Shown: positions 1 to 64,000 of the stretch, piece by piece | Layout of the letters: the number at the start of each line of letters is the position of its first letter | Position numbering within the stretch: position 1 is the first letter of the stretch | Source of the DNA: Rhodococcus sp. (in: high G+C Gram-positive bacteria) | GTDB taxonomy: Bacteria > Actinomycetota > Actinomycetes > Mycobacteriales > Mycobacteriaceae | Direction of reading: 5' to 3' | Assembly: GCF_023264675.1 (NCBI RefSeq) | Contig: NZ_JAHFVG010000031.1 | Span: forward strand, 1 to 64,000 | DNA length: 64,000 nt | Translations under genes and position numbers: made by a program | The notes under the pieces: model-generated | What the model saw: the letters and a program-made list of their open reading frames with translations, nothing else | Told to the model about the DNA's origin: nothing | Database searches by the model: none

Positions 1-68
1 CCGCCGACACCGACACCAGCTCGCCGACGGAGGTGAGCACCGATGAACTGATGCAACTACCCGCCTAA
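1..68 (+). CDS. 3' end of an unidentified gene (partial)
   Basis: Twenty-one codons run in frame from the left edge to a TAA at 66-68; the encoded tail is rich in Thr, Ser and Asp and ends in MQLPA. The gene would converge on the ATPase gene, whose stop lies 14 bp further on. There is too little to identify a family; the reading rests only on an open frame and a plausible gene arrangement. Confidence 0.3.
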   Translation, partial: ADTDTSSPTEVSTDELMQLPA

Positions 69-82
69 CCACCAACGAAGGA

Positions 83-1111
83 TCAAAAACGAGTTACACC
101 ACTACTTGGGGCTTGACCGCCGTTTGCAACACTTGCAACGCTTGCAACAGGGGCGTACTTGCCACGGCTGGGGCGTGCGATCCGTCCTGCGTCGTACAGT
201 CTCCCGAGGTACGTCCTGGAATCTTTGATCCCTAGCGCGATGTCCACCTGGGCTGGTGTGATGCCGTGTGGGTTCTTCTCTACGAGGTCGATGATCTCGG
301 CGGACTTGTCGCCTACGCCTTCGGTGTTCTGTCGGCTCACCGCAACCTGCGCGGCTTCTACGAGATCTTTTCCGTCGAGGTTCCATCGGCCGGAGTCTGA
401 TGTCATGGCGTATTCGTTCTCTGGGACGTCGCGTCCGGTGACTGCGAGGATGCCGCCGCTGGACTGTCGTGGCCGTGTCAGGATTAGCGTTGAGTCCGCT
501 GCTCCGGCGATACCTTGGGTTCCTGAGACGGATTCGAGGAAGTCGCCCATTGCACCCTTTTTCGTGTGGTGCACGAATACGAGTCCTGCGCCGGGGTGTT
601 CGTCGACCAGTCGCTTGTACTTGCCGATTACCCGGTAGTCGCGGGCGTAGGCGGATTCCCCTGTGGACTCGTTCGGCATGACCTTGCCGAGGGTGTCGAT
701 GATGATGAGTGGCGCGGCGTCGGTGTGTCGTTCCAGCCATTCGATGATGTGCGCTTCGATTTCAAGCGGGGTGCCTTTGATGGCCATTTCGAGCATCGCG
801 GGGATGGGTGCGCCTTCGAGGAGGTGTCGGGCGCGGGTTTGTAGTCGTCTGTGGCCGTCTTCGAGTGCGAGCAGTAGGACTGGGCGGGGGTCGCCTACAG
901 GTATGGATCCGAGTGCTCGTCCGCCTGCTGCAACTGCGAGTGCGATACCGAAGGTCAGCCAGGACTTACCAAGTTTCGGCGCGCCGGCGAGGATTGATAG
1001 ACCTTCGGGGATGACGCCGGGGACAACCCATTTCATTTCTGGGAAGGTTTGGGCGTCGAGCCATGTTCCGTTTACGACGGCGAGGCCGGTGGGGGTGTTC
1101 TCGTCATGCAT
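83..1111 (-). CDS. AAA family ATPase of mobile-element replication type (RepA/AAA_25-like)
   Basis: A 342-residue RecA-fold ATPase of the kind encoded in actinobacterial prophages and integrative elements, where it probably acts as a replicative helicase or helicase loader. Visible motifs are a Walker A loop, GAPKLGKS at residues 43-50, and a hydrophobic strand ending in Asp (PLIIIDTLGK, near 135-145) as Walker B, followed by an HHTKKG segment typical of this group. Residues about 267-320 look like a winged-helix domain. The last 15 residues contain a VASVASVAN repeat encoded by three 9-bp units. It is the last gene of a leftward operon that starts with an excisionase-type gene. The ATPase fold is clear; the role in replication is inferred from family and context. 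Confidence 0.8.
   Translation of the reverse strand: MHDENTPTGLAVVNGTWLDAQTFPEMKWVVPGVIPEGLSILAGAPKLGKSWLTFGIALAVAAGGRALGSIPVGDPRPVLLLALEDGHRRLQTRARHLLEGAPIPAMLEMAIKGTPLEIEAHIIEWLERHTDAAPLIIIDTLGKVMPNESTGESAYARDYRVIGKYKRLVDEHPGAGLVFVHHTKKGAMGDFLESVSGTQGIAGAADSTLILTRPRQSSGGILAVTGRDVPENEYAMTSDSGRWNLDGKDLVEAAQVAVSRQNTEGVGDKSAEIIDLVEKNPHGITPAQVDIALGIKDSRTYLGRLYDAGRIARPSRGKYAPVASVASVANGGQAPSSGVTRF
124..150. repeat. Three 9-bp direct repeats inside the ATPase gene
   Basis: TTGCAAC occurs at 124-130, 133-139 and 142-148, an exact 9-bp period. The units lie within the ATPase reading frame and encode the VAS-VAS-VAN tail, so this is probably slippage within the coding sequence and not a regulatory site. 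Confidence 0.6.
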
Positions 1112-1130
1112 GAGTGAGATGTGGCTTTCG

Positions 1131-1454
1131 TTAGGCGACGTGGGGGAGTGCTGATGGGGTGGTGATCCACCCCTGTTTGCGGGCGATGATGAGTGCGAGG
1201 GCAGGATCGTGTTGATACAGCTCGCGGATGTCGTCGCGGTTCGGCCATAGGCCAGGATTGCCGGTCTGCCAGATGTTCAGGCGGGCTCGACGGCTGATCG
1301 TTTTCCACGCAGGTTCGAAGGGGTCTGTCTTCCCCTCGCCTGGAACGTCACGTGGGGAGTGATCGATCGGAATGTAGCTGGGGTGACGCCTGGACGCGAT
1401 GAAAGCAATAGCGCCGGGAATGAACTCTCTGTAGAAGGGGTCGTCGCCCTTCAC
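1131..1454 (-). CDS. Hypothetical protein of the mobile element
   Basis: A 107-residue soluble protein of unknown function. It starts by overlapping the stop of the upstream gene (ATGA at 1451-1454) and ends 19 bp before the ATPase gene, so it is translated in the same leftward operon. No catalytic motif, membrane segment or cysteine cluster is visible. Its position between an excisionase-type gene and a replication ATPase suggests an accessory replication or element-specific role, which is inference only. Confidence 0.6.
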   Translation of the reverse strand: MKGDDPFYREFIPGAIAFIASRRHPSYIPIDHSPRDVPGEGKTDPFEPAWKTISRRARLNIWQTGNPGLWPNRDDIRELYQHDPALALIIARKQGWITTPSALPHVA

Positions 1455-1672
1455 CGGAGATAATTTGCATCGCGGGCGGGCAAGCGCTTACGCACTCCGA
1501 AGCCGTCGAGAATGAAATTGATATCGGCTTCGTCGAAATCATCGTTGTGGCGTGGGCAGCCATTCCGGCATGTGCAGTCGAGGCCATGCAATCTGCGCTC
1601 GCGGTCAACTGGTCTCGGTAACCGTTGCGGATTGTGCGAGGCGTGTAAGCTGGGGGTAGAAACGTTAGACAA
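1451..1672 (-). CDS. Small Cys/His-containing hypothetical protein of the mobile element
   Basis: A 73-residue protein with a compact cysteine/histidine cluster (HGLDCTCRNGCPRH, residues about 29-42) that could bind a metal ion. It is the second gene after the excisionase-type gene and overlaps the next gene by four bases. Small proteins of this look are common in actinobacterial prophage-like elements, but the family is not recognised. Zinc binding is a guess from Cys/His spacing. Confidence 0.55.
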   Translation of the reverse strand: MSNVSTPSLHASHNPQRLPRPVDRERRLHGLDCTCRNGCPRHNDDFDEADINFILDGFGVRKRLPARDANYLR

Positions 1673-1764
1673 GGGTGTATCTCCTGTTCATTCTGTTTCT
1701 GTCGAAGGTTGAGGCTCGGCTAGCAATATGGGATGGCAGTCCCGCTAGCTGGGCCTTTGCTTTG

Positions 1765-1983
1765 TTAAGCGCTGGCACGGATGAGTTGTGGCGTATCGAG
1801 TTCATCTGCCAGCCTGCGAACATCTTTGAGGTTGAGTACGACTTTCCTGCCTCCAATCCTGTAGGCGGGAAGTTGGCCATTCCTGACGTAAGTCTCCAAG
1901 GTTCTGACCGTTCGGCCGATATGCTCGGCGGCTTGTTTCTTGGAAATCCAGGTCGGGTTCTCGGTGATCATCTCGGTTTTCAC
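1765..1983 (-). CDS. Excisionase-family helix-turn-helix DNA-binding protein
   Basis: A 72-residue MerR/excisionase-type protein. After a short N-terminus the sequence TWISKKQAAEHIGRTVRTLE gives the first helices of a winged HTH, followed by the typical YVRNGQLPAYRIGGRKV stretch in which the wing and recognition surface lie. Such proteins direct excision or control early transcription in integrative elements. It is the first gene of the leftward operon ending with the ATPase, and the 10-bp iterons at 2071-2130 lie immediately upstream, so it may bind them. No integrase is in the window; it would be expected to the left. Confidence 0.8.
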   Translation of the reverse strand: MKTEMITENPTWISKKQAAEHIGRTVRTLETYVRNGQLPAYRIGGRKVVLNLKDVRRLADELDTPQLIRASA

Positions 1984-2070
1984 TCCGTTTCGTATTGCTG
2001 CGTGTCACTTCGTAGAACGATATGCCTTGCCAGTTACACGACGCATATTCGGTTTTGGTGCGTCTGTGCG

Positions 2071-2130
2071 CTCTGGTGCGGGCTGGTGCGGGCTGGTGCG
2101 CTTCCGTTCGCTCTGGTGCGTACTCCTGCG
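2071..2130. repeat. Six tandem 10-bp iteron-like repeats
   Basis: The 60 bp divide into six decamers in register: CTCTGGTGCG, GGCTGGTGCG, GGCTGGTGCG, CTTCCGTTCG, CTCTGGTGCG, TACTCCTGCG. Four carry the core CTGGTGCG; a seventh related unit (TTTTGGTGCG) lies at 2053-2062. A 10-bp period puts every unit on the same face of the helix. The array sits about 90 bp upstream of the excisionase-type gene, which fits a Xis or repressor binding region or an element origin. Function is inferred. Confidence 0.6.
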
Positions 2131-2190
2131 TCTTAAGGTGACCAAAGCATCGTGATCGGATCGTGACAATCGAAGGGATCGCGACAGCAG

Positions 2191-2226
2191 AAAACCCAGG
2201 CGGCCGAAAATGGTCACCTGGGTTTT
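2191..2226 (-). terminator. Intrinsic terminator, perfect 10-bp stem
   Basis: AAAACCCAGG at 2191-2200 pairs perfectly with CCTGGGTTTT at 2217-2226. The stem ends in T-runs on both strands. It lies 14 bp downstream of the small leftward gene ending at 2241 and separates it from the mobile-element operon. Confidence 0.75.
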
Positions 2227-2240
2227 GTATAGCGAGTAGA

Positions 2241-2447
2241 TCAGACGATCTTGCGAAGCTTCTTTACGTGCTCAAGATCGAGTGAATCAGTCAAATCGAA
2301 CCACTCGATCACCTCGTTGTCGGCTGCACTGCACAGGACGAGTCGAGAGTCCGAGCGACTGTCCACGATGAACACGTCACCGAGATAACTGACTCGATCC
2401 CAAACACTGAGGTCGCCGGCAGGGGTGGTCGTATTGATCGCGCTCAT
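2241..2447 (-). CDS. Small hypothetical protein
   Basis: A 68-residue protein of unknown function, probably a compact beta-rich fold (alternating hydrophobics in DLSVWDRVSYLGDVFIVDS). The ATG at 2447 is chosen because a GAGG lies 5-6 bp upstream; a GTG at 2465 is possible in the same frame but has a poorer ribosome binding site. It is followed by a strong terminator. It sits between the mobile element and a truncated oxygenase, so it may belong to the element edge. Confidence 0.55.
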   Translation of the reverse strand: MSAINTTTPAGDLSVWDRVSYLGDVFIVDSRSDSRLVLCSAADNEVIEWFDLTDSLDLEHVKKLRKIV

Positions 2448-2477
2448 TTCGAACCTCAATTTCACTGGTGGGCTTCA

Positions 2478-2966
2478 AGTGGTTACATCGAAACACACAA
2501 GGACTCGGGAGTCCTGACTTTGCTCCTGCTCGAGCCGGATTCGACGGGGCTTCAGGTCGAGTTGGCTCCCGGTGAGTGGATCGATGTTCCCCCCGTTGAG
2601 GGCGCGTTCATCGTCAACATCGGGGAACTGCTCGAGGTCGCCACGCAGGGCTATCTTCGCGCGACACGGCATCGAGTGCTCGCTCCGACTCCCGGCTCGG
2701 ACCGAGTGTCGATTCCGTTCTTTCTCAGCCCGGCACTCGACGCCGTCATCCCGATCGTCGCCCTCCCGGCCGAACCGGCCTCTCGCTCTCGGGGTGTAGA
2801 GGCAGACCCGGACAACCCGATCTTCGCGACGTACGGGGAGAACGCGTGGAAATCTCGCACGCGCGCTCACCCCGATGTCGCCGAGATTCACCACGGAATT
2901 GTGCCCAACGGCAGAGAACGGCTGCTTACTGATCCCGGTCCTGGAGCTTCTCCCGTCCGCCGCTGA
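2478..2966 (+). pseudogene. 3' fragment of an isopenicillin N synthase-like 2OG-Fe(II) oxygenase
   Basis: The frame encodes the C-terminal half of a 2-oxoglutarate/iron oxygenase. The metal-binding HxD (ETHKDSGVLTLL), the distal His (ATRHRV) and the 2-oxoglutarate Arg motif (DRVSIPFF) are all present, followed by a C-terminal segment typical of the family. Recognisable homology begins abruptly near 2480; upstream the frame continues (about 2430-2477) without any family resemblance and reaches the oppositely oriented small gene. About 170 N-terminal residues are missing and no good start codon is present (only TTG at 2520). It is read as a decayed gene truncated at a recombination point next to the mobile element. 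Its end overlaps the convergent DUF2786 gene. Confidence 0.75.
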
Positions 2967-4182
2967 GGTCCGCGTGCTCGGCCGCCTTCCGGCCCTGGAG
3001 CACTCCGTTTCGGTCTTTGACGGTGATCTTGATCGAGCGCAGATCGGGGAACAGCTCGTCGAATGCCGTGGATACCGCGTGGTCTCGTGCGGCGAGGATC
3101 GGCACCAACGATGAGCCGTATTGCTGACCTGCGTCGCGATCCGCGCGTGCGCGAGCCTCGGCCAAGCGCTCCTTGATCCGCCAGGCATAGCCTAGGAGGA
3201 AAGCTCGGCGGAACCCTCGGGACCGCGTCGCGGAGTCCTTGCCGGCGGTGTCGAGAGCGCGCGCGGACTGAACGAGCAGCGAGGTGTACAGCAGCTCGCA
3301 CAGATCGAGATCGACGGGCATTCCGGTAATCCCGATCAGGCCGTGTTTGGTGTGACAGACGGTTCTCGCGCCGTTCGTGGCGGCGACACTCGACATCAAC
3401 TGCATCTTCGCGTCGGTGTAAGGGTTGTCGACCAGTATTCGTCTCGTCACCACCGAGGCGCCGAGTCCGGTGCTCGCGGTGGAAGCCAGAACCGCCGAGT
3501 CGATCGCGTACCGTGTCATCAGTTCCTGCGCTTTCGCGGAGAACGTCTCGGCTTCCTCGGTGAACGTGGATGATTCGGCTTTCGCCAGGAGCGCGCGAAT
3601 CTTGTTCAGCACCTTGGTGTCCGACTGATACGGCGACGACGAGTAAGCCCCCGCTGCCCACCGTGACGGAGGAGGTGTGATCGCAGTGATGGATCCCAGA
3701 TACCGAAAACCGGCCAGTAGTCGAAACAGTGACGTCCAGAACGCCCGCGCATCGATTCTCGACGAGCGGCGATAGTGGGCCAGGTCCGTGCTCGGATCGA
3801 CGGCGAGATCGACCAGTTGGTCACGCCATTCCGGGGGAGCGGTGGACAGCGCCCGAGTGCGCCTGGAATGAGAACCCAACAGGGACTTGATCATCGAGAT
3901 GTCGGGTTGATCGATCTTGCGTCTGATCACGTGGATCAACTCGGCGGGCTGCCAGCCGCGTTCGAACGTACCGGTGACGACGTCATCGGCGAAGGCCACG
4001 TAGGTCCCGCCCACGCCCGTCGGCGACCGTGACTCCAGCTGGATCAAGTGTTCCACGAACCGGTCCAACGCGCCCTTCGACGTGTACGGGTCGGCTGCCA
4101 ACGCGATGCCCGATGCCATGAGCGCATCTGTATCGACGCTCGCGGTGATGATGATGCTGCTGTTCCGCGCTTGTACTTTCAT
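2926..4182 (-). CDS. DUF2786 domain-containing protein
   Basis: A 418-residue soluble protein. The segment KVLNKIRALLAKAESSTFTE is the signature of the DUF2786 N-terminal helix-hairpin, seen in many actinobacterial and phage-borne proteins of unknown function; the region after it contains conserved helices rich in Arg and Ala. The start at 4182 is preceded by GAGGGAC at 7-10 bp; an ATG ten codons upstream (4212) is less well supplied. The gene is divergent from the aldo/keto reductase and converges on the oxygenase fragment. A DNA- or element-related role is possible but not shown. Confidence 0.75.
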   Translation of the reverse strand: MKVQARNSSIIITASVDTDALMASGIALAADPYTSKGALDRFVEHLIQLESRSPTGVGGTYVAFADDVVTGTFERGWQPAELIHVIRRKIDQPDISMIKSLLGSHSRRTRALSTAPPEWRDQLVDLAVDPSTDLAHYRRSSRIDARAFWTSLFRLLAGFRYLGSITAITPPPSRWAAGAYSSSPYQSDTKVLNKIRALLAKAESSTFTEEAETFSAKAQELMTRYAIDSAVLASTASTGLGASVVTRRILVDNPYTDAKMQLMSSVAATNGARTVCHTKHGLIGITGMPVDLDLCELLYTSLLVQSARALDTAGKDSATRSRGFRRAFLLGYAWRIKERLAEARARADRDAGQQYGSSLVPILAARDHAVSTAFDELFPDLRSIKITVKDRNGVLQGRKAAEHADLSGGREKLQDRDQ

Positions 4183-4207
4183 GATGTCCCTCGTCGAGTT
4201 CGTAAGC

Positions 4208-4235
4208 GACATCGAAGTGAGGGGTCCTCGATGTC
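4208..4235. promoter_or_regulatory. Inverted repeat in the leader of the DUF2786 gene
   Basis: GACATCGA (4208-4215) and TCGATGTC (4228-4235) are perfect 8-bp complements separated by 12 bp, in the 150-bp divergent region between the DUF2786 and aldo/keto reductase genes. It could be an operator or an mRNA leader hairpin. Confidence 0.35.
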
Positions 4236-4332
4236 GGTGGTGAATAAATATGTACCAGCTGGGACCGACAAGTTTCGGTGTAGAACCGACGCTTCCGGGT
4301 AACCGAGTCTTCGTACTCGATATCGAACGGAG

Positions 4333-5193
4333 ATGACGACACTCGTGAGCGTTGTACCTACCATTACTTTGAACAACGGCCGGACGATTCCGCAACTGGG
4401 GTTCGGTGTGTTCCAGATCGAACCGGACAAGACGGCCGATGCGGTGAAGACCGCGCTCGACATCGGATACCGCCACATCGACACCGCCGAGATGTACGGA
4501 AACGAGAAACAGGTCGGCGAAGGCATCCGAAATTCTGGTGTCGATCGCGACGAGGTTTTCGTGACGAGCAAGCTGAACAACGGATTTCACGAACCGGACG
4601 CGGCGCGCAAGGCATTCGAGGAAACTCTTCGGGATCTGGGAACGGACTACGTCGATCTGTTCCTGATCCATTGGCCTCTTCCCACCCGTTACGACGGCGA
4701 CTTCGTCTCCACGTGGAAGACGCTGGAGGAGTTCGCCCGTGACGGGAGGGCGCGAAGCATCGGGGTGTCCAATTTTCAGCCGGCGCATCTCGAACGGCTG
4801 GCTGCTGAAACGGACACCGTTCCCGCGGTCAACCAGATCGAGGTTCATCCCTACCTGGTCAATGAGAAGGCACGCGCCGCCAGCCTGAACAATGCGATCG
4901 CGGTCGAGGCGTGGTCACCGATCGCTCAGGGCAAAGTTCTCGACGATCCGACGATCGAGAAAATTGCATCGGCGGTGGGTAAGTCCACCGCGCAGGTGGT
5001 TCTGCGTTGGCACATCCAGCGCGGTGACATCATCTTCCCGAAGTCGGTGACGCCTGATCGTGTGAAGGCCAACTTCGATATCTTCGATTTCGAACTCAGT
5101 GCCGAGGACGTCGACTCGATCAACGCGCTCGACCGCGGCGAAGAGGGTCGAACCGGTCCGAACCCGGACACGTTCGACATGATTCCCGACTGA
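4333..5193 (+). CDS. Aldo/keto reductase, 2,5-diketo-D-gluconate reductase-like (AKR5 type)
   Basis: A 286-residue NADPH-dependent carbonyl reductase with the (alpha/beta)8 fold. The catalytic tetrad is visible at Asp50, Tyr55, Lys80 and His113 (RHIDTAEMYG, VTSKLNNG, FLIHWPLP). The C-terminal FPKSVTPDRVKANFDIFDF stretch is the 2'-phosphate (NADPH) binding segment of the family. The family reduces aldehydes, ketones and sugar ketoacids; the substrate here is unknown. The ATG at 4333 follows CGGAG; an in-frame GTG four codons later is an alternative. The gene is monocistronic and ends at a strong bidirectional terminator. Confidence 0.85.
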   Translation: MTTLVSVVPTITLNNGRTIPQLGFGVFQIEPDKTADAVKTALDIGYRHIDTAEMYGNEKQVGEGIRNSGVDRDEVFVTSKLNNGFHEPDAARKAFEETLRDLGTDYVDLFLIHWPLPTRYDGDFVSTWKTLEEFARDGRARSIGVSNFQPAHLERLAAETDTVPAVNQIEVHPYLVNEKARAASLNNAIAVEAWSPIAQGKVLDDPTIEKIASAVGKSTAQVVLRWHIQRGDIIFPKSVTPDRVKANFDIFDFELSAEDVDSINALDRGEEGRTGPNPDTFDMIPD

Positions 5194-5205
5194 CAGAAAG
5201 TAGGT

Positions 5206-5238
5206 CCGGTTGGGCGCTTCTCCCTGGCGCCCAACCGA
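5206..5238. terminator. Bidirectional terminator between convergent genes
   Basis: GGTTGGGCGC (5208-5217) pairs perfectly with GCGCCCAACC (5227-5236) around a 9-nt loop, between the stop of the aldo/keto reductase (5193) and the stop of fprB (5248). Confidence 0.8.
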
Positions 5239-5247
5239 CCGGTTTGC

Positions 5248-6798
5248 CTAGACCCGGCGCAGGCGCCACGGGCGGCGTCGATCGGACGCACGCTGTACGT
5301 CGGGCAGCAGTCCCTTGTTGAAGTCCGCGACGAGGTTGAGCACTGTGCCCTGCGCACAGGATTTGTTCGTTCCGATGTATCCCGATGGACCGCGCTTGAT
5401 CCAGCCGGTGACGTAGGTTCCGCGGACCACGTCTCCTCCTGGGGAATCCAACACTCGGCCATCGTCATTCGGAATGATGCCTCGGAGTTCGTCGAACGGG
5501 ACGCCGGGTAACGCAACACCACGGTAGCCGATCGAGGTGAGTACCAGCCCGGTGTCGACGGTCTCGACCTCTCCGGTGGCAATGCTGAGCACCGATCCAT
5601 CGGTGGCCGTGTCGAGCGTCATGCGGTCGAATTCAACGCCGGACACCGCAGTATCGCCGAGAATCCGAGTAGGCGAAAGCAAGTAGCGCAACACGATTCG
5701 CTTGTGGCCGGTGCCCGACGCGTCGTCGACGCGTCGTAGCAACTGAAGCTTCTGCGCCACGGCGTGTGGCAGGTCGTTCGTCTCGGCGAGCGTGATCGTC
5801 GTTTCGTCGAGCATGATCTCGTCCCGGTGAATCGAGACGTCCACACCCGGGGTAGCGAGCAGTCCAGCAAACTCCGGCACCGTGAACGCCGACTGTGCGA
5901 CGCCGCGACGACCGACGACGAGAACTTCTTCGATATTGGACTCGCGCAAGGCCTTCAGCGCATGCGGCGGCACGTTGGTGCCGACGAGCCGGTCGGGATC
6001 GATGGTCAATATTCGTGCAACGTCGAGGGCGACGTTGCCGTTCCCGATGATCACCGCGCGTTTCTGCGACAGATCGAAGCGCCGATGCGCGTGGTCGGGA
6101 TGGCCGTTGTACCAGGCAACGAAATCGGTCGCCGACGAGCGGCCCGGTAGATCGGCACCGGGAATCGTCAGTTCGCGATCGCGCGATGCGCCGACCGCGT
6201 AGATGACGGCATGGTGGTCTTCGAGAAGCTGATCGTGGCTGATGTCTTTGCCGACCTCGACGCCCAGATGAAACTGGAAGCCCGGTTGAGCCGAAATCTG
6301 ATCGAACAGACGAGAGACCTGGCGAGTCTTCTCGTGATCGGGAGCCACGCCGAGGCGCGCCAAGCCATGAGGCTGGGGGAGTCGATCGTAGACGTCGACC
6401 ACGACGCCGGGCTGAGTGAGGAGTTCGTCGGCCGCGTACATTGCGGACGGCCCGGAGCCGACGACGGCAACGCGGAGGGGCTGACGCTCCTTGGTGACGG
6501 TGGCCGCCGGTGTAACCGGTGCGAGGAGAGGCCTTTTCGGGCGTTCCTGCTTGTAGAAGTCCGCATTGATCGTCAGGAAAGGCAGCTGTGCCTCCGTCAG
6601 CTTCGACTGCGGCACGATTGCATCGACCGGGCAGGCTGACACGCACGCGCCGCAATCGACGCACGACGCGGGGTCGATGTGCAGCATTTCTGCCGTCAGG
6701 AAGTCCGGCTCGTCCGGAGTCGGATGAATGCAATTCACCGGACATGCGTACACGCACGATGCGTCGCTGCAACATGATTGGGTGACAACGTGGGGCAT
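5248..6798 (-). CDS. fprB: Ferredoxin/ferredoxin-NADP+ reductase fusion (FprB type)
   Basis: A 516-residue protein joining an N-terminal bacterial ferredoxin to an adrenodoxin-reductase-type FAD enzyme, as in Mycobacterium tuberculosis FprB. Residues 1-75 carry two cysteine sets (CCSDASCVYACPVNC and CVDCGACVSACPVD) for two iron-sulphur clusters. FAD binding follows at VAVVGSGPSAMYAADEL, the NADPH site at AVIIGNGNVALDVARIL, and the C-terminal GWIKRGPSGYIGTNK is typical. It moves electrons between NADPH and ferredoxin-dependent oxygenases. The ATG at 6798 follows AGGAAT. It lies 61 bp downstream of the diiron oxygenase gene on the same strand and is likely its electron supplier, an inference from conserved neighbourhood. 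Confidence 0.88.
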   Translation of the reverse strand: MPHVVTQSCCSDASCVYACPVNCIHPTPDEPDFLTAEMLHIDPASCVDCGACVSACPVDAIVPQSKLTEAQLPFLTINADFYKQERPKRPLLAPVTPAATVTKERQPLRVAVVGSGPSAMYAADELLTQPGVVVDVYDRLPQPHGLARLGVAPDHEKTRQVSRLFDQISAQPGFQFHLGVEVGKDISHDQLLEDHHAVIYAVGASRDRELTIPGADLPGRSSATDFVAWYNGHPDHAHRRFDLSQKRAVIIGNGNVALDVARILTIDPDRLVGTNVPPHALKALRESNIEEVLVVGRRGVAQSAFTVPEFAGLLATPGVDVSIHRDEIMLDETTITLAETNDLPHAVAQKLQLLRRVDDASGTGHKRIVLRYLLSPTRILGDTAVSGVEFDRMTLDTATDGSVLSIATGEVETVDTGLVLTSIGYRGVALPGVPFDELRGIIPNDDGRVLDSPGGDVVRGTYVTGWIKRGPSGYIGTNKSCAQGTVLNLVADFNKGLLPDVQRASDRRRPWRLRRV

Positions 6799-6859
6799 GA
6801 CGATTCCTGACGGCAGGCGCTGCTGTGGGGCTAACTGGCGCTGTGGGTGAAAGCGAGGG

Positions 6860-7876
6860 TCACGCTGCGAACTGGCTGGAGCTACGGTCCGGCTCGCTGC
6901 GGAAGCGCGAAGCCTTGCCGTCGATTCCGCATGCCTTCCAGACGAGCTTGGCGGCACGGTTCATCATGCCGGTATCGGTGGCGAGCATGCGCACGTCGCC
7001 GAAGTAGTCCTGCAGCACATGCTGCGCTTCCTTGCTTTCCCAGAACAGGTCCTTCTTGACCGACTTCGGGATGTCGAACTTCTGCCAGAACTTCTTCGGC
7101 GGGATGACGATGGTGTCACACAGTACGCGCATCACAATGGGGAACATCAGCGAAAGGAAGAAGCGTCCGACCTTGGACATCTTGGGGACACGACGCCGCA
7201 ACAGCTGATGTGCGAACGAGATGTGGCGAGCTTCCTCGGCAACGTGAATAGCCATGACACCCTGCATGATCGGGTGGATTTCTTCACCGGAGCGCAGCAC
7301 GCCCTTCTGAATGTGATCGATGGGCTCCTCGCCGGCGAGGACACCGACGAAGAACAGCTCAGGGGCGATCGAGGCGAACAGCGGAAGGATCGGCGAAACC
7401 AACTTCATCCAACGGCTCATGCCCGGGGCGTCGGCGCCGACGCGGTTGACCATCTCCTGGAACATCAGGGTGTGATTGCACTCTTCCACCGACTCGTGAG
7501 TGCAGTAGCGAGCCTCGGGATCGCCGTTCTCCAGCGAGAACACGTACTGCATCATGCCGCGGATGAGGATGTTTTCGAACTGCAGTCCGACCTTCGCGAC
7601 ATTGGCCTGACGCCACATGCCGATCTCGATCTGCTTGTCCTCGGGCAGCGCCTGGTACCAGGCATGGCCACCGATGGGATCGGTCTTCGTCGGGAGGATC
7701 CACCGACGGTCGTTGTCGATGACCTCGAACTCGGGGGAGTCCCAGTCGATGTCCACGTAGGGATCGAAATGCTTGTGCACCGAGCCCTCGGACAGCAATC
7801 GGAGAGTTTCGTTGTACTGCGCGGTCTCGGCGTCGATGTCGCTCGATCGCGTCTGGCCTTCTGACATCAGTGTCAT
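6860..7876 (-). CDS. AurF-like diiron oxygenase (Rv0885-like)
   Basis: A 338-residue helical protein of the family that includes the p-aminobenzoate N-oxygenase AurF. Two carboxylate/histidine iron-binding patterns are visible: HESVEECNHTLMFQEMV and IHVAEEARHISFAHQLL. AurF oxidises arylamines with O2; for the actinobacterial orthologue group next to fprB the substrate is, to my knowledge, not settled. The start at 7876 has AGGGAGA at a suitable distance. The gene is followed on the same strand by fprB, an arrangement shared with the mycobacterial Rv0885-Rv0886 region, and upstream lies a short palindrome that may control the pair. Confidence 0.82.
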   Translation of the reverse strand: MTLMSEGQTRSSDIDAETAQYNETLRLLSEGSVHKHFDPYVDIDWDSPEFEVIDNDRRWILPTKTDPIGGHAWYQALPEDKQIEIGMWRQANVAKVGLQFENILIRGMMQYVFSLENGDPEARYCTHESVEECNHTLMFQEMVNRVGADAPGMSRWMKLVSPILPLFASIAPELFFVGVLAGEEPIDHIQKGVLRSGEEIHPIMQGVMAIHVAEEARHISFAHQLLRRRVPKMSKVGRFFLSLMFPIVMRVLCDTIVIPPKKFWQKFDIPKSVKKDLFWESKEAQHVLQDYFGDVRMLATDTGMMNRAAKLVWKACGIDGKASRFRSEPDRSSSQFAA

Positions 7877-7946
7877 CGCTTCTCCCTACGTGGTGCGAAC
7901 ATAGATTTAATGTAACTCGAAGTACCACCCAAATGGAAGTGAAATC

Positions 7947-7960
7947 GTGAACCAGTTCAC
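7947..7960. promoter_or_regulatory. Palindrome upstream of the diiron oxygenase gene
   Basis: GTGAAC-CA-GTTCAC is a perfect 6+6 inverted repeat about 70 bp upstream of the start at 7876, within the promoter region. It has the size of a dimeric-repressor half-site pair. No regulator gene is adjacent. Confidence 0.35.
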
Positions 7961-8019
7961 GTCGGTTCGCTGACCAGCAAGTTCGTGTTGTGCGGCGGTT
8001 GCTCGGGTGCCCCGCATAC

Positions 8020-8196
8020 ACGCAAAAGCACGTGCTTTTGCGTGAGCGGGAGCGGTGGGTGGGGTGATTTACGCAAAAGCACGTGCTTTTGCGTAGCGGG
8101 GTGGGGTTGGTGGGGTGATTTACGCAAAAGCACGTGCTTTTGCGTAGCGGGGTGGGGTCAGCGGCGTGATTTACGCGAACGCACGTGCTTTTGCGT
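8020..8196. repeat. Tandem array of four 24-bp palindromes, exact 51-bp period
   Basis: Four copies lie at 8020-8043, 8071-8094, 8122-8145 and 8173-8196. Copies 1-3 are perfect palindromes with half-site ACGCAAAAGCAC (core AAAAGCACGTGCTTTT); copy 4 has two changes in the left arm. The 27-bp spacers are G-rich and similar to each other (ending GTGATTT), so the true unit is a 51-bp tandem repeat and not a CRISPR. The array occupies the otherwise gene-free 7877-8258 interval between the diiron oxygenase and the ADP-ribose operon; 51 being divisible by three gives an accidental open frame. Possible roles are a protein-binding array or strong hairpins in RNA. Confidence 0.9.
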
Positions 8197-8231
8197 AGCC
8201 ATTGCCCTTAGATCAACTGTGCGCTAATCTA

Positions 8232-8248
8232 AGCGCAGATTCGAGCTA
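8232..8248 (+). promoter_or_regulatory. Putative NrtR-type operator upstream of the ADP-ribose operon
   Basis: AGCGCAGATTCGAGCTA lies 10 bp before the ATG of the ADP-ribosylglycohydrolase gene. The same 17-mer with two changes occurs upstream of the NrtR-like gene (10374-10390). Sharing between the two promoters of one functional module is the evidence; recognition by the NrtR-like protein is inferred. Confidence 0.6.
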
Positions 8249-8258
8249 AGGGGATGCC

Positions 8259-9194
8259 ATGAAATTGACCGCACAACAGTCCGACCGTGCCGCCGGTGTG
8301 CTGCTGGGAACCGCAGCAGGTGACGCCCTCGGCGCTGGCTACGAGTTCAGCTACCCCGCCGAGGGGACCGTGGTCGACATGATCGGCGGTGGACCGTTCG
8401 ACTGGGCACCGGGGGAGTGGACGGACGACACCTCGATGGCGGCTGCGGTCGCACTAGCGGCCCGAGAGGTCAAGGATCTCGGCTCGGTGCCGGGACTCGA
8501 CGTGATCGCCGCGAACTTCGTTGCCTGGTACGACACCGATCCCGCCGATATCGGTAATCAGACGCGGTCGGTACTCGGCTATCGCAGTCGGACCGCGGCA
8601 GAGATGACCACGCGCGCTGCCTCCCTCACCGGGCGGACTGGCGGAAACGGATCGCTCATGCGGACTGCTCCGGTGGCGCTGGCGTATCTCGACGACCCCG
8701 AGCGGTGCGTTGCTGCCGCTGCCGCCGTCAGTGCGCTCACCCATTCCGATCCGCGTGCAGGTGAGGCCTGCCAGATGTGGTCGGCCGCGATTCGGCATGC
8801 GGTACTCGACGGGACTTTCGACGGCGTTCGGTTGTGGACGGACACGGCCGCAGCGGGGGACTTCTGGCGTCCGCTGCTCGATGAGGCCGAGCTGGGTGAA
8901 CCTGCAGACTTCGCGAAGAACGGGTGGGTCGTGCACGCGCTGCAGACGGCATGGTGGGCAATCACGCGAGCAGACGGCGAGGGACCCGATCATCTGGTCC
9001 GGGCGCTCGAGCTCTGCGTTCTCGCCGGTGGTGACACCGATACGACCGCGGCGATCGCCGGTGGACTGCTCGGCGCGCGCTGGGGCGCATCGGCGGTGCC
9101 GTTGCGCTGGCGGGCAATGCTCCACGGCTATCCGAGCCTGACCGGCGAGGATCTGGTGACACTTGCTGCCGACATCACCGGAGACCTGTCATGA
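8259..9194 (+). CDS. ADP-ribosylglycohydrolase family protein
   Basis: A 311-residue enzyme of the DraG/ARH family, which removes ADP-ribose from modified proteins or related O- or N-linked conjugates. The two magnesium sites are marked by EWTDDTSMA near residue 52-60 and GGDTDTTAAIAGGLLGARWG near 265-284. The GLLGTAAGDALG-like start of the family (VLLGTAAGDALGAGYE) is also clear. The ATG follows AAGGGGA. It overlaps the macrodomain gene by four bases, so the two enzymes are co-translated; both handle ADP-ribose. A putative NrtR operator precedes it. Confidence 0.88.
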   Translation: MKLTAQQSDRAAGVLLGTAAGDALGAGYEFSYPAEGTVVDMIGGGPFDWAPGEWTDDTSMAAAVALAAREVKDLGSVPGLDVIAANFVAWYDTDPADIGNQTRSVLGYRSRTAAEMTTRAASLTGRTGGNGSLMRTAPVALAYLDDPERCVAAAAAVSALTHSDPRAGEACQMWSAAIRHAVLDGTFDGVRLWTDTAAAGDFWRPLLDEAELGEPADFAKNGWVVHALQTAWWAITRADGEGPDHLVRALELCVLAGGDTDTTAAIAGGLLGARWGASAVPLRWRAMLHGYPSLTGEDLVTLAADITGDLS

Positions 9195-9700
9195 CCATCA
9201 TCGACGTCGTCCGCGGCGACATCACGACACTGCGTGTCGACGCCATCGTCAATGCCGCCAATTCGGCGCTGCTCGGCGGCGGAGGTGTCGACGGAGCAAT
9301 TCACCGTGCCGGGGGTCCGAGCATCCTGGCGGAATGCAAGATTCTGCGAAACACGACGCTTCCGAGCGGTCTCGCGGCCGGTGCGGCTGTTGCCACGACG
9401 GCGGGTCGAATGCCGTCGACCTGGGTCATCCATACGGTGGGTCCGCGCTACAGCGTCCACGAAGATCGATCGGCGATTCTGCGCTCCTCGTACAGTCGAA
9501 GCCTTGCTGTCGCGGACGCGCTCGGCGCCACTACCGTTGCGTTTCCGCTGATCTCCGGTGGATCGTACGGCTGGCCGGTCGATGATGCCGTTGCACAGCA
9601 GGTTTCAGCAGTGACGGCAGCGTCGACATCGGTCGACGTTATCTCACTCGTCGCATTCTCCGGCGAGATCGCACGGTTGACGACGAGACTGCTCGGTTAG
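9191..9700 (+). CDS. Macrodomain protein (O-acetyl-ADP-ribose deacetylase-like)
   Basis: A 169-residue single macrodomain of the MacroD/YmdB type, which binds ADP-ribose and hydrolyses O-acetyl-ADP-ribose or mono-ADP-ribosyl esters. Visible motifs are VDAIVNAANSALLGGGGVDG (residues about 13-32, with the NAAN and the glycine loop), the AGGPSIL segment, and the second loop FPLISGGSYGWP. It starts inside the end of the ADP-ribosylglycohydrolase gene (ATGA) and its stop overlaps by four bases the end of the convergent NrtR-like gene. Confidence 0.88.
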   Translation: MTIIDVVRGDITTLRVDAIVNAANSALLGGGGVDGAIHRAGGPSILAECKILRNTTLPSGLAAGAAVATTAGRMPSTWVIHTVGPRYSVHEDRSAILRSSYSRSLAVADALGATTVAFPLISGGSYGWPVDDAVAQQVSAVTAASTSVDVISLVAFSGEIARLTTRLLG

Positions 9701-10362
9701 CTCCGGAAGAAGGCCGAGGCGGCTTCGGGAAGCACGGCACCGGACTGCCGGCGGTACAACTCGGCAGGGCGACCTCCTCCGGTCGTAGACGTGGCCCCCG
9801 TGCCCACGACTGCGTCCGCGACGTGACGCCGGAAGGTGTCCTTCGGAAATGGCTTGTCGTACAACACTTCGTACAGGCGACGAAGTTCGAGCAGCGTGAA
9901 CGTCGGACCCAGAAGCAGCGACGGATCGACCGCTCGGCCGTACCGCTGCCGTACGTCTTCCACTGCTGATGTGACCATCGCTTCGTGGTCGAAGGCGAGG
10001 GGCTCCGTCGTGGCGGTTCCGTTCAGTTCGACGAGATCGACGGCGGCACCGAGGCGCGTGAGTGGTACGACGGAACTGTGCGCCATGGACAGTACCCATC
10101 CGCGCTCGTCTCGATTCGGGTCGTCGAACATTCCGATCTGGTGAAACTCGAGCTCGGTGATCCCGGCTTTCGTGGTCAGTGCACGATGGGCAGCGTCCGC
10201 CAACCTTTCCCCGGGATGGAGAAACGCGCCGGGAAGTGCGCGCCCCCGCGGCGATGGCACGACCACGACGCACAGGGCGTCGCGCCGAACCGTCAACACT
10301 GCGACATCGACGGCGACCGAGGGTCGTGGGTAGTCCGTCAACGACGATTCGCCTGCAGTCAC
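9697..10362 (-). CDS. NrtR-like transcriptional regulator with degenerate Nudix domain
   Basis: A 221-residue protein with an N-terminal Nudix fold and a C-terminal winged helix (FTLLELRRLYEVLYDKPFPK onward, residues about 150-215), the layout of NrtR repressors that sense ADP-ribose or NAD metabolites. The Nudix box is decayed: after GAFLHPGERLADAAHRAL the glutamates expected in REUxEE are missing (RALTTKAG), so hydrolysis is unlikely and ligand sensing more so. It converges on the ADP-ribosylglycohydrolase-macrodomain operon, and a motif in its own promoter also lies in front of that operon, suggesting it represses both. Confidence 0.82.
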   Translation of the reverse strand: MTAGESSLTDYPRPSVAVDVAVLTVRRDALCVVVVPSPRGRALPGAFLHPGERLADAAHRALTTKAGITELEFHQIGMFDDPNRDERGWVLSMAHSSVVPLTRLGAAVDLVELNGTATTEPLAFDHEAMVTSAVEDVRQRYGRAVDPSLLLGPTFTLLELRRLYEVLYDKPFPKDTFRRHVADAVVGTGATSTTGGGRPAELYRRQSGAVLPEAASAFFRS

Positions 10363-10373
10363 CGCCGCAGCTT

Positions 10374-10390
10374 AGCGCATTTTCGAGCTA
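10374..10390 (-). promoter_or_regulatory. Putative NrtR-type operator at the regulator's own promoter
   Basis: AGCGCATTTTCGAGCTA lies 12 bp upstream of the NrtR-like start at 10362 and matches the site at 8232-8248 in 15 of 17 positions. The flanks add a TTAGC...GCTA inverted repeat. It points to autoregulation. Confidence 0.6.
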
Positions 10391-10401
10391 TTGCCGATGC
10401 T

Positions 10402-10734
10402 TCAGATGTCGAACAGCGCAGGCTCCTCGGCATGATCGAACAGCTGGATCTGCTCCGGTTTCCTCGGTGGTGTCGATATCCGGGGAGCGGGAAGTGCGCG
10501 AGCCGCGCGTGCGAGGCTGTCGGCGACGTGATCCCACGATTTCGCCATCGTGTCGCACAGAACAGCGGCCCGTATCCGGCGTTCGTCGCCGAGAGAATGC
10601 GCGTGTGATCGAAACCGTGCGGCCGACCAGCATGCGCGCTCGGTCAGCTCCGCAATGTCCTGGGCGCGGCAGAGTGCGTCGACAGTTGCTGTATCGACCG
10701 GCGCACCCGTCAATTCGCACGCCGCGCGCAGGGT
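10402..10734 (-). pseudogene. C-terminal module of the TY-Chap/YbjN-like protein, cut off by an in-frame TGA
   Basis: This stretch continues the frame of the upstream gene past its TGA at 10735-10737. Its translation (TLRAACELTGAPVDTATVDAL and onward) aligns without a gap with the C-terminal domain of the paralogue at 25618-26484 (TLRSLHTFCELLGARVDPG and onward), and the similarity begins directly after the stop. An open frame could restart at a TTG at 10713, but no ribosome binding site precedes it. The tail ends in an acidic IQLFDHAEEPALFDI. Best read as the detached end of a gene broken by a nonsense mutation, though separate translation or read-through cannot be excluded. Confidence 0.65.
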
Positions 10735-11697
10735 TCAGAGGGTGCCACTGTCGTCGGACCAGTTCACCTTCGGGCGGGGTTCTTCGTGGCGGTGTGTCGG
10801 ATCGAAGACCGTTCCGCCGAATTCGGCGGCAAATGCTGCATCGAGCTCGTCGACGAACATACCGAGTCGATAGGTCATCGAGGTGAGGTGGCGAGGGATG
10901 TACGTCCTCGTATCGACGACGATTCCGGCGAAGAGCTGGTCGCCGGCGACGACGAAACTGATGTTCTTCCACTTCGTGGTCCAGCGAGACAACGTGTGAG
11001 AGAGGGCTGCCGAGATCTTCACCCCCGTCACCAGCGGAGCATGCAGCCTCACGGCGGAGGCATCGTGCCCGAAGCAGATGTGGACGGGTAGCGCGAAGTT
11101 GTCGATCCGAATATCGCCGTTCTCCTCGACCGACCGATCGATGAACAACGAGCTTGTCCCGAGAGAGTCCAGGATCAGGGCGCGAAGGTGGTCCATATCG
11201 GCGGGAAATACCGCGGTGGTGTCCGGAAGCTGACGATCGGTCGCCGTTCTGAACTCGCGACCGATGTCGCCGTCGGAAACCGAGGTGAGAAATGCCGGGT
11301 GGGTGACCCTCCATCCCTCGCGGAACGCACGCACGATCTGGGTGGCAAGCAGGCGGGACCCGCGTCGCTGCGTCTGCATCGAGCGGCTGATCAGCTTGCC
11401 TTGTTCGGTACGCGCAGCGGGTGCGGTCCAGCCCAGTGCGACGAGCAAGTGGTCGTCTCCCGCTCCGGCCTCGTCGTCGGCGTACAGGTAGCTGTCGAGG
11501 ACGGCGGAGGAGTCGATGATGTCGTCGGAGCCGGAATGCAGGAGAATCCACGGTGAATCGCCGTCGCCGCGGTCGATGCCGGACTCGGCGACGATTCTCA
11601 GACTCTGACCGCATGGCATCGAGGCAACGAAATCCGACAACTCGTTGGTGTACAGGGCCCACGCAGTGTCGATGGATGTCTGGAGATGATCGCTCAT
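10735..11697 (-). CDS. TY-Chap/YbjN-like peptide-binding chaperone domain protein (truncated by TGA)
   Basis: A 320-residue protein related to the two other chaperone-like proteins of this window. It has the N-terminal helical module with the shared REGWRVTHPAFL motif (compare WNVPHPSFL in the others) and a central YbjN-like alpha/beta domain (about residues 165-300). Families of this type were grouped with type III secretion chaperones and YbjN folds and are thought to bind peptides; the biological role is unknown. The ATG at 11697 follows AAGGG. The frame ends at a TGA beyond which the expected C-terminal module continues in frame. Confidence 0.65.
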   Translation of the reverse strand: MSDHLQTSIDTAWALYTNELSDFVASMPCGQSLRIVAESGIDRGDGDSPWILLHSGSDDIIDSSAVLDSYLYADDEAGAGDDHLLVALGWTAPAARTEQGKLISRSMQTQRRGSRLLATQIVRAFREGWRVTHPAFLTSVSDGDIGREFRTATDRQLPDTTAVFPADMDHLRALILDSLGTSSLFIDRSVEENGDIRIDNFALPVHICFGHDASAVRLHAPLVTGVKISAALSHTLSRWTTKWKNISFVVAGDQLFAGIVVDTRTYIPRHLTSMTYRLGMFVDELDAAFAAEFGGTVFDPTHRHEEPRPKVNWSDDSGTL

Positions 11698-11710
11698 GTG
11701 GCTGCCCTTC

Positions 11711-11744
11711 TTCTCGATGGGCGGCTGCATCCGCCCGTCGAGAA
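11711..11744. terminator. Strong inverted repeat between the DUF305 and chaperone-like genes
   Basis: TTCTCGATGGGCGG (11711-11724) and CCGCCCGTCGAGAA (11731-11744) pair over 14 bp (one T-G) around a 6-nt loop. It lies downstream of the leftward DUF305 gene and just upstream of the next leftward gene, without a T-run, so it is either a terminator of the copper-type operon or a leader hairpin. Confidence 0.5.
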
Positions 11745-11823
11745 GAACAGTAGAGATGGGGTACGACAAGAAGTTTGGGCGCAGCGACCGGGAGCGGAGT
11801 CGATCCGCTCCCGGTCGGTCACA

Positions 11824-12432
11824 TCAGCGTCCGAGCATCGCCCGCATGGTGTCGATTTCCTGTTGCTGATCGGTGGCGATCGACGATGCCAGGTCGCGGG
11901 CGTCGACATCGACGCCTGCATCGAGCTCCGTCCGGGCCATCTCGATCGCGCCGGAGTGGTGGTCGATCATCATCGTCAGCCACTGCCGGTCGAAATCGCT
12001 TCCGGTTGCGGCCGTCAGGGACTCCATGTCGGCATCGGACATCATGCCGCCGCTGCCGTGATTCATCGTCGATGAATCCGGCAGTGTTGCGCCCCATGAC
12101 TCGAGAAGGTTCGCGAGGCGGTCCATCTCCGGCTGTTGCGCAGCCGCTATACGTGCAGCCAGATCGACGACGGTCGCGGTTGTGGTCCGAGTGTTCACCA
12201 ATCGAGCCATCTGGACTGCCTGTTCGTGGTGCGGGTACATCATCTGCGCGAACATGACATCGGTGTCGTTGAATTCGGTGTCGTTGAATTCGGCGGTGGC
12301 CGAGGGGGAGTCGAGCGAAGTGGCTTCCTGATCTCGAAGAGCGCCGTCGTTCGAGCACGATGCCGTCAGAACGAGCGCCGTCGTGCCGATGGCGGCGAGT
12401 AGAAGTCTTGTCGAGCGTGAGTGGTCGGGCAT
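11824..12432 (-). CDS. DUF305 lipoprotein, copper-associated
   Basis: A 202-residue exported protein. The N-terminus is a lipoprotein signal (TRLLLAAIGTTALVLTASCS, Cys near 27). Two copies of the DUF305 four-helix unit follow, each with its histidine pairs: MMYPHHEQAVQMA and MMIDHHSGAIEMA, together with Met-rich stretches (MNHGSGGMMSDADM) suited to copper. DUF305 proteins are commonly next to copper or metal resistance genes. A perfect 15-bp duplication at 12262-12291 repeats the residues EFNDT. It is the second gene of an operon with the DUF6153 gene behind a CsoR-like operator. Confidence 0.85.
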   Translation of the reverse strand: MPDHSRSTRLLLAAIGTTALVLTASCSNDGALRDQEATSLDSPSATAEFNDTEFNDTDVMFAQMMYPHHEQAVQMARLVNTRTTTATVVDLAARIAAAQQPEMDRLANLLESWGATLPDSSTMNHGSGGMMSDADMESLTAATGSDFDRQWLTMMIDHHSGAIEMARTELDAGVDVDARDLASSIATDQQQEIDTMRAMLGR

Positions 12433-12496
12433 GGCTGTATCTCTCCTGTGCATGGGAGGTGAGGTGAATGGGTGGGAACCGGATGTTCCGTACCTG

Positions 12497-12886
12497 TCAC
12501 ACTCGCCAGATCTGCAGTCGAGGACGAGAGATGGCTGTGCTCGGAGGATCGCGACCTGCGCGGTCGACCGTGATCGATGAACGGTGCGCGGTGAACATTG
12601 TCGCCACGGAATCGAACACGCAGGTGGCGGGCGGTGCGAACGATGCTGTGACGACGGGGTTTCCGATGCACAGCTCACTGTGCGCGTGGCTCCCGCAGTT
12701 CGGGCAGTCGGCGCCGGGGTCGTGCTGGTTGTGTGCGTTGGTGTCGGTGAATGCGTCGGCAACGCTGTGAGTGTGGGCCTCGGCGGCCACCGACAGGGCA
12801 ACGGAATGCATCAGCACGACGCCGAGGGCGAGCACGATGGCGACGCAGCCTCGCCGCCACCGTGTCCTCGCTGTGTCGGCCCTCAT
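12497..12886 (-). CDS. DUF6153-type small exported/membrane protein
   Basis: A 129-residue protein with one N-terminal membrane segment or signal (VAIVLALGVVLMHSVALSVA) followed by a His- and Cys-rich region (HTHSVADAF, HNQHDPGADCPNCGSHAHSE), suited to metal binding. The layout matches the DUF6153 family often placed with DUF305 genes in actinobacteria. The ATG at 12886 lies only 10 bp from a CsoR-like palindrome that contains a TATAGT -10 element, so the mRNA may be nearly leaderless. It heads the operon with DUF305. Confidence 0.75.
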   Translation of the reverse strand: MRADTARTRWRRGCVAIVLALGVVLMHSVALSVAAEAHTHSVADAFTDTNAHNQHDPGADCPNCGSHAHSELCIGNPVVTASFAPPATCVFDSVATMFTAHRSSITVDRAGRDPPSTAISRPRLQIWRV

Positions 12887-12896
12887 GTCCGTCGAC

Positions 12897-12915
12897 TATA
12901 CCCACTGGGGGTATA
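12897..12915 (-). promoter_or_regulatory. CsoR-like copper operator overlapping the -10 element
   Basis: TATACCCACTGGGGGTATA is a near-perfect palindrome (TATACCC/GGGTATA, 5-bp centre) resembling the ATACCC...GGGTAT core of CsoR operators. On the minus strand it contains TATAGT, a good -10 hexamer, 14-19 bp before the ATG of the DUF6153 gene. Copper control of the DUF6153-DUF305 operon is inferred. Confidence 0.7.
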
Positions 12916-12926
12916 TGCCTGCGAGG

Positions 12927-13646
12927 CTACTTCTCGCAGGCGACTCCGTCTCCGTCGCGATCGAGCTTGGAGCTGTAGCCGGGTTCGCCGCGGTAGATCG
13001 GTGCTGCGCCCGCGTCCTTGACGGCGGTGCAGTTGGCATAGGACACCGAGGGTGCCGTGTCGGGTACTGCAGCGAGGGGAGCGGGCGCGTACACCGGCTC
13101 CGGCTCGGCGACGTACACCGGCTCCGGCTCGGCGACGTACACCGGTGCCGGCGCGGGTGCGGGCACGTAGGGCGTGGTTGTCGACGGTGCGGGGGCGTAG
13201 ACGGTGACTGTTTCCGGAGCGACCGTGGTGAGGGCTGGAGCGCTGGTGGACGGCACCGGGGTGGTCGTCGTCGGACGCGGCGTCGTGGTCGACACCTCCG
13301 CGATGGCGGGGGCCGCGAAGTGGCTCGCCTGTGCGGTGTCGACCGGTTCCGGGGTCGGGCTGGAGAGTGCAAATGCCACCAGCGCCGGGAGGACTGCAAT
13401 CGCCGGTGTAGCCCACACGATTCGGCCCCGAGAGGGCGGCCCGAACAGGTACAACCCGCCGGCGGCAGCGGCGCACACGCCGAGAACGATTCCGGCCAGG
13501 GAGAAATCGACGAGGGATGCGAGCAGGATCAGCAGCCCGACGACGAGTGCGAACCAACCCGCGACCTTGGCGAGCAATGGGCGTCGGTGTTCCGGACGCT
13601 GGGCGCCGGGGAAGACATAGGGCTTGGAGTCGAACGGATCGGTCAC
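12927..13646 (-). CDS. Membrane-anchored excalibur-domain protein
   Basis: A 239-residue protein: short cytoplasmic N-terminus, two or three membrane segments (about residues 25-95), a long Pro/Thr/Ala-rich linker with a PVYVAEPE repeat, and a C-terminal excalibur domain (ANCTAVKDAG ... LDRDGDGVACE) with the DxDxDG calcium loop flanked by cysteines. Excalibur domains are extracellular and found in nucleases and cell-surface proteins of Gram-positives; the job here is unknown. The GTG at 13646 is chosen because AGGACC precedes it and the family starts with a short N-terminus. Its promoter faces the 13647-13812 gap. Confidence 0.8.
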   Translation of the reverse strand: MTDPFDSKPYVFPGAQRPEHRRPLLAKVAGWFALVVGLLILLASLVDFSLAGIVLGVCAAAAGGLYLFGPPSRGRIVWATPAIAVLPALVAFALSSPTPEPVDTAQASHFAAPAIAEVSTTTPRPTTTTPVPSTSAPALTTVAPETVTVYAPAPSTTTPYVPAPAPAPVYVAEPEPVYVAEPEPVYAPAPLAAVPDTAPSVSYANCTAVKDAGAAPIYRGEPGYSSKLDRDGDGVACEK

Positions 13647-13812
13647 GGTGCGGTCCTCGGGTCTGCTTGGGAGGGGGAGAGCACACCTCCACGCGACTAC
13701 GCGACAGACGAGGGGGCTCGAATCGTGCAACATCCGCCGCGGTTTCTTCACGTGAGGACGCTGTGTTTCCGAGCACCATGTCGGCGACGGACACCTCGCC
13801 GTTACAGACCGA

Positions 13813-14940
13813 TCAGAATGCTTCCTCGTGGTCGTGGTCACCGAAAGGTTCGGCAAGTCTCACGCCGGCAAGTACTGCAGGTCGGAGCGCTGCGGGTACT
13901 TCGAGAGCGTCCTCGTTCGGAACGAGGATGCCCTGCTCCTGAAGTGCACGGACGCGATAGTCGATCAGCTGAGCCGTTCGGAGATCCTCGCCTTCGAGTC
14001 CCTCGTAGTCCTCTTCGGGATTGTCGAGGGGGAGATCGTCCGTCATCGCAGCGAGCAGAGTCTGAAGTGCAAAGGTGTTGGAGAGTGCCATCGAGATATC
14101 GACTTCGCTGAGGGTCAGCTGATGGCGAATGTGGTGCGTCACGGCCGAGCGCAGTATGTCCACCGAACGCGATGTGAAACCGCCGATCTCGGTGCCAGGG
14201 GTGACGTCGGTATCGTTGGCCTGCAACGTATTCGTCGCAAAAGCGACGGCCCAGTAATCGAGAGCAGTGAGGTCTTCCGGCGCAGTCTCGTGGTCGTGGT
14301 CGTGGTCGTGGTCGTGATCGTCGGCCAGAGCGCCGGCGAGTTCGGCAATGTCGGCGACGGGGATTCCGGCGCCGACACGAGCGACGAGCGCGTCGAGTCC
14401 GGCGATCAACGGTAATCCGGAGAGTGCGGTCGATTCCTCGGACTCGGGCACGTCGGGGAGTTCGATGTCGTCCGGATCGAGCACGTCCGGGTCGTTGTCG
14501 ATGAAGTCGGTGAGGTCTTCCATGCAGTGCGAGAAGTCCTCGTCCGAACCTGTCCAGGCGTCGGTTTCGTCGAGGAATGTGAGGAATTCCAGCAGTGTGA
14601 CGACGATGTTCGTCGCAGCGGCTGGCCCGTTGTCCTGGTCGGACTCCTCGATCCGCTCGACGGCGTCGACGATGAAGTGGGCGTCGTTCGGGGTCCACGA
14701 GGTGACCGAGAATCCCGGGTTCGCTCGGTCGATCTGGGTGAGTGTGGTGCGGACCAGACCGACCACACGCTCCGCGTGCTCGCCCATGTCCCGATCGGCC
14801 AGCCACTCGCCGAATTCTTCGAGCAGGCCGGCCGGGAACGTCGAGACATGAGAACCCGCCGACGACTGCTGGCGCCGCTGGCGTGCCTTGGTCTTGGCCG
14901 CGCGCTTCTGTCCCCGGCTTGCCGGTCCCTTGGATCCCAT
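13813..14940 (-). CDS. Acidic hypothetical protein with a His-Asp repeat
   Basis: A 375-residue soluble protein of unknown function. The N-terminus is basic (KGPASRGQKRAAKTKARQRR), the rest strongly acidic and helical. Residues about 207-217 form an alternating Asp-His run encoded by a GTGGTC-type hexamer repeat near 14290-14320, and the C-terminus has a second DHDHEE. Alternating His/Asp tracts can bind divalent metals, which is notable beside a copper-type operon, but no family is recognised. The ATG follows an AGG at 10 bp. Confidence 0.65.
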   Translation of the reverse strand: MGSKGPASRGQKRAAKTKARQRRQQSSAGSHVSTFPAGLLEEFGEWLADRDMGEHAERVVGLVRTTLTQIDRANPGFSVTSWTPNDAHFIVDAVERIEESDQDNGPAAATNIVVTLLEFLTFLDETDAWTGSDEDFSHCMEDLTDFIDNDPDVLDPDDIELPDVPESEESTALSGLPLIAGLDALVARVGAGIPVADIAELAGALADDHDHDHDHDHETAPEDLTALDYWAVAFATNTLQANDTDVTPGTEIGGFTSRSVDILRSAVTHHIRHQLTLSEVDISMALSNTFALQTLLAAMTDDLPLDNPEEDYEGLEGEDLRTAQLIDYRVRALQEQGILVPNEDALEVPAALRPAVLAGVRLAEPFGDHDHEEAF

Positions 14941-15039
14941 GGGATCAGCCTAATAGTCGAGTTGGGGGGCTCGGTGACAGCATTCGACCGCCGGCGGTTC
15001 GGCAATCGAAATCCGGTGGCCGACAGGGCCCGTCGCGGA

Positions 15040-15393
15040 TCAGTACTCGACTCGGAATCCGCCGATGAGTGTGATCGCGTTGCCGTCGGGGTCCGTGGTG
15101 GTCGACAGGCGTACTCCCTTGTTCGCCTCGACGATGTCTCCCGCCTCGATTCCGCGGTCCGCCAGTTCACGGATGTGGCTTTCGAGGTCGTCGACAGCGA
15201 AGTTGAGCATGCCGCTTCCCGCTCGCTCCTCGTCGACGGTCACCTGCACCCAACCGAAGTCGGTGACCTGCCACTCGACCAATACCGGCATCGGGTTGTT
15301 GTCCGCCTGCCTCCCGATGAATGCCGCGTACCACGCTGCGGACGCGTCGATGTCCTTCACCGGTACTACGGCGAGTACGTGCTGAACAGCCAT
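15040..15393 (-). CDS. VOC (glyoxalase/bleomycin resistance) family protein
   Basis: A 117-residue single-chain VOC-fold protein, a superfamily of metal-dependent lyases, dioxygenases and drug-binding proteins. The typical start (VLAVVPVKDIDASAAWYAAF) and the end (TTTDPDGNAITLIGGF) are clear. Usual metal ligands are not obvious at all four positions, so binding rather than catalysis is possible. Start ATG follows GGAGTGAATC. It is upstream of, and on the same strand as, none of its functional relatives; it may share a transcript with the upstream acidic protein. Confidence 0.78.
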   Translation of the reverse strand: MAVQHVLAVVPVKDIDASAAWYAAFIGRQADNNPMPVLVEWQVTDFGWVQVTVDEERAGSGMLNFAVDDLESHIRELADRGIEAGDIVEANKGVRLSTTTDPDGNAITLIGGFRVEY

Positions 15394-15471
15394 GATTCAC
15401 TCCGATTCTCTTCGCTACAGGGCGATGGGGTAGACCTGTGGGCGCCCGAGAACTCATCGTGGACCGACAGA

Positions 15472-17070
15472 TCAGGCAAACGTCCGCGACAGGTGGGTCA
15501 ACACTCCGGTGAGACCGGCCGGGGACTCACGATGCCCCAGATACCCGTCGGGACGGATCACGAAAGCCGATGGACCTGCTGTTCCGTAGGCCGCGGCGAA
15601 TTCGCCGTCGCGGTCGATCACGACCGGAAGTATCGATTCCACCGGGGTCGGCGAGATCAGATAGACATCGAGCCTGCCGTGAGCAGCGTCGACAGCGCGA
15701 CCGGCCAGGTCCTCGAACTCCCCGATATCGGACTTCCCGATTCGGGCAGGCGTGGACAGCAGCAAAGTGTGGTTCACGCCGGCGAACAACTCGAAGAGGC
15801 GAATGGGAAAAGCAACCATGTCCCGCGTCAGACCGCGCGCATCCGGGGCTCGTTCGCCTGGCTGAACGGAGAGGGCGACCGGATCGGCCTCCGACACCAA
15901 CGGGCTTCCGGCGTAGGAGATCAACAGCTGTGCTTGCCTCCGCATGGCCGTATCCATCGAGCTTTCACCCGAGCCGATCCCCTCACGGGCGTCGCGGACG
16001 GTCATTCCGACGACTTCTTCACCGACCGGGCGACGTTCGGCGTCGTAACTGTCGGTCAATCCGACGGCGCCGACGCCGTGAACCGCTAGGGCGACTTTCC
16101 AGGCGAGGTTGTGTGCATCCTGGATACCGGTATTCATGCCCTGGGCGCCGGTCGGTGGGTGAATATGTGCTGCATCGCCCGCGACGAACACCCGGCCACG
16201 GCCGTAGCGGTCGACGATGCGGTGGCTGATTCTGAAGACCGAGGACCATCTCAGATTCGACACTGTGGTGGGCTCCGGTGCAAGGTCGTCGAGCACGCTC
16301 TGGATGTGGTGTAGCTCAGGCGCCGGGCCGCCGCTGAAACCGTGAGTGATGCCGTCGCCGCCGCTCGGCGGCGCCGACAACTCCGGTGGAACGAGCATCG
16401 ACATCCGATACCGCTTCCGTCCTGGCAGCGGAATCGCGACCAGTCCTCGGTCCGGAGATCCGTTGTCGGAGGTAGCGGTGATGCGCACCCCGTAGCCGGT
16501 GGGCATCGACCAGTCGACCTCGACGTCGCCGAGCATGTAACCCTCGGCGAAGGCCGCGCCCTCGAACGAGAGCCCGAGTCCCTTCCGTACGGCACTGTGC
16601 GCACCGTCGCAGCCGATCAGGTACTGGACCCGGCTCGTGGAACCGTCGCTCGAAGTGATCGAGACTCCGTCGGCGTCCTGATCGAACGACACCAGGCTCA
16701 GACCTCGCTCGACAGTCCCGCCGAGCGATGCCAACCTCTCCGCCAGCATTCGCTCGGTCTCGTATTGGGGAAGGCCGGCGAAACCGTAGGGAACATCGGA
16801 CGGCAATGCCAGCTCGATTCGGCCGACCTCGGTACCGTTCGTGATGCTGATCTGGCCGCGCATCATGATCGCCCCGTCGAGCACGGGCTGCAGCAGGCCC
16901 ATGTTCTCGAAGACCTCCAGCGTGCGGGGCTGGATGCCGACGGCCTTCGCGTATCGAGGCGGTTCCGTGAGCGTGTCGATCACGCGAACGTCGATTCCAC
17001 GTCTTCGCAACTCGATCGCGGCCGTCAGTCCGATCGGGCCTGCTCCCGCCACAAGAACCTCTGCATCCAT
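15472..17070 (-). CDS. FAD-dependent aromatic monooxygenase (PheA/TfdB/MhpA-like)
   Basis: A 532-residue class A flavoprotein monooxygenase that would hydroxylate an aromatic or polyketide-like substrate using NAD(P)H and O2. Visible motifs are the FAD-binding GAGPIGLTAAIEL (residues 9-21), the CDGAHSAVRK (DG motif) and the GRVFVAGDAAHIHPPTGAQG segment (GD motif) with the following NTGIQDAHNLAWK. The C-terminal 150 residues form the thioredoxin-like dimerisation domain of the group. The ATG at 17070 begins directly with the Rossmann strand; a longer start at 17142 is possible but adds no conserved sequence. It is divergent from recC. Confidence 0.85.
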   Translation of the reverse strand: MDAEVLVAGAGPIGLTAAIELRRRGIDVRVIDTLTEPPRYAKAVGIQPRTLEVFENMGLLQPVLDGAIMMRGQISITNGTEVGRIELALPSDVPYGFAGLPQYETERMLAERLASLGGTVERGLSLVSFDQDADGVSITSSDGSTSRVQYLIGCDGAHSAVRKGLGLSFEGAAFAEGYMLGDVEVDWSMPTGYGVRITATSDNGSPDRGLVAIPLPGRKRYRMSMLVPPELSAPPSGGDGITHGFSGGPAPELHHIQSVLDDLAPEPTTVSNLRWSSVFRISHRIVDRYGRGRVFVAGDAAHIHPPTGAQGMNTGIQDAHNLAWKVALAVHGVGAVGLTDSYDAERRPVGEEVVGMTVRDAREGIGSGESSMDTAMRRQAQLLISYAGSPLVSEADPVALSVQPGERAPDARGLTRDMVAFPIRLFELFAGVNHTLLLSTPARIGKSDIGEFEDLAGRAVDAAHGRLDVYLISPTPVESILPVVIDRDGEFAAAYGTAGPSAFVIRPDGYLGHRESPAGLTGVLTHLSRTFA

Positions 17071-17249
17071 CACGCCACCGTCTCTCGTCGCCTGAGCTGA
17101 ACGTCGATGATTCTCTCGATCGTCGGCCTCGATCGTGCGCACTTTCGGCCGACTTCATGCCCCACGGGTGAAGGCCGATGCGAAGAGGAAGCTGTCGGTG
17201 CCTCGAGTAGGGTCGTGCGAACAGGTCGATCACGACGAAGGGGCGGACG

Positions 17250-20200
17250 TTGGTACTGAGGATTCACCGCGGCGCCAGCGCATCCTCGCTCGCATCCGGG
17301 CTCGCCGATGTGCTGTCGGCGCCCCTGGCCGATCCGTTCGCCGCCGAGGTCGTCTCGGTACCGGCGAGAGGGGTCGAGCGGTGGCTCACTCAACGACTCT
17401 CCCTGTCTCTCGGGTCGAGCCACGCGGACGGAATTTCGGCCAACATCGAATTCCCCTCGCCTGCAACTCTCGTCGGGAATGCTCTCGCGGCCGTTCGACA
17501 GGTGAACCCGGAGGACGACCCGTGGTCGCGCGGCCGAATGCTCTGGGAGACACTGACCCTGATCGACCAGTCGATCGATCAGCCCTGGTGCTCGGTGCTG
17601 GCGGCACACCTCGGCAACGGCACCGACGAGCGCCGGGCAGGACGACGGTGGTCTACGGCAGCCCATGTGACCGACCTGTTCGGTAGCTACGCCGCCGACC
17701 GTCCCACGATGATGGCGGAGTGGGCATCGGGGCTCGACAGCGACGGGCTGGGGGGAGTACTGCCGGCCGATCAACAATGGCAGGCCGAGCTGTGGCGGTC
17801 GATCCGCGCTCGTATCGGGAGTCCGAGTCCCGCCGAGCTTCTGGAGAGCAGTTGTGATGCACTGATCGCGCAGCCTGAACTGCTCGATCTTCCCGGTCGC
17901 CTCTCGCTCTTCGGCGCTACTCGATTGACCACTGATCAGCTCCGGGTCGTTGCAGCGATATCCCGTCACCGCGATGTTCATCTGTGGATCCCGCATCCGA
18001 GCGAGGCGATGTGGAACGAGCTCACCCGGCAGCCGCGAGTCGCTCGCCGTCGCGAAGACCTGTCGGCATTGGCCGTCGAACACCCGCTGCTCGCGAGTCT
18101 CGCGCGCGATGTCCGCGAACTGCAGGCCCGTGTCCTCGGCATCGACGCACCGACGGAACACACCGTCTGCTCGGCCGGCGAATACCCGTCGACGCTTCTC
18201 GGACGGGTGCAGTCCGACATCGCTCATTCTCGGAAGCCTTCTCGATCCGCCACCGCCGACGGCACGATTGCCGTCCACGCGTGTCACGGTGCGCCGCGAC
18301 AGGTGGAAGTACTCCGCGAGTGCCTGTTGCATCTGTTCGACGAGGATCCGACACTGGAACCGAGAGACGTGCTGGTGATGTGTCCGGATGTCGAGACGTA
18401 CGCACCGTTGGTTCGCGCGACGTTCGGTCAGGGCGGACTCGGACATCCCGGCCACAAGCTCCGAGTCCGGCTCGCGGACCGTGGTCTTCGGCAGACCAAT
18501 CCACTGCTCGCAGTGGTGGCGACGGTGCTCGATCTCGCAATCGGCCGGGTGACGGCCAGCCAGGTACTCGATCTCGCCGCTGCCGACCCGATTCGAACAC
18601 GGTTCGGCTTCGGCGACGACGATCTGGAACGACTTCGTGAATGGGTGCAGGTATCGGGAGCGCGATGGGGAATCAACTCGCGCCAGCGCAGCCGATTCGG
18701 ACTCGGTGACTTCGCTCAGAACACCTTCAACTTCGCGATGGACCGAGTGCTGCTGGGGGTAGCGGCCGACGAAACGTCGCGCGAGTGGCTCGATCTTGCT
18801 CTTCCGGTGGACGACGTCGACGGAAACGACATCGATCTCACCGGCCTGCTGGCCGAATTCCTTGACCGTGTCGCCGTTGTGCTGCGTGACCTGCAGGGTC
18901 CACAGACTGCCGCAGCATGGCAGGGGGCACTGGTCCGTGCACTGGATCTTCTGTGCGACACCGACACTGCCGACCAATGGCAACGCGCGCAAGCACTACG
19001 AGAACTCGCGGACGCCACCAGACACGGCGACGAAGTGGTACTTCGACTCTCCGACGTTCGTGCCATGCTCACCCGCGCCCTCGCCGGACGTCCCTCTCGG
19101 GCGAACTTCAGGACCGGGGAGCTGACAGTGTGCACCATGGTCCCGATGAGGTCGGTGCCGCACCGCGTCGTCGTGCTGCTCGGACTCGACGACGAGGTCT
19201 TTCCGCGCGCCGGGAGTCTCGACGGAGACAACGTGCTCACGCGCGATCCGGCGATCGGCGAACGCGACGTGCGGAGCGAGGACCGGCAACTTCTGCTCGA
19301 CGCGGTCATGTCCGCCGAGCAGAAACTGCTGCTGTTCTACACGGGCGCCGATCCGGTGACGGGAATCGCCAAGCCGCCGGCGATTCCGTTGAGTGAGCTG
19401 CTCGACGTCGTCCGAGTCACGGCCGATGCCGACATCGTCCGTCGTCACCCGTTGCAACCCTTCGACGCTCGAAATTTCGATCCAAGAGCACCGTTCAGCT
19501 ACGACCGCGCTGCCTTGCGTGGAGCGCGAGCGGGGCAACGGGAACCGGCCGCACCACCGGCATTTCTGCCGACTCCGTTGCCTGCCACCGAAACCGACGA
19601 CATCGAGCTGAGCGCGCTGATCGCGTTCGTCGAACATCCGATCGCTGCATTTCTCAAGCAACGCATCGGTATTCGCATCCCGGAGCTGGGCGACGATGTC
19701 TCCGATTCGCTCACCGTCGAACTGGACGGATTGCAGAAGTGGGACATCGGCGACCGCATGCTCGCCGAGCGACTGGCAGGCACCGAGGTTGCCGACTTCC
19801 GCGCTGCCGAGTGGAGGCGAGGGACGCTACCGCCGTTCGGCCTCGGTGAGACTCAGCTGCAGGACATCACTCGTGCCGTGGACGCGCTGTTCGAGGTGTC
19901 GCACGATGTGCATGCGGGGGAGTCCGCGGTGCTGGATGTATCGATACCACTGCGCTCGGGCCGTCGAATCACCGGCACGGTCACCGGTATTCATGGAAGC
20001 ACCATCGCCCGTACGTCGTACTCGCGGCTGGCGCCGAAGCATCGACTCGCGGCATGGGTTCGTGTGCTCGCCGCTGCTGCGCAGGATGGATCCACGACCT
20101 GGCAGGCCGTGACGACAGGACGTGGGCCCGGTCGCCGTGCAGCCTGGCGCTCGACCATCACGGCGCCGCCTACCGCTCTCGACCTACTCGAAAAGTTGGT

Positions 20201-20522
20201 CGAACTACGCGATCTCGGCCTCTCGTCGCCGCTACCGATCGGCCCGACCGCATCGGCAACCTACGCCGACCGAAGATTTCGAGGGATGTCAGCCGATCTC
20301 GCGCTGGACGCCGCAGCCAAACAGTGGTCGGAGAAGTTCGGAGACTCCAGCGATCGCAGCATCGGCTACCTGTATGGGAATGCGTCTGACTTCTCGATCG
20401 TCCGGGATGCGGAGTTCGGCCTGGGTCTTCCGCGGTGGGGCGAGGAATCGACCGCGTTCGGTGCGGTCTCCTGCGGCTTGTGGTGCCCATTGCTGGGCGC
20501 GGAAACGGAGGGACAACCGTGA
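17250..20522 (+). CDS. recC: Exodeoxyribonuclease V subunit gamma, RecC
   Basis: A 1090-residue protein, close to the 1122 of E. coli RecC, which recognises Chi and holds the RecBCD complex together while its own helicase and nuclease domains are inactive. The start (RIHRGASASSLASGLADVL) and the following VPARGVERWLTQRLS are characteristic. The start is TTG at 17250 with AAGGGG 6 bp upstream. It overlaps recB by four bases (GTGA), and the recC-recB-recD order is the usual actinobacterial operon. No SOS-box-like sequence was seen upstream. Confidence 0.93.
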   Translation: MVLRIHRGASASSLASGLADVLSAPLADPFAAEVVSVPARGVERWLTQRLSLSLGSSHADGISANIEFPSPATLVGNALAAVRQVNPEDDPWSRGRMLWETLTLIDQSIDQPWCSVLAAHLGNGTDERRAGRRWSTAAHVTDLFGSYAADRPTMMAEWASGLDSDGLGGVLPADQQWQAELWRSIRARIGSPSPAELLESSCDALIAQPELLDLPGRLSLFGATRLTTDQLRVVAAISRHRDVHLWIPHPSEAMWNELTRQPRVARRREDLSALAVEHPLLASLARDVRELQARVLGIDAPTEHTVCSAGEYPSTLLGRVQSDIAHSRKPSRSATADGTIAVHACHGAPRQVEVLRECLLHLFDEDPTLEPRDVLVMCPDVETYAPLVRATFGQGGLGHPGHKLRVRLADRGLRQTNPLLAVVATVLDLAIGRVTASQVLDLAAADPIRTRFGFGDDDLERLREWVQVSGARWGINSRQRSRFGLGDFAQNTFNFAMDRVLLGVAADETSREWLDLALPVDDVDGNDIDLTGLLAEFLDRVAVVLRDLQGPQTAAAWQGALVRALDLLCDTDTADQWQRAQALRELADATRHGDEVVLRLSDVRAMLTRALAGRPSRANFRTGELTVCTMVPMRSVPHRVVVLLGLDDEVFPRAGSLDGDNVLTRDPAIGERDVRSEDRQLLLDAVMSAEQKLLLFYTGADPVTGIAKPPAIPLSELLDVVRVTADADIVRRHPLQPFDARNFDPRAPFSYDRAALRGARAGQREPAAPPAFLPTPLPATETDDIELSALIAFVEHPIAAFLKQRIGIRIPELGDDVSDSLTVELDGLQKWDIGDRMLAERLAGTEVADFRAAEWRRGTLPPFGLGETQLQDITRAVDALFEVSHDVHAGESAVLDVSIPLRSGRRITGTVTGIHGSTIARTSYSRLAPKHRLAAWVRVLAAAAQDGSTTWQAVTTGRGPGRRAAWRSTITAPPTALDLLEKLVELRDLGLSSPLPIGPTASATYADRRFRGMSADLALDAAAKQWSEKFGDSSDRSIGYLYGNASDFSIVRDAEFGLGLPRWGEESTAFGAVSCGLWCPLLGAETEGQP

Positions 20523-23500
20523 CCGATTTCGATCTACTCGGTCCGTTGCCCGAAGGCACTACCGTGCTGGAGGCCAGCGCAGGAACCGGAAAGACCTACG
20601 CCATAGTCGGTCTGGCGACGCGCTACGTCGCCGAGGGTATTGCGGAGATCTCCGAGTTGCTGCTCGTCACCTTCTCACGCGCCGCAACTCAGGAACTGCG
20701 GGAGCGTACCCGCAGCCGGTTTGCCGAGGTTGCCGCGCAACTCGGCGAGGACTACCCGCAGACGAGCACCGATCCGCTGGTCAGACATCTGGCTCGCGAG
20801 GACGTTCCCGCTCGGCGGCTACGCCTGGTCCGGGCGCTGTCGGAATTCGACTCGGGCACCATCGCCACCACTCACAGTTTCTGTCAACGCATGCTCGACG
20901 GTCTCGGTATCGCGGGTGAACGTGAGCCCGAGACCACACTGGTCGAAGCCGTCGACGACCTGACCGGTGAAGTGGTCGACGACATCTATCTTCGGCGCTA
21001 CAGTCGCTCGGACCATTCGCCACCGATCAGTCCGAACGATGCACGTCAGGTTGCCCGCGAGGCGGTGCGGGATCGTCAGGCTCACCTGGTGCCGGAGGCA
21101 GAGGACGACACCGAAGCCGGACATCGCGTCGTCTTCGCCACCGAGGTTCGCGCCGAGGTCGAGCGACGCAAGCGCGCCGGCGGCATTCGCGACTTCGACG
21201 ATCTGCTGAGCTTGCTGCACGGCGTCCTGGTGGATCCGATCCACGGCGAGTCGGCATGTGCCCGTGTTCGCGAACGATTTCGGGTAGTGCTCGTCGACGA
21301 GTTCCAGGACACCGACCCGCTGCAGTGGGACATCCTGCGGCGCGCGTTTCACGGTTCGTCGACGCTCCTGCTCGTCGGCGACCCCAAACAGGCGATCTAC
21401 GCATTCCGTGGGGCCGAGGTTCTCAGCTACCTCGATGCTGTCGCCCTCGCCGATCGGCATCTCGAGCTGACCACGAATTGGCGGAGTGACGCGGGTCTGC
21501 TGTCAGCTCTCGACACCGTCTATGCCGGAGCTGCTCTCGGACACGATGACATCGTCGTCCACCACGTCGCATCGACGCACGACAGCTCGCGGATCGCGGG
21601 CGAACCGCCGCTTCGAGTGCGTTACCTGCCGAGGACGGGTGCCGGGCCGCTGAACAAATCCGGATTTCCGGCGGTCGGTGCGCTCCGCGGCCGCGTTGCG
21701 AACGATCTCGCTGCAGACATCGTCGATGTACTCGAGTCACGGACCTCGCTGACCCTGCCCGGACACGACGAGGTCGTCAGTCCCGGAGACATCGCGGTTC
21801 TCGTGCGTACGCGGTCGCAGATTGCTCTCGTTCGTGAGGCGCTCGACCGGGTGGGGGTGCCCTCGGTGCTGGCCGGCGGTTCGAGCGTGTTCGAGACTCC
21901 CAGTGCCACTCATTGGCTGTGGCTTCTTCAAGCGATCGAACAACCTCATCGAGCGGATCGGGTGAGGTTGGCGGCGCTGACACCCTTGCTGGGATGGACG
22001 GCCGACACCATCGACGCGCGGGGCGACGACGCAGTTGCCGAGGTGAGCAGCACACTCCGCGACTACAGCATTCTGTTCGGCCAGGCCGGATTCGCTGCAG
22101 TGTTCGAGAAGCTCGCGGCCGAGACCTCGCTCGAAGCCCGATTGCTCGGAATCCGCTCGGGGGAGAGGCAACTGACCGATCTTCGGCACGTTGCACAGCT
22201 TCTCAACCGTGCAGCAGTCGAGGAATCGTTCGGTCCGAGCGCGCTCACCAGGTGGCTCACCGACCGAATCGAGGATCCGGCGTCGGGAAGTGTCAGCGAT
22301 CGGAGCAGGCGGCTCGACAGCGATGCCGCGGCAGTTCAGATCGCGACGATCCATGCAAGCAAAGGCCTCGAGTTTCCGGTCGTCTACGTGCCGTACGCGT
22401 GGGACGCGTCGAAGAATCCATACCCGAGCACCCTGCTGTTGCACGACGAGAACGGCCAACGTGTCCTCGACGTCGGTGGCAGTAGCGGTCAGGGGTACGC
22501 CCAACGGAAGTTGGTGCGAGACAAGGAAGAGGCAGGAGAAGAGCTTCGACTTCTCTACGTCGCTTTGACGCGCGCGCAGTGTCAGGTGGTGATGTGGTGG
22601 GCGCCGTCGTACGGGACGTCGTCCTCGCCGCTGCACCGTTTGTTGTTCGGTCGGATATTGGGAGTTGCCGCACCGGAGGACAAGTCCAAGGTTCCCGACG
22701 ACGCATCCGTTGCCAGGCGGCTCGAATCATGGGCGGGATCTTCGGCGGGAACGGTGTCGATCGAATCGGCAGGCACGACGGCGCCGCGGCCGATTCGGAG
22801 CGTGGTCGAGCGCCGCGAGGTCGATCTCGACGCAGCGACGTTCGGCCGATCCCTCGACCTGCTGTGGCGTCGTACGTCCTACTCGGCTCTCACCGCAGGC
22901 GCCCACGAGAGTCCAGGAGTGAGCAGCGAACCGGAGCAGCCGGAGAAGGACGACGAGCCTGACGAAGATCCACCCGTCGACGAGACTCTCGACGGCATCG
23001 CATCTCCGATGAACGGACTCCCGGCAGGCGCCGCATTCGGAACACTCGTTCACGAGATCCTCGAGCACCTCGATACCGGAACCGACGACCTCGAAGCCGA
23101 GGTATTGCGTCGTTGCGTCGATGCCGTCGGTGAGCGACTCGCCGATGTCGATCCAGCATCCTTGGCGTCGGCTCTTCTGCCGGTGTTGCGTACCCCGCTG
23201 GGTTTCGGCACCCTGGCCGATATCGCACCCGAGAATCATCTTGCGGAACTCGACTTCGAGCTCCCGTTGGCGGGAGGCGACGATCCGGTGGCGCGCACGG
23301 TGACCCTGCGCGGAATTGCGCGATTGATGCGCAAGCACCTGCCGCTCGACGACGTGCTGGCGCCGTACGCCGATCAACTGGAGGCCCTCGAATCGACGCC
23401 GCTGCGTGGATACCTCACCGGCAGTATCGATTCCGTCCTTCGGATACCGGGTCCGCGCTACGTCGTCGTGGACTACAAGACCAACAGACTCTCCCGCGGC

Positions 23501-23785
23501 GATCTGACGGTCATGCACTTCACCCGAGACCGGATGGCACAGGAAATGATGCGTTCGCACTATCCACTGCAGGCGCTCCTGTATGCGGTGGCACTCCATC
23601 GCTACCTGCGCTGGCGCCAGCCCGGGTACTCACCGAGCGCTCATCTCGGCGGCGTGCAGTACCACTTCGTGCGCGGAATGGTCGGCCCCGAAACACCCGA
23701 GGGCTGCGGGGTATTCGACTGGAATCCGCCGATCGCACTCGTCACGTCCGTCTCCGACCTGCTGGCAGGAATCGAAACGTCATGA
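20519..23785 (+). CDS. recB: Exodeoxyribonuclease V subunit beta, RecB helicase-nuclease
   Basis: A 1088-residue SF1A helicase with a C-terminal nuclease. Motif I EASAGTGKTYA is at residues 18-28, motif II is VLVDEFQDTDP, motif V IHASKGLEFPVVYVPYAWD near 610-628 and motif VI LLYVALTRAQCQ near 677. The nuclease domain keeps its active-site VVVDYKTNRLS near 980, so DNA degradation should be intact. It works with RecC and RecD in double-strand break repair and defence against foreign DNA. The GTG start at 20519 sits in the recC stop and follows GGAGGGACAACC. It overlaps recD by four bases. Confidence 0.95.
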   Translation: MTDFDLLGPLPEGTTVLEASAGTGKTYAIVGLATRYVAEGIAEISELLLVTFSRAATQELRERTRSRFAEVAAQLGEDYPQTSTDPLVRHLAREDVPARRLRLVRALSEFDSGTIATTHSFCQRMLDGLGIAGEREPETTLVEAVDDLTGEVVDDIYLRRYSRSDHSPPISPNDARQVAREAVRDRQAHLVPEAEDDTEAGHRVVFATEVRAEVERRKRAGGIRDFDDLLSLLHGVLVDPIHGESACARVRERFRVVLVDEFQDTDPLQWDILRRAFHGSSTLLLVGDPKQAIYAFRGAEVLSYLDAVALADRHLELTTNWRSDAGLLSALDTVYAGAALGHDDIVVHHVASTHDSSRIAGEPPLRVRYLPRTGAGPLNKSGFPAVGALRGRVANDLAADIVDVLESRTSLTLPGHDEVVSPGDIAVLVRTRSQIALVREALDRVGVPSVLAGGSSVFETPSATHWLWLLQAIEQPHRADRVRLAALTPLLGWTADTIDARGDDAVAEVSSTLRDYSILFGQAGFAAVFEKLAAETSLEARLLGIRSGERQLTDLRHVAQLLNRAAVEESFGPSALTRWLTDRIEDPASGSVSDRSRRLDSDAAAVQIATIHASKGLEFPVVYVPYAWDASKNPYPSTLLLHDENGQRVLDVGGSSGQGYAQRKLVRDKEEAGEELRLLYVALTRAQCQVVMWWAPSYGTSSSPLHRLLFGRILGVAAPEDKSKVPDDASVARRLESWAGSSAGTVSIESAGTTAPRPIRSVVERREVDLDAATFGRSLDLLWRRTSYSALTAGAHESPGVSSEPEQPEKDDEPDEDPPVDETLDGIASPMNGLPAGAAFGTLVHEILEHLDTGTDDLEAEVLRRCVDAVGERLADVDPASLASALLPVLRTPLGFGTLADIAPENHLAELDFELPLAGGDDPVARTVTLRGIARLMRKHLPLDDVLAPYADQLEALESTPLRGYLTGSIDSVLRIPGPRYVVVDYKTNRLSRGDLTVMHFTRDRMAQEMMRSHYPLQALLYAVALHRYLRWRQPGYSPSAHLGGVQYHFVRGMVGPETPEGCGVFDWNPPIALVTSVSDLLAGIETS

Positions 23786-25656
23786 CCGAAGCTCACCTCG
23801 TTCAGCGCGCCAAGGGCAGGCTCAGAACGTTTAACGAAGCCGGTATCCTCGCTGCCGCCGATGTGCACGTCGCGCTGAGGCTCGGGTCTCTGGGAGGGGA
23901 GTCCTCGGAGGACGTTCTGTTCGCGACCGCGCTGGCCGTGCGAGCCGTGCGGTCCGGTTCGGTATGCCTCGATCTGAACCGATTGCGCGATGTCACCGTC
24001 GACGAGGAGTCCGACGTCGACATCGACTCGCTTCCGTGGCCGGAACTGGGAGCGGTGACTGCCGCGCTACGGGCGAGTCCACTGGTCCTCGGGAGTGAGC
24101 GAGGTCCGCTGAAACCGCTGCGTCTGGTGGACACCGACGAGGGCGAGCTTCTGTACCTCGATCGGTACTACCTGCAGGAACGCACGATCCGATCGGTACT
24201 GGACAGTCGCGACGTGACGGGGCCCGACGTGGATACCTCCGCGATCCGGACACTACTGGGCGCACTCTTCACCGCCGAGACAGTCGACGGTGTCGACCGG
24301 GCCCCCGCTCCGGACCGCCAACGCATCGCCGCCGCACTCGCTGCAACGCGGTGGACCACGGTCATCGCCGGCGGCCCCGGCACCGGCAAGACGCACACTG
24401 TCGCACGGATTCTCGCGATGTTCGTGGCCAGGCACGGTACTGGGCTTCGAATCGGACTCGCGGCCCCCACCGGGAAAGCTGCTGCGCGGCTTCAGGAATC
24501 GGTGACCGAACAGGCCGAGTCGCTGGGGTTACCCGACGGATTGACGGCGATGACCCTGCACCGGCTGCTCGGCTGGCAACGCGGAAGCAAGAGCAGGTTT
24601 CGCCACAACGCGTCGAACAGGCTCCCGTACGACGTGATCGTCGTCGACGAGACGTCGATGGTATCGCTGACCATGATGTGCAGACTGCTCGAAGCGGTCC
24701 GCCCCGACACCCGGCTCGTTCTGGTGGGTGATCCCGACCAGCTGACGTCCGTCGACGCAGGCGCCGTGCTGTCCGATCTGGTTGCCCGCCCCGTCCGCGG
24801 TGAGACCGATCCAGATCTGCTCGCATTGATCGCCGATGATCTCGACGCGCAGGACGATCCCCACGAAGCGGCTCTCTCGGCGTCGGAGCGAGACCGCCTG
24901 CGGAGCGGCGTGGTTCGACTCAGCCGCGGACGCCGGTTCGGCGGGGAAATCGCCGAACTCGCCGTCGCCGTTCGCGATGGGCGAGGCGATCGGGTGATGG
25001 AACTTCTGCACGGCACAGGAGACCAACTGTCCTTTCACCAACCGGCTGACGTGTCTTCGCTGCACGCCGACATCCTCGGGACGGCGGAGATTGTCACCGC
25101 TGCTGCTCGCTCCGGCGACGCGGTCGGGGCGTTGGCAGGGCTCGAGACGCACCGTTTGCTGTGCGCCCACCGCCAAGGCCCGTTCGGCGTTCAGCGGTGG
25201 GCCAGACAGGCGATGCAGTGGGTGGGTGAGGCTTCGGGTGAGTTCCTCGACCCTCACCGGTGGTACGCGGGCCAACCTCTTCTGGTGACGGCCAACGACC
25301 ACGAGGCGCGTATCTACAACGGCGATACCGGAGTGGTGGTGGACACCGGTGACGGCACGCTCATGGCGGCATTTCAGCGGGGGACCGAGCCGCTCCTGGT
25401 GCATCCCAATGTTCTGTCTTCGGTGCAGACGGTCTACGCCATGACGATCCACCGTAGTCAGGGAAGTCAGTACGACACCGTGTCGGTGATGTTGCCGGAC
25501 CGTGCGTCGTCACTACTGACGCGTGAGCTGCTCTACACGGCCATCACGCGTGCCCGCAGGCATGTGCGAATCATCGGCACCGAGGACGCAGTCAGGGCTG
25601 CGGTGGACCGCCAGGTTCTACGAGCCAGCGGACTTCGCCGGACGATCAGGTCCTGA
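23782..25656 (+). CDS. recD: Exodeoxyribonuclease V subunit alpha, RecD helicase
   Basis: A 624-residue 5'-3' SF1B helicase, near the 608 of E. coli RecD. Motif I AGGPGTGKTHTVAR is near residue 194-207, motif II VVDETSMVS near 286, and the C-terminal YAMTIHRSQGSQYD and LLYTAITRARRHV blocks close the helicase core. It starts on the ATGA that ends recB. The last 39 bases overlap the end of the convergent chaperone-like gene. Confidence 0.95.
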   Translation: MTEAHLVQRAKGRLRTFNEAGILAAADVHVALRLGSLGGESSEDVLFATALAVRAVRSGSVCLDLNRLRDVTVDEESDVDIDSLPWPELGAVTAALRASPLVLGSERGPLKPLRLVDTDEGELLYLDRYYLQERTIRSVLDSRDVTGPDVDTSAIRTLLGALFTAETVDGVDRAPAPDRQRIAAALAATRWTTVIAGGPGTGKTHTVARILAMFVARHGTGLRIGLAAPTGKAAARLQESVTEQAESLGLPDGLTAMTLHRLLGWQRGSKSRFRHNASNRLPYDVIVVDETSMVSLTMMCRLLEAVRPDTRLVLVGDPDQLTSVDAGAVLSDLVARPVRGETDPDLLALIADDLDAQDDPHEAALSASERDRLRSGVVRLSRGRRFGGEIAELAVAVRDGRGDRVMELLHGTGDQLSFHQPADVSSLHADILGTAEIVTAAARSGDAVGALAGLETHRLLCAHRQGPFGVQRWARQAMQWVGEASGEFLDPHRWYAGQPLLVTANDHEARIYNGDTGVVVDTGDGTLMAAFQRGTEPLLVHPNVLSSVQTVYAMTIHRSQGSQYDTVSVMLPDRASSLLTRELLYTAITRARRHVRIIGTEDAVRAAVDRQVLRASGLRRTIRS

Positions 25657-26484
25657 CATGCGTCGCTCTGCAGCCACGAGGCTGAGCGCGGTGTCGAACC
25701 AGGAGCGAGCCTGCAGGTCCCATACCCGCGCCGCCGCCGTAGCGCTGCGGTGTCGCTGTCGGTCCGCGTACCGCGCACACGCCCGTGCATGCCGACGCGC
25801 CTCGTAGGCCAGGCCGTCGATGTCTTCGCTGCCGCACACCGACAACACCGTGCCAGGATCCACTCGCGCGCCCAGTAGCTCACAGAACGTGTGCAGCGAC
25901 CTCAGGGTGACCGGAAGTGCATCGACCGAGGGTGGCGCGACGACCGGAGCATCCGGTGCGCCGACGAAGTCGTCGCCGAGCTGAGCGGGGCCTGATTCCT
26001 CGTCGGTGGCACCCACTGCCCACGCGCTGAGAAACGACGGGTGAGGCACATTCCACAATCGAACGAAGGTCGCGACCGTCTGGGCTGCCAGGGCGTCGGC
26101 GTCCGCCCGGTGCTGCTCGAGCACGTAGTCCATCACCGTGCCGTCGGCGGCGGGCTTGCCGGGCTCGATCCACCCGAGCAGGTGAAGATCGAGGTCGGAG
26201 TGCTCGGGCGAATCCGGGTAGATGTAGGTCGGGAGTGCAGCGACACCGAGAATGCGCTCGGAGTCGACCGCGACGAGGTCGATGTACGGCCGTTGGCCAC
26301 GCTGCCCCGGAGTTGCCTGGGCAGAGATGATGGTGATGTATGCGCTCGTCGGCATCTTCGCCAGGTGAAGGGCGAGATTTCGTTCGAACCGCCGCCACGC
26401 ATGGGTCAGTTCGGAGTCGAAGCCCTTGTACGAACCGTCGCGGTTCGTCCTGCTGCGCTGCTCGTCGTCACGTCCGGCACCCAC
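25618..26484 (-). CDS. TY-Chap-like peptide-binding chaperone domain protein, short form
   Basis: A 288-residue protein, second of three related proteins in the window. It has the helical N-terminal module ending in the shared RLWNVPHPSFL motif and the C-terminal VCGSEDIDGLAYEARRHARA domain, but lacks the central YbjN-like domain present in the other two. The GTG at 26484 is chosen because AAGGAG lies 5 bp upstream. The family has been linked to type III secretion chaperone and YbjN folds; binding partner unknown. Its 3' end overlaps recD by 39 bp on the other strand. Confidence 0.65.
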   Translation of the reverse strand: MGAGRDDEQRSRTNRDGSYKGFDSELTHAWRRFERNLALHLAKMPTSAYITIISAQATPGQRGQRPYIDLVAVDSERILGVAALPTYIYPDSPEHSDLDLHLLGWIEPGKPAADGTVMDYVLEQHRADADALAAQTVATFVRLWNVPHPSFLSAWAVGATDEESGPAQLGDDFVGAPDAPVVAPPSVDALPVTLRSLHTFCELLGARVDPGTVLSVCGSEDIDGLAYEARRHARACARYADRQRHRSATAAARVWDLQARSWFDTALSLVAAERRMSGPDRPAKSAGS

Positions 26485-26674
26485 ACGCGCTCCTTCGTCG
26501 ATCTCCGTCGAATGTGCACTCGAAGTCCATCCGGTCGATCGTGGTGGGCTTCGCACTTGCTGCTCTGCAAGACAGAAAGATAGCCGGTGGGTCCGACAAA
26601 CTTCCGGAGGCGCACGGACGGCAGCGATCGGAGTGAGGCGACGATCTCTTCCCGCGGGCAGTGAGCGCGGAGCG

Positions 26675-28456
26675 TCAGTAGACGTCGCGCAGGTAACGCT
26701 TGGAGCGCTTGAGTTCGGCCACGTAGTCCTCGGCCTGGTCGGCGGAACGACCGCCATGTTCTGCGATGACCTCGTGCAGGGCCGAATCGACGTCCTTGGC
26801 CATGCGGGTCGCATCGCCGCAGACGTAGAAATACCCGCCCTCTTCGAGCCAGCCGTACAGCTCCTTGCCGCTTTCGCGCATACGATTCTGGACGTAGATC
26901 TTCTCCGCCTGGTCGCGAGAGAACGCAAGATCGAGTCGCGAGAGAACACCGTCACGCGAGAGGCCGTCGAGCTCGTCCTCGTAGATGAAGTCCTCGGCTC
27001 GATGCTGATCGCCGAAGAACAGCCAGTTTCGGCCCGACGCGCTGCGTGCTCGCCTTTCGTGCAGGAAGGCGCGGAACGGAGCAATTCCGGTGCCTGGCCC
27101 GACCATGACGACGGGCGCGTCGTCATCGGCAGGGAGCCTGAACGACTTGTTCGCGGACAGGAACACTCCGGCCGATTCACCTTCGGAGACCCGGTCGGCG
27201 AGGAACGTCGAGCAGACGCCACCACGGTCGCGTTCGGCGGAGCGGTAGCGGACACTGGCGACAGTCAGATGAACAGTGCCCTCGTGAGCGAGGGGAGAGG
27301 ACGAGATCGAGTAGACCCGGTGCTGAAGCGGGCGCAGCAGTTCCAACAGTTCCGTCGGGTCGAGGGCGAGCTTGTCGTCGAGAGCGAGAACGTCGAGGAC
27401 ATCCTTGCCCCAGGTCCAGGCGTCGAGTGCTTCCCGATCACCGGTGGCGAGCACGTGCGCGAGTTCGTCGTCACCGGAGCGCTCGGCGATGAACTCGACG
27501 AGGTCCATCGACGGCACGCCGATCTCGTAGGAGTGTGTGAGCAACTCGTCGAATCGCTGCTCGGATCCCTTCACGGTGACCGTCGTATCCGGAGCGGCTC
27601 GCAATCGGCCGATCAGGGCGTCGACCAGTTCGGGGTTGTTGATCGGCTTGACTCCGAGGCCGTCGCCGGCTTCGTAGGCCAGGCCGCTGTCACCGAGGGA
27701 GAAAGCGTAGTGACGAACTTCCTTCGACGACTCCGGGCCCGACAGCACTCGGTTGGCCAGAACGGATGCGCGGTACGGGTTCTTGCGATTCCAGGGTGAG
27801 CGCTTCGTCGGAGCCTTGGCCGGCTTCGCGGCGACTTTCGGAGCAGCATCGGTCGCGGTACCGCCGTCTACCGCGGCGATCGCGGGGACGGTCGATTCGA
27901 GCCAGGTGGCAGCGGCGTCTTCGTACTCGACGTCGCAGTCCAGACGGTCGGCCGTGCGGGTCGCCCCGAGTGCTTCCAGTCGTGCGTCGATGTCTTTCCC
28001 CGCCTTACAGTAGCCGTCGTAGCTGGTATCCCCCAGCGCCATGACCGAAAAGTATAGGCCTTCGAGGCGAGGTGCCGAATCGGCAGCAACAGCATCCCAG
28101 AAGAGTTGGGCATTGTCCGGCATCTCTCCTTCTCCATAGGTGGAGGTCACAACGAGGAGGCGGCGCACAGCGGACAAAGCGTTCATATCGATGACGTCGA
28201 GGGACGCCACGTGCGGATCCATGCCGTGTGTCCGCGCGAGATCGGCGGCATCCTGCGCAAGAGCCTCGGCATTGCCCGTCTGGCTGCCGTAGAGGATCTG
28301 GAGCGGTACGGCGGGCGCCGTCGTGACGGCGTCGGCGAGGCCACCGCCCGCGGTCGGCATCGCGAGTTTGGAGTGCAGTCCGGCCAGGAAGCCGGACAGC
28401 CAGGCGCGTTGGTCGCCGGTGAACGGCGCATCTTCGGGAATGTAGGGAATGAGCAC
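26675..28456 (-). CDS. CysJ-like diflavin reductase (sulphite reductase flavoprotein alpha subunit type)
   Basis: A 593-residue NADPH-FAD-FMN reductase. After a short helical N-terminus comes a flavodoxin domain (LQILYGSQTGNAEALAQ, near residue 53, and TSTYGEGEMPDNAQ), then a connecting/FAD domain (HRVYSISSSPLAHEGTVHLT), the NADPH site (VMVGPGTGIAPFRAFLHE) and the terminal YVCGDATRMAKDVD with a final aromatic (RYLRDVY). Such proteins pass electrons from NADPH one at a time to a haem or iron-sulphur partner. No sulphite reductase haemoprotein gene is near; instead it follows the glutamate-synthase-like gene by 22 bp, suggesting that it reduces that protein. GTG start at 28456; the ribosome binding site is weak, fitting translational coupling. 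Confidence 0.85.
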   Translation of the reverse strand: MLIPYIPEDAPFTGDQRAWLSGFLAGLHSKLAMPTAGGGLADAVTTAPAVPLQILYGSQTGNAEALAQDAADLARTHGMDPHVASLDVIDMNALSAVRRLLVVTSTYGEGEMPDNAQLFWDAVAADSAPRLEGLYFSVMALGDTSYDGYCKAGKDIDARLEALGATRTADRLDCDVEYEDAAATWLESTVPAIAAVDGGTATDAAPKVAAKPAKAPTKRSPWNRKNPYRASVLANRVLSGPESSKEVRHYAFSLGDSGLAYEAGDGLGVKPINNPELVDALIGRLRAAPDTTVTVKGSEQRFDELLTHSYEIGVPSMDLVEFIAERSGDDELAHVLATGDREALDAWTWGKDVLDVLALDDKLALDPTELLELLRPLQHRVYSISSSPLAHEGTVHLTVASVRYRSAERDRGGVCSTFLADRVSEGESAGVFLSANKSFRLPADDDAPVVMVGPGTGIAPFRAFLHERRARSASGRNWLFFGDQHRAEDFIYEDELDGLSRDGVLSRLDLAFSRDQAEKIYVQNRMRESGKELYGWLEEGGYFYVCGDATRMAKDVDSALHEVIAEHGGRSADQAEDYVAELKRSKRYLRDVY

Positions 28457-28478
28457 TGGTTCGGTCGCTTCTCTTCTT

Positions 28479-31400
28479 TCAGGACACCAGGTCGGGGACA
28501 GAACGCACAGCGAACAGCTCGTCGAAACTCGGCAGCGACCCGAGTTTTCCGCGGTTCTTGGCGTCCTGATACAGGATCCAGCCGTAGGTGGCGGGGCTGT
28601 CGGCGCCGCGGACATTGCGCGCGGTCAGCGCCTGCTTGTAGTCGTTCACGCGTTTGACGCCGATGAGAGCAGCCAATTGTTCGTCGTCGTAGCCCGCCAG
28701 TACGTCCTTCGCGTACTGCATCAACCTCTGAACCAGGGCGAAGTCCTCGGTCAGTACGAGGTTCCTCGCGGCTTTGTGCACCGCGGGATCATCGTGCGCC
28801 GACGCCCCGGGCACACGGGTGAGCGCTACTTCGTGGGCGTAGTGCATGACGGTGTACTGGTTGAGCAACGCATAGACGGCGGCGGTATCGGTCTCGCCGT
28901 ATCCCGGCACCGATCCGCCCAACACAGGAGTGCGATCGCGCACGCTCAGCTTGTAGGAGCGGACCTGCTCGATCGCCAGCGCACTCGCCAGTTCGTCGAG
29001 CAATTCCTTGCGAGTCTTCGCCGCCAGAATGGCATCGCTGTCCTGGTAGAGCAGCAGTGCGCGCGGCATGGCGTACACGAACCGGTGTTGCTCGACTTCC
29101 CAGTTCTGGAGCAGCCGGGTCGCCGACGCTGATCCGGTGGCCTCGACGTGCCATTCGAGGAGCATCCGCACCGTGAGGTTGTGGATGTCGGCCTGCTCGT
29201 CGCCGGCGGTGATGGATCCGAGGATCACCGAGTCGGCGCTCGCCCTCAGCGGGAGAACATGATTCGGGTCGTACTGATAGAAGAAGCCACCGCTCATTCC
29301 GTTGCAGACGCCCTTGCCGAATCCGCCGAGGTTGAGGACGGCGCCGCCGGTCATGTACTCGCACGCGAAGTCGCCGACGCCTTCGACGACGGCCGTCGCA
29401 CCGGAGTTGCGGACCCCGAATCGGTCACCTGATTCGCCTTCGACGAATGCTCGACCGCCGGTCGCGCCGAACAGCGCGAAGTTTCCGATCAGGACGTTGC
29501 CGCCGACTTCGGGTGACCCTCCCCCCGGTGATCGCACGATCACCGATCCACCGCTCATGCTCTTGCCGACGCCGTCGTTGCAGGTTCCCGTGTGGTCCAT
29601 GACCATGCCGTCGTTGCAGAACGCAGCGAAGGACAGCCCCGCAGCGCCGTGGGTTCTGACATCGACGGTGTTCGGTGCGAGATAGCGACGGCCACGATCG
29701 TCCGTCAGTACAGAGGGCATGGAACTCGTTGTCGCCCTGTCGAGTTCATAATTGAGCATTCGCTCGATGTCGATCGCCAGTTGCCCGCCGACACTCTTGT
29801 TCAGATTGCCGAGGTGAGTGTCGGTGCCGGGGGCCACGAACACTGCGCGTTCGTCGATCAGTGCGCTGCGTACCTCGTCGAGCAGCGTGTCGTCGATGCC
29901 GTATTCGCGCTCCAGATAGACCGGGTTCGCCACGTGGGTCTCGGGGACGACGGTGAGCAGAGCGCGGCAGTCCAACCGGCCGACGGTCGATGGGTGGCTC
30001 ACCACGTGCAGCAGGTCGGCGCGCCCGCGCGCCTCACGGAGCGACGTCAGCCCCAATTCGGCAAGCAGTTCGCGGGTTTCGTGGGCGACGTTCAGCAGGT
30101 ACTGCGCCATCGAGCGTGGATCGCCGTCGAACACCTCCGGGTTGGTGGTGAGCCCTGCCGGGCACTTGACGTTGCAGTTCTTCGCCATGACGCACCCCAT
30201 CATCATCAGGGCGGTGGTGCCGAATTCGAAGCTGTCTCCGCCGAGAAGCGCCGAAGTGAGAACATCCTTACCGCTCTGATGCGCCCCCGAACATCGGAGA
30301 ATCACCTTCTGGCGAAGACCGTTGGCGCACAGCGCCTGGTGAACCTCCGCGAGTCCGATCTCGGCCGCCCTGCCCGCGTACTTGAGGCTGGTCACGGACG
30401 CCGCACCGGTTCCGCCGGTGTTGCCGGCGATATTGATGACGTCGGCTCCGGCTTTCGCTACTCCGACGGCGATGGTCCCGATGCCCTCCGAGGAGACCAG
30501 TTTGACGATCACCCGAATGCGAGCGGCCTTGCAGTCGTGAATCAGTTGCGCGAGGTCCTCGATCGAGTAGGTGTCGTGATGCGGCGGGGGAGAGACGAGT
30601 TCGACGCCCGGCGTGCCGCCGCGGGCGGCGGCGATGTCCACGGTGACCTTCGGTGCGGGAAGCTGGCCGCCTTCACCGGGTTTGGCGCCCTGACCGATCT
30701 TGATTTCGACTTCCTCCAGCATCGGATCGGCGAGGTACCCCGCCCAGATGCCGAATCGCCCCGAGGCGAACTGCTTGATGCGCGACGCCCGGACGGTGCC
30801 GTACCGCGAGAGGTGCTCGCCGCCCTCGCCGCTGTTGGACATGGCGCCGACCATGTTGGTGCCATGGGCGACTGCTTCGTGAGCGTTGGCGTTGAGCGCT
30901 CCGTGACTCATCGCTCCCGACGCGAGGAGAGGGGTGATCTCGCTGGCGCGCTGTACTGCACTCAGCGGGATGCTTCGAGGCGCGGTGTCCACCTTGGCCA
31001 GGAATCGTGCCGCGCGCCCGGTCGCGGTGACCAGAAGTGTCGACCCGGTGAGCGTCGCAGTGGTGTCGCGGCCGAAGAGCAACGACAACGCGTCGACGAA
31101 GTGTTCGGTTTTCGCCGAGTCGATCCGAACCTCGAATTCTTTGTCCGAGATCGGGGTGACGTCGAGGCCGCGGACGAGGATGCGGGGATTTCCGTCGATG
31201 TCGTATCCGGCGAGTTCGAGTGCGAATGCTTCGGCGGTAGTGCACGCGGTGATGTCGGCCGGCGTGGCCAACACATCGCGTAACGCGGCCGGACGGCGTG
31301 AGCGCTCCTCGTTCATCGAGCGGACGAACGACCGATATTTGGCGGTGACGCCGGCGGCGTCGATGTGTGCTTCGGTCAGTCGGTCGAAGCTGGTGCCGTC

Positions 31401-33932
31401 GTACGCGCGGTCGTCGAGGCCGAAGGCATCGGAGAGCTTGGTGATCGTGAGCAGACGGAGCGCGTCCGTGTGCGCTGGGTCGATCTCGGTGCCCATGCCT
31501 GCGAAACCGATCTTCTCCTTGGTCAATTCGACGAATCCGCGGACCGCGGCGGTGCCGAACGAGTGACCTGCGCCGTCGGCGCGTTCCTTGAACAAGCCGA
31601 GGTTGGGAAGGTCGACCTCACCGGAAACGGATCGGGCGTGTGCGTGCCACTGGGCGACTCCGGCTGCCACCGCCGCAAATCCGACGCCGCCGACCGGTGA
31701 CGACAGGTTCGGAAACCATCGCGCGAGAACGGGATCGGCAGTGTCGAGAAAGTTCGGCTCGAAGAATTCGCCGCCGATGTAACTCTCGACCGTACAGAGC
31801 CCGACGCGGCCCATCGTTTTCATGAGCGACTTCTCGGCAGCTTTGACGAATTTGGCGAACGCGACATCGGGATCGGCCGCGAACTTCTCCTCGGCCCGCT
31901 CCCTGACGGTCAACGGATGGACGGCGGCAGCGCCGAATCCGAGAACGGCGGCAACATGATGCGAGGACGAGATCTGTCCGCTGTCCACGACCAGGGACAC
32001 ACGCAGTCGGACTCCGGTTTCGATGAGCCTCTGGTTGACGAACGACACAACGGCGATCGAGGGAAGAGCGGCACGCTCGCGGGTGACACCGCGATCGCTC
32101 AGGATGGCGATTCCGCCGCCGTGTGCGAAGTGCACGACCGCATCTGCCAGGGCGGACACCGCATCGAGGAGTGCTCGTTCGTTGTGGGCGCTGTCGTCGA
32201 CCGCGCGGTACAGCATGTCGAACGTGGCAACCGGAGTCACTGTCTGCTCGGTGATCTTGCGAAGATCGATGTGCGAGAGCAAGGGACTGGGCAGAACGAT
32301 CTGACGTGAGACCGGTCCGCCGACGTTGGGTTTCGATCCGAGGGAGACCCTCAGCGTCATCCCGTCGGCTTCACGGATGCTGTCGAGCGGAGGATTGGTG
32401 ACCTGAGCGAAGCGTTGCGAGAAGAACTTCGCCATGCCACCTTCCTTGTCGGTCAGCGCGTTGATGGCGTTTCCGTATCCCATTGCCGAGACACGCTCCA
32501 CACCGTTGGCGAGCATCGGATCCATCAGGAATTTGAAGCTCTCCTGGTCGAGCGAATAGGCGACGTACCGCTGGTGGCGTTCGAGATCACCCGAGTAGGC
32601 GTCGGGTACGTGCCCGGACGGGGCTGCGATGTCGTCGAGTCCGATCCTGGCCGCGTTCAGCAACTGTGCGTAATCATGTTCGGCGGCAAGCTTTTCGAAT
32701 GCCTCGCGGGTGGTGTAGGTGTGGCGATCTCGGTGATCGAAATAGATCATTCCGCCGGCTTCGACTCTGCCCCGGTTGATGATCGTCTCGGGAGCGAATC
32801 GAACTTGACCTGCCTCGGAGAACGCGCAGAGGTAATCGTTCGTTTCCACCGTGCGCAGCGGCCTCAGCCCGAGACGATCCAGTCGCGCGCCGATGACGGT
32901 GCCGTCGCCGAACACCAGTGCCGCCGGGCCGTCGTTCTTCTCCTCGTACAGCGAGAAGTACTCGAACATGGCCCGTACCGGCGCCGAGAGAGTGAAATCG
33001 TTTTCCCAGGCGGGAGGCATCATCGACACGACAGCGGTGACCAACTCGACGCTGTCCTCGTTGATCCGTGCCTGCAGAGTCTGGTCGAGCCGACAACTGT
33101 CGGATTGACCGGGCGGACGGACGATTGCTCGTCGTTTCGCGCTGGCGACCGCCGCTTCCGCGAGCCGGTTCTTCTTGTCGGTGTTCAGCTCTCCGTTGTG
33201 TGCCATGAACCGAAACGGCTGCGCCATCGTGGGATGCGGGTCGGTGTTGGTGGAGAACCGAGTGTGGAAGAAGATCGTGTGCACCGAGTGCACGGGGTCG
33301 ACGAGGTCGCGGAAGTAGGGGACGACTTCGTCGGAATTCAAGCGGCCCTTGAGAACTTGGGTCCGAGCGCTCAGCGACAGTGGATACAGGCCGGCGAGCG
33401 CCGGGGTGGTGTAGGCGATCGATTCGATGTGCAGCAACGCTTCGTGAATCAGCCGGTCGAGCGTGGCAGGCTCGGGCCTGGGGCGTGGTACTTCCCAGAT
33501 CCACTGACGAATCGGACGTTGGTACCCGACGGCGGCGGGACGAACGACTGTGTCGTCGACCGGAACCTCGCGCACCGTCAAGGGGGTGAAGCCGCGGTCG
33601 ACCATCGCTCGGTGGATCAGTTCGACTGCGCCTGCGTGCTGGGATTCGTCGTCGGGCAAGAAGAAGTTGCCCACGCAGAACTTGCCGAGTTCGAGAGTGC
33701 GCCGGTCGGTGATCCGGCGGAAGAACTCGAGCGAGAGGTCGAGCGATACGCCGCCACCGTCGCCGACACCCTCGGCGGACATACCTCCGCGGTGCGGAAC
33801 CGAGCAGAGAGCCTCGCGCGCTTTGATCAGCACGTCGTGCGACTGCACACCGTCCTTGCGCGTGATGAACCCGACGCCGCAACTGTCCGTGTCCATTGCC
33901 GGGTCGTACAAGCCGACCGTCTGATCGCCCAT
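28479..33932 (-). CDS. Glutamate synthase large-subunit-like protein with C-terminal extension
   Basis: An 1817-residue protein, some 300 longer than ordinary GltB. It keeps the class II glutaminase Cys after a short propeptide (MDTDSCGVGFITRKDG, Cys18), the central domain, an FMN synthase domain (about 900-1300) and the GXGXG helix domain (about 1457-1560). The 3Fe-4S cysteines read CVMAKNCNVKC, spacing x5/x3 where E. coli GltB has x5/x4. Residues about 1590-1817 are an extra domain with no recognised match. GltB makes glutamate from glutamine and 2-oxoglutarate using electrons from GltD; no gltD is here, and a diflavin reductase gene follows in the same operon. The start has GGAGGT at 8-9 bp. 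An iron box lies 132 bp upstream. Confidence 0.82.
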   Translation of the reverse strand: MGDQTVGLYDPAMDTDSCGVGFITRKDGVQSHDVLIKAREALCSVPHRGGMSAEGVGDGGGVSLDLSLEFFRRITDRRTLELGKFCVGNFFLPDDESQHAGAVELIHRAMVDRGFTPLTVREVPVDDTVVRPAAVGYQRPIRQWIWEVPRPRPEPATLDRLIHEALLHIESIAYTTPALAGLYPLSLSARTQVLKGRLNSDEVVPYFRDLVDPVHSVHTIFFHTRFSTNTDPHPTMAQPFRFMAHNGELNTDKKNRLAEAAVASAKRRAIVRPPGQSDSCRLDQTLQARINEDSVELVTAVVSMMPPAWENDFTLSAPVRAMFEYFSLYEEKNDGPAALVFGDGTVIGARLDRLGLRPLRTVETNDYLCAFSEAGQVRFAPETIINRGRVEAGGMIYFDHRDRHTYTTREAFEKLAAEHDYAQLLNAARIGLDDIAAPSGHVPDAYSGDLERHQRYVAYSLDQESFKFLMDPMLANGVERVSAMGYGNAINALTDKEGGMAKFFSQRFAQVTNPPLDSIREADGMTLRVSLGSKPNVGGPVSRQIVLPSPLLSHIDLRKITEQTVTPVATFDMLYRAVDDSAHNERALLDAVSALADAVVHFAHGGGIAILSDRGVTRERAALPSIAVVSFVNQRLIETGVRLRVSLVVDSGQISSSHHVAAVLGFGAAAVHPLTVRERAEEKFAADPDVAFAKFVKAAEKSLMKTMGRVGLCTVESYIGGEFFEPNFLDTADPVLARWFPNLSSPVGGVGFAAVAAGVAQWHAHARSVSGEVDLPNLGLFKERADGAGHSFGTAAVRGFVELTKEKIGFAGMGTEIDPAHTDALRLLTITKLSDAFGLDDRAYDGTSFDRLTEAHIDAAGVTAKYRSFVRSMNEERSRRPAALRDVLATPADITACTTAEAFALELAGYDIDGNPRILVRGLDVTPISDKEFEVRIDSAKTEHFVDALSLLFGRDTTATLTGSTLLVTATGRAARFLAKVDTAPRSIPLSAVQRASEITPLLASGAMSHGALNANAHEAVAHGTNMVGAMSNSGEGGEHLSRYGTVRASRIKQFASGRFGIWAGYLADPMLEEVEIKIGQGAKPGEGGQLPAPKVTVDIAAARGGTPGVELVSPPPHHDTYSIEDLAQLIHDCKAARIRVIVKLVSSEGIGTIAVGVAKAGADVINIAGNTGGTGAASVTSLKYAGRAAEIGLAEVHQALCANGLRQKVILRCSGAHQSGKDVLTSALLGGDSFEFGTTALMMMGCVMAKNCNVKCPAGLTTNPEVFDGDPRSMAQYLLNVAHETRELLAELGLTSLREARGRADLLHVVSHPSTVGRLDCRALLTVVPETHVANPVYLEREYGIDDTLLDEVRSALIDERAVFVAPGTDTHLGNLNKSVGGQLAIDIERMLNYELDRATTSSMPSVLTDDRGRRYLAPNTVDVRTHGAAGLSFAAFCNDGMVMDHTGTCNDGVGKSMSGGSVIVRSPGGGSPEVGGNVLIGNFALFGATGGRAFVEGESGDRFGVRNSGATAVVEGVGDFACEYMTGGAVLNLGGFGKGVCNGMSGGFFYQYDPNHVLPLRASADSVILGSITAGDEQADIHNLTVRMLLEWHVEATGSASATRLLQNWEVEQHRFVYAMPRALLLYQDSDAILAAKTRKELLDELASALAIEQVRSYKLSVRDRTPVLGGSVPGYGETDTAAVYALLNQYTVMHYAHEVALTRVPGASAHDDPAVHKAARNLVLTEDFALVQRLMQYAKDVLAGYDDEQLAALIGVKRVNDYKQALTARNVRGADSPATYGWILYQDAKNRGKLGSLPSFDELFAVRSVPDLVS

Positions 33933-34063
33933 GTATCGACCACCTCCCTGTCCGGGCGTGCGCGGAGGTGACCTCGATGCTGCACGCGAAATCGACGGCC
34001 GGAAAGCCGTCGGGGCAGGGCGTCGCTGCTTCGATGAAGCGGCACCCGGAGGTGTCAGACTAC

Positions 34064-34082
34064 TAAGATAAGGCTTACCTTT
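34064..34082 (-). promoter_or_regulatory. DtxR/IdeR-type iron box upstream of the GOGAT-like operon
   Basis: Read on the minus strand, AAAGGTAAGCCTTATCTTA matches the DtxR/IdeR consensus TWAGGTWAGSCTWACCTWA in 17 of 19 positions. It lies 132-150 bp upstream of the start at 33932 and downstream of the DUF2079 gene, so the only promoter it can serve in this gap is that of the glutamate-synthase-like operon. Iron-dependent repression is the expected effect. Confidence 0.7.
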
Positions 34083-34118
34083 GTCAAACTCGGCTGGATC
34101 GGCGCTGGCGGGTGGCCC

Positions 34119-35573
34119 CTACGGTCCCTCCAGAACCACGATGCCGTTGGACTCTGCGCGCACGAGGTACCCCGATGCGAGAGCGGAATCGACGGCTGCG
34201 GAATCACCCGCCGCATCCGACGGCCACCCCGCGGGGTCGGCTCGGTTGACCACGATCCAGTCGGGAGTCGAGGTGTCGGTCGGTCTCTGTGGGAACACCG
34301 TGACGTCGTGAGTGGACACGAACTGCGGAACCAGGTTGTTCGATGCCGCGATGGTCTCGCCGGTAGGGATCGATGCTGCGATCTGCTGCGCTTCGGTCGC
34401 CTGCGGATCGGTCTTCCAGCCATCGGCCGATGCCAGCCGAGCCATCGGCAGGAAGGGCAGCGCAATCAGGGCGAATACGGCCACCGCTGTGAAAATGATG
34501 CGCTGGCCGCGTGTGGACAGTTGGCCGTGTCGTCGGCTGCGTACGACGGCATCGATCAGGGCAGCGAAGACGATCACCATGAGAATTGCGTTGTAGTGGA
34601 AGATCGGCTTCCAGAAGTTGGAGTTGTCGCTCAGGAACCGCCACGCGACCGTCGGAACGGCCACCAGAAGCAGCGGTGAGCGCAGCGCTGCGAATCCCGT
34701 GACCGCGAGCAGCAGAAATGCCGTCGCAGCGCGAGAGTCACCGGCGACGAATCCATGGGCGGTGTCCGCGATGCCGGATCCCAGCGGTGGGAGCTTGGAG
34801 CCCTGCCCGTACGAGTCGTTGGCGCTGAGCAGCGGAATGATGACCTTGACTGCGAGCGCTACCCACGCGAGGCCCCACACTGCCGTCAGTACTCCGAACG
34901 CGCGGGTGCGTCCGGTGGTCCAGAATGCGACGAGGGCGCCGATCACGGCGACCGTGAGCCCCATGTCCTCTTTGACGAAAACGAGCGGAAGCGCCCACAG
35001 CATCGCCGAGGACCACCGTCCTCGGCCGAGGGCGACCATGGACAGTGCCAGCAGCGGCATGGCGAATGCGATCTCGTGGAAGTCGAAGTTCAATGCCGCC
35101 TGTACGCCCCACGACAGCCCGTACCCCGCAGCGACCACCACGCCGACAGTGGTTCCGAACTCACGTACGGCCCACCGCGCGAGCGGAATCACGGCCGCGG
35201 CGAAGAGCACCGCTTGCGCGATCAGCAACGTCTCCGGTGACGGAAATACCCGGTACGCCGGTGCCAGCAACGCGGTGATCGGTGAGAAATGATCGCCGAG
35301 AGTGTTGTAACCGGTGCCGAGCAGATCGGATGTGGGTGCTCGCAGGTCCGCATACGACGAGATCTGTTGCACGAAAATTCCGAGATCGAACCCCGATGTG
35401 CGAAGTTGACGGTGGCCCACCACCGACAACACGGCATACAAGGGCGCCAGCAGGACGAACGCGAGTGCAGGCACGACTCGATCGGCCGTCAGCCAAGTGC
35501 CGGGGGACATCGGCGCTTGCGTGGTCGTGTCCGGTCCGGCCGCGATGAGCGGAGATATCTCGGTGGCAGTCAC
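34119..35573 (-). CDS. DUF2079 integral membrane protein
   Basis: A 484-residue polytopic membrane protein with about ten hydrophobic segments followed by a soluble C-terminal portion of about 100 residues. The conserved opening of the family is visible (LRTSGFDLGIFVQQISSYA and GYNTLGDHFSPITALLAP), which resembles GT-C glycosyltransferase-like membrane proteins. Function is not established. The start is GTG at 35573 with only a weak ribosome binding site. It is divergent from cbs across a 248-bp gap that also holds an AT-poor palindrome (35595-35613). Confidence 0.82.
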   Translation of the reverse strand: MTATEISPLIAAGPDTTTQAPMSPGTWLTADRVVPALAFVLLAPLYAVLSVVGHRQLRTSGFDLGIFVQQISSYADLRAPTSDLLGTGYNTLGDHFSPITALLAPAYRVFPSPETLLIAQAVLFAAAVIPLARWAVREFGTTVGVVVAAGYGLSWGVQAALNFDFHEIAFAMPLLALSMVALGRGRWSSAMLWALPLVFVKEDMGLTVAVIGALVAFWTTGRTRAFGVLTAVWGLAWVALAVKVIIPLLSANDSYGQGSKLPPLGSGIADTAHGFVAGDSRAATAFLLLAVTGFAALRSPLLLVAVPTVAWRFLSDNSNFWKPIFHYNAILMVIVFAALIDAVVRSRRHGQLSTRGQRIIFTAVAVFALIALPFLPMARLASADGWKTDPQATEAQQIAASIPTGETIAASNNLVPQFVSTHDVTVFPQRPTDTSTPDWIVVNRADPAGWPSDAAGDSAAVDSALASGYLVRAESNGIVVLEGP

Positions 35574-35821
35574 AGAGAGTGTTGTCTACCCGACTTACCT
35601 TGGACCAAGCTTAGAAGCCCAGGTCAGCGAAGCCCCGAACGAACGGCGCCGACGATTGGCTTTCAACCCACGCTGAGTCCAAGTATTGATCTGCTTCGAC
35701 GGGTGAGAAATGCTCGAACTCGGGGGCGAGAATCGGCCCCGCCGATTCGGCTGCGAGGTTTCGAGGACTCCATGACGCACAGAACCGCCATACCATTCGG
35801 CTCGATCGCGGGCAGCGCGCT

Positions 35822-37228
35822 GTGAGCGCCGGATCGCTCGCCTACGGATCGAGTTCGCTGTCTTCGGATGAACTCAACGTCTACGACTCCGTCTCCTCCG
35901 CAATCGGCAACACACCTCTCGTCCGACTGAACCGAGTCACCGAGGGAATCGACGCGGCCGTCTACGCCAAGTTGGAGTTTCTGAACCCCGGCGGGAGCGT
36001 CAAGGATCGCGCTGCTCGGGCGATGATCGAGGCGGCAGAACGCAGCGGTGAACTCGTACCGGGCGGAACCGTCGTCGAAGGGACGTCCGGCAACACCGGG
36101 ATCGGCTTGACCGTCGTCGCAGCGTCGCGCGGATACCGAACCATCGTGGTGGTCCCCGACAAGACCAGCGTGGAGAAGATCGCGTTTCTTCGCGCGCACG
36201 GTGCGGACGTTCGGGTGACGCCTGGTGCCAGACCCACACACCACCCCGAGCACGTACGCAACCTCGCTCGCCGAATCGCCGACGAAACTCCGGGAGGGTG
36301 GCTTGCCGGCCAATACGACAATCCTGCGAATCCCGGAGCTCACTACACGGGCACGGGACCGGAACTTTGGCGTCAGACGGGCGGGCGGATCACGCATTTC
36401 GTGGCCGGGGTCGGCACCGGCGGCACGATCAGCGGCACCGGTAGGTATCTGAAGGAAGTATCCGATGGAGCCGTCCGCATCGTCGGCGCGGACCCCGAGA
36501 CCTCGGTGTACAGCGGAGGTGACGGGCGGGCCTACTACGTGGAGTCCATCGGCCACTTCGTTCATCCCGAATCCGAGGAGGATGTCTGGCCCGAGTCGTA
36601 CGACCGAACGATCGTCGACGAGTTCGTCACTGTCAGCGACCGCGAATCCATCACCACCACAAGGCTGCTCGCTCGCGCCGAGGGTCTGCTTGTCGGGGGA
36701 TCCGGCGGCACCGCGGTGGCCGCCGCGCTGACGCTGGCGCGCACCCTGCCCGCGGATGCCGTGGTCGTCGTTCTCGTCCCCGACTCCGGCCGGGCTTATC
36801 TGTCCAAGTACTTCGACGACGACTGGATTGCTCGTCTCGGATTCGACGAACGCGTCGACGACACCGCGACTGTCGTGGCGGATCTACTCGGCGAATCGAC
36901 CGCACCTCTGGCGGTGCCGTCCGACGCGACGGTGGGGCAGGCGCTGGAGCTGTTCGACGGTCGGTCCGAGTTGCCGGTCGTGCTGGCGCGAGCGACCCGA
37001 GGAAAGGTCGTCGTCGCGGAGTTGACCGGTTCGGTGTCGTGGTCGGACCTGACGAACGCGGTGACCACCGAGCCCATCACGAGTTACGTGTCGGCGCCGC
37101 TGACGGTGATCGGAGCGTACGAAGGCTTGTCGCGAGCGGCGCAGCGTGTGAACGGCGACACCCGTGCCGTGGTGGTCGCGGAGTCCGGGGTCGTTCTCGG
37201 ACTGCTCGATCCGGCGCGCGTGGGCTGA
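35822..37228 (+). CDS. cbs: Cystathionine beta-synthase
   Basis: A 468-residue PLP enzyme of fold type II joining serine (or O-acetylserine) and homocysteine in reverse transsulphuration. The PLP lysine is Lys61 in PGGSVKDRAA, the phosphate loop is GTSGNTG (87-93) and GVGTGGTISGTGRYLKE follows. Residues about 335-468 form a pair of CBS domains, a regulatory module, in line with cystathionine beta-synthase and against plain cysteine synthase. The GTG at 35822 begins the protein; the first 20 residues are Ser-rich and poorly conserved. It converges on the alarmone synthetase gene 10 bp away. Confidence 0.88.
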   Translation: MSAGSLAYGSSSLSSDELNVYDSVSSAIGNTPLVRLNRVTEGIDAAVYAKLEFLNPGGSVKDRAARAMIEAAERSGELVPGGTVVEGTSGNTGIGLTVVAASRGYRTIVVVPDKTSVEKIAFLRAHGADVRVTPGARPTHHPEHVRNLARRIADETPGGWLAGQYDNPANPGAHYTGTGPELWRQTGGRITHFVAGVGTGGTISGTGRYLKEVSDGAVRIVGADPETSVYSGGDGRAYYVESIGHFVHPESEEDVWPESYDRTIVDEFVTVSDRESITTTRLLARAEGLLVGGSGGTAVAAALTLARTLPADAVVVVLVPDSGRAYLSKYFDDDWIARLGFDERVDDTATVVADLLGESTAPLAVPSDATVGQALELFDGRSELPVVLARATRGKVVVAELTGSVSWSDLTNAVTTEPITSYVSAPLTVIGAYEGLSRAAQRVNGDTRAVVVAESGVVLGLLDPARVG

Positions 37229-37238
37229 CACACTCGGT

Positions 37239-38213
37239 TCAGGCCCGTCGTTTCCTCGCCCGCTTGGACGGCGGCTGCGACGAAAGATGGTAGTACAGAG
37301 CGTCTTCGGTATCCTCGACCACGACACGCACGACGTCGCCCACTTCCAGATAATCGTCGACGGCGATGCGGTCCTTCGCACCGATGACGGCCTTGACCGA
37401 ACGCGCGGGAATCAGGCCGCGTCTTCCGTCGGGGCCGACAGCCAGTGCGTACCGCGGACCGGTGCGGGTGACCCTCGCCGAGATGATGTCCGAATCCTTG
37501 GGGACCGGATTCGGTTCGGCCGAAGAATCCTTCGACACCGTGGTCTGTGAGTCGAGTTGCGCGGCAAGGTCGTCTGCCATCGCGTCGACCTGCAGAAGAA
37601 GCTCGGCCATGGTTCTGGCCTGATCCTCGTGCGTCTTGGTCGGCTTCAATGCCTCGCCTGGCTTGTACATGTCCTCGTGCGTGAGCTCGCCCCAGGCATC
37701 CTGCAGTCTGGTCTTGACCTGTACCTCGACCTTGACGTCGAGATCTCCCTGATGTGTTGCGACCCGAACCAACAGCACGGCGTGATACGCCCGGTAGCCA
37801 CTTGGTTTGGGAAATGCGACGTAGTCCATCGGTTCCTTGGCGAACCGGACCGAACACTCGGGGTCGTTGCATGCCTTCTCCAACGCATCGACGAACGCGT
37901 GCAGATCTCGCGGACTTTTGCACAGCACTTTGATCCCGATGAGATCACCCAGGGCATCGACGACGTCGTCGACGCTGGTGGGCTCGCTGATCCGACCTTC
38001 GGCGATCTTCCGACGTAATTTGTCGGCGGCCCGGGCAGGATCCTTGATCCGCGCGGTCTGCGCATTCAGGCGGTCGCGATCGACGTTGTCGAGGATCTCG
38101 TCGGCAATGGTTTCGAGGAAGTTCTGCGCCGTGACCAGTGCTGCCTGCCACGCTCGCCGTCGTTCGGCGTACGCGTCGTCGACGAGTTCGTCGATGCTGA
38201 TGGAGGCGCTCAC
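37239..38213 (-). CDS. RelA/SpoT-domain small alarmone synthetase with C-terminal S1-like domain
   Basis: A 324-residue protein. Residues about 10-200 form a (p)ppGpp synthetase domain: DLIGIKVLCKSPRDLHAF, the substrate-binding PSGYRAYHAVLLV and EVQVKTRLQDAWGELTHED. There is no HD hydrolase domain, so it should only make alarmone. Residues about 225-310 look like an S1/OB-type RNA-binding fold (SARVTRTGPRYALAVGPDG ... LEVGDVVRVVVED), followed by a basic tail (PPSKRARKRRA). Start GTG at 38213 follows GGAAG; the longer frame to 38360 has no conserved sequence. Synthetase activity is likely from the family; a role for RNA binding is inference. Confidence 0.82.
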   Translation of the reverse strand: MSASISIDELVDDAYAERRRAWQAALVTAQNFLETIADEILDNVDRDRLNAQTARIKDPARAADKLRRKIAEGRISEPTSVDDVVDALGDLIGIKVLCKSPRDLHAFVDALEKACNDPECSVRFAKEPMDYVAFPKPSGYRAYHAVLLVRVATHQGDLDVKVEVQVKTRLQDAWGELTHEDMYKPGEALKPTKTHEDQARTMAELLLQVDAMADDLAAQLDSQTTVSKDSSAEPNPVPKDSDIISARVTRTGPRYALAVGPDGRRGLIPARSVKAVIGAKDRIAVDDYLEVGDVVRVVVEDTEDALYYHLSSQPPSKRARKRRA

Positions 38214-38374
38214 GTTTGTTGCTTCCGCTCGGGTGTCGGCGTGTGGGTCGTCGTTGTCGAAGGCTAGCGCAGAGACCGAAGAATCATCGTGAGCCCGAGG
38301 CGGGGGTGTCCTCGCGTGCTCTACGTGCACTGAACACGCGCATCCGTCGGTGTGGGGCACTAGTCTCTTGAAGC

Positions 38375-38854
38375 ATGACGGCCACGGTCGCAGAGGGCGA
38401 CGCTTTCGTTTCGCAGTTCGATCCGTATCGGCGCGAGCTTCTCGCTCACTGCTACCGGATGACCGGTTCCATTCACGATGCTGAGGACCTGGTCCAGGAG
38501 ACCTACATCCGGGCCTGGCGTGGCTACAGCAAATTCGAAGGCCGGTCCTCGATGCGGACGTGGCTCTATCGAATCGCCACCAATACCTGCCTGACAGCGC
38601 TCGATCAGGGCGCAGAGAACATCGGCACCCTGATCCGCGGGAATTGTCCTGCGCAGAAAGCCGGAGATATGCGCATGGTCGCCACGTCCGCGAACGGTCA
38701 GCCCGCGTACGGGCTGTACATGCTGGACGAGTCAGGCGTTCACCGGGCGTTCCAGCTCCACGTGGTCGACGTGACCCGCGGCGGCGTCGCCCATGTGGCG
38801 TGCTTCTTCGATCTCACGCTGTTCGCGCGCTTCGGTTTGCCCGAGCAACTCTGA
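38375..38854 (+). pseudogene. SigG-type ECF sigma factor with internal in-frame deletion
   Basis: The first 80 residues are ECF sigma region 2 ([60 protein letters not shown]). The frame then jumps straight to the end of the SnoaL-like C-terminal domain of SigG/SigJ-type factors ([20 protein letters not shown], then [12 protein letters not shown] and [13 protein letters not shown]). About 170 residues, including all of region 4 that binds the -35 element, are missing. The junction is near 38610. At 159 residues it can hardly act as a sigma factor, though a region-2-only product binding core polymerase is conceivable. The open frame is intact, suggesting a recent event or a retained function. 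Confidence 0.75.
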
Positions 38855-38855
38855 G

Positions 38856-38886
38856 CTCGGCGGGGTTCGAGGCGAACCCCGCCGAG
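38856..38886. terminator. Bidirectional terminator, perfect 14-bp stem
   Basis: CTCGGCGGGGTTCG (38856-38869) and CGAACCCCGCCGAG (38873-38886) pair perfectly around a 3-nt loop, between the convergent sigG remnant and the VOC gene. Confidence 0.85.
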
Positions 38887-38893
38887 AGGTGTT

Positions 38894-39301
38894 CTAGTCG
38901 GCTGGAATCGCGCTGGGGTCCATCCACATGACCTCCCAGACATGATGGTCCAGATCGCGGAACGCGCGGCCGTACATGAATCCGTGGTCCTGGGGTTCCA
39001 TCCAGGCTGATCCGCCTGCTGCGACCGCTGCATCGACGAGCGAGTCCACCTCTGCCCGACTGTCGGCGGAGACACACATCAGAACCTCGCGCGACTGTGT
39101 GGTGTCGGTGATGCTGTCGGAGATGAAGTCCTTGAAGCGTGTCTCGTTCAAGAACATCACGGTGGCCTGATCGCTGACGATCATCGACACGGTGTTCTCA
39201 TCGCTGAACGCTGCGTTGAACTCGAAACCGAGGCCTGCGAAAAAGGACCGAGTTGCGGCGACGTCTTTGACAGGCATGTTGGCGAACAGCATTCGTGACA
39301 T
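38894..39301 (-). CDS. VOC family protein (PhnB/DUF-type glyoxalase)
   Basis: A 135-residue VOC-fold protein (MLFANMPVKDVAATRSFFAG at the start, EVMWMDPSAI at the end) of the type often annotated as glyoxalase or extradiol-dioxygenase-like. Genes of this type are frequent neighbours of SigG/SigJ-family sigma factors in actinobacteria and this one converges on the sigG remnant. The ATG at 39301 follows GGAGA. No substrate can be given. Confidence 0.8.
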   Translation of the reverse strand: MSRMLFANMPVKDVAATRSFFAGLGFEFNAAFSDENTVSMIVSDQATVMFLNETRFKDFISDSITDTTQSREVLMCVSADSRAEVDSLVDAAVAAGGSAWMEPQDHGFMYGRAFRDLDHHVWEVMWMDPSAIPAD

Positions 39302-39453
39302 TGCGGTATCTCCTCGAAAAATGGGGCGCGACGAACGACCTGATGGCCGGTCTTGCTGATATGGACACGAACCGAATCGGAAATTCATCGCGGATCCGAC
39401 ATCGATTACACCGGATTCGATCGTGAAAATGTGCCTGTAGCAAGATGGGACCT

Positions 39454-39484
39454 GGGAACGAGCTGTCAGCGCGTTCCCGTTTTT
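39454..39484 (+). terminator. Terminator-like hairpin just upstream of the SDR gene (possible attenuator)
   Basis: GGGAACG (39454-39460) pairs with CGTTCCC (39472-39478) and is followed by GTTTTT. It ends 18 bp before the ATG of the SDR gene and directly before its ribosome binding site. No gene ends upstream on this strand in the last 600 bp, so it may act as an attenuator or end a short leader transcript. Confidence 0.5.
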
Positions 39485-39502
39485 CGTCGAAGAGGAGAAT
39501 TC

Positions 39503-40240
39503 ATGGATTTGGGTCTGTCCGGTAAAGCGTTCGTCGTCACCGGGGGAACCGATGGGCTCGGCTTGGCCGGCGCGCGAGAGTTACTGCGCGAAGGTGCCAA
39601 GGTGACGGTGTCGTCGAGGTCCCAGGAGAAGGTCGACAGCGCCGTGACAGAGCTCGGTGCGCATCGGCCCAACGCGGTGCACGGGATGGTTGCCGACAAC
39701 GGACACCCGGCCAGTGCCGACCTCGTCGTGGATTCCGCGATGGCGCACTGGGGAAAGCTCGACGGCGTGGTCGTCAGCGTCGGGGGACCGGAACACGGTA
39801 CGGCGCTGGGCGCCCGCGACGAGGACTGGGAAAGTTCGTTCAATTCGGTATTTCTCGGTGCGATTCGATTGGTACGCGCAGCATCCGCGGTGATGACCGA
39901 GGGCGGCGCGGTGGTGTTGGTGCTGTCGACCTCGGTGAAGTCGCCGTTGACCGGACTCGGGATTTCCAACGGCCTTCGGCCGGGATTGGCGATGGTTGCC
40001 AAAGACATGGCCGACGAACTCGGACCGCGGGGGATTCGTGTCGTCAGCGTGCTGCCCGGGCGGTTCGATACCGCGCGCGGCGCGCAGATCAGCGACAACG
40101 CTCTGGCCGAGATTCCGCTCGGTCGAATCGGGGATCCCGAGGAATTCGGCCGGACGGTCGCGTTTCTCGCGTCGCCGGCTGCGTCGTACATCACCGGTTC
40201 GACGGTCACTGTGGACGGCGGCTCCACTCGCGCGCTCTGA
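39503..40240 (+). CDS. SDR family oxidoreductase lacking the usual Tyr/Lys pair
   Basis: A 245-residue Rossmann-fold protein with the cofactor loop TGGTDGLGLAGA (residues about 13-24), the SVGG segment in place of NNAG, and the C-terminal SPAASYITGSTVTVDGGS typical of FabG-like SDRs. Where YxxxK is expected the sequence is GISNGLRPGLAMVAKDMA, so Tyr and Lys are replaced (Ser/Arg by alignment). This variant is known in an SDR subgroup and its chemistry is uncertain. The ATG at 39503 has AGAGGAG at 6-8 bp. It is divergent from the VOC gene, behind a terminator-like hairpin. Confidence 0.82.
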   Translation: MDLGLSGKAFVVTGGTDGLGLAGARELLREGAKVTVSSRSQEKVDSAVTELGAHRPNAVHGMVADNGHPASADLVVDSAMAHWGKLDGVVVSVGGPEHGTALGARDEDWESSFNSVFLGAIRLVRAASAVMTEGGAVVLVLSTSVKSPLTGLGISNGLRPGLAMVAKDMADELGPRGIRVVSVLPGRFDTARGAQISDNALAEIPLGRIGDPEEFGRTVAFLASPAASYITGSTVTVDGGSTRAL

Positions 40241-40277
40241 CCTCGTCCGGGGCGCCGACCCCCGGTACGCGAAACCA

Positions 40278-40321
40278 CTTCGACCCCGCAGCGAACGAGT
40301 GCGTTCGCGGCGGGGCCGAAG
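40278..40321. terminator. Long bidirectional terminator
   Basis: CTTCGACCCCGCAGCGAACG (40278-40297) pairs with 40302-40321 (CGTTCGCGGCGGGGCCGAAG) with two mismatches around a 4-nt loop, between the convergent SDR and chorismate-mutase-like genes. Confidence 0.8.
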
Positions 40322-40349
40322 CTGTAACGAAGGAGGGGGACGTAACTTT

Positions 40350-40616
40350 CTAGCGGGTCACCGAGGCCAGACGAGCAAGCATTCTCGAAAACACCGAGCC
40401 GTCCGATCCGAGGTCGTCGAATGTGCTCGACCGATGATCGAGGGCGTGCTCGTTTGTGGCTGCAGCAAGCTTGCGCACCAGTTCGGTGCGGAGCTCGATC
40501 GCGCTGAGAATATCGGCGTCGAGGCTGACGACCTGCTCGTGGAGCTGGTCGATCTTCACTTCGTGTGTCTGCGCTTCGTCGGTGCTGATGGCGAGCGAAT
40601 CGATCTGCAAAGTCAC
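40350..40616 (-). CDS. Chorismate mutase-like (AroQ-type) small protein
   Basis: An 88-residue helical protein. The segment IDQLHEQVVSLDADILSAIE and the following LRTELVRKLA resemble helix 1 of AroQ chorismate mutases (consensus I..LD..il..i..R..l...i), and the C-terminal VFSRMLARL fits helix 3. It is shorter than the mycobacterial enzyme (about 105) and the middle helix is weak, so activity is uncertain. The GTG at 40616 follows AAGGAGAC. It stands alone between two terminators or gaps. Confidence 0.55.
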   Translation of the reverse strand: MTLQIDSLAISTDEAQTHEVKIDQLHEQVVSLDADILSAIELRTELVRKLAAATNEHALDHRSSTFDDLGSDGSVFSRMLARLASVTR

Positions 40617-40871
40617 ATCGTCTCCTTTTGTTCGCGTCCTGAGGAGGTAGTCGTTTCGCCCCTCGGAACTGTTACATGCTCGTTCTATGTGTCAACGATG
40701 TTTCGTGGCCTCTACCAAGATGCCCACTGTCGGGGCCCTGGCCAACCATTTGAGGGTGTGATGATGCCAACAATCAAGATCGAAATCGAAAGTTGGCACA
40801 CCCGCAATCGGCACCCGGGTGGCTGCAGGTACCGCCTGGGATCGCCGACATTGCGCTCGAACCCATGATCG
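40617..40871. other. Intergenic stretch without recognised gene
   Basis: This 255-bp gap lies between the promoter side of the chorismate-mutase-like gene and the 3' end of the DUF2867 gene. No supported ORF, RNA gene or strong hairpin was found. Confidence 0.4.
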
Positions 40872-41363
40872 TCATTCGGAGCCGAGCGCCGTTCGTACTG
40901 GCCGACTTTTCGCTGCGACGATTCGATCGCTGCCCATGCGCCGGGCGGCGGACTTCATCATCGAACGAGTAATCGGATCGTGCAGGATGGAGACGGGGGC
41001 GAAGTAGAGACGACCGATCAAGCCCTTGAACTTCACTGCGGTGACCACGTGCAGTAGTCCGGCCGCAGGCTCCGGTTTCACGGTGGCTGCGAAGTGAAGA
41101 TGCTTGTCGTCCGTGTCGATCACGGCCTCGCCGCCGACGATACGGTCGAACGCGAGCATCGAGGGGTCCCCTGGCGGAATTCGCAGAATCTTGGCAGCTA
41201 CTTCACGGAGAACGAACAGTGCTTTGACCACGACGGGAGCATTCGAACCGTCGAATACCGCACGCGCCCACTCGGCGGGATCGGCCGACGAGTCCCGCGG
41301 AATCGAGATCGTGGTGGTTGCTGCCCAATCGGGAGTCGGGAGAACATCGAACGCTGCAGACAT
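40872..41363 (-). CDS. DUF2867 family protein
   Basis: A 163-residue protein with the features of DUF2867: a central GGEAVIDTDDKHLHFAATV strand pair and the C-terminal YFAPVSILHDPITRSMMKSA helix. Members occur alone or fused to SDR-like domains; no activity is established. The ATG at 41363 has GGAGGC at 6 bp. It is divergent from the TetR gene across only 45 bp, which is filled by a doubled operator, so it is almost certainly the regulated target. Confidence 0.75.
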   Translation of the reverse strand: MSAAFDVLPTPDWAATTTISIPRDSSADPAEWARAVFDGSNAPVVVKALFVLREVAAKILRIPPGDPSMLAFDRIVGGEAVIDTDDKHLHFAATVKPEPAAGLLHVVTAVKFKGLIGRLYFAPVSILHDPITRSMMKSAARRMGSDRIVAAKSRPVRTALGSE

Positions 41364-41371
41364 GAGAGCCT

Positions 41372-41411
41372 CCGTACGCTGCCGTATGTTACGCCCGTAC
41401 GGTACCGTATG
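41372..41411. promoter_or_regulatory. Doubled operator for the divergent TetR gene
   Basis: Two copies of the 17-mer CCGTACGnnnCCGTATG lie at 41372-41388 and 41395-41411, start to start 23 bp. The second contains the 12-bp palindrome TACGGTACCGTA (41398-41409), and its last three bases are the ATG of the tetR gene. The location fits a repressor controlling both divergent genes. Confidence 0.7.
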
Positions 41412-42014
41412 TCGGTGGCTGCCAACAAGACGAAATCGGGTCTCACCAGGGAGGCGTGGATCACCGCCGCGTTCGGAGCTTTGATGGAAACAGGTCCGAA
41501 GGCGGTCGCGGTCGAACCGTTGGCGAGAGCGCTCGGTGCGACGAAGGGCTCGTTCTACTGGCATTTCGATGGCCGAGAAGAGCTGCTTCGGTGTGCTCTC
41601 GAGCGCTGGGAAAGCGTGAACACCGATGACGTCATCGCTCGAGTCGACCGAGACCTCAACGATCCTCGCGCGCGTGCCCGCACCTTGATCGACCTGGTGA
41701 CCGGGCGGGACTTCCGACGCGGTGAACTGGACATGTTCGGCTCCGCAGTCGACCCCGACGTCGCGGCAGCGTTGACACGGGTCACCGAGGCACGGATCGC
41801 CTATGTGAGGCGCCTGCTCGAGGACGCCGGAATCCCGGAAGGCACGGCGCGTCGACGCGCGTTCCTTGCCTATTCGTCCTACCTCGGCCGCATGCAGCTC
41901 GCCTACCGTGTTCCCGCTGTTGTCCCACAGAGCCCCGAGGAACGGGAACTGCTGGCCGAGGAGTTCACGGCAGTGTTGTTCGGACCCGAGCTGCCCGCCG
42001 GCTCCGAGTCGTAG
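41409..42014 (+). CDS. TetR family transcriptional regulator
   Basis: A 201-residue regulator with the N-terminal HTH (AWITAAFGALMETGPKAVAV, then LARALGATKGSFYWHFDGRE) and a C-terminal ligand domain containing FGSAVDPDVAAALTRVTEAR, seen in one TetR subgroup. The chosen ATG at 41409 is inside the operator; there is no room for a ribosome binding site if transcription starts within the operator, so a short-leader or leaderless mRNA is likely. Likely target: itself and the DUF2867 gene. Confidence 0.85.
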   Translation: MSVAANKTKSGLTREAWITAAFGALMETGPKAVAVEPLARALGATKGSFYWHFDGREELLRCALERWESVNTDDVIARVDRDLNDPRARARTLIDLVTGRDFRRGELDMFGSAVDPDVAAALTRVTEARIAYVRRLLEDAGIPEGTARRRAFLAYSSYLGRMQLAYRVPAVVPQSPEERELLAEEFTAVLFGPELPAGSES

Positions 42015-42074
42015 AACCGAGGTTGGCTCGGCCCCTGAATTCGCAGACCGCGCCCACCCTCGGCTCAGGGATGC

Positions 42075-42836
42075 TCAGCCGCGGGCGGCCTTCAAATGAT
42101 CCGCCGAGGCGGCCTTGAGGTGAGTCAGGTCCGATGCGACGGTCGCGAGGGTGTATCCCTGTGCCAGACGCTTCGCGGCGACCTCACCCGACGGTGTGTG
42201 AATGCCTGCCGTGATCCCGGCAGCCTCTGCCGCCTTCTGCACGCGAACCAGCGCCGCCTCGAACTGCTCGTCGACCGAGGTATCGCTCGGCGACGACCCG
42301 CCCACTGCAAGCCTCAGATCGGACGGGCCGACGTAGACGCCGTCGAGACCGGGGACGGCACAGATCTCCTCGACGTTGGCGAGTCCCTGCGGGGTCTCGA
42401 TCATGGCCAGGACGACGGTGTCGCGGTTGGCATCGGCGGGGTCAGGTCCGACCCTCAGCTGCGAACGCATCGGACCGTACGACCGAATGCCTGCGGGTGG
42501 GTACTTCGCGGCAGATACCGCGGCGGCGGCGTCCTCGGCGGTATCGACCAGCGGGACGATGACGCCCGCCGCGCCCGCATCGAGGGCGCGGCCGATGACA
42601 GTGGCGTTGTTCGCTTCTACACGGACGAGGCCTGCGGGACCGTTCGCGGCGTCGATTGCGGTGAGACCGGCGAGCATGCCGGAGTATCCGATGAGGCCGT
42701 GCTGAAGATCGAGGGCGATGTAATCCCAACCGACATGGGCGAGCCATTCGGTGGAGACGGGGCTGTCGATGACGGACCAGTAGCCGAGGATCCGTTCGCG
42801 GCCTCGGATGCGAGCGGCGAATTCCTGTGCAGACAT
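42075..42836 (-). CDS. HpcH/HpaI family aldolase
   Basis: A 253-residue class II pyruvate aldolase that cleaves 2-keto-4-hydroxy acids to pyruvate plus an aldehyde. Family motifs are the catalytic DYIALDLQHGLIGY (His48 region), VRVEANNATVIGRALDAGAAG (Arg/metal strand), the metal Glu in AMIETPQGLANVEEI and GVYVGPSDLRLAVG. It lies 71 bp downstream of the aldo/keto reductase in the leftward transporter operon, separated by a 19-bp tandem repeat. In this setting it may cut a keto-acid derived from the imported compound, which is inference. Confidence 0.85.
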   Translation of the reverse strand: MSAQEFAARIRGRERILGYWSVIDSPVSTEWLAHVGWDYIALDLQHGLIGYSGMLAGLTAIDAANGPAGLVRVEANNATVIGRALDAGAAGVIVPLVDTAEDAAAAVSAAKYPPAGIRSYGPMRSQLRVGPDPADANRDTVVLAMIETPQGLANVEEICAVPGLDGVYVGPSDLRLAVGGSSPSDTSVDEQFEAALVRVQKAAEAAGITAGIHTPSGEVAAKRLAQGYTLATVASDLTHLKAASADHLKAARG

Positions 42837-42850
42837 GTGCGTGGTGCCTT

Positions 42851-42926
42851 TCAGCGGTTGTAGTCGGGCTCAGCGTTTGTTGTCGGGCTCAACGGTCGTA
42901 ATTGGGCTCAACGGTTGTAATTGGGC
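42851..42926. repeat. Four tandem 19-bp copies of the aldo/keto reductase gene end
   Basis: Four 19-bp units lie end to end at 42851-42869, 42870-42888, 42889-42907 and 42908-42926; the last reads TCAACGGTTGTAATTGGGC and is the 3' end of the aldo/keto reductase gene (encoding PNYNR and stop). The others differ at a few positions each, more so with distance from the gene. The array fills the gap to the aldolase gene and looks like stepwise duplication of the gene's tail. Confidence 0.85.
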
Positions 42927-43864
42927 ATGGGCCCGCGCAGAGCGGCTCCGATGTCGTCGCAGGCGGCAACGATCTCGGCGTCGAGCGGTCCGTTGCCGAT
43001 CGCGGTGATGTTGGCCTGCAGGTGTTCTACCTTCGACCCGCCGAGGAGAATCGGGCCGGTGGCGGGCTTGGAGACGAGCCAGCGCATCGCGAGTTCCGTC
43101 ATCGGAATGCCGGCGTCGTCCGCGATTGTGCCGAGCTGTGCGATGGCATCGAAAATCGCTGTGTTCCAGTATCGTTCGCGGTACATCGCGGCCAGACGCG
43201 AGTCACCGAAGCGTCCGCCCTCCGGCTCGGCCTCGAACGAATGCTTCCCTGTGAGCAGGCCGCCGCCGAGTGGGTTGTAGACCATGGTGATCAGGCCGGT
43301 GACCGCAGCGTACTCGGCGTACTCCTCTTCGATCCTGCGAGCGAGGAGGTTGTAGAGCTGCTGGGCGACGATCGGCCTCGGTGCCCCTACCGTGTCGGCG
43401 GCGTGGGACAGTTCGCTGATCTGCCAGGCAGAGAAGTTCGAGACGCCGAGTGCGCGAATCTTGCCTTCCTGCACCAGCTCGCCGATGGTGGTGAGAGTGT
43501 CGGCGATCGGGGTCGCGCGGTCCGGCTGGTGGAGATAGAACAGGTCGACGTACTCGGTCCTCAGTCGGTTCAGGCTCGCCTCGACGCTGAGTCGCAGACC
43601 CTTGGGCGAGAGCGGGCTGTTCTCGCCTGCATCGGGATTGGGCATCCCGGCTTTGGTTGCCAGCGTGACCTGATCGCGGCGGGTGGCCAGAAGACCGGCG
43701 AGCATGCGCTCGGATTCGCCTCCGGCGTATCCGTTCGCGGTGTCGATGTGGGTGATCCCGGCATCGAGGGCTGCGTCGAGCATCTTCGCGGCGCCTGCAG
43801 TGTCCACGGTGTCGCCGAAGGTCATCGTGCCGAGGACGAGAGGAGACAGGTCGAGCGAGGTCAT
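42908..43864 (-). CDS. Aldo/keto reductase (AKR, YajO/Tas-like)
   Basis: A 318-residue reductase with tetrad Asp41, Tyr46, Lys71 and His112 (HIDTANGYAG, ATKAGM, FYLHQPD). The family reduces carbonyls of sugars and related compounds with NADPH. Its start overlaps by four bases the stop of the ABC ATPase gene, placing it in the transporter operon, so its substrate probably comes from the imported compound. Its 3' end is the seed of a 19-bp tandem duplication. Confidence 0.87.
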   Translation of the reverse strand: MTSLDLSPLVLGTMTFGDTVDTAGAAKMLDAALDAGITHIDTANGYAGGESERMLAGLLATRRDQVTLATKAGMPNPDAGENSPLSPKGLRLSVEASLNRLRTEYVDLFYLHQPDRATPIADTLTTIGELVQEGKIRALGVSNFSAWQISELSHAADTVGAPRPIVAQQLYNLLARRIEEEYAEYAAVTGLITMVYNPLGGGLLTGKHSFEAEPEGGRFGDSRLAAMYRERYWNTAIFDAIAQLGTIADDAGIPMTELAMRWLVSKPATGPILLGGSKVEHLQANITAIGNGPLDAEIVAACDDIGAALRGPMPNYNR

Positions 43865-44700
43865 ACGGAAACTCCTGGCGAGGTCGGGGAAAGACGCGAA
43901 ACGACGTGTCGGGGTTTGATACCGACCATCGTGGTGGGATCGAGTGCGGCGGCCCGCAATGCCCGGGTGTACGGCTCCTTCGGTCGAGCGAGAACGTCCT
44001 CGGTCGATCCTGACTCGACGATGCAACCCTTGGACATCACGACGACGGTTTCGCTGATCTCGCGCACGACACCGAGATTGTGCGAGATGAAGACGTACGT
44101 CAAACCGGTGTCGGTCTGAATCTCGCGCAGAAGGTCCAGAACCTGGGCCTGTACCGACACATCCAGGGCGCTCGTCGCTTCGTCGCACACCAGGATCTCC
44201 GGTTCCGATGCCAGCGCCCGGGCGATCCCGATCCGCTGACGCTGACCGCCGGAGAACTCGACCGGCCGTCGGTTCAACGCCGAGCTGGGAAGGCCGACGC
44301 GGTCGATCAGCTTCGCAGCCTTCTTCGCCCGTTCGGTCTTGCTTCGTACTCCTTTGAGCCGCAGTGGTTCCCCGACGATGTCCTCCGCCGTCAGGTGGGG
44401 ATCCAATGATCCGTAGGGATCCTGGAAGACCATCTGCACACGAGAGCGGAACGGACGAAGCGCTTTCTCGGACAACTGGGCGATGTCGGTGCCGTCGATC
44501 TCGATCGTGCCCGAGGTCGGCGTCAGCAATCGAACGATCGACTTCGCGATGGTGGACTTGCCGCAACCGGATTCGCCGACGACGGCAAGTGTCTTTCCGC
44601 GCTCGACGGAGAAGCTGACGGAGTCGACGGCGCGGAAGACGCCGTCGGGGACGGGATATTCGACGACGAGGTTCTCGACGGACAACAACGGTGTACTCAT
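43861..44700 (-). CDS. Oligopeptide/dipeptide-type ABC transporter ATP-binding protein (DppF/OppF)
   Basis: A 279-residue ATPase: Walker A GESGCGKST (42-50), signature FSGGQRQRIGIARAL, Walker B LVCDEATSALD, switch His in VFISHNLGVV. It pairs with the second ATPase to power uptake through the two permeases encoded upstream. It overlaps both neighbours by four bases. The C-terminal Opp-type extension is short. Opp/Dpp-family importers also carry sugars, glycosides and acid-sugar derivatives, so the name does not fix the substrate. Confidence 0.9.
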   Translation of the reverse strand: MSTPLLSVENLVVEYPVPDGVFRAVDSVSFSVERGKTLAVVGESGCGKSTIAKSIVRLLTPTSGTIEIDGTDIAQLSEKALRPFRSRVQMVFQDPYGSLDPHLTAEDIVGEPLRLKGVRSKTERAKKAAKLIDRVGLPSSALNRRPVEFSGGQRQRIGIARALASEPEILVCDEATSALDVSVQAQVLDLLREIQTDTGLTYVFISHNLGVVREISETVVVMSKGCIVESGSTEDVLARPKEPYTRALRAAALDPTTMVGIKPRHVVSRLSPTSPGVSV

Positions 44701-45551
44701 AGTGCCATCACCTTTACCGGAGTGGAGCCTTCGGAACGATCATCGTCGGCGGGAGATTCGTTCCACGACCCGAGGTGGGGGATCGCGTCGAGCAATTTCT
44801 TGGTGTACGAGTTCTGCGGTGCCGTGACGAGTTCTTCGGCTCCGCCGTCTTCGACGAACACACCGCTCTTCATGACGTAGATCCGGTCGGATACCAAACG
44901 GGCGACGCCGAGGTCATGGGTGATGACGAGCATGCCGATGCCGGTACGTTCCTGCAGTTCGAGCAGGAGGTCCAGGATGCTGGCCTGAACGGTGACGTCG
45001 AGGGCGCTCGTCGGCTCGTCGGCCACGATCAAGTCGGGACTCGACGCCAGTGCACTGGCGATCAGCACGCGTTGGAGCATGCCGCCGGACATCTGGTGGG
45101 GGTATTTGTCCAACTGGGACGGCGGGTTCGGGATACGCACCTGCTCGAGCAGTTCGATACACCGAGCGGTCTGCTTGGACTTGCCGGACACTCCGCTGTG
45201 CCGCACCGCTTCGCGCAGCTGACTGCCGATCGTGTGGACCGGGCTGAGAGCAGTCATCGGATCCTGGGGGATCAGCGCGATGGCTTTGCCTCGAATCTTG
45301 CGCAGAGCCTTGTCGTTGCCGAGGATCTCGGTGTCCTTGAACGTGACGGACCCGGACATCACGGCGAGTTCGGTGGGCAGGAGTCCCAGCAGGCCCATTG
45401 CCGTCGTCGACTTGCCCGATCCGGATTCGCCGATGATGGTGACGGTTTCGCCGGCGTCGATGCAGAAGGAGACACCGTCGACCGCTCGGATGACACCCTT
45501 GTCGGTGACGAGTTCGATCTGGAGCTCGTCGACCTTCAATAGATTTCCCAT
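44697..45551 (-). CDS. Oligopeptide/dipeptide-type ABC transporter ATP-binding protein (DppD/OppD)
   Basis: A 284-residue ATPase: Walker A GESGSGKST (41-49), signature MSGGMLQRVLIASAL, Walker B IVADEPTSALD, switch LVITHDLGVA. The ATG at 45551 is preferred over a GTG at 45563 since AAGGG lies upstream of it. It is the partner of the following ATPase in the same importer and lies directly after the DppC-type permease gene. Confidence 0.9.
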   Translation of the reverse strand: MGNLLKVDELQIELVTDKGVIRAVDGVSFCIDAGETVTIIGESGSGKSTTAMGLLGLLPTELAVMSGSVTFKDTEILGNDKALRKIRGKAIALIPQDPMTALSPVHTIGSQLREAVRHSGVSGKSKQTARCIELLEQVRIPNPPSQLDKYPHQMSGGMLQRVLIASALASSPDLIVADEPTSALDVTVQASILDLLLELQERTGIGMLVITHDLGVARLVSDRIYVMKSGVFVEDGGAEELVTAPQNSYTKKLLDAIPHLGSWNESPADDDRSEGSTPVKVMAL

Positions 45552-45555
45552 GTCG

Positions 45556-46488
45556 TTACGCACCCTTCTTGAAGCGGGGGAAGATGCCGAAGCGTCCGGA
45601 ACCTGCGGGTCGATCTCGCAGGCCGTCGCCGAGAAGGTTCACACCGACAACGAGGATCACGATCATCAGACCGGTGAACGTGACGATCCACCATGAGGTG
45701 GTGATGTAGTCCTGGCCGTCGGAGATGATGCGTCCCCACGTTGCGAACGGTCGCTGGGGACCGGCGCCGAGGTAGCTCAGTGAGCTTTCGAGCAGAACGG
45801 CCTGGGCAAGGAGCAGCAGGACGACGAGCGAAGCCTGCTTGATGATGTTCGGAACCACGTGGCGCAGCAGGATTGCCGTCCGGCTCAGGCCGAGCACTCG
45901 TGCTGCCGCGACGTACGGCTTCTCGCGCTCGACGAGTACCAGCGAGCGCGTCAGTCGGGCGACCTCGGGCCACTGCGCGATGGCGATGACGAACGTGATG
46001 ACCGGAATCGACGGCCCGAACAGTGCGACGACGAGGAGCAGCATCATCAGCAGGGGAAGTGAGAGCTGCGCTTCGAGCAACCGGGAGATGACGGTGTCGA
46101 CCCAGCCGCCGAAGTAGCCCGCTGCGCTGCCGGCGACGACGCCGATGATCCCGGACACGACAACGGCGAGGATGCCGATGGTCAGCGAGACCTGGCCTCC
46201 GAAGAGGATGCGTGAGAGTAGGTCTCGTCCGAGTTGATCGGTACCGAGAAGGTGGCCGTCGGTCAGCGGTGGCAGGCGACGCGCGATGAGGTCGGTCTGA
46301 TTCGGGTCGGCGAGCGGGAGCAGCCCGGCCAGCGCGACGGGAAGGATGACCAGGAGAGAGAGGATCGTTCCTGCCCAGATTTTGACTCGGCTGTCGCGTC
46401 GCCGCCGGGTTGCCCCTGCTCGGGCGAAATCCTTGGCGGTGACGGCACTCGGGCGTGCGTTCACTGGAGGTTCGAGCACGGCGGTCAT
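45556..46488 (-). CDS. ABC transporter permease (DppC/OppC type)
   Basis: A 310-residue inner-membrane permease with six hydrophobic segments and the N-terminal GTDQLGRDLLSRILFGGQVS block characteristic of DppC. The EAA loop (EVARLTRSLVLVEREKPYVA and AAARVLGLSRTAILLRHVVP) contacts the ATPases. It starts on the stop of the DppB-type gene and forms the channel with it. Confidence 0.9.
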   Translation of the reverse strand: MTAVLEPPVNARPSAVTAKDFARAGATRRRRDSRVKIWAGTILSLLVILPVALAGLLPLADPNQTDLIARRLPPLTDGHLLGTDQLGRDLLSRILFGGQVSLTIGILAVVVSGIIGVVAGSAAGYFGGWVDTVISRLLEAQLSLPLLMMLLLVVALFGPSIPVITFVIAIAQWPEVARLTRSLVLVEREKPYVAAARVLGLSRTAILLRHVVPNIIKQASLVVLLLLAQAVLLESSLSYLGAGPQRPFATWGRIISDGQDYITTSWWIVTFTGLMIVILVVGVNLLGDGLRDRPAGSGRFGIFPRFKKGA

Positions 46489-47483
46489 TTGCTTACGCCC
46501 TTTCCGAGGCGGACCCGAGGATCGAGAAGTGGGTAGCAGAGGTCGACGAGCAACTGCACCAGGACCGCGAGGACCGCGGTGACCAGAACGGTTGCCTGGA
46601 TGAGGGGGTAGTCGCGGGTTTCGAGAGCACGCACGACGAGAGACCCGACGCCGGGCCACGCGAACACGACCTCGACGACGACCACGCCGTTGAGCATTCC
46701 GGCGAATCTGGTGCCGAGCGCCGTGACGACGGGGATCGCCGAGTTGCGCATCGCGTATCGCCAGGTGAGCTCACGCTCGGACACTCCGCGGGAGCGAGCG
46801 ACCGTGATGTACGGCGAGGCAAAGGCGTTGACCATCTCGCGGCGAACCATGCGGGAGATCAGAGCGATCTGCAGGATGGAGATCGTGACGGTCGGCAGGA
46901 TGAGCGACCACCAGGTCGTGAACCCCGCCGCGGGTAGTACCGGGATGAGGACGGCGAACAGAGTCACGAGCATCAGACCGCTCCAGAACTCCGGCATCGA
47001 CTGTCCGGCAACCGTGACGGCGTTCGCACCGAGTTCACGACGAGTGTCCGCGTGCTTGGCCATCCACACACCGAGCGGGATGGACAGGATCGCGGTCAGC
47101 AGGATCGCGGCGACGGCAAGGGTGATCGTGTAGGGCAGGCGATCGAACACGACGTCGAGTGCAGGTGCCTGGAACGAGTACGAGGTTCCGAACTGCAGAT
47201 GCAGCAGATCCCAGAGATAGATGAGGTACTGCTGGAACACCGACTTGTCCAGGCCCATGTCGGCGCGGATCTTGGCCAGATCCTCGGTCGAGGCCAGCGG
47301 CCCGGCGAGCGCATAGGCCGGATCGCCCGGCGCCATGCGGATCAGCACGAATACCGTGGTGAGAGTGAGGAAGATCGTCAGCACGCTCTGCGCGAGGCGT
47401 TTGAGGACGTAGCGAGCTGTCGCGTTGCCGGACGTCTTTCCGATGATCGGAACGGACTTCTTCTTGTCGAGAGTAAGGGTCAT
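46485..47483 (-). CDS. ABC transporter permease (DppB/OppB type)
   Basis: A 332-residue permease with six membrane segments, the conserved RMAPGDPAYALAGP near residue 49-62, and an EAA loop (MVRREMVNAFASPYITVARS, RGVSERELTWRYAMRNSAIP). It follows the binding-protein gene by three bases and overlaps the DppC-type gene. Confidence 0.9.
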   Translation of the reverse strand: MTLTLDKKKSVPIIGKTSGNATARYVLKRLAQSVLTIFLTLTTVFVLIRMAPGDPAYALAGPLASTEDLAKIRADMGLDKSVFQQYLIYLWDLLHLQFGTSYSFQAPALDVVFDRLPYTITLAVAAILLTAILSIPLGVWMAKHADTRRELGANAVTVAGQSMPEFWSGLMLVTLFAVLIPVLPAAGFTTWWSLILPTVTISILQIALISRMVRREMVNAFASPYITVARSRGVSERELTWRYAMRNSAIPVVTALGTRFAGMLNGVVVVEVVFAWPGVGSLVVRALETRDYPLIQATVLVTAVLAVLVQLLVDLCYPLLDPRVRLGKGVSK

Positions 47484-47486
47484 GAC

Positions 47487-49064
47487 TCAGGCCTCCAGTC
47501 GGACTGAGCCGAGGTCGTAGGAGTTGATGGGCGTCAAAGCCACGTTCTGGACTCGGGTTCTCTTGGCCAGCAGCGCGTTCGGCACGAAGCTCCACAGGCA
47601 GGGCCAGGTGTTCCAGATGTCCTGCTGCGCATCGGCGAGCAGCGATGCGCGCCTCACCGGATCCGGTTCGCTCGACGCGAGTTCGATTTTCTCGGTGATC
47701 GCGGGAAAGACGTACCCGTGGTAAGTGTCTCGCGTCGCTTCCTTCTCGGCTGTGCCCGCGTACATTCCCTGGATCGTGGTCAATGCCAGTCCTGTCTGGT
47801 TGCCGTAACCGTTGCCGAGTACGTCCCAATCTCCGGCTTTGCCCTGACGCCACGACGAGATGTCGCCGCCCGGCTCGAACTGCTGCAGTTTCACGCGGAC
47901 GCCGATGTCGGTCATCATCTGGGTCACCGATTCCATCAGCGAGACATCATTGGTGAACTCACCGGTCTCCCAGATGAAGGTCAGCTCCAGATCGGTCACG
48001 CCCTCGGCGTCGAGCATCTGTCGGGCCTTCACAGGATCGAACTGGTACTTGCCGGTTTCGACGGCGCCGGAGAGTGTGCTGGGCGCGGCACCGGTCGCAG
48101 GAACCGCGGAGCCGATGAGCACGTCGCGAGCGAGGGACTCGCCGTCGATCGCGTAGGTCAGCGCTTCGCGGACCTTGGGGTTCGCCAGTGGGTGGCCCGC
48201 CGGCTTGCGGAAGTTGAAGAACAGTTGGTTGATTCGCGTACTGGCGACGGTCTCGATCTGCACGCCCGGAAGCGAGGCCAACTGCTCGGCCGAGTCGGGG
48301 CTGATCGAGTCGATGACGTCGACCTCGCCGCTGCGAAGTGCAACGACACGAGCGGCTTCTTCGGGGATGAAGCGGACACGCACCTGCTGGACACTCGGTG
48401 CTTCGCCCCAGTAGTACTCATTGGCGACGAGGGTGTATTCGCCGGTGCCGCGGTTGGATTCGGTGACGACGAACGGTCCGGTTCCGATGCCGCTCTGCAG
48501 CTCGTTCGGCTCGTTGGCGGCGGCAGGAGTGACCAGGATGTTCGACATCAGGCTGTCCAACACGGGAAGCGGGGAGACGGTTCGCAGAACGAACGTGCGA
48601 TCGTCGACCGGAACGACCGTCGGCCACTCCGGGAACTGCGGCGCGACGAACGAACCGCTGACCTGCTGATACATCTCCATAGCGACGCGGACGTCGTCGA
48701 TGGTGACCGGCGTACCGTCCGAGTACTTGATGCCCTCGCGAAGCCGGACGGTCCACTCCGTGGGTGAGGTGGCGTCGAAACGGTCGGCGAGAACGAGACC
48801 AGGGGTCAGGTCGTCGCCGATCCGTGTCAGGCCTTGGCGGACGCCGCGTTGGGCGGTCACGGCGGCGTCGAACTGGTTGAGCTTGTTGTCCAAGCTCACG
48901 AGAGAGCGGTTCAGCCCGAGGACCAGGGTGTCCTGGGACGGCTTTCCTGTCGGCCCGGCGCACGCTGCGGTGGAACCGAGCAGCGTGACGCCGCCGGCGA
49001 TGCCGGCGTACTGCAGAAAGCTCCGTCGTGAGACGGACGGGATCTGCACGCGAGATGTGGTCAT
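47487..49064 (-). CDS. ABC transporter substrate-binding lipoprotein (family 5)
   Basis: A 525-residue SBP of the DppA/OppA family. The N-terminus is a twin-arginine signal with a lipobox (VSRRSFLQYAGIAG ... STAAC, Cys35), so it is folded before export and anchored outside the membrane. A typical family stretch is VTIDDVRVAMEMYQ and the final GSVRLEA. It is the first gene of the five-gene importer set plus AKR and aldolase, divergent from the kinase-PdxA2 fusion; the shared intergenic region has two similar operators. Confidence 0.88.
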   Translation of the reverse strand: MTTSRVQIPSVSRRSFLQYAGIAGGVTLLGSTAACAGPTGKPSQDTLVLGLNRSLVSLDNKLNQFDAAVTAQRGVRQGLTRIGDDLTPGLVLADRFDATSPTEWTVRLREGIKYSDGTPVTIDDVRVAMEMYQQVSGSFVAPQFPEWPTVVPVDDRTFVLRTVSPLPVLDSLMSNILVTPAAANEPNELQSGIGTGPFVVTESNRGTGEYTLVANEYYWGEAPSVQQVRVRFIPEEAARVVALRSGEVDVIDSISPDSAEQLASLPGVQIETVASTRINQLFFNFRKPAGHPLANPKVREALTYAIDGESLARDVLIGSAVPATGAAPSTLSGAVETGKYQFDPVKARQMLDAEGVTDLELTFIWETGEFTNDVSLMESVTQMMTDIGVRVKLQQFEPGGDISSWRQGKAGDWDVLGNGYGNQTGLALTTIQGMYAGTAEKEATRDTYHGYVFPAITEKIELASSEPDPVRRASLLADAQQDIWNTWPCLWSFVPNALLAKRTRVQNVALTPINSYDLGSVRLEA

Positions 49065-49170
49065 CGGTGACCTTGACCTTTCGAGACTGACGAAACGCGG
49101 GGCAAGCGAGACCCGTGGTGACTACATCCTGAGCGGGAGGCGCTTGTAACTCAGCTCACAATGGCACTCT

Positions 49171-49217
49171 TGCGCGTTTCGCGCAAGACTCGTAATTTAA
49201 ATTGCGTACTTCGCGCA
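49171..49217. promoter_or_regulatory. Paired operators in the divergent promoter region
   Basis: TGCGCGTTTCGCGCA (49171-49185) and TGCGTACTTCGCGCA (49203-49217) share the pattern TGCGnnnTTCGCGCA and are 32 bp apart, about three helical turns. The first is also a palindromic CTTGCGCG/CGCGCAAG. They lie between the binding-protein gene and the kinase fusion, suitable for the DeoR-family regulator encoded at 51546. Confidence 0.6.
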
Positions 49218-49299
49218 TAAATTCTACGAAGAGTGCATACTCGAAGCTGAACCCACGCCCGCTGAACGATCCGGGCACGAGAGTACGAGAGGAGTCGTG

Positions 49300-51519
49300 A
49301 TGGAGATGTTCCCGCTGGTAGTGCTCGCGGACGATCTTTCGGGAGCCGCCGAGTCCGCCGCCGGATTTCTTGCACACGAGGTCTCCTTGAGCCTCGGAGT
49401 CCCGCCGGGTGACGGAGCTGTCACAGAGGTGACCGTCGTCGATCTTCATTCGCGCAAGCTCACGAGTGCCGACGCCGCGTTGTCGGTGCACGAGACGCTC
49501 GACGCCTTTCCCGGAGCACGCGTGGTGAAGAAGATCGATTCACTGCTGCGCGGCAATATCGAGGCCGAAGTCGGCGCCCTTGCGTCGGGTGGATCCCCGG
49601 TGATCGTCGTGGCAGGCTTTCCGAAGATCGATCGAACCGTCGTCGGCGGGGTGGTGCACGTTCGCGGTGTCCCGTTGCACGAAACGACGCTCTGGCACGC
49701 GGAGCACCGCGACGCCCCACTGTCGGTGGCAGCCGCGCTCGGCGAACTGCCGACCACGGGTGTGTCGCTCGATCAGGTCCGCAGCGCGGGACTCGGTGAA
49801 GTGTTCGCCGATCTCGTTGCGCTGGGCAGGGTTCCGGTGTGCGACGCCGAAACCGATGCGGACATCGATGGGATCGTCGCGGCGTCTCGGTCCGTCGAGG
49901 GCGTCAGGCTCGTCGGTACTGCGGCGCTGATGGCGTCGTTGGCGCGTGCCGCGCATGTGAGTGCGAATACATACCCCACTATGGATTCGCACGCACATGG
50001 GCGAAGCGCCCTGGTCGTCGTCGGCACCGCCGATCTGGTTGCCGTCGAACAAGTTCGAGCGCTAGCGGATTCGGGAACGCCGCACATCCGGCTCGACGCA
50101 TCGTCGCTCGCCGATTCCTCGGTCGATGTGACACCGGTATTGGCGGCCCTCGACTCCGGTAGCGCCATCGTGACGGTCTCGGGTCCGGTCTCGCCCGCGA
50201 ACTCGGGTGCAGTGGTCGCAGGGTTGGCCGACGTGGTTGCCGAGATCGAACGTGATCGAAAGTCGGATCTGGTCCTGACCGGCGGCGAGACCGCGCGAAC
50301 GGTACTCGATCGTCTCGGCGTGCGCAGGTTGGCTCCGGTCCGCGAGATCGAAACCGGCGCAGTGCTTTCCCTGACGCCTGCCGGCCGCAGAGTCATCACC
50401 AGGCCAGGAAGCTTCGGAGGCGTCGACAGCCTCCGCATTCTCACCGACTCGCTCACCGGCGCGTCGGCACACACTTCTCGTACCGACAGCAAGGAAATCC
50501 CCATGACAGAGACAACCCCACTTCCGCTCGTCGCCGTCACCATGGGTGACGGTGCAGGCGTCGGACCCGAGGTCATCGTTCCCGCACTACTGGACGCCAA
50601 GACGATGTCGTGGTGCCGTCCCGTCGTGATCGGCGATGCAAAGCGACTGAAGCTCGCCGCGGACGTGCTCGGTCTCGATGTCGATATCGCGGTGATCGCC
50701 ACGATCGCCGACGCAGAATTCACTCCCGGACGCATCAACGTCATCGATCTCGATCTGTTGCCGCAGGACCTGGCGTGGGGCGAACTGTCCGCAGTCGCCG
50801 GCGACGCCGCCTACCAGTACATCCGCGTCGCAAGCGAACTCGCCGTGCGCGGTGAGGTTCAGGCCATCTGCACTGCTCCGCTCAACAAGGAAGCTCTGCA
50901 CGCTGCCGGTCACATCTACCCGGGTCACACCGAGCTGCTGGCGCATCTGACGGGTACCGACGAGGTGTCCATGATGCTCTCGACGCCCAAGCTCAAGGTC
51001 ATCCACGTCACCACGCACATCGGCCTTCTCGACGCCGTCGCGAAGATCGAGCCCGGTCTCGTCGAGCGCACCATCCGTCGCGGCCACGAAGCACTCGTGC
51101 GTACCGGCAACGAGAATCCGAAGATCGGGGTGTGCGGTATCAACCCGCACGCCGGTGAGAACGGTCTCTTCGGCTACGGCGAGGAAGACCTCAAGATCGT
51201 CCCGGCCGTCGACAAGCTGAAGGCCGACGGCATCGACGTGGTCGGACCGCTGCCGGCAGACACCGCATTCTTCCTGGCCGGCCGCGGAGACTACGACCTC
51301 ATCGTCGCGATGTACCACGACCAGGGCCACGGTCCGGTCAAGGTCCTCGGCATCGAGGCCGGGGTCAACATCACCGTCGGGCTCCCGGTCATTCGGACGT
51401 CGGTCGACCACGGCACCGCTTTCGATATTGCAGGCAAGGGAATCGCGGAGGCCGGTAGTATGGTCGAAGCGCTTCGTCAGGCTGCCGAATTGGCCACGAG
51501 CACAGCAGTTCTGAAGTAG
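49300..51519 (+). CDS. Fusion of four-carbon acid-sugar kinase (DUF1537) and PdxA2-type dehydrogenase
   Basis: A single 739-residue frame. Residues 1 to about 390 are a DUF1537 kinase (ADDLSGAAESAAGF at the start, VVKKIDSLLRGN, LVLTGGETARTVLDRLG near the end), which phosphorylates threonate or erythronate. Residues about 402-739 are a PdxA-family dehydrogenase (MGDGAGVGPEVI, metal His in YPGHTELLAHLTGT, VTTHIGLLDAV and YHDQGHGPVKV), which oxidatively decarboxylates 4-phospho-acid sugars to dihydroxyacetone phosphate. The two are normally separate genes. An internal ATG at 50503 has AAGGAAATCCCC before it, so a free PdxA2 may also be made. ATG at 49300 follows GGAG; a GTG one codon earlier is possible. 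Confidence 0.87.
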   Translation: MEMFPLVVLADDLSGAAESAAGFLAHEVSLSLGVPPGDGAVTEVTVVDLHSRKLTSADAALSVHETLDAFPGARVVKKIDSLLRGNIEAEVGALASGGSPVIVVAGFPKIDRTVVGGVVHVRGVPLHETTLWHAEHRDAPLSVAAALGELPTTGVSLDQVRSAGLGEVFADLVALGRVPVCDAETDADIDGIVAASRSVEGVRLVGTAALMASLARAAHVSANTYPTMDSHAHGRSALVVVGTADLVAVEQVRALADSGTPHIRLDASSLADSSVDVTPVLAALDSGSAIVTVSGPVSPANSGAVVAGLADVVAEIERDRKSDLVLTGGETARTVLDRLGVRRLAPVREIETGAVLSLTPAGRRVITRPGSFGGVDSLRILTDSLTGASAHTSRTDSKEIPMTETTPLPLVAVTMGDGAGVGPEVIVPALLDAKTMSWCRPVVIGDAKRLKLAADVLGLDVDIAVIATIADAEFTPGRINVIDLDLLPQDLAWGELSAVAGDAAYQYIRVASELAVRGEVQAICTAPLNKEALHAAGHIYPGHTELLAHLTGTDEVSMMLSTPKLKVIHVTTHIGLLDAVAKIEPGLVERTIRRGHEALVRTGNENPKIGVCGINPHAGENGLFGYGEEDLKIVPAVDKLKADGIDVVGPLPADTAFFLAGRGDYDLIVAMYHDQGHGPVKVLGIEAGVNITVGLPVIRTSVDHGTAFDIAGKGIAEAGSMVEALRQAAELATSTAVLK

Positions 51520-51545
51520 CAGCAGTTCGAGTGGTGTAGGGGGAT

Positions 51546-52316
51546 ATGGTGGCCGTTCGGGAGTCCGAGGCGAGGCGCACGGAGATCGTACGCATGGCCA
51601 AGACGTCTGGCCTTGCGAGCGTCGAGGAGTTGGCGACGCAGTTCGGCGTCACGGCGTCCACCATTCGGCGCGATCTGAGTCAGCTCACGTCGCAGGGGTT
51701 GATGGCGCGCACCTACGGCGGCGCTATCGCTCTCGACCCGCATCCGGAATCCTCGCTACGCCAGCGTGCGCTCGAAGGATTCGAAGCCAAGCGGGCCATC
51801 GCCGAATGGGCTGCCGGCCAGATCAACCCGGGTGAGACCGTGCTGCTCGATGCCGGGACGACGGTGGGGACCATGGGCGAGTTTCTCCGCGACGCCGAGA
51901 ACCTCACGGTCATCGCGGCGGGATTGACGGCCCTCGAGGCGCTCGCCGACGCGGATTCCGTTCGGGTGGAGTGCCTCGGCGGAACTCTGCGTCACCTCAG
52001 CCAGGGATTCGTCGGGCCCATCGCCGAAGCGTCGTTGCAGCGGGTCTCGTTCGACCGCGCATTTCTCGGGGCCGATGCAGTCACGGCAGAGTTCGGTATC
52101 TGTGAGGCGGAGCTGCGTCAGACGCGGCTCAAGGAGATGATGATGGAACGGGCGGGCAAGACGTATGTACTTGCGCATTCCGCCAAGCTCGGACAGAAAC
52201 CTTTTCATGCGTGGGCACCCATTCCACCGGGCACCACGCTGGTGACCGACTCCGGGGCGAGCGCCGAGCAGGTCGAACCGTTCCGTGCGGCCGGAATCGA
52301 CGTCGTGATTGTCTGA
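51546..52316 (+). CDS. DeoR/GlpR family transcriptional regulator
   Basis: A 256-residue regulator. An N-terminal HTH (SVEELATQFGVTASTIRRDL, residues about 21-40) is followed by the sugar-phosphate-binding DeoR C-terminal domain (TVLLDAGTTVGTM, FLGADAV and VLAHSAKLG). DeoR proteins sense a phosphorylated sugar. Placed 26 bp after the kinase-PdxA2 gene, it probably senses a four-carbon acid-sugar phosphate and controls the divergent cluster, with the operators at 49171-49217 as candidate targets. Confidence 0.87.
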   Translation: MVAVRESEARRTEIVRMAKTSGLASVEELATQFGVTASTIRRDLSQLTSQGLMARTYGGAIALDPHPESSLRQRALEGFEAKRAIAEWAAGQINPGETVLLDAGTTVGTMGEFLRDAENLTVIAAGLTALEALADADSVRVECLGGTLRHLSQGFVGPIAEASLQRVSFDRAFLGADAVTAEFGICEAELRQTRLKEMMMERAGKTYVLAHSAKLGQKPFHAWAPIPPGTTLVTDSGASAEQVEPFRAAGIDVVIV

Positions 52317-52368
52317 CGCACATCCGGGGTAGACGAAACCAACGTTTCTCTACTGCAAGGAGTGCATC

Positions 52369-53529
52369 GTGCGCTATGACTACCTGATCGTCGGTGGCGG
52401 CATGGTCGCCGACAGCGCGGCACGTGGAATCCGTGAGCGCGACAAGTCCGGCTCCATCGGTATCTTCTCGGCGGACAGCGACGAGCCTTATTCGCGGCCT
52501 GCGCTGTCGAAGAAGTTGTGGACGGACGCTGATTTCGGGCGCGACCAGGCGTCGCTCGACACGGCGTCGGACACCGGTGCCGAGATCCACACCACCACTC
52601 GGGTGGCGTCCATCGATCGTGAAAAGCGCACTGTCACAACCGAGGCCGAGGACGTTCACGAATACGGCGAGCTTCTTCTCGCGACAGGTGCGTCACCCGT
52701 CGAACTCGACCTCGCTCCCAGCCCTCGCGTCATCTACTTCAGGACGTTCGCCGACTATCGAGCCCTTCGTGAGCAGTCTCGGACGGCATCGCACATCGTG
52801 GTCGTTGGCGGCGGCTACATCGGTACCGAGATCGCGTCGGCGCTGTCGTCGAACGGCGTGAAGGTCACCGTGGTGACGAGCGATCCCGTTCTCGGGTCTC
52901 ACATGTTCCCGGAGTCGCTGGCGGCGTCGTTCGACAAGAAGTTCACCGATCATGGCGTCACCGTGCGCCGAGGAGTCAGGGTGACGGCAGGGGCCGAGGC
53001 GTCGGCGCGGGTACAACTGCAGCTCGACGACGGTTCGTCAGTCGAGGCGGATGCCATCGTGTTCGGCCTCGGTGTCCGGCCGAATGTCGCGCTTGCGGAG
53101 AGCGCGGGGTTGAGAACCGACAACGGCATCGTCGTCGACGAGTTCCTGCGCACCGAGGATCCGCACATCCATGCCGCGGGCGACGTCGCGAACTATCCCG
53201 ACGCGATCCTCGGTCGCCGCCGAATCGAACATGTCGACAATGCCAACGAGATGGGAAAAGCGGTAGGTCGCATCATGGCGGGCGGTACCGATCCCTACAC
53301 CTACACTCCGTACTTCTACTCCGACGTGTTCGACGACGGCTATCAGGCTGTCGGGACCGTGTCGACGTCGTTGCGCACGGTCGAGGACTGGCAGGACGAG
53401 CCCACGGAAGGGACCGTCTACTACGTCGACGATTCGAATGCAGTCGAGGGCGTGCTGATGTGGAACGTCTGGAAAGGACTCGACGAGGCCAAGCAACTGA
53501 TCCGCGACGGCTCGTCGCCTCCTGCGTGA
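52369..53529 (+). CDS. FAD-dependent NAD(P)H reductase (ferredoxin/rubredoxin reductase-like)
   Basis: A 386-residue pyridine nucleotide-disulphide oxidoreductase without the redox disulphide. FAD binding is at YLIVGGGMVADSAARGI, NAD(P)H binding at HIVVVGGGYIGTEIASAL, and the second FAD block at DPHIHAAGDVANYPD. Such enzymes reduce ferredoxins or rubredoxins, or resemble AIF. GTG start with AAGGAG at 6 bp. It follows the DeoR gene by 52 bp; whether it belongs to the acid-sugar cluster is unclear. Confidence 0.83.
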   Translation: MRYDYLIVGGGMVADSAARGIRERDKSGSIGIFSADSDEPYSRPALSKKLWTDADFGRDQASLDTASDTGAEIHTTTRVASIDREKRTVTTEAEDVHEYGELLLATGASPVELDLAPSPRVIYFRTFADYRALREQSRTASHIVVVGGGYIGTEIASALSSNGVKVTVVTSDPVLGSHMFPESLAASFDKKFTDHGVTVRRGVRVTAGAEASARVQLQLDDGSSVEADAIVFGLGVRPNVALAESAGLRTDNGIVVDEFLRTEDPHIHAAGDVANYPDAILGRRRIEHVDNANEMGKAVGRIMAGGTDPYTYTPYFYSDVFDDGYQAVGTVSTSLRTVEDWQDEPTEGTVYYVDDSNAVEGVLMWNVWKGLDEAKQLIRDGSSPPA

Positions 53530-53624
53530 TCGGCGGAGCCAGGTGTGAGGCCGGCAGGGGCCCTGCCCCACGGGTCGCGAAATTCTGGGACAGTGGAAGG
53601 CGAGGATTGTCCGAGGAGTTGATC

Positions 53625-54722
53625 ATGCCCGATCATGTCGAGATCACCAGCGATCGCGAACGCGTCGAAGAACGAGTCAGGCGGTGGTGCGAACGCGCCC
53701 GCCTGGACGGTCGGCGTGCCGCACTGTCCGACGCTGCGGCGGTCGCCATCGCTGCGGGAAGGCTCGACGAGGACACCCGCGCGATCCTCGCGGAGCGCCG
53801 TCGTGCCGGAAAGCCACTGCCGTCGGTCGGCGGATTCGCCGCGATCCGAGTACTCGACGACGAACGCCGGCGATGGTTGGCCAAGGACACCAAGAACAAG
53901 CCGGGCTCGGCTCTGGTCTACCGAATGCGCGCCGCCGAACTGGCCAAAAGGCTGGAACATCTGCGTACGGCGCTGGTGATGTCCACCAAGCACTATGCGA
54001 CGGGAGTCCGTGCGGTGCGCCGCGACCGCCGCGACGGCCTACATCTCGATCTCACCCAGCGAGATGCCCTGTTCGACGCCTTGATCCATACTCCTGTGCC
54101 GAAGCAGGAAACCGGAACCGTGGCCGTTCGTACCGGACTCTCGATGCTCGATTCCGCTGCCGACCGGGTTGCCGAGGTCGCGAAGAACACCCGGTTCGAA
54201 GAGCTCGGCGATCGTGCCTCGTCCGTGATGGCGGACTTCGCCGACCAGAAAGACGACGTCTTCACCGACCGCTACGAGACCTTGCTATTCCTCGCCGGGT
54301 CGTCGATCGATCAGGTGCAGCTCTCGCCCGCCTGGCGCTCCGACCACTTCGTGGTGCAAAGAACGCAACTCGATCTCGTCGACGAACTCACCCAGGTCGC
54401 AGTCGATACCAACTCCCTGCGTGAGATCGCCGACGAACTCGACGGCATCGCCGCCATGATGTTCGACGATGCCACCCGAGCTCAGGTGGCGAGCCGCCGA
54501 ACCGCTCTCGACGCGGTGTGGTCGCAACTCGTCGACCGCGTCGCCGCGCTGGTTCGAGTCGCCGACCTGGTCACGCGCGCCGAGGGCGATCTGCGCACCC
54601 TCGACGTCGTCGAGAAGGCGCACAGCCTGGACAACAGGATCGACGCCCTCATCGCGCGGGCAGGCAATCGCGAACTGTCGGCGGACAACACGCATTTCGT
54701 CGGCGACCAACTCGGAACCTAG
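53625..54722 (+). CDS. Hypothetical helical protein
   Basis: A 365-residue soluble protein of unknown family, strongly helical, with basic N-terminal segments (ERVEERVRRWCERARLDGRR) and many Leu/Arg/Asp heptad-like stretches that could form coiled coils. No catalytic motif is visible. ATG at 53625 follows GAGGAG. Its stop codon shares the CTAG at 54719-54722 with the stop of the convergent permease gene. Confidence 0.6.
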   Translation: MPDHVEITSDRERVEERVRRWCERARLDGRRAALSDAAAVAIAAGRLDEDTRAILAERRRAGKPLPSVGGFAAIRVLDDERRRWLAKDTKNKPGSALVYRMRAAELAKRLEHLRTALVMSTKHYATGVRAVRRDRRDGLHLDLTQRDALFDALIHTPVPKQETGTVAVRTGLSMLDSAADRVAEVAKNTRFEELGDRASSVMADFADQKDDVFTDRYETLLFLAGSSIDQVQLSPAWRSDHFVVQRTQLDLVDELTQVAVDTNSLREIADELDGIAAMMFDDATRAQVASRRTALDAVWSQLVDRVAALVRVADLVTRAEGDLRTLDVVEKAHSLDNRIDALIARAGNRELSADNTHFVGDQLGT

Positions 54723-56155
54723 GCGACGATCGCGAACAGCACTGCCGCTACTGCGAAACTGACGACGGACAGAATCGTTTCGAGCACCGTCCAGGTCTGC
54801 AGGGTCTGTTTGACCGTCATGTTGAAGAACTTCGAGATAATCCAGAAACCGCCGTCGTTGACGTGGCTGAGGATGATCGAGCCCGACGCGATGGCCATGG
54901 CGACCAATGCGGTGGCCATCGGCGAATAGTCCTGAGCCGCGACCAACGGTCCGACGATGCCGCCCGTGGTCACGATCGCGACCGTCGCGGATCCCTGCGC
55001 GATACGCAGTGCGCAGCTGATGACGTAGGCCAGGACGATGATCGGTAGGCCCGCGGCGGCCATGGCGTCGGCGAGTGCGGTTCCGATGCCAGTCGCGGAG
55101 ATGACCTTGCCGAAGAAGGCGCCCGCACCGACGACCAGCAACAGCATGCCGACAGGCCGCAGGGATTCTCCGGTCAGTGTGCTGAGTTCCTGAACCGTGG
55201 AGCCGCGCCTGATTCCGAGAACATAGAACGCGATCAGAACGGCGATCAGCAGCGCGACGGCAGGCGTTCCGAGGAAGGTCAGTACTTCGAGGAGATTGCC
55301 CGGGTCGAGCAGGATGCTTCCGAATGTCGCGCCGAGAATCAGGACAAGGGGCACGGCGATGATCGTGCCGATGAGACCGACCGACGGGGGAGTGGTGACG
55401 ACGGGGCGCTTGGTCGCGACCGACGTGCCGCCGGTGCCTTCGGGTTCCACATCGGCGTCGTTGATGAAGTCTTCCGGTACGTCCACGATGACGCGCTTGC
55501 CGATCCAGTTACCCCACACCAGACCTGCAGCGATGAATCCTGGTATTCCGCAGACGAATCCCATCAGGATCAACCAGCCGAGGTTGACCTCGAGCAAACC
55601 GCCGAGGGCAACGGGGCCGGGATGCGGGGGGAGGAAGGCGTGAGTCATCGACAGACCGGCCAGCATCGGCAGTGCGTACAGCACCAGAGACTTTCCGCCC
55701 TGCCTGGCGGCGACGTAGACCAACGGCGCGAGCACGAAGATACCGATGTCGAAGAATACCGGGATTCCGAAGATGAGCCCGAGCAGACCCATCGCGATCG
55801 GTGCACCGCGTTCGCCGAAGATTCCGAGTAGCTTCGACGTCAATGCCTGTGCGCCACCGGATCGTTCGAGAATCGCGCCGAGCACCGTACCGAGGCCGAT
55901 GATCACCGCGATGTGCCCGAGGATTCCGCCGAAGCCGGTTTCGAGCAGCGATTCGTTGCTCTTGATGGCGGTCCCGACGATCTCCGACACCGGCAACCCT
56001 GCGGCCAGTGCGAGCCCGAGGCCGACGATCAGCAACGCGACGAAGGGCTCGAGCTTGACCTTGATGATGACGACGAGAAGTACTGCGATGGCGAGGCCAC
56101 ACAGAACGAGAAGACCGGGGGTGGACGTCCTCAGCCAGTCGACAGCGGTACTCAT
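54719..56155 (-). CDS. GntP family sugar-acid permease
   Basis: A 478-residue membrane protein with about 12-14 hydrophobic segments, of the gluconate:H+ symporter family. Typical blocks are SLLETGFGGILGHIAVIIGL, FGIPVFFDIGIFVLAPLVYV, AFLPPHPGPVALG and the C-terminal HVNDGGFWIISKFFNMTV. It is the last gene of the leftward operon with KDPG aldolase, deacylase and PLP dehydratase, overlapping the aldolase gene by four bases. In context it may import N-acetylglucosaminate or glucosaminate; specificity is inferred. Confidence 0.88.
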   Translation of the reverse strand: MSTAVDWLRTSTPGLLVLCGLAIAVLLVVIIKVKLEPFVALLIVGLGLALAAGLPVSEIVGTAIKSNESLLETGFGGILGHIAVIIGLGTVLGAILERSGGAQALTSKLLGIFGERGAPIAMGLLGLIFGIPVFFDIGIFVLAPLVYVAARQGGKSLVLYALPMLAGLSMTHAFLPPHPGPVALGGLLEVNLGWLILMGFVCGIPGFIAAGLVWGNWIGKRVIVDVPEDFINDADVEPEGTGGTSVATKRPVVTTPPSVGLIGTIIAVPLVLILGATFGSILLDPGNLLEVLTFLGTPAVALLIAVLIAFYVLGIRRGSTVQELSTLTGESLRPVGMLLLVVGAGAFFGKVISATGIGTALADAMAAAGLPIIVLAYVISCALRIAQGSATVAIVTTGGIVGPLVAAQDYSPMATALVAMAIASGSIILSHVNDGGFWIISKFFNMTVKQTLQTWTVLETILSVVSFAVAAVLFAIVA

Positions 56156-56793
56156 AAGTGACCTTTCGGAAGGGGGCGTGTGCCCAGTGACTCGACGAAA
56201 ATGTGTGCGCGTGCGGCAATGTCGTCCCATTGCCCGGCCGCGACCGCGGCCGGTGAGACGACGTCTGTTCCGGCGGTGACGGCGACCGCACCCGCCGCGA
56301 GGAAATCTGCGGCGTTGGATGCGTTGACGCCGCCCGAGGGCACCAAGGGGGCGTCGGGAAGCGGACCGAGAAGGTCCTTGAAGTGGGCTGCTCCCAGTGC
56401 CCTCGCGGGGAAGATCTTCACCGCGGCAGCACCGAGATCGAGCGCATCCATGACCTCGCTCGGAGTGAGCGCTCCCATCATGACGGGAACCCCGCGGGCG
56501 GCGGCAACCTCGGCGACTGCAGGACGAAGCCCCGGTGTTACCAGAAACTGGGCACCGGAATCGATGGCGGCACGTGCCTGCTCGGCAGTGAGTACCGTTC
56601 CGGCGCCGATCACTGCTCCACCGTCCGCCGCGTTCCTGATCAGGGTGAGGACGTCAGGGGTGGTGAATGTGAGTTCGACCGCCCTGATCCCACCTCGCGC
56701 CAAGGCGTCGGCGAGCGCGGTCGGGTCGCTGATGGTCGGTGCTCGAACGACTGCGAGGGCTCGGTCGTCGAGGATCGTCTGTAGTGCGTTCAT
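56152..56793 (-). CDS. eda: KDPG/KHG aldolase (Eda family)
   Basis: A 213-residue class I aldolase cleaving 2-keto-3-deoxy-6-phosphogluconate to pyruvate and glyceraldehyde 3-phosphate. The catalytic Glu is in AVELTFTTPD, the phosphate/keto-acid site in FLVTPGLRP, and the Schiff-base Lys in AAVKIFPARALGA. It overlaps both neighbouring genes by four bases. The matching kinase is encoded divergently at 59787, so the two catalyse consecutive steps. Confidence 0.9.
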   Translation of the reverse strand: MNALQTILDDRALAVVRAPTISDPTALADALARGGIRAVELTFTTPDVLTLIRNAADGGAVIGAGTVLTAEQARAAIDSGAQFLVTPGLRPAVAEVAAARGVPVMMGALTPSEVMDALDLGAAAVKIFPARALGAAHFKDLLGPLPDAPLVPSGGVNASNAADFLAAGAVAVTAGTDVVSPAAVAAGQWDDIAARAHIFVESLGTRPLPKGHL

Positions 56794-58382
56794 CGCGTCG
56801 TCCTCAGTGAATGGCCGGCGAGTGTGCCGGTGGGTGAGCCGTTGTCGATGGCAAGGCTGCCGTTGACGAGGACATGGCTGATACCGATCGCCTGCTGTTT
56901 GGGGTTGTCGAAAGTTGCCGTGTCTCTGATGGTGTCGGGGTCGAACAGAACCAGATCGGCGGCGTGACCCTCGGCGATGGTGCCGCGATCGGTCAAGCCG
57001 AGTCGCGCTGCCGGGCGTCCGGTCAGATGGTTGATGCACTCCTCCAGTCCGAGCAGCTGCTCCTCTCGCACATAGTGACCGAGGTACCGGGGGAACGTTC
57101 CCCACGCACGTGGATGCGGCCGCTCACCGACGAGAATGGCATCGCTGCCACCCATGTGCTGCGGATGCGCCATGATTTCGCGAACGTTCTCCTCGTGACC
57201 GACGTGCTGAAGGATCGTCGTCGCGAGCTGGTCGCGTTGGAGGATGTCGAAGAACACCTCGGCAGGAGATTCGCCGCGGTCGGTCGCGATATCGATCATG
57301 GTCCGGCCGACGTACCCGTCGAGTTCGGAGTTGGCGACGCCGCTGATCTGGATCGTCTCCCACTCCACCGTCACGCCGTGACATCCGTCGGAACCGTTGA
57401 CGTCGACGTCCTCGGTGATCCGCGCACGCACGGCGGGATCGGCCATCCGAGCGAGCGCCTGATCCGGTCCACCCGACATCGCCCAACTGGGAAGCAGCGC
57501 CGACAACGTGGTGGCTCCGGGCAGATAGGGGTAGGTGTCGAGAGTGACGTCGCAGCCGTCGGCGATCGCAGAATCGACCTTGTCGAGGAATTCCCGTGCG
57601 CGGCCGCGGTTCACACCGAAGTTCATCGTCGCGTGGGTCAGGTGCAGTGCGCATCCGGTGTCTCGCGCCAGATCGAGCATCTCCTGGTAGGCCTCGAGCG
57701 CACCTGCTCCATAGGATCTGGTGTGCGGGGCATAGAAGCCACCGAAATCGGCAACCACCTCGCACAATGCGCGAAGTTCGCCGGTATCGGCGTACATGCC
57801 GGGCGTGTAGGTGAGGCCGCTCGACATCCCGACGGCGCCCTCGCTCAAACCCTGAGCCAATAGTTCTTGCATCCGGCCGATCTCGCGCGGTGTCGCAGGT
57901 CGCTGATCGCCGCCGACGGCAAGGTAGCGCAACGTGCCCTGTGGGACGAGGTAGGCGGCGTTCGGTGTGATGCCCTGGTCAAGACGCGTCAGGTATTCGG
58001 CCACCGAGCGCCACGAGAAATCGAGGTCCGACGGATTGCCGTTCCAGCCGGCGATCTGGCGTCGAACGATGTCGAGCGTCGCATCGTCGATGGGGGCGTA
58101 GGCGATACCGTCCTGACCGATGACCTCCGTGGTGACACCCTGACTGATCTTGGGAAAGTGCCCCGGATCGGTGAGCAACCGAAGATCCGAATGTGCGTGC
58201 ATGTCGATGAAGCCGGGGGAGAGAACATGGCCGGGCTGTGCATCGATCACCCGGTCGGCGCTTGCGGTCTCGTCCGGTGCAGTGACGGCGGCGATCCGGC
58301 CGTTGTCGACCAGTACGTCGCGTCGCAACCGCGGTGATCCCGTTCCGTCGACCACATCGGCGCCGCGAATCAATAGTTTCAT
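56790..58382 (-). CDS. N-acyl-D-amino-acid deacylase-like amidohydrolase
   Basis: A 530-residue amidohydrolase-superfamily enzyme. The zinc HxH is in PGFIDMHAHSDL, another metal His in CALHLTHATMNF, and the C-terminal GTIAEGHAADLVLFDPDTI closes the composite domain. In classical D-aminoacylases a metal-ligand Cys sits in GNCG; here the matching stretch is EVIGQDGIAYAP, with Asp in its place, as in a less-studied subgroup. In this cluster the likely reaction is removal of acetate from N-acetyl-D-glucosaminate, whose C2 has the D-amino-acid configuration. The reaction is inferred from neighbours; the family is clear. Confidence 0.83.
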   Translation of the reverse strand: MKLLIRGADVVDGTGSPRLRRDVLVDNGRIAAVTAPDETASADRVIDAQPGHVLSPGFIDMHAHSDLRLLTDPGHFPKISQGVTTEVIGQDGIAYAPIDDATLDIVRRQIAGWNGNPSDLDFSWRSVAEYLTRLDQGITPNAAYLVPQGTLRYLAVGGDQRPATPREIGRMQELLAQGLSEGAVGMSSGLTYTPGMYADTGELRALCEVVADFGGFYAPHTRSYGAGALEAYQEMLDLARDTGCALHLTHATMNFGVNRGRAREFLDKVDSAIADGCDVTLDTYPYLPGATTLSALLPSWAMSGGPDQALARMADPAVRARITEDVDVNGSDGCHGVTVEWETIQISGVANSELDGYVGRTMIDIATDRGESPAEVFFDILQRDQLATTILQHVGHEENVREIMAHPQHMGGSDAILVGERPHPRAWGTFPRYLGHYVREEQLLGLEECINHLTGRPAARLGLTDRGTIAEGHAADLVLFDPDTIRDTATFDNPKQQAIGISHVLVNGSLAIDNGSPTGTLAGHSLRTTR

Positions 58383-58393
58383 GTGTTCGAGTC

Positions 58394-59662
58394 CTAGAAG
58401 AAGGTGTGGATCAAGTCCACGACGCGCGGGTTGTCGGAGTCGGAATCATCGATGACGGGAATCAGACGCCATTTGTCGAACGCCGTGCACGGATGCGAGA
58501 GGCCCAGCCGTACAACAGTTCCCACCGGAGCAGCTGCGTCATCGTCGGGAAAACGGAGAAACGCATGCTGATCGTTGAGTGCGGTGACCTCGCCCGATGC
58601 CGACTGCGGAACGGGCAGGCCTTCGTCGTACGGGAGGTCCCGTTTGCCTGCATCCAAGAGTGCAAGTCCAGGTTCGGGACGAGAGACCACGCGCGCCCAT
58701 CCGTGCATCGCGGCGGCGAGGGGATGATCGGATCGACTCGGAATCATGGGAGAGATCTGCGAGTAGAAGCCGTCGTCGTGAATTATGTACGCCCCCGATC
58801 GCACAACCACCGAGGTCGGAACACCGTTGGTTCCGTTCTCGTCGGCAAGCGATGCGAGGTGCAGGGCAACGAGATCCTGGTACGCGCTACCTCCGGCCGT
58901 GACGACGGCATGGTCGCCGTAGAGGCCGGCGGCGTCGAGATCCTGGTGGAGGGTGCGGACTGCGCGAAGATAATCGGCCACAGCGGCAAGACCGGCCTCG
59001 GATCGGTCGTGGCTGAGCGCACCTTCGTATCCGCCGACCCCGGCCAGCGACAGATACGGAGACGCGGCCACCGCCTCGGCGATGTCACGGGCATGCTCGA
59101 CGCTACGGGCCCCGGTTCGACCGTGGTCGCCTCCGAGTTCGACGATCACGGCGATCTGGCGCGCAGAGCCGGCCTCGCCGAGCACGGCGTCCATTGCCTC
59201 GACGGTGCGCAGACCGTCTACCCAGCAGTAGAACTCGAATTCGGGATGCGCGTCGAGTTCGGTTGCCAGCCATCTCAGCCCGACCGGATCGACGGCGGAG
59301 TTGGCGAGCATGATTCGTTCGACTCCGAAGCGTCGCGCAAGCTGTACCTGCCAGATGGTCGCCAAAGTGATTGCCCAGGAACCCGAGTCGAGTTGGCGCT
59401 TCCACAGAACGGGCGCCATCGTTGTTTTTCCGTGGGGTGCGAGCTTCACACCGGCCTCCTCGGCCCACGCCGCCATCACCGCAATGTTGTGGTCGATCTT
59501 TGCGTTGTCGACCGTCAACAACGGCGTGTGGAACCTGTTCAGTTCAGGCTGCGCGGCGACGAAATCCTCGATCGAGCGCCCCCAGGAGTCGGCAGGCAGT
59601 GACTTGTGCTCCGGGCCGATCGCTTGTGTGCGAAGAGCATTCACGGCATTCGAGTCGATCAA
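58394..59662 (-). CDS. D-serine dehydratase/D-threonine aldolase-like PLP enzyme (putative D-glucosaminate dehydratase)
   Basis: A 422-residue fold-type III (alanine racemase-like) PLP enzyme. The N-terminal barrel carries the Lys in KLAPHGKTTMAP and a glycine-rich phosphate site (VTAGGSAYQD). The C-terminal part has the zinc-site pattern SHPCTAFDKW found in eukaryotic-type D-serine dehydratases. The family deaminates D-hydroxy-amino acids or cleaves D-threonine. Next to KDPG aldolase and a keto-deoxygluconate-type kinase, deamination of D-glucosaminate to 2-keto-3-deoxygluconate is the best guess. First gene of the leftward operon. Confidence 0.83.
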   Translation of the reverse strand: MIDSNAVNALRTQAIGPEHKSLPADSWGRSIEDFVAAQPELNRFHTPLLTVDNAKIDHNIAVMAAWAEEAGVKLAPHGKTTMAPVLWKRQLDSGSWAITLATIWQVQLARRFGVERIMLANSAVDPVGLRWLATELDAHPEFEFYCWVDGLRTVEAMDAVLGEAGSARQIAVIVELGGDHGRTGARSVEHARDIAEAVAASPYLSLAGVGGYEGALSHDRSEAGLAAVADYLRAVRTLHQDLDAAGLYGDHAVVTAGGSAYQDLVALHLASLADENGTNGVPTSVVVRSGAYIIHDDGFYSQISPMIPSRSDHPLAAAMHGWARVVSRPEPGLALLDAGKRDLPYDEGLPVPQSASGEVTALNDQHAFLRFPDDDAAAPVGTVVRLGLSHPCTAFDKWRLIPVIDDSDSDNPRVVDLIHTFF

Positions 59663-59688
59663 GGTAGGTCCTCCGTACGACGCTCATT

Positions 59689-59720
59689 GCGTTGCGTATT
59701 TTGCAACGCATGTTGCGTAA
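59689..59720. promoter_or_regulatory. Overlapping inverted repeats in the divergent promoter (IclR operator candidate)
   Basis: GCGTTGC (59689-59695) and GCAACGC (59703-59709) are perfect complements, and TTGCAACGCATGTTGCGTAA (59701-59720) forms a second, imperfect repeat sharing one arm. The site lies between the PLP enzyme and kinase starts; the IclR regulator at 60791 is the obvious candidate binder. Confidence 0.6.
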
Positions 59721-59786
59721 AATGTTTGTGATTAGTAGTGTGCATCTACGGAGGGCAAACCCGCAAGCATTCGAAGGAGATCTTTT

Positions 59787-60794
59787 GTGACGTCGTCTCG
59801 GGTTGTGTGCGTCGGCGAGGGGTTGGCGGTACTCGTCGCCGAACCCGGCCCCCTCGAGGATTCCGAGTCGTTCCGGCGATCAGCAGGGGGAGCGGAGGCA
59901 AACGTCGCCCGAGTCCTCGTCCAACTCGAGGTGTCGGCGGCATGGATCTCGCGCGTGGGTGACGACGGTTTCGGCCGGTACCTGGTCCGGCAGCTGGACG
60001 ATGCCGGAGTCGACGTCTCCGCCGTATCGATCGATCCATCGCGTCCGACGGGGATGTACGTCAAAGCGCGGGGCGCGGGCACCGGCGCCAGCGGTGATCT
60101 GGCGCTCGGCGACAGTTCGATGACCTATTTTCGGGCCGGATCGGCAGCCAGCGCGCTGTCGGTCGCAGACATTTCGGTAGCACCCGCCGAGTCGCTGGTC
60201 CGTAACTCGGAGATGGTTCATTTCTCGGGAATTACCGTCGCGCTCTCGGAAACGGCTCGGGGAATGACCCGAGCCCTCCTGGCGTCGGCGTCGACAGTCA
60301 GTTTCGATGTGAACTTTCGACCGGCGCTGTGGGGTGAGGGCATCGACCGGGCGGCCGGCGAGCTGGCCGATCACGTCCGCGGCAGCGACGTTGTGTTCAT
60401 GGGTGCCGACGAGGCGTTCGAGGTATTCGGAATCGCTGATCCGGAGGCGTTGCGCGCCGAGTTTCCCGAACCTCGATACTTGGTAGTGAAGAACGATGCG
60501 CATGTCGTGACTGCTTTCGACGGGCCATCTCGCGTCGATGTGCCGGCGCTGACTCTCGACGTGGTGGAAAAGATCGGGGCCGGCGACGCCTTCGCCGGCG
60601 GTTACCTGGCCGGAATGGCCAAGGGCCTCTCGGCGGTCGGCCGCGTTCGTCTCGGACATCTTTGTGCTGCAGGCGCACTCACTGCCCATGGCGACGTCGC
60701 GCAGGTCCTCGATTCGTCGAGTTTGACGGCGGCATTGTATCTTTCCGACGACGAGTGGAGTGGCGTCGACTTCGCGGAACTGGTGGTTCTGTGA
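59787..60794 (+). CDS. kdgK: PfkB family kinase, 2-keto-3-deoxygluconate kinase-like
   Basis: A 335-residue ribokinase-fold kinase: substrate loop RRSAGGAEANVARVLVQL (residues about 32-48) and the ATP/anion hole KIGAGDAFAGGYLAG near 258-272. The expected reaction is ATP-dependent phosphorylation of 2-keto-3-deoxygluconate to KDPG, the substrate of the aldolase encoded across the divergent promoter. GTG start with AAGGAGA at 5 bp. It overlaps the IclR gene (GTGA). The substrate assignment rests on context. Confidence 0.85.
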   Translation: MTSSRVVCVGEGLAVLVAEPGPLEDSESFRRSAGGAEANVARVLVQLEVSAAWISRVGDDGFGRYLVRQLDDAGVDVSAVSIDPSRPTGMYVKARGAGTGASGDLALGDSSMTYFRAGSAASALSVADISVAPAESLVRNSEMVHFSGITVALSETARGMTRALLASASTVSFDVNFRPALWGEGIDRAAGELADHVRGSDVVFMGADEAFEVFGIADPEALRAEFPEPRYLVVKNDAHVVTAFDGPSRVDVPALTLDVVEKIGAGDAFAGGYLAGMAKGLSAVGRVRLGHLCAAGALTAHGDVAQVLDSSSLTAALYLSDDEWSGVDFAELVVL

Positions 60795-61561
60795 GCCAGA
60801 GTCTTTCGCGCGCATTGACCATCCTCGGGTTGCTCGGGGACGAATCGCGGTCTCTTGATCAGCTCGCCGGTGAACTCGACGTCCACAAGACCACGGTGCT
60901 TCGGTTGCTGCGCACGATGGAAGCGGACAGATTCGTCCAGCACGACGCCGACCATCGATACGTCCTCGGATCACGCCTGTTCGAACTCGCCAATCGAGCG
61001 CTGGAACAACGCGACGTTCGTTCGATTGCCCGTCCGCACCTGGCGGCGCTCAATGCCTCCACTGGGCAGACGATTCACCTTGCTACCTACGAGGGAGGCG
61101 AAGCGGTGTACATCGACAAGTTCGATGCCAAGCAAAGCGTTCGGATGTACTCGAGAATCGGTCGTCCGGCCGCTCTGCATTGCACTGCCGTCGGGAAAGT
61201 TCTCGTAGCGGCGAAGCCTCGCGCCGAGCAGGTCGAGATCGCGCACCGAATCGAGTATCGGAAGTTCACCGAGCGGACCATCCAGTCACCCGAGCACTAT
61301 CTGGCCGAGCTGGAACTCGTTACCCAGCAGGGATATGCCGAGGACCACGAGGAACACGAATCCTTCGTCAACTGCGTCGGCGTTCCTGTCCGAGACGGCA
61401 CCGGAAACACAGTTGCCGCCGTATCCATGTCGGTCCCGGACATGCTGCTCGATCACGCCCACGTACTGGCCACTCTGCCTGAGATCGTGGCCGTGGCCGC
61501 AGCGATCTCTGCCGATCTGGGGTGGAAGCCCGAATCCGAAGTTTCACAGAAAGGAAAATGA
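60791..61561 (+). CDS. IclR family transcriptional regulator
   Basis: A 256-residue regulator with an N-terminal winged HTH (SLDQLAGELDVHKTTVLRLL) and the IclR effector domain (TAVGKVLVAAKP, YAEDHEEHESFVNCVGVPV). IclR proteins commonly control sugar-acid catabolism, as KdgR does. It is translationally coupled to the kinase gene and to RidA and probably acts on the divergent promoter at 59689-59720. Confidence 0.88.
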   Translation: MSQSLSRALTILGLLGDESRSLDQLAGELDVHKTTVLRLLRTMEADRFVQHDADHRYVLGSRLFELANRALEQRDVRSIARPHLAALNASTGQTIHLATYEGGEAVYIDKFDAKQSVRMYSRIGRPAALHCTAVGKVLVAAKPRAEQVEIAHRIEYRKFTERTIQSPEHYLAELELVTQQGYAEDHEEHESFVNCVGVPVRDGTGNTVAAVSMSVPDMLLDHAHVLATLPEIVAVAAAISADLGWKPESEVSQKGK

Positions 61562-61962
61562 TGAGCGAGAAGATCGCAGTTCGAACCGACGGAGCGCCCG
61601 CGCCTGCCCACACCTTTTCGCAAGGGGTGCGAAAAGGCCCGTTCGTCCAGGTGTCCGGCCAGGGACCAGTCGATCCGGCAACCAGCGAATACCTCTTTCC
61701 GGGAGATGTTGCCGCTCAGACGACCCGCACGCTCGAAAACGTCCGCGCGATCGTCGAGGCGAGCGGCGCGACGTTCGACGACGTCGTCATGCTCCGCGTG
61801 TATCTCACCAAGCGCGAGGATTTTGCCGTGATGAACGACGCCTATGGCGAGTTCGTGAACAAGTACACCAAGGGCGATGTATTGCCCAGTCGTACAACGG
61901 TGTTCACGGGGCTTCCTCGGGAAGAAATGCTCGTGGAAATCGACGCCGTAGCAATCGTCTGA
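61561..61962 (+). CDS. RidA family enamine/imine deaminase
   Basis: A 133-residue RidA/YjgF protein. The conserved GPFVQVSGQGPVDP and the substrate-binding Arg in PSRTTVFTGLPREEMLVEID are visible. RidA hydrolyses reactive enamines and imines released by PLP dehydratases; it fits well with the PLP enzyme of this cluster, speeding ammonia release or protecting other PLP enzymes. ATG at 61561 (spacing 6 from AAGGAAA) is preferred over the ATG three bases earlier; it overlaps the IclR stop. A strong terminator follows. Confidence 0.88.
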   Translation: MSEKIAVRTDGAPAPAHTFSQGVRKGPFVQVSGQGPVDPATSEYLFPGDVAAQTTRTLENVRAIVEASGATFDDVVMLRVYLTKREDFAVMNDAYGEFVNKYTKGDVLPSRTTVFTGLPREEMLVEIDAVAIV

Positions 61963-61968
61963 CGGCCT

Positions 61969-61993
61969 GCGCCCGTCCGTGATGGACGGGCGC
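61969..61993. terminator. Bidirectional terminator, perfect 10-bp GC stem
   Basis: GCGCCCGTCC (61969-61978) and GGACGGGCGC (61984-61993) pair perfectly around a 5-nt loop between the convergent ridA and chaperone-like genes. Confidence 0.8.
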
Positions 61994-62000
61994 CCGCCCG

Positions 62001-63155
62001 TCATGCGTTGTCGAAGAAGCCCACGGTGCGAAGTGCGAGTCGCAGAGCTCGAACGATTCTGTCCCACGGGATCGCCTCCGCTTCGTAATCGGCAGCACCG
62101 GGCTCGTCGCGCAGTACCGCCTCTCGTGCGTATTCGCGCCACGATCGAGCCTGTTCGGCGCAGAACGTCTCATATCGCGAGATCTTGTCGCGGTCTGCCC
62201 CGCACACCGACACGACGTCGTCCACACCGACTTCGCCGCCTGACTCGGCATCGATTTCGAGGAGCGTCATCAACTGCGGGGGTACGTCCTCCTCTGCTGA
62301 CAGCTCGGTTGCCTCATCAGCCATGATGCCGCGATCCCGAGAGGGCATCGCGCCGCCGAGAAGCTCGGCGAACCGGTCGTCCGTGGTGGACACGAATGCT
62401 GCAAGACGGGTGACGGCGCCGATCACGTGCTGGGGCACCAACGGATGCGCGTCGACGCTGATTGCCACATGCACGCGGTCTTCCACGAGAAGAAACTTCA
62501 ACCGGGGATGACGGCGATTCAAATCTGCGACGAGCTCTGCGGCTCGTGTTCTTCCTGAAATTCGTTCCACTACGCACGCGTGGAGCCGGACCTCGTCCCC
62601 GCTGGCCACGTAGACGTGCACCAGTGCACCGTCGATCTCGACGACAAAGCTTCCGCCGCCATCAGGCGACTCGGTGCTGTGGCCATAGGTTGCGAGCAGG
62701 ACCCCCTCGACTTCGGTAGCGAGCGCGGACTCGTCCGCATGGACGGATGCAGTGACGACGTCGCCGGCCGACATGGATGCACGTTCCGTTCCGGGCGCGA
62801 GCAGAAAAGACGGGTGAGGAACGTTCCAGTTCCGACGAATCTCCAGCACGATCGTCGCGACGAATCGATCGACCCACAGTGCGCCTTCTTCGAGCACATG
62901 GATGGTCTCGACGTCGGAGCGACGCCACGGAGTCTGCGGCGCGACCAACCCCGACGCTGCGCAGACCAGGCCTCCCGCCGTGGTGGCGCGAATCAACATC
63001 TCCTGTTTCGGCCCGCCTTCCGATGCGAACTTGGTGACCACCGAGAACTCGGACACCGTGTTGTTCGAGGCCAGACGGTCGGTCAGGCGGGTGGTGAATG
63101 CTCGCCAATCGGTTTCGATCTGCTCGTCCAGATTCGGAATCTCGAACATCGACAT
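62001..63155 (-). CDS. TY-Chap/YbjN-like peptide-binding chaperone domain protein, full-length form
   Basis: A 384-residue protein, third of the family in the window and the only one with all three modules in one frame: an N-terminal helical part ending with RRNWNVPHPSFLLAP (residues about 105-120), a central YbjN/type III-chaperone-like alpha/beta domain (about 140-270), an acidic linker and the C-terminal VCGADRDKISRYETFCAEQA helical domain. Function is unknown; the fold relatives bind peptides. ATG at 63155 follows GGGGAGAG. Confidence 0.7.
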   Translation of the reverse strand: MSMFEIPNLDEQIETDWRAFTTRLTDRLASNNTVSEFSVVTKFASEGGPKQEMLIRATTAGGLVCAASGLVAPQTPWRRSDVETIHVLEEGALWVDRFVATIVLEIRRNWNVPHPSFLLAPGTERASMSAGDVVTASVHADESALATEVEGVLLATYGHSTESPDGGGSFVVEIDGALVHVYVASGDEVRLHACVVERISGRTRAAELVADLNRRHPRLKFLLVEDRVHVAISVDAHPLVPQHVIGAVTRLAAFVSTTDDRFAELLGGAMPSRDRGIMADEATELSAEEDVPPQLMTLLEIDAESGGEVGVDDVVSVCGADRDKISRYETFCAEQARSWREYAREAVLRDEPGAADYEAEAIPWDRIVRALRLALRTVGFFDNA

Positions 63156-63202
63156 GTCTCTCCCCGTTTCACGCGCTTCGAACGTTTGTTCTGAACGGAA
63201 CG

Positions 63203-64000
63203 CTAGCGCGGGGCACCGACACGATCCGGCTTCCGTCCGGAACCTCGTACGACGATCGCTGGAACCAGCAGCTCCGCGGCAGTGAGAGACCCGTGATGGC
63301 CGATCAAGCGGGATGCGTTCTTCTCGGCCTGACTTCTGATGACAGCCGATGCATCCTCCGCCAAGGCCAGTAGATCACCGATCCTGCTGTAGGCATCCTC
63401 GGTGACCTGGGGACCGAACCAGCCGCGGTCGATGGCGTCGTCCCTGGTGACGACGGTGAACCGGTCTCCCACAAGGTTGCTCCAGGTGTCGTGAACATCG
63501 GCGGTGGCGCCACTCCGGGTGTAGAGATAGCGCATCCGCGGTTCTCCGCCAAGCTGAGTTACACCGGTCCGGAGATCGGAAATCGAGTCGTAGTCGATTC
63601 GATGCTCGATCTGGACCATGCCGTGGTCGGCCACGACCAGCAGAGCACCGTCGTCCGGTAGCTGCGATGCGATGCTTTCGACCAGCATGTCGACGTGTCG
63701 CAGTTGCAGCCGCCATGCCAGCGACGTCGGGCCGCGGACATGACCGATCAGATCGAGCTCGCCGTGATAGGCGTAGACCAAGGTCGGCCCGGCATCGACG
63801 AACGCTGCCGATGTCTGCGCCGCGACGTCCGCGATGGACATCGAACTCACAAATTCGGCGCCCCGCAGCGACGCACGAGTCAGTCCGGAGCCGTTCTGCA
63901 TCGACGGACCCACATGCACGACGCGAACTCCAGCGGCAACGGCACGCTCGAAAGCGGTGGGGGACGGCTGAAACTGTTCGGGGACCAAGTCGAGGGGGAG
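63203..64000 (-). CDS. Alkaline phosphatase superfamily phosphodiesterase/nucleotide pyrophosphatase (partial)
   Basis: The C-terminal 265 residues of a metal-dependent phosphodiesterase; the frame is open to the right edge, so the N-terminus with the catalytic Thr/Ser is outside. Metal-ligand motifs are present: YHGELDLIGHVRG (Asp and His) and VVADHGMVQ. Relatives are annotated as type I phosphodiesterase/nucleotide pyrophosphatase. The visible PEQFQPSPTAFERAVAAGVR is typical of the actinobacterial group. Confidence 0.8.
   Translation of the reverse strand, partial: LPLDLVPEQFQPSPTAFERAVAAGVRVVHVGPSMQNGSGLTRASLRGAEFVSSMSIADVAAQTSAAFVDAGPTLVYAYHGELDLIGHVRGPTSLAWRLQLRHVDMLVESIASQLPDDGALLVVADHGMVQIEHRIDYDSISDLRTGVTQLGGEPRMRYLYTRSGATADVHDTWSNLVGDRFTVVTRDDAIDRGWFGPQVTEDAYSRIGDLLALAEDASAVIRSQAEKNASRLIGHHGSLTAAELLVPAIVVRGSGRKPDRVGAPR

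Follow-up and report, generated by a model that had tools for sequence, protein, structure and literature searches.

Introduction

The closest described counterpart of the locus reported here is the ong cluster of Pseudoalteromonas prydzensis, a catabolic pathway for N-acetyl-D-glucosaminate (GlcNAc1A) whose chemistry has been proven in that organism, as the consulted sections of its founding paper report (PMC9537276). According to those sections, the pathway comprises a deacylase of the D-aminoacylase superfamily (OngB), a fold-III PLP deaminase (OngC), RidA and a sugar kinase, joined by a KDPG aldolase in the Vibrio, Klebsiella and Serratia versions, and OngC also deaminates D-serine and D-threonine. 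OngB (PDB 9kb1) is described, in the sections of PMC12017989 consulted, as a GlcNAc1A deacetylase with a Cys/His/His metal site, an anchor residue, Lys254, and two specificity residues, Ser292 and Gln298; Lys254 is stated there to be invariant across OngB and both groups of D-aminoacylases. A term search of the available text of the founding ong paper returned no mention of Actinobacteria, Streptomyces, IclR or GntP, and in open PMC text we found described neither the actinobacterial cluster presented below nor the use by soil bacteria of LPMO-made oxidised chitin ends.

Here we describe a gene cluster in a 64,000-nucleotide stretch of Rhodococcus sp. DNA, analysed as a whole and hereafter called the window, which belongs to a real and widespread actinobacterial regulon. 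We consider it fairly probable that this regulon is controlled by IclR and serves the breakdown of an N-acylated 2-amino-2-deoxy-D-hexonate, most likely GlcNAc1A, with uptake by a GntP permease.

Results

The cluster consists of two divergent, closely packed operons. On the minus strand lie a GntP-family permease of the aldonate/gluconate type (54719..56155; PF02447, 407.4 bits; TIGR00791, 376.7 bits, cut-off 292.75), a KDPG/KHG aldolase of the Eda family (56152..56793; TIGR01182, 184.6 bits, cut-off 156.05), a D-aminoacylase-like amidohydrolase which, from its motifs and tree placement, we propose to be an aminoaldonate deacylase of a distinct subfamily (56790..58382; PF07969, 134.4 bits), and a fold-type III PLP enzyme with an SHPC motif, a proposed aminoaldonate ammonia-lyase, again from tree and motifs (58394..59662, TTG start; PF14031, 74.1 bits). 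The plus strand carries a PfkB-family kinase, the proposed KDG kinase (59787..60794, GTG start; PF00294, 129.4 bits), an IclR-family regulator (60791..61561, GTG start; PF01614 and PF09339), and a RidA-family protein, which we propose works with the lyase as an enamine/imine hydrolase (61558..61962; PF01042, 102.2 bits). Gene limits were set from the sequence. The preliminary description had assigned seven genes to these families and positions, with overlapping or nearly touching junctions, and both points hold: all seven families are found there, and four of the five junctions within the operons overlap by 4 bases, the fifth, between the PLP and amidohydrolase genes, being an 11-base gap.

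Since all of these families fit one route, we read the cluster as a single pathway. GntP would take up an N-acylated aminohexonate and the amidohydrolase would take the acyl group off the aminoaldonate; from the resulting free amino acid the PLP lyase would remove water and ammonia, leaving 2-keto-3-deoxygluconate (KDG), and RidA would clear the enamine/imine, after which the kinase would convert KDG to KDPG and the aldolase would yield pyruvate and glyceraldehyde 3-phosphate. Families and operon structure are seen directly; the substrate and the order of reactions we infer. The top PDB match of the kinase is a KDG kinase (1v19, 121.1 bits). Counted against the pathway reading, five of the proteins fall under the cut-offs of their top NCBIfam models: the kinase (KDG/KDGal kinase, 158 bits, cut-off 400), the regulator (KdgR, 184.6 bits, cut-off 275), RidA (TIGR00004, 96.4 bits, cut-off 106.25), the amidohydrolase and the PLP enzyme.

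Its recurrence in other genomes of the genus indicates that the cluster is not a chance grouping. The PLP gene is present in 23 of 25 genomes of the window genus, its own included, and of 17 neighbourhoods retrieved elsewhere in the genus (five PLP-bearing genomes were left out), 13 hold all seven genes, one holds six, with RidA not detected (L085), one holds five on a 7-kb contig (L075), and two keep the PLP gene with deacylase, aldolase and permease absent there (L080 and L087), which we count against the pathway reading. The complete set also occurs in L091, where the gene order is the same, in two loci from the same family (L192 and L193) and one from the same class (L197), and in Tsukamurella (L176) and Arthrobacter (L177). 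In a tally of 54 loci, which omits L068-L073, L090, L092 and L093 as fetched loci with the deacylase distant or absent, 38 bear the same deacylase type, marked by a HATxNF motif, and the stretches fetched around them contain the PLP gene at 38, RidA at 37, PfkB at 33, IclR at 33 and KDPG aldolase at 21. In our phylum sample, a genus inferred to be Streptomyces likewise carries cluster and operator in 11 of 11 genomes, with the KDPG aldolase gene absent from all 11 clusters read.

The divergent promoter holds a conserved three-half-site operator, CGTTGCGTATTTTGCAACGCATGTTGCG (59690..59717, plus strand), a proposed IclR target identified by alignment, by sites in relatives, by whole-genome searches and by a matrix that has the window site among its training sites. 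It is present at 34 of the 38 loci with the HATxNF deacylase, and also precedes unlinked KDPG-aldolase genes: across 17 inferred Streptomyces genomes, one of which is without the orthologue, it stands 27-70 bases before the match to this gene in 16 of 16 orthologues, and within 300 bases of none of seven paralogous aldolases and none of three homologues from other genera. In the case of one of these three homologues (G602), away from the cluster, the gene directly 5' of the aldolase is a PfkB KDG-kinase-like one, and it has an operator-like site in front of it. The exact pattern gave 24 matches in 15 genomes, 15 at the cluster and nine elsewhere, against two for a reversed-pattern control; a slightly longer pattern gave 18 in 13 further genomes (13 at the cluster, three at the aldolase gene, two elsewhere), against none for the control. 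A wider IclR regulon was considered and set aside, as none of the four off-cluster matches read, out of nine, is an obvious pathway gene. Several off-cluster matches share another conserved site. Because the operator is common to the cluster and to unlinked KDPG-aldolase genes, it supports a pathway running through aminoaldonate, KDG and KDPG, and the regulator encoded in the cluster presumably binds it.

The deacylase is where the locus departs most clearly from its marine counterpart. Its top PDB match is the D-aminoacylase AfDam (1m7j, 265.5 bits), ahead of PpOngB (205.1 bits), and in a quick tree of 68 rows, with OngB-type sequences thinned to 20 and near-duplicates removed, a branch with support 100 sets those 20, together with AfDam, apart from the window clade. 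Compared with the OngB residues given in the consulted sections of PMC12017989, this member of the same amidohydrolase family keeps HxH, both His positions and the catalytic Asp, along with Tyr194, Tyr285 and Arg379, and differs by Glu226 to Tyr, Lys254 to Thr, Ser290 to Gly, Ser291 to Ala, Ser292 to Thr and GNCG to GQDG; Gln298 aligns to Arg in a gapped and unsure part of the alignment. Thr292 is not exclusive to the window, being also found in L153, L155 and L156 among 79 OngB-type rows. AfDam-like D-aminoacylases share the family, HxH and the catalytic Asp, and the window clade differs from them in having neither the GNCG Cys (GQDG instead), which, given the Cys/His/His site described for OngB, we take to be a metal ligand as in AfDam, nor an equivalent of Lys254 (HAT instead). 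Residues and tree reject orthology to OngB, and identity with the marine deacylase is not supported.

Since several OngB pocket residues, Lys254 included, are absent, the substrate of the deacylase may differ from that of OngB, and the same chemistry could act on free D-glucosaminate, N-acetyl-galactosaminate, N-acetyl-mannosaminate or another N-acyl aminoaldonate. A bifunctional KDG/KDGal kinase as the top model of the kinase would suit such a substrate, and so would three of nine haloarchaeal plasmid loci read, in which a related deacylase and a class-V-fold PLP gene accompany FAH near heparinase, GH20, sulfatase or PIG-L, the set being absent in the other six; the one PLP gene of these that was tested (L183) matches the DgaE family. 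We treat this haloarchaeal link as distant support only, as the deacylases of the three loci keep Glu226 and Lys254. The aldolases, however, favour the gluco form, that of the window scoring 184.6 bits on the eda model (cut-off 156) against 112 on the KDPGal-aldolase model (cut-off 207), and the operator-bearing one of inferred Streptomyces 257 against 104.5 bits on the same models, and with free glucosaminate the deacylase would serve no purpose. We hold another substrate to be unlikely, at perhaps one chance in a few.

AA10 LPMO and GH18 are absent from all 25 genomes of the window genus, its own included (for chitinases, the search covered the GH18 family in this genus), and the link to soil chitin oxidation that had been suggested for this organism is unsupported. 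AA10 LPMO was matched in 11 of 11 inferred Streptomyces and in 13 of 43 genomes overall; six genomes (G023, G128, G171, G193, G334 and G429) have cluster and LPMO matches on one contig, and in all six the nearest LPMO match lies over 1 Mb away. The lack of LPMO in the window genus would agree with an intracellular substrate, a dehydrogenase oxidising GlcNAc to lactone/aldonate and the cluster completing the route with no chitin oxidation. So would an SDR-family gene between PLP/RidA and deacylase in two small-genome relatives (L203 and L209), adjoined in L209 by a solute-binding-protein gene, a NagB-II-like gene in L203 (214.8 bits, under the cut-off of 430), and nagB (above cut-off) and ROK genes close to L067 and L211, of one genus. 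Yet the window cluster is without a dehydrogenase gene, its aldonate-type permease suggests uptake of the acid, and the deacylases of L203 and L209 (45-46% identity) are without the HATxNF motif; such an origin seems improbable to us. We discarded a NagA-like gene in L203, which at 22.2 bits is under its Pfam cut-off, and rejected L068, with its nagA, SIS and ROK genes, as support, since GNCG, Glu226 and Lys254 are all retained in the L068 deacylase and the PLP enzyme of that locus falls with aldolases.

Fold-type III PLP enzymes include the D-threonine aldolase / 3-hydroxyaspartate aldolase family, and the HxC/HxD motif is linked to metal. Tree placement relative to these aldolases had been named as a check, and it came out, provisionally, on the OngC side: in a quick tree of 65 rows (from 116 candidates and four PDB pieces, after thinning of OngB-type loci to 18), the rows of OngB-type loci stand as sister group to the window enzyme, with support 93 and 82 and an SHPC motif common to both, and a long branch, with support 100, parts the window enzyme from the D-threonine aldolases. 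The aldolase 4v15 has SHVD in place of SHPC, and is the only one of three aldolase rows with HxD visible in the piece compared. This placement supports the aminoaldonate route, as do the presence of nagB nearby in one genus and the replacement of the PLP gene by DgaE-family enzymes in two of five loci with a sister AHCHVNF motif (L066 and L201). DgaE also eliminates ammonia from a glucosaminate; it differs in belonging to a SelA-like PLP family and, in the named enzyme, in its phosphorylated substrate, and the relatives score 196-209 bits, under cut-offs of 385 and 600. Neither PLP type lies in the fetched stretch at the other three sister-type loci (L198-L200), which counts against the pathway reading, as do relatives of the PLP enzyme that lie on plasmids of Klebsiella and Pantoea, beside amino-acid ABC transporters and without kinase or aldolase, a distant Azospirillum deacylase whose neighbours are a PLP gene, RidA and peptide-type ABC genes, and the activity of OngC itself on D-serine and D-threonine. 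The plasmid and Azospirillum contexts, the AfDam match and the top PDB match of the PLP enzyme (3gwq, 215.8 bits, named a D-serine deaminase) would fit the breakdown of N-acylated D-serine, D-threonine and similar D-amino acids by a deacylase, a D-amino-acid dehydratase and RidA, which we nevertheless think very improbable, as it leaves kinase, KDPG aldolase, GntP and the operator before unlinked aldolase genes unexplained, and 3gwq itself sits among PLP enzymes of OngB-type loci.

Discussion

Our results support the proposed route from an N-acyl-2-amino-2-deoxy-aldonate through KDG to KDPG, on the strength of the operator, the DgaE replacements, nagB and the PLP tree. An N-acyl-2-amino-2-deoxy-hexonate is probably the substrate class, judging from sequence, and N-acetyl-D-glucosaminate, the substrate first put forward, is our best guess within it. 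We could go further and speculate, with rather more doubt than conviction, that a GlcNAc1A pathway arose within Actinobacteria independently of that in marine Gammaproteobacteria, with a new carbohydrate de-N-acetylase subfamily in which Asp stands for the metal-site Cys and the pocket is remodelled, and with one IclR that also controls an unlinked KDPG aldolase. If this were true, the cluster would supply what has been missing on how Streptomyces disposes of LPMO-oxidised chitin ends, while relatives that have no LPMO, among them the window organism, would scavenge the product. The cluster may also represent a second deacetylase, of separate evolutionary origin, whose substrate is the same or a near one, and genes, operator and regulator form a set that can be tested at once, in 11 of 11 inferred Streptomyces genomes.

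How close, then, does this come to the ong pathway? The marine logic that had been invoked fits as a reaction scheme, with a deacylase of the same superfamily, a fold-III PLP enzyme, and kinase, RidA and the optional KDPG aldolase matched at family level only. The deacylase lies outside the clade of OngB and AfDam, and the PLP enzyme appears to lie in a branch sister to OngC. As far as the consulted sections of PMC9537276 describe it, the ong cluster has a sodium solute symporter and a MurR/RpiR regulator where the window has GntP and IclR, and a GH20 enzyme (OngA) and a TonB receptor which the window cluster is without; the genome of the window organism also has no AA10 LPMO. Among OngB-type loci (the best 80 of at least 480 relatives), GntP-family genes occur at five, IclR at eight and KDPG aldolase at 17. 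On present sequence comparisons, the likeness between the two systems is functional and not orthologous.

Organisation and distribution of the cluster

Seven genes in two divergent operons occupy positions 54719–61962 of the window: those for the PLP enzyme, amidohydrolase, KDPG aldolase and GntP run leftward (− strand), and PfkB, IclR and RidA rightward (+ strand). The preliminary description of clear families in tight succession holds: all seven are clear by Pfam, with NCBIfam matches above cut-off for GntP and the aldolase only, and four of the five internal junctions are 4-base overlaps (gene limits by sequence). Searching the organism's own genome with the PLP enzyme found no second match, and with the amidohydrolase only three further ones, weak and partial. 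Elsewhere in the window, one open frame (49297–51519, +) holds the four-carbon acid-sugar kinase domains PF07005 and PF17042 together with PdxA (PF04166), and a DeoR regulator comes next, at 51546; among fetched loci of relatives (L numbers), its counterpart is open across the junction in L089, and two separate frames match in L077 and L078.

The PLP gene is present in 23 of 25 genomes of the genus, this one included, and 13 of the 17 genus neighbourhoods fetched hold the full set; L085 has six of the genes, and L075 five on a 7-kb contig. In L080 and L087, also of this genus, the leftward operon is reduced to the PLP gene, with deacylase, aldolase, permease and operator not found at this place, which may reflect erosion or another use of the PLP enzyme. 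Across the phylum, 91 of 396 genomes match the amidohydrolase at 1e-30 and 15 at 1e-170 or better (two from this genus, our own included, eleven from a single genus inferred from LPMO content, class and genome size to be Streptomyces, and two others); the class-level search gave 74 of 394 genomes, in 20 of 137 genera, at 1e-120. Full sets occur in the annotated record of Tsukamurella tyrosinosolvens and, by similarity, in the unannotated one of Arthrobacter sp. StoSoilB13, and a Microbacterium plasmid unites PLP gene, amidohydrolase, Rid gene and kinase fragments.

We tallied deacylase motifs and neighbours at 54 loci, window included. The HATxNF motif occurs at 38, accompanied by the PLP gene at all 38, RidA at 37, PfkB and IclR at 33 each, and KDPG aldolase at 21. 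The sister motif AHCHVNF occurs at five, none with a fold-III PLP gene; two (L066, L201) have a DgaE-family enzyme, L066 together with PfkB, KDPG aldolase, IclR and RidA. The remaining 11 comprise L080 and L087 (no deacylase), L075 (cut by the contig end) and L202–L209, with neither motif.

A predicted operator joins the split gene set

Alignment of the PLP–PfkB intergenic regions revealed the palindrome GTTGC-N7-GCAAC with a third half-site after it, and predicts an operator at window 59690–59717. Of the 38 HATxNF loci, 34 carry it, including 11 of 11 in the inferred Streptomyces; it is absent from L067, L195, L210 and L211, where IclR was not detected either, and present at L194, where IclR was likewise not detected. 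The palindrome without the third half-site lies upstream of the L066 IclR gene and within L201.

Scanned over two sets of whole genomes, the exact pattern recovered the cluster in every genome (15 of 15, then 13 of 13), and three extra matches in the inferred Streptomyces lay upstream of a KDPG-aldolase gene. Matches away from both places numbered 9 and 2, against 2 and 0 for reversed-pattern controls. Several off-cluster sites (L220, L230, L232, L233) resemble one another and are perhaps those of another regulator; those of L220 and L233 precede what by eye is an FAD-oxidoreductase-like frame.

Next, this aldolase served as query against 20 genomes, and upstream regions were scored by a matrix built from 32 different cluster operators. 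Seventeen of the genomes were of the inferred Streptomyces genus (clusters were read in all but 6 of these), and G352 lacked an orthologue; all 16 orthologues carry the site (22.3–38.7 bits, 27–70 bases before the match), as against none of seven paralogues (best −4.7), and none was found within 300 bases of three homologues from other genera. In G602, one of these three genomes, whose cluster (L194) has no detected kinase or aldolase, an operator-like site (24.0 bits) lies ~110 bases upstream of a PfkB kinase gene directly followed by the aldolase homologue; the kinase's best model is KDG/KDGal kinase, at 166 bits against a cut-off of 400. The operator thus reunites the gene set where it is split, and no other new finding argues as strongly for a route via KDG and KDPG.

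Chitin and amino-sugar context

The suggested link to chitin oxidation found no support in this organism: AA10 LPMO is absent from its genome and from all 25 of the genus, as is GH18 from those 25. Overall, 13 of 43 genomes have AA10 (inferred Streptomyces 11 of 11, G429 and G422), and in the six with cluster and LPMO on one contig the two lie >1 Mb apart. NagA-like matches reaching 1e-50 are present in 19 of the 25 genus genomes (one over cut-off), so the organism may use GlcNAc, but it gives no sign of attacking chitin with these two families.

Amino-sugar neighbour genes were found in few lineages. In L067, nagB (over cut-off), one ROK kinase-like and one ROK regulator-like gene adjoin deacylase, PLP gene and RidA; nagB again exceeds the cut-off in L211, a locus from that genus with ROK-like genes as well. 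Among more distant branches, the NagB- and NagA-like genes of L208 and the NagB-II-like one of L203 all score below cut-offs. RidA of L067 (11018–11425), L210 and L211 is 81–87% identical to that of the window, and the adjoining deacylase 54–57%. In the small, low-GC actinobacterial genomes of L203 (6000–10100) and L209 (6500–11900), PLP gene and RidA are grouped with a related deacylase and an SDR-family gene (in L209 a solute-binding-protein gene adjoins them), perhaps for an oxidative route of GlcNAc inside the cell. Haloarchaeal plasmids (L178, L183, L187) carry in a row D-aminoacylase, FAH-family hydrolase and a class-V-fold PLP gene (a DgaE family match in L183), near heparinase II/III, GH20, sulfatase or PIG-L genes.

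The PLP enzyme

Tight clustering with D-threonine aldolases or with D-serine dehydratases of known activity, which would have refuted the preliminary description, was not seen for the PLP enzyme: it has PHGKT and SHPC motifs, as do 18 of 18 rows from OngB-type loci, whereas aldolase 4v15 has SHVD, and in a quick tree a branch of support 100 sets the aldolases apart, along with four rows from L020, L021, L068 and L189. Rows from OngB-type loci form one side of this tree (support 93); the other (support 82) unites actinobacterial rows with two plasmid rows that have amino-acid transporters as neighbours. PDB 3gwq, named D-serine deaminase, sits among the OngB-type rows; the name may be wrong. 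Plasmids of Klebsiella variicola (L181:2240–8215) and Pantoea (L182:2185–8146) combine IclR, RidA, an amino-acid ABC transporter and a PLP-enzyme relative, possibly a D-amino-acid deamination cluster. Since OngC, according to PMC9537276, also accepts D-serine and D-threonine, and relatives accompany amino-acid transporters, the PLP family alone does not fix the substrate.

Comparison with the ong pathway

The closest PDB matches of the deacylase are AfDam (265.5 bits), BbDam (249.9), 9g5m (248.5) and PpOngB (205.1). At thirteen pocket positions, numbered by the P. prydzensis MAG orthologue (L097), 79 OngB-type rows read LYEKYSSSQ[GCN]DLR with few exceptions (Thr at 292 in three, one of these with Arg at 298), and the window reads IYYTYGATRVDIR; position 298 is unsure, lying in a stretch with insertions, and GQDG, PHTRSY and HATMNF align gap-free, save one column opened by other rows. 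Lys254 is described as strictly conserved across OngB and both D-aminoacylase groups in PMC12017989. In the tree, AfDam and OngB-type rows join (support 100) with the window clade outside. Pocket and tree make a separate origin of the activity probable, should GlcNAc1A be the substrate.

From a PpOngB/9g5m profile we took the best 80 of at least 480 relatives; within the fetched stretches, these have as neighbours PLP-enzyme (74), RidA (35), PfkB (20), KDPG aldolase (17), IclR (8) and GntP (5). Since some OngB-type clusters have GntP and IclR as well, the difference narrows to the deacylase. In an Acidobacteriaceae MAG (L146), outside the Pseudomonadota, matches to PLP-enzyme, RidA and GntP accompany a deacylase of OngB type. 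The ong pathway has been reported in Gammaproteobacteria and one Betaproteobacterium (PMC9537276), and our search of open PMC text found no actinobacterial version. The proposed likeness to this marine oxidative chitin pathway stands for the predicted function and falls for the deacylase, whose clade lies outside both OngB-type and AfDam rows and several of whose pocket residues differ: the cluster would work alike, but by its deacylase it is no member of the ong pathway.
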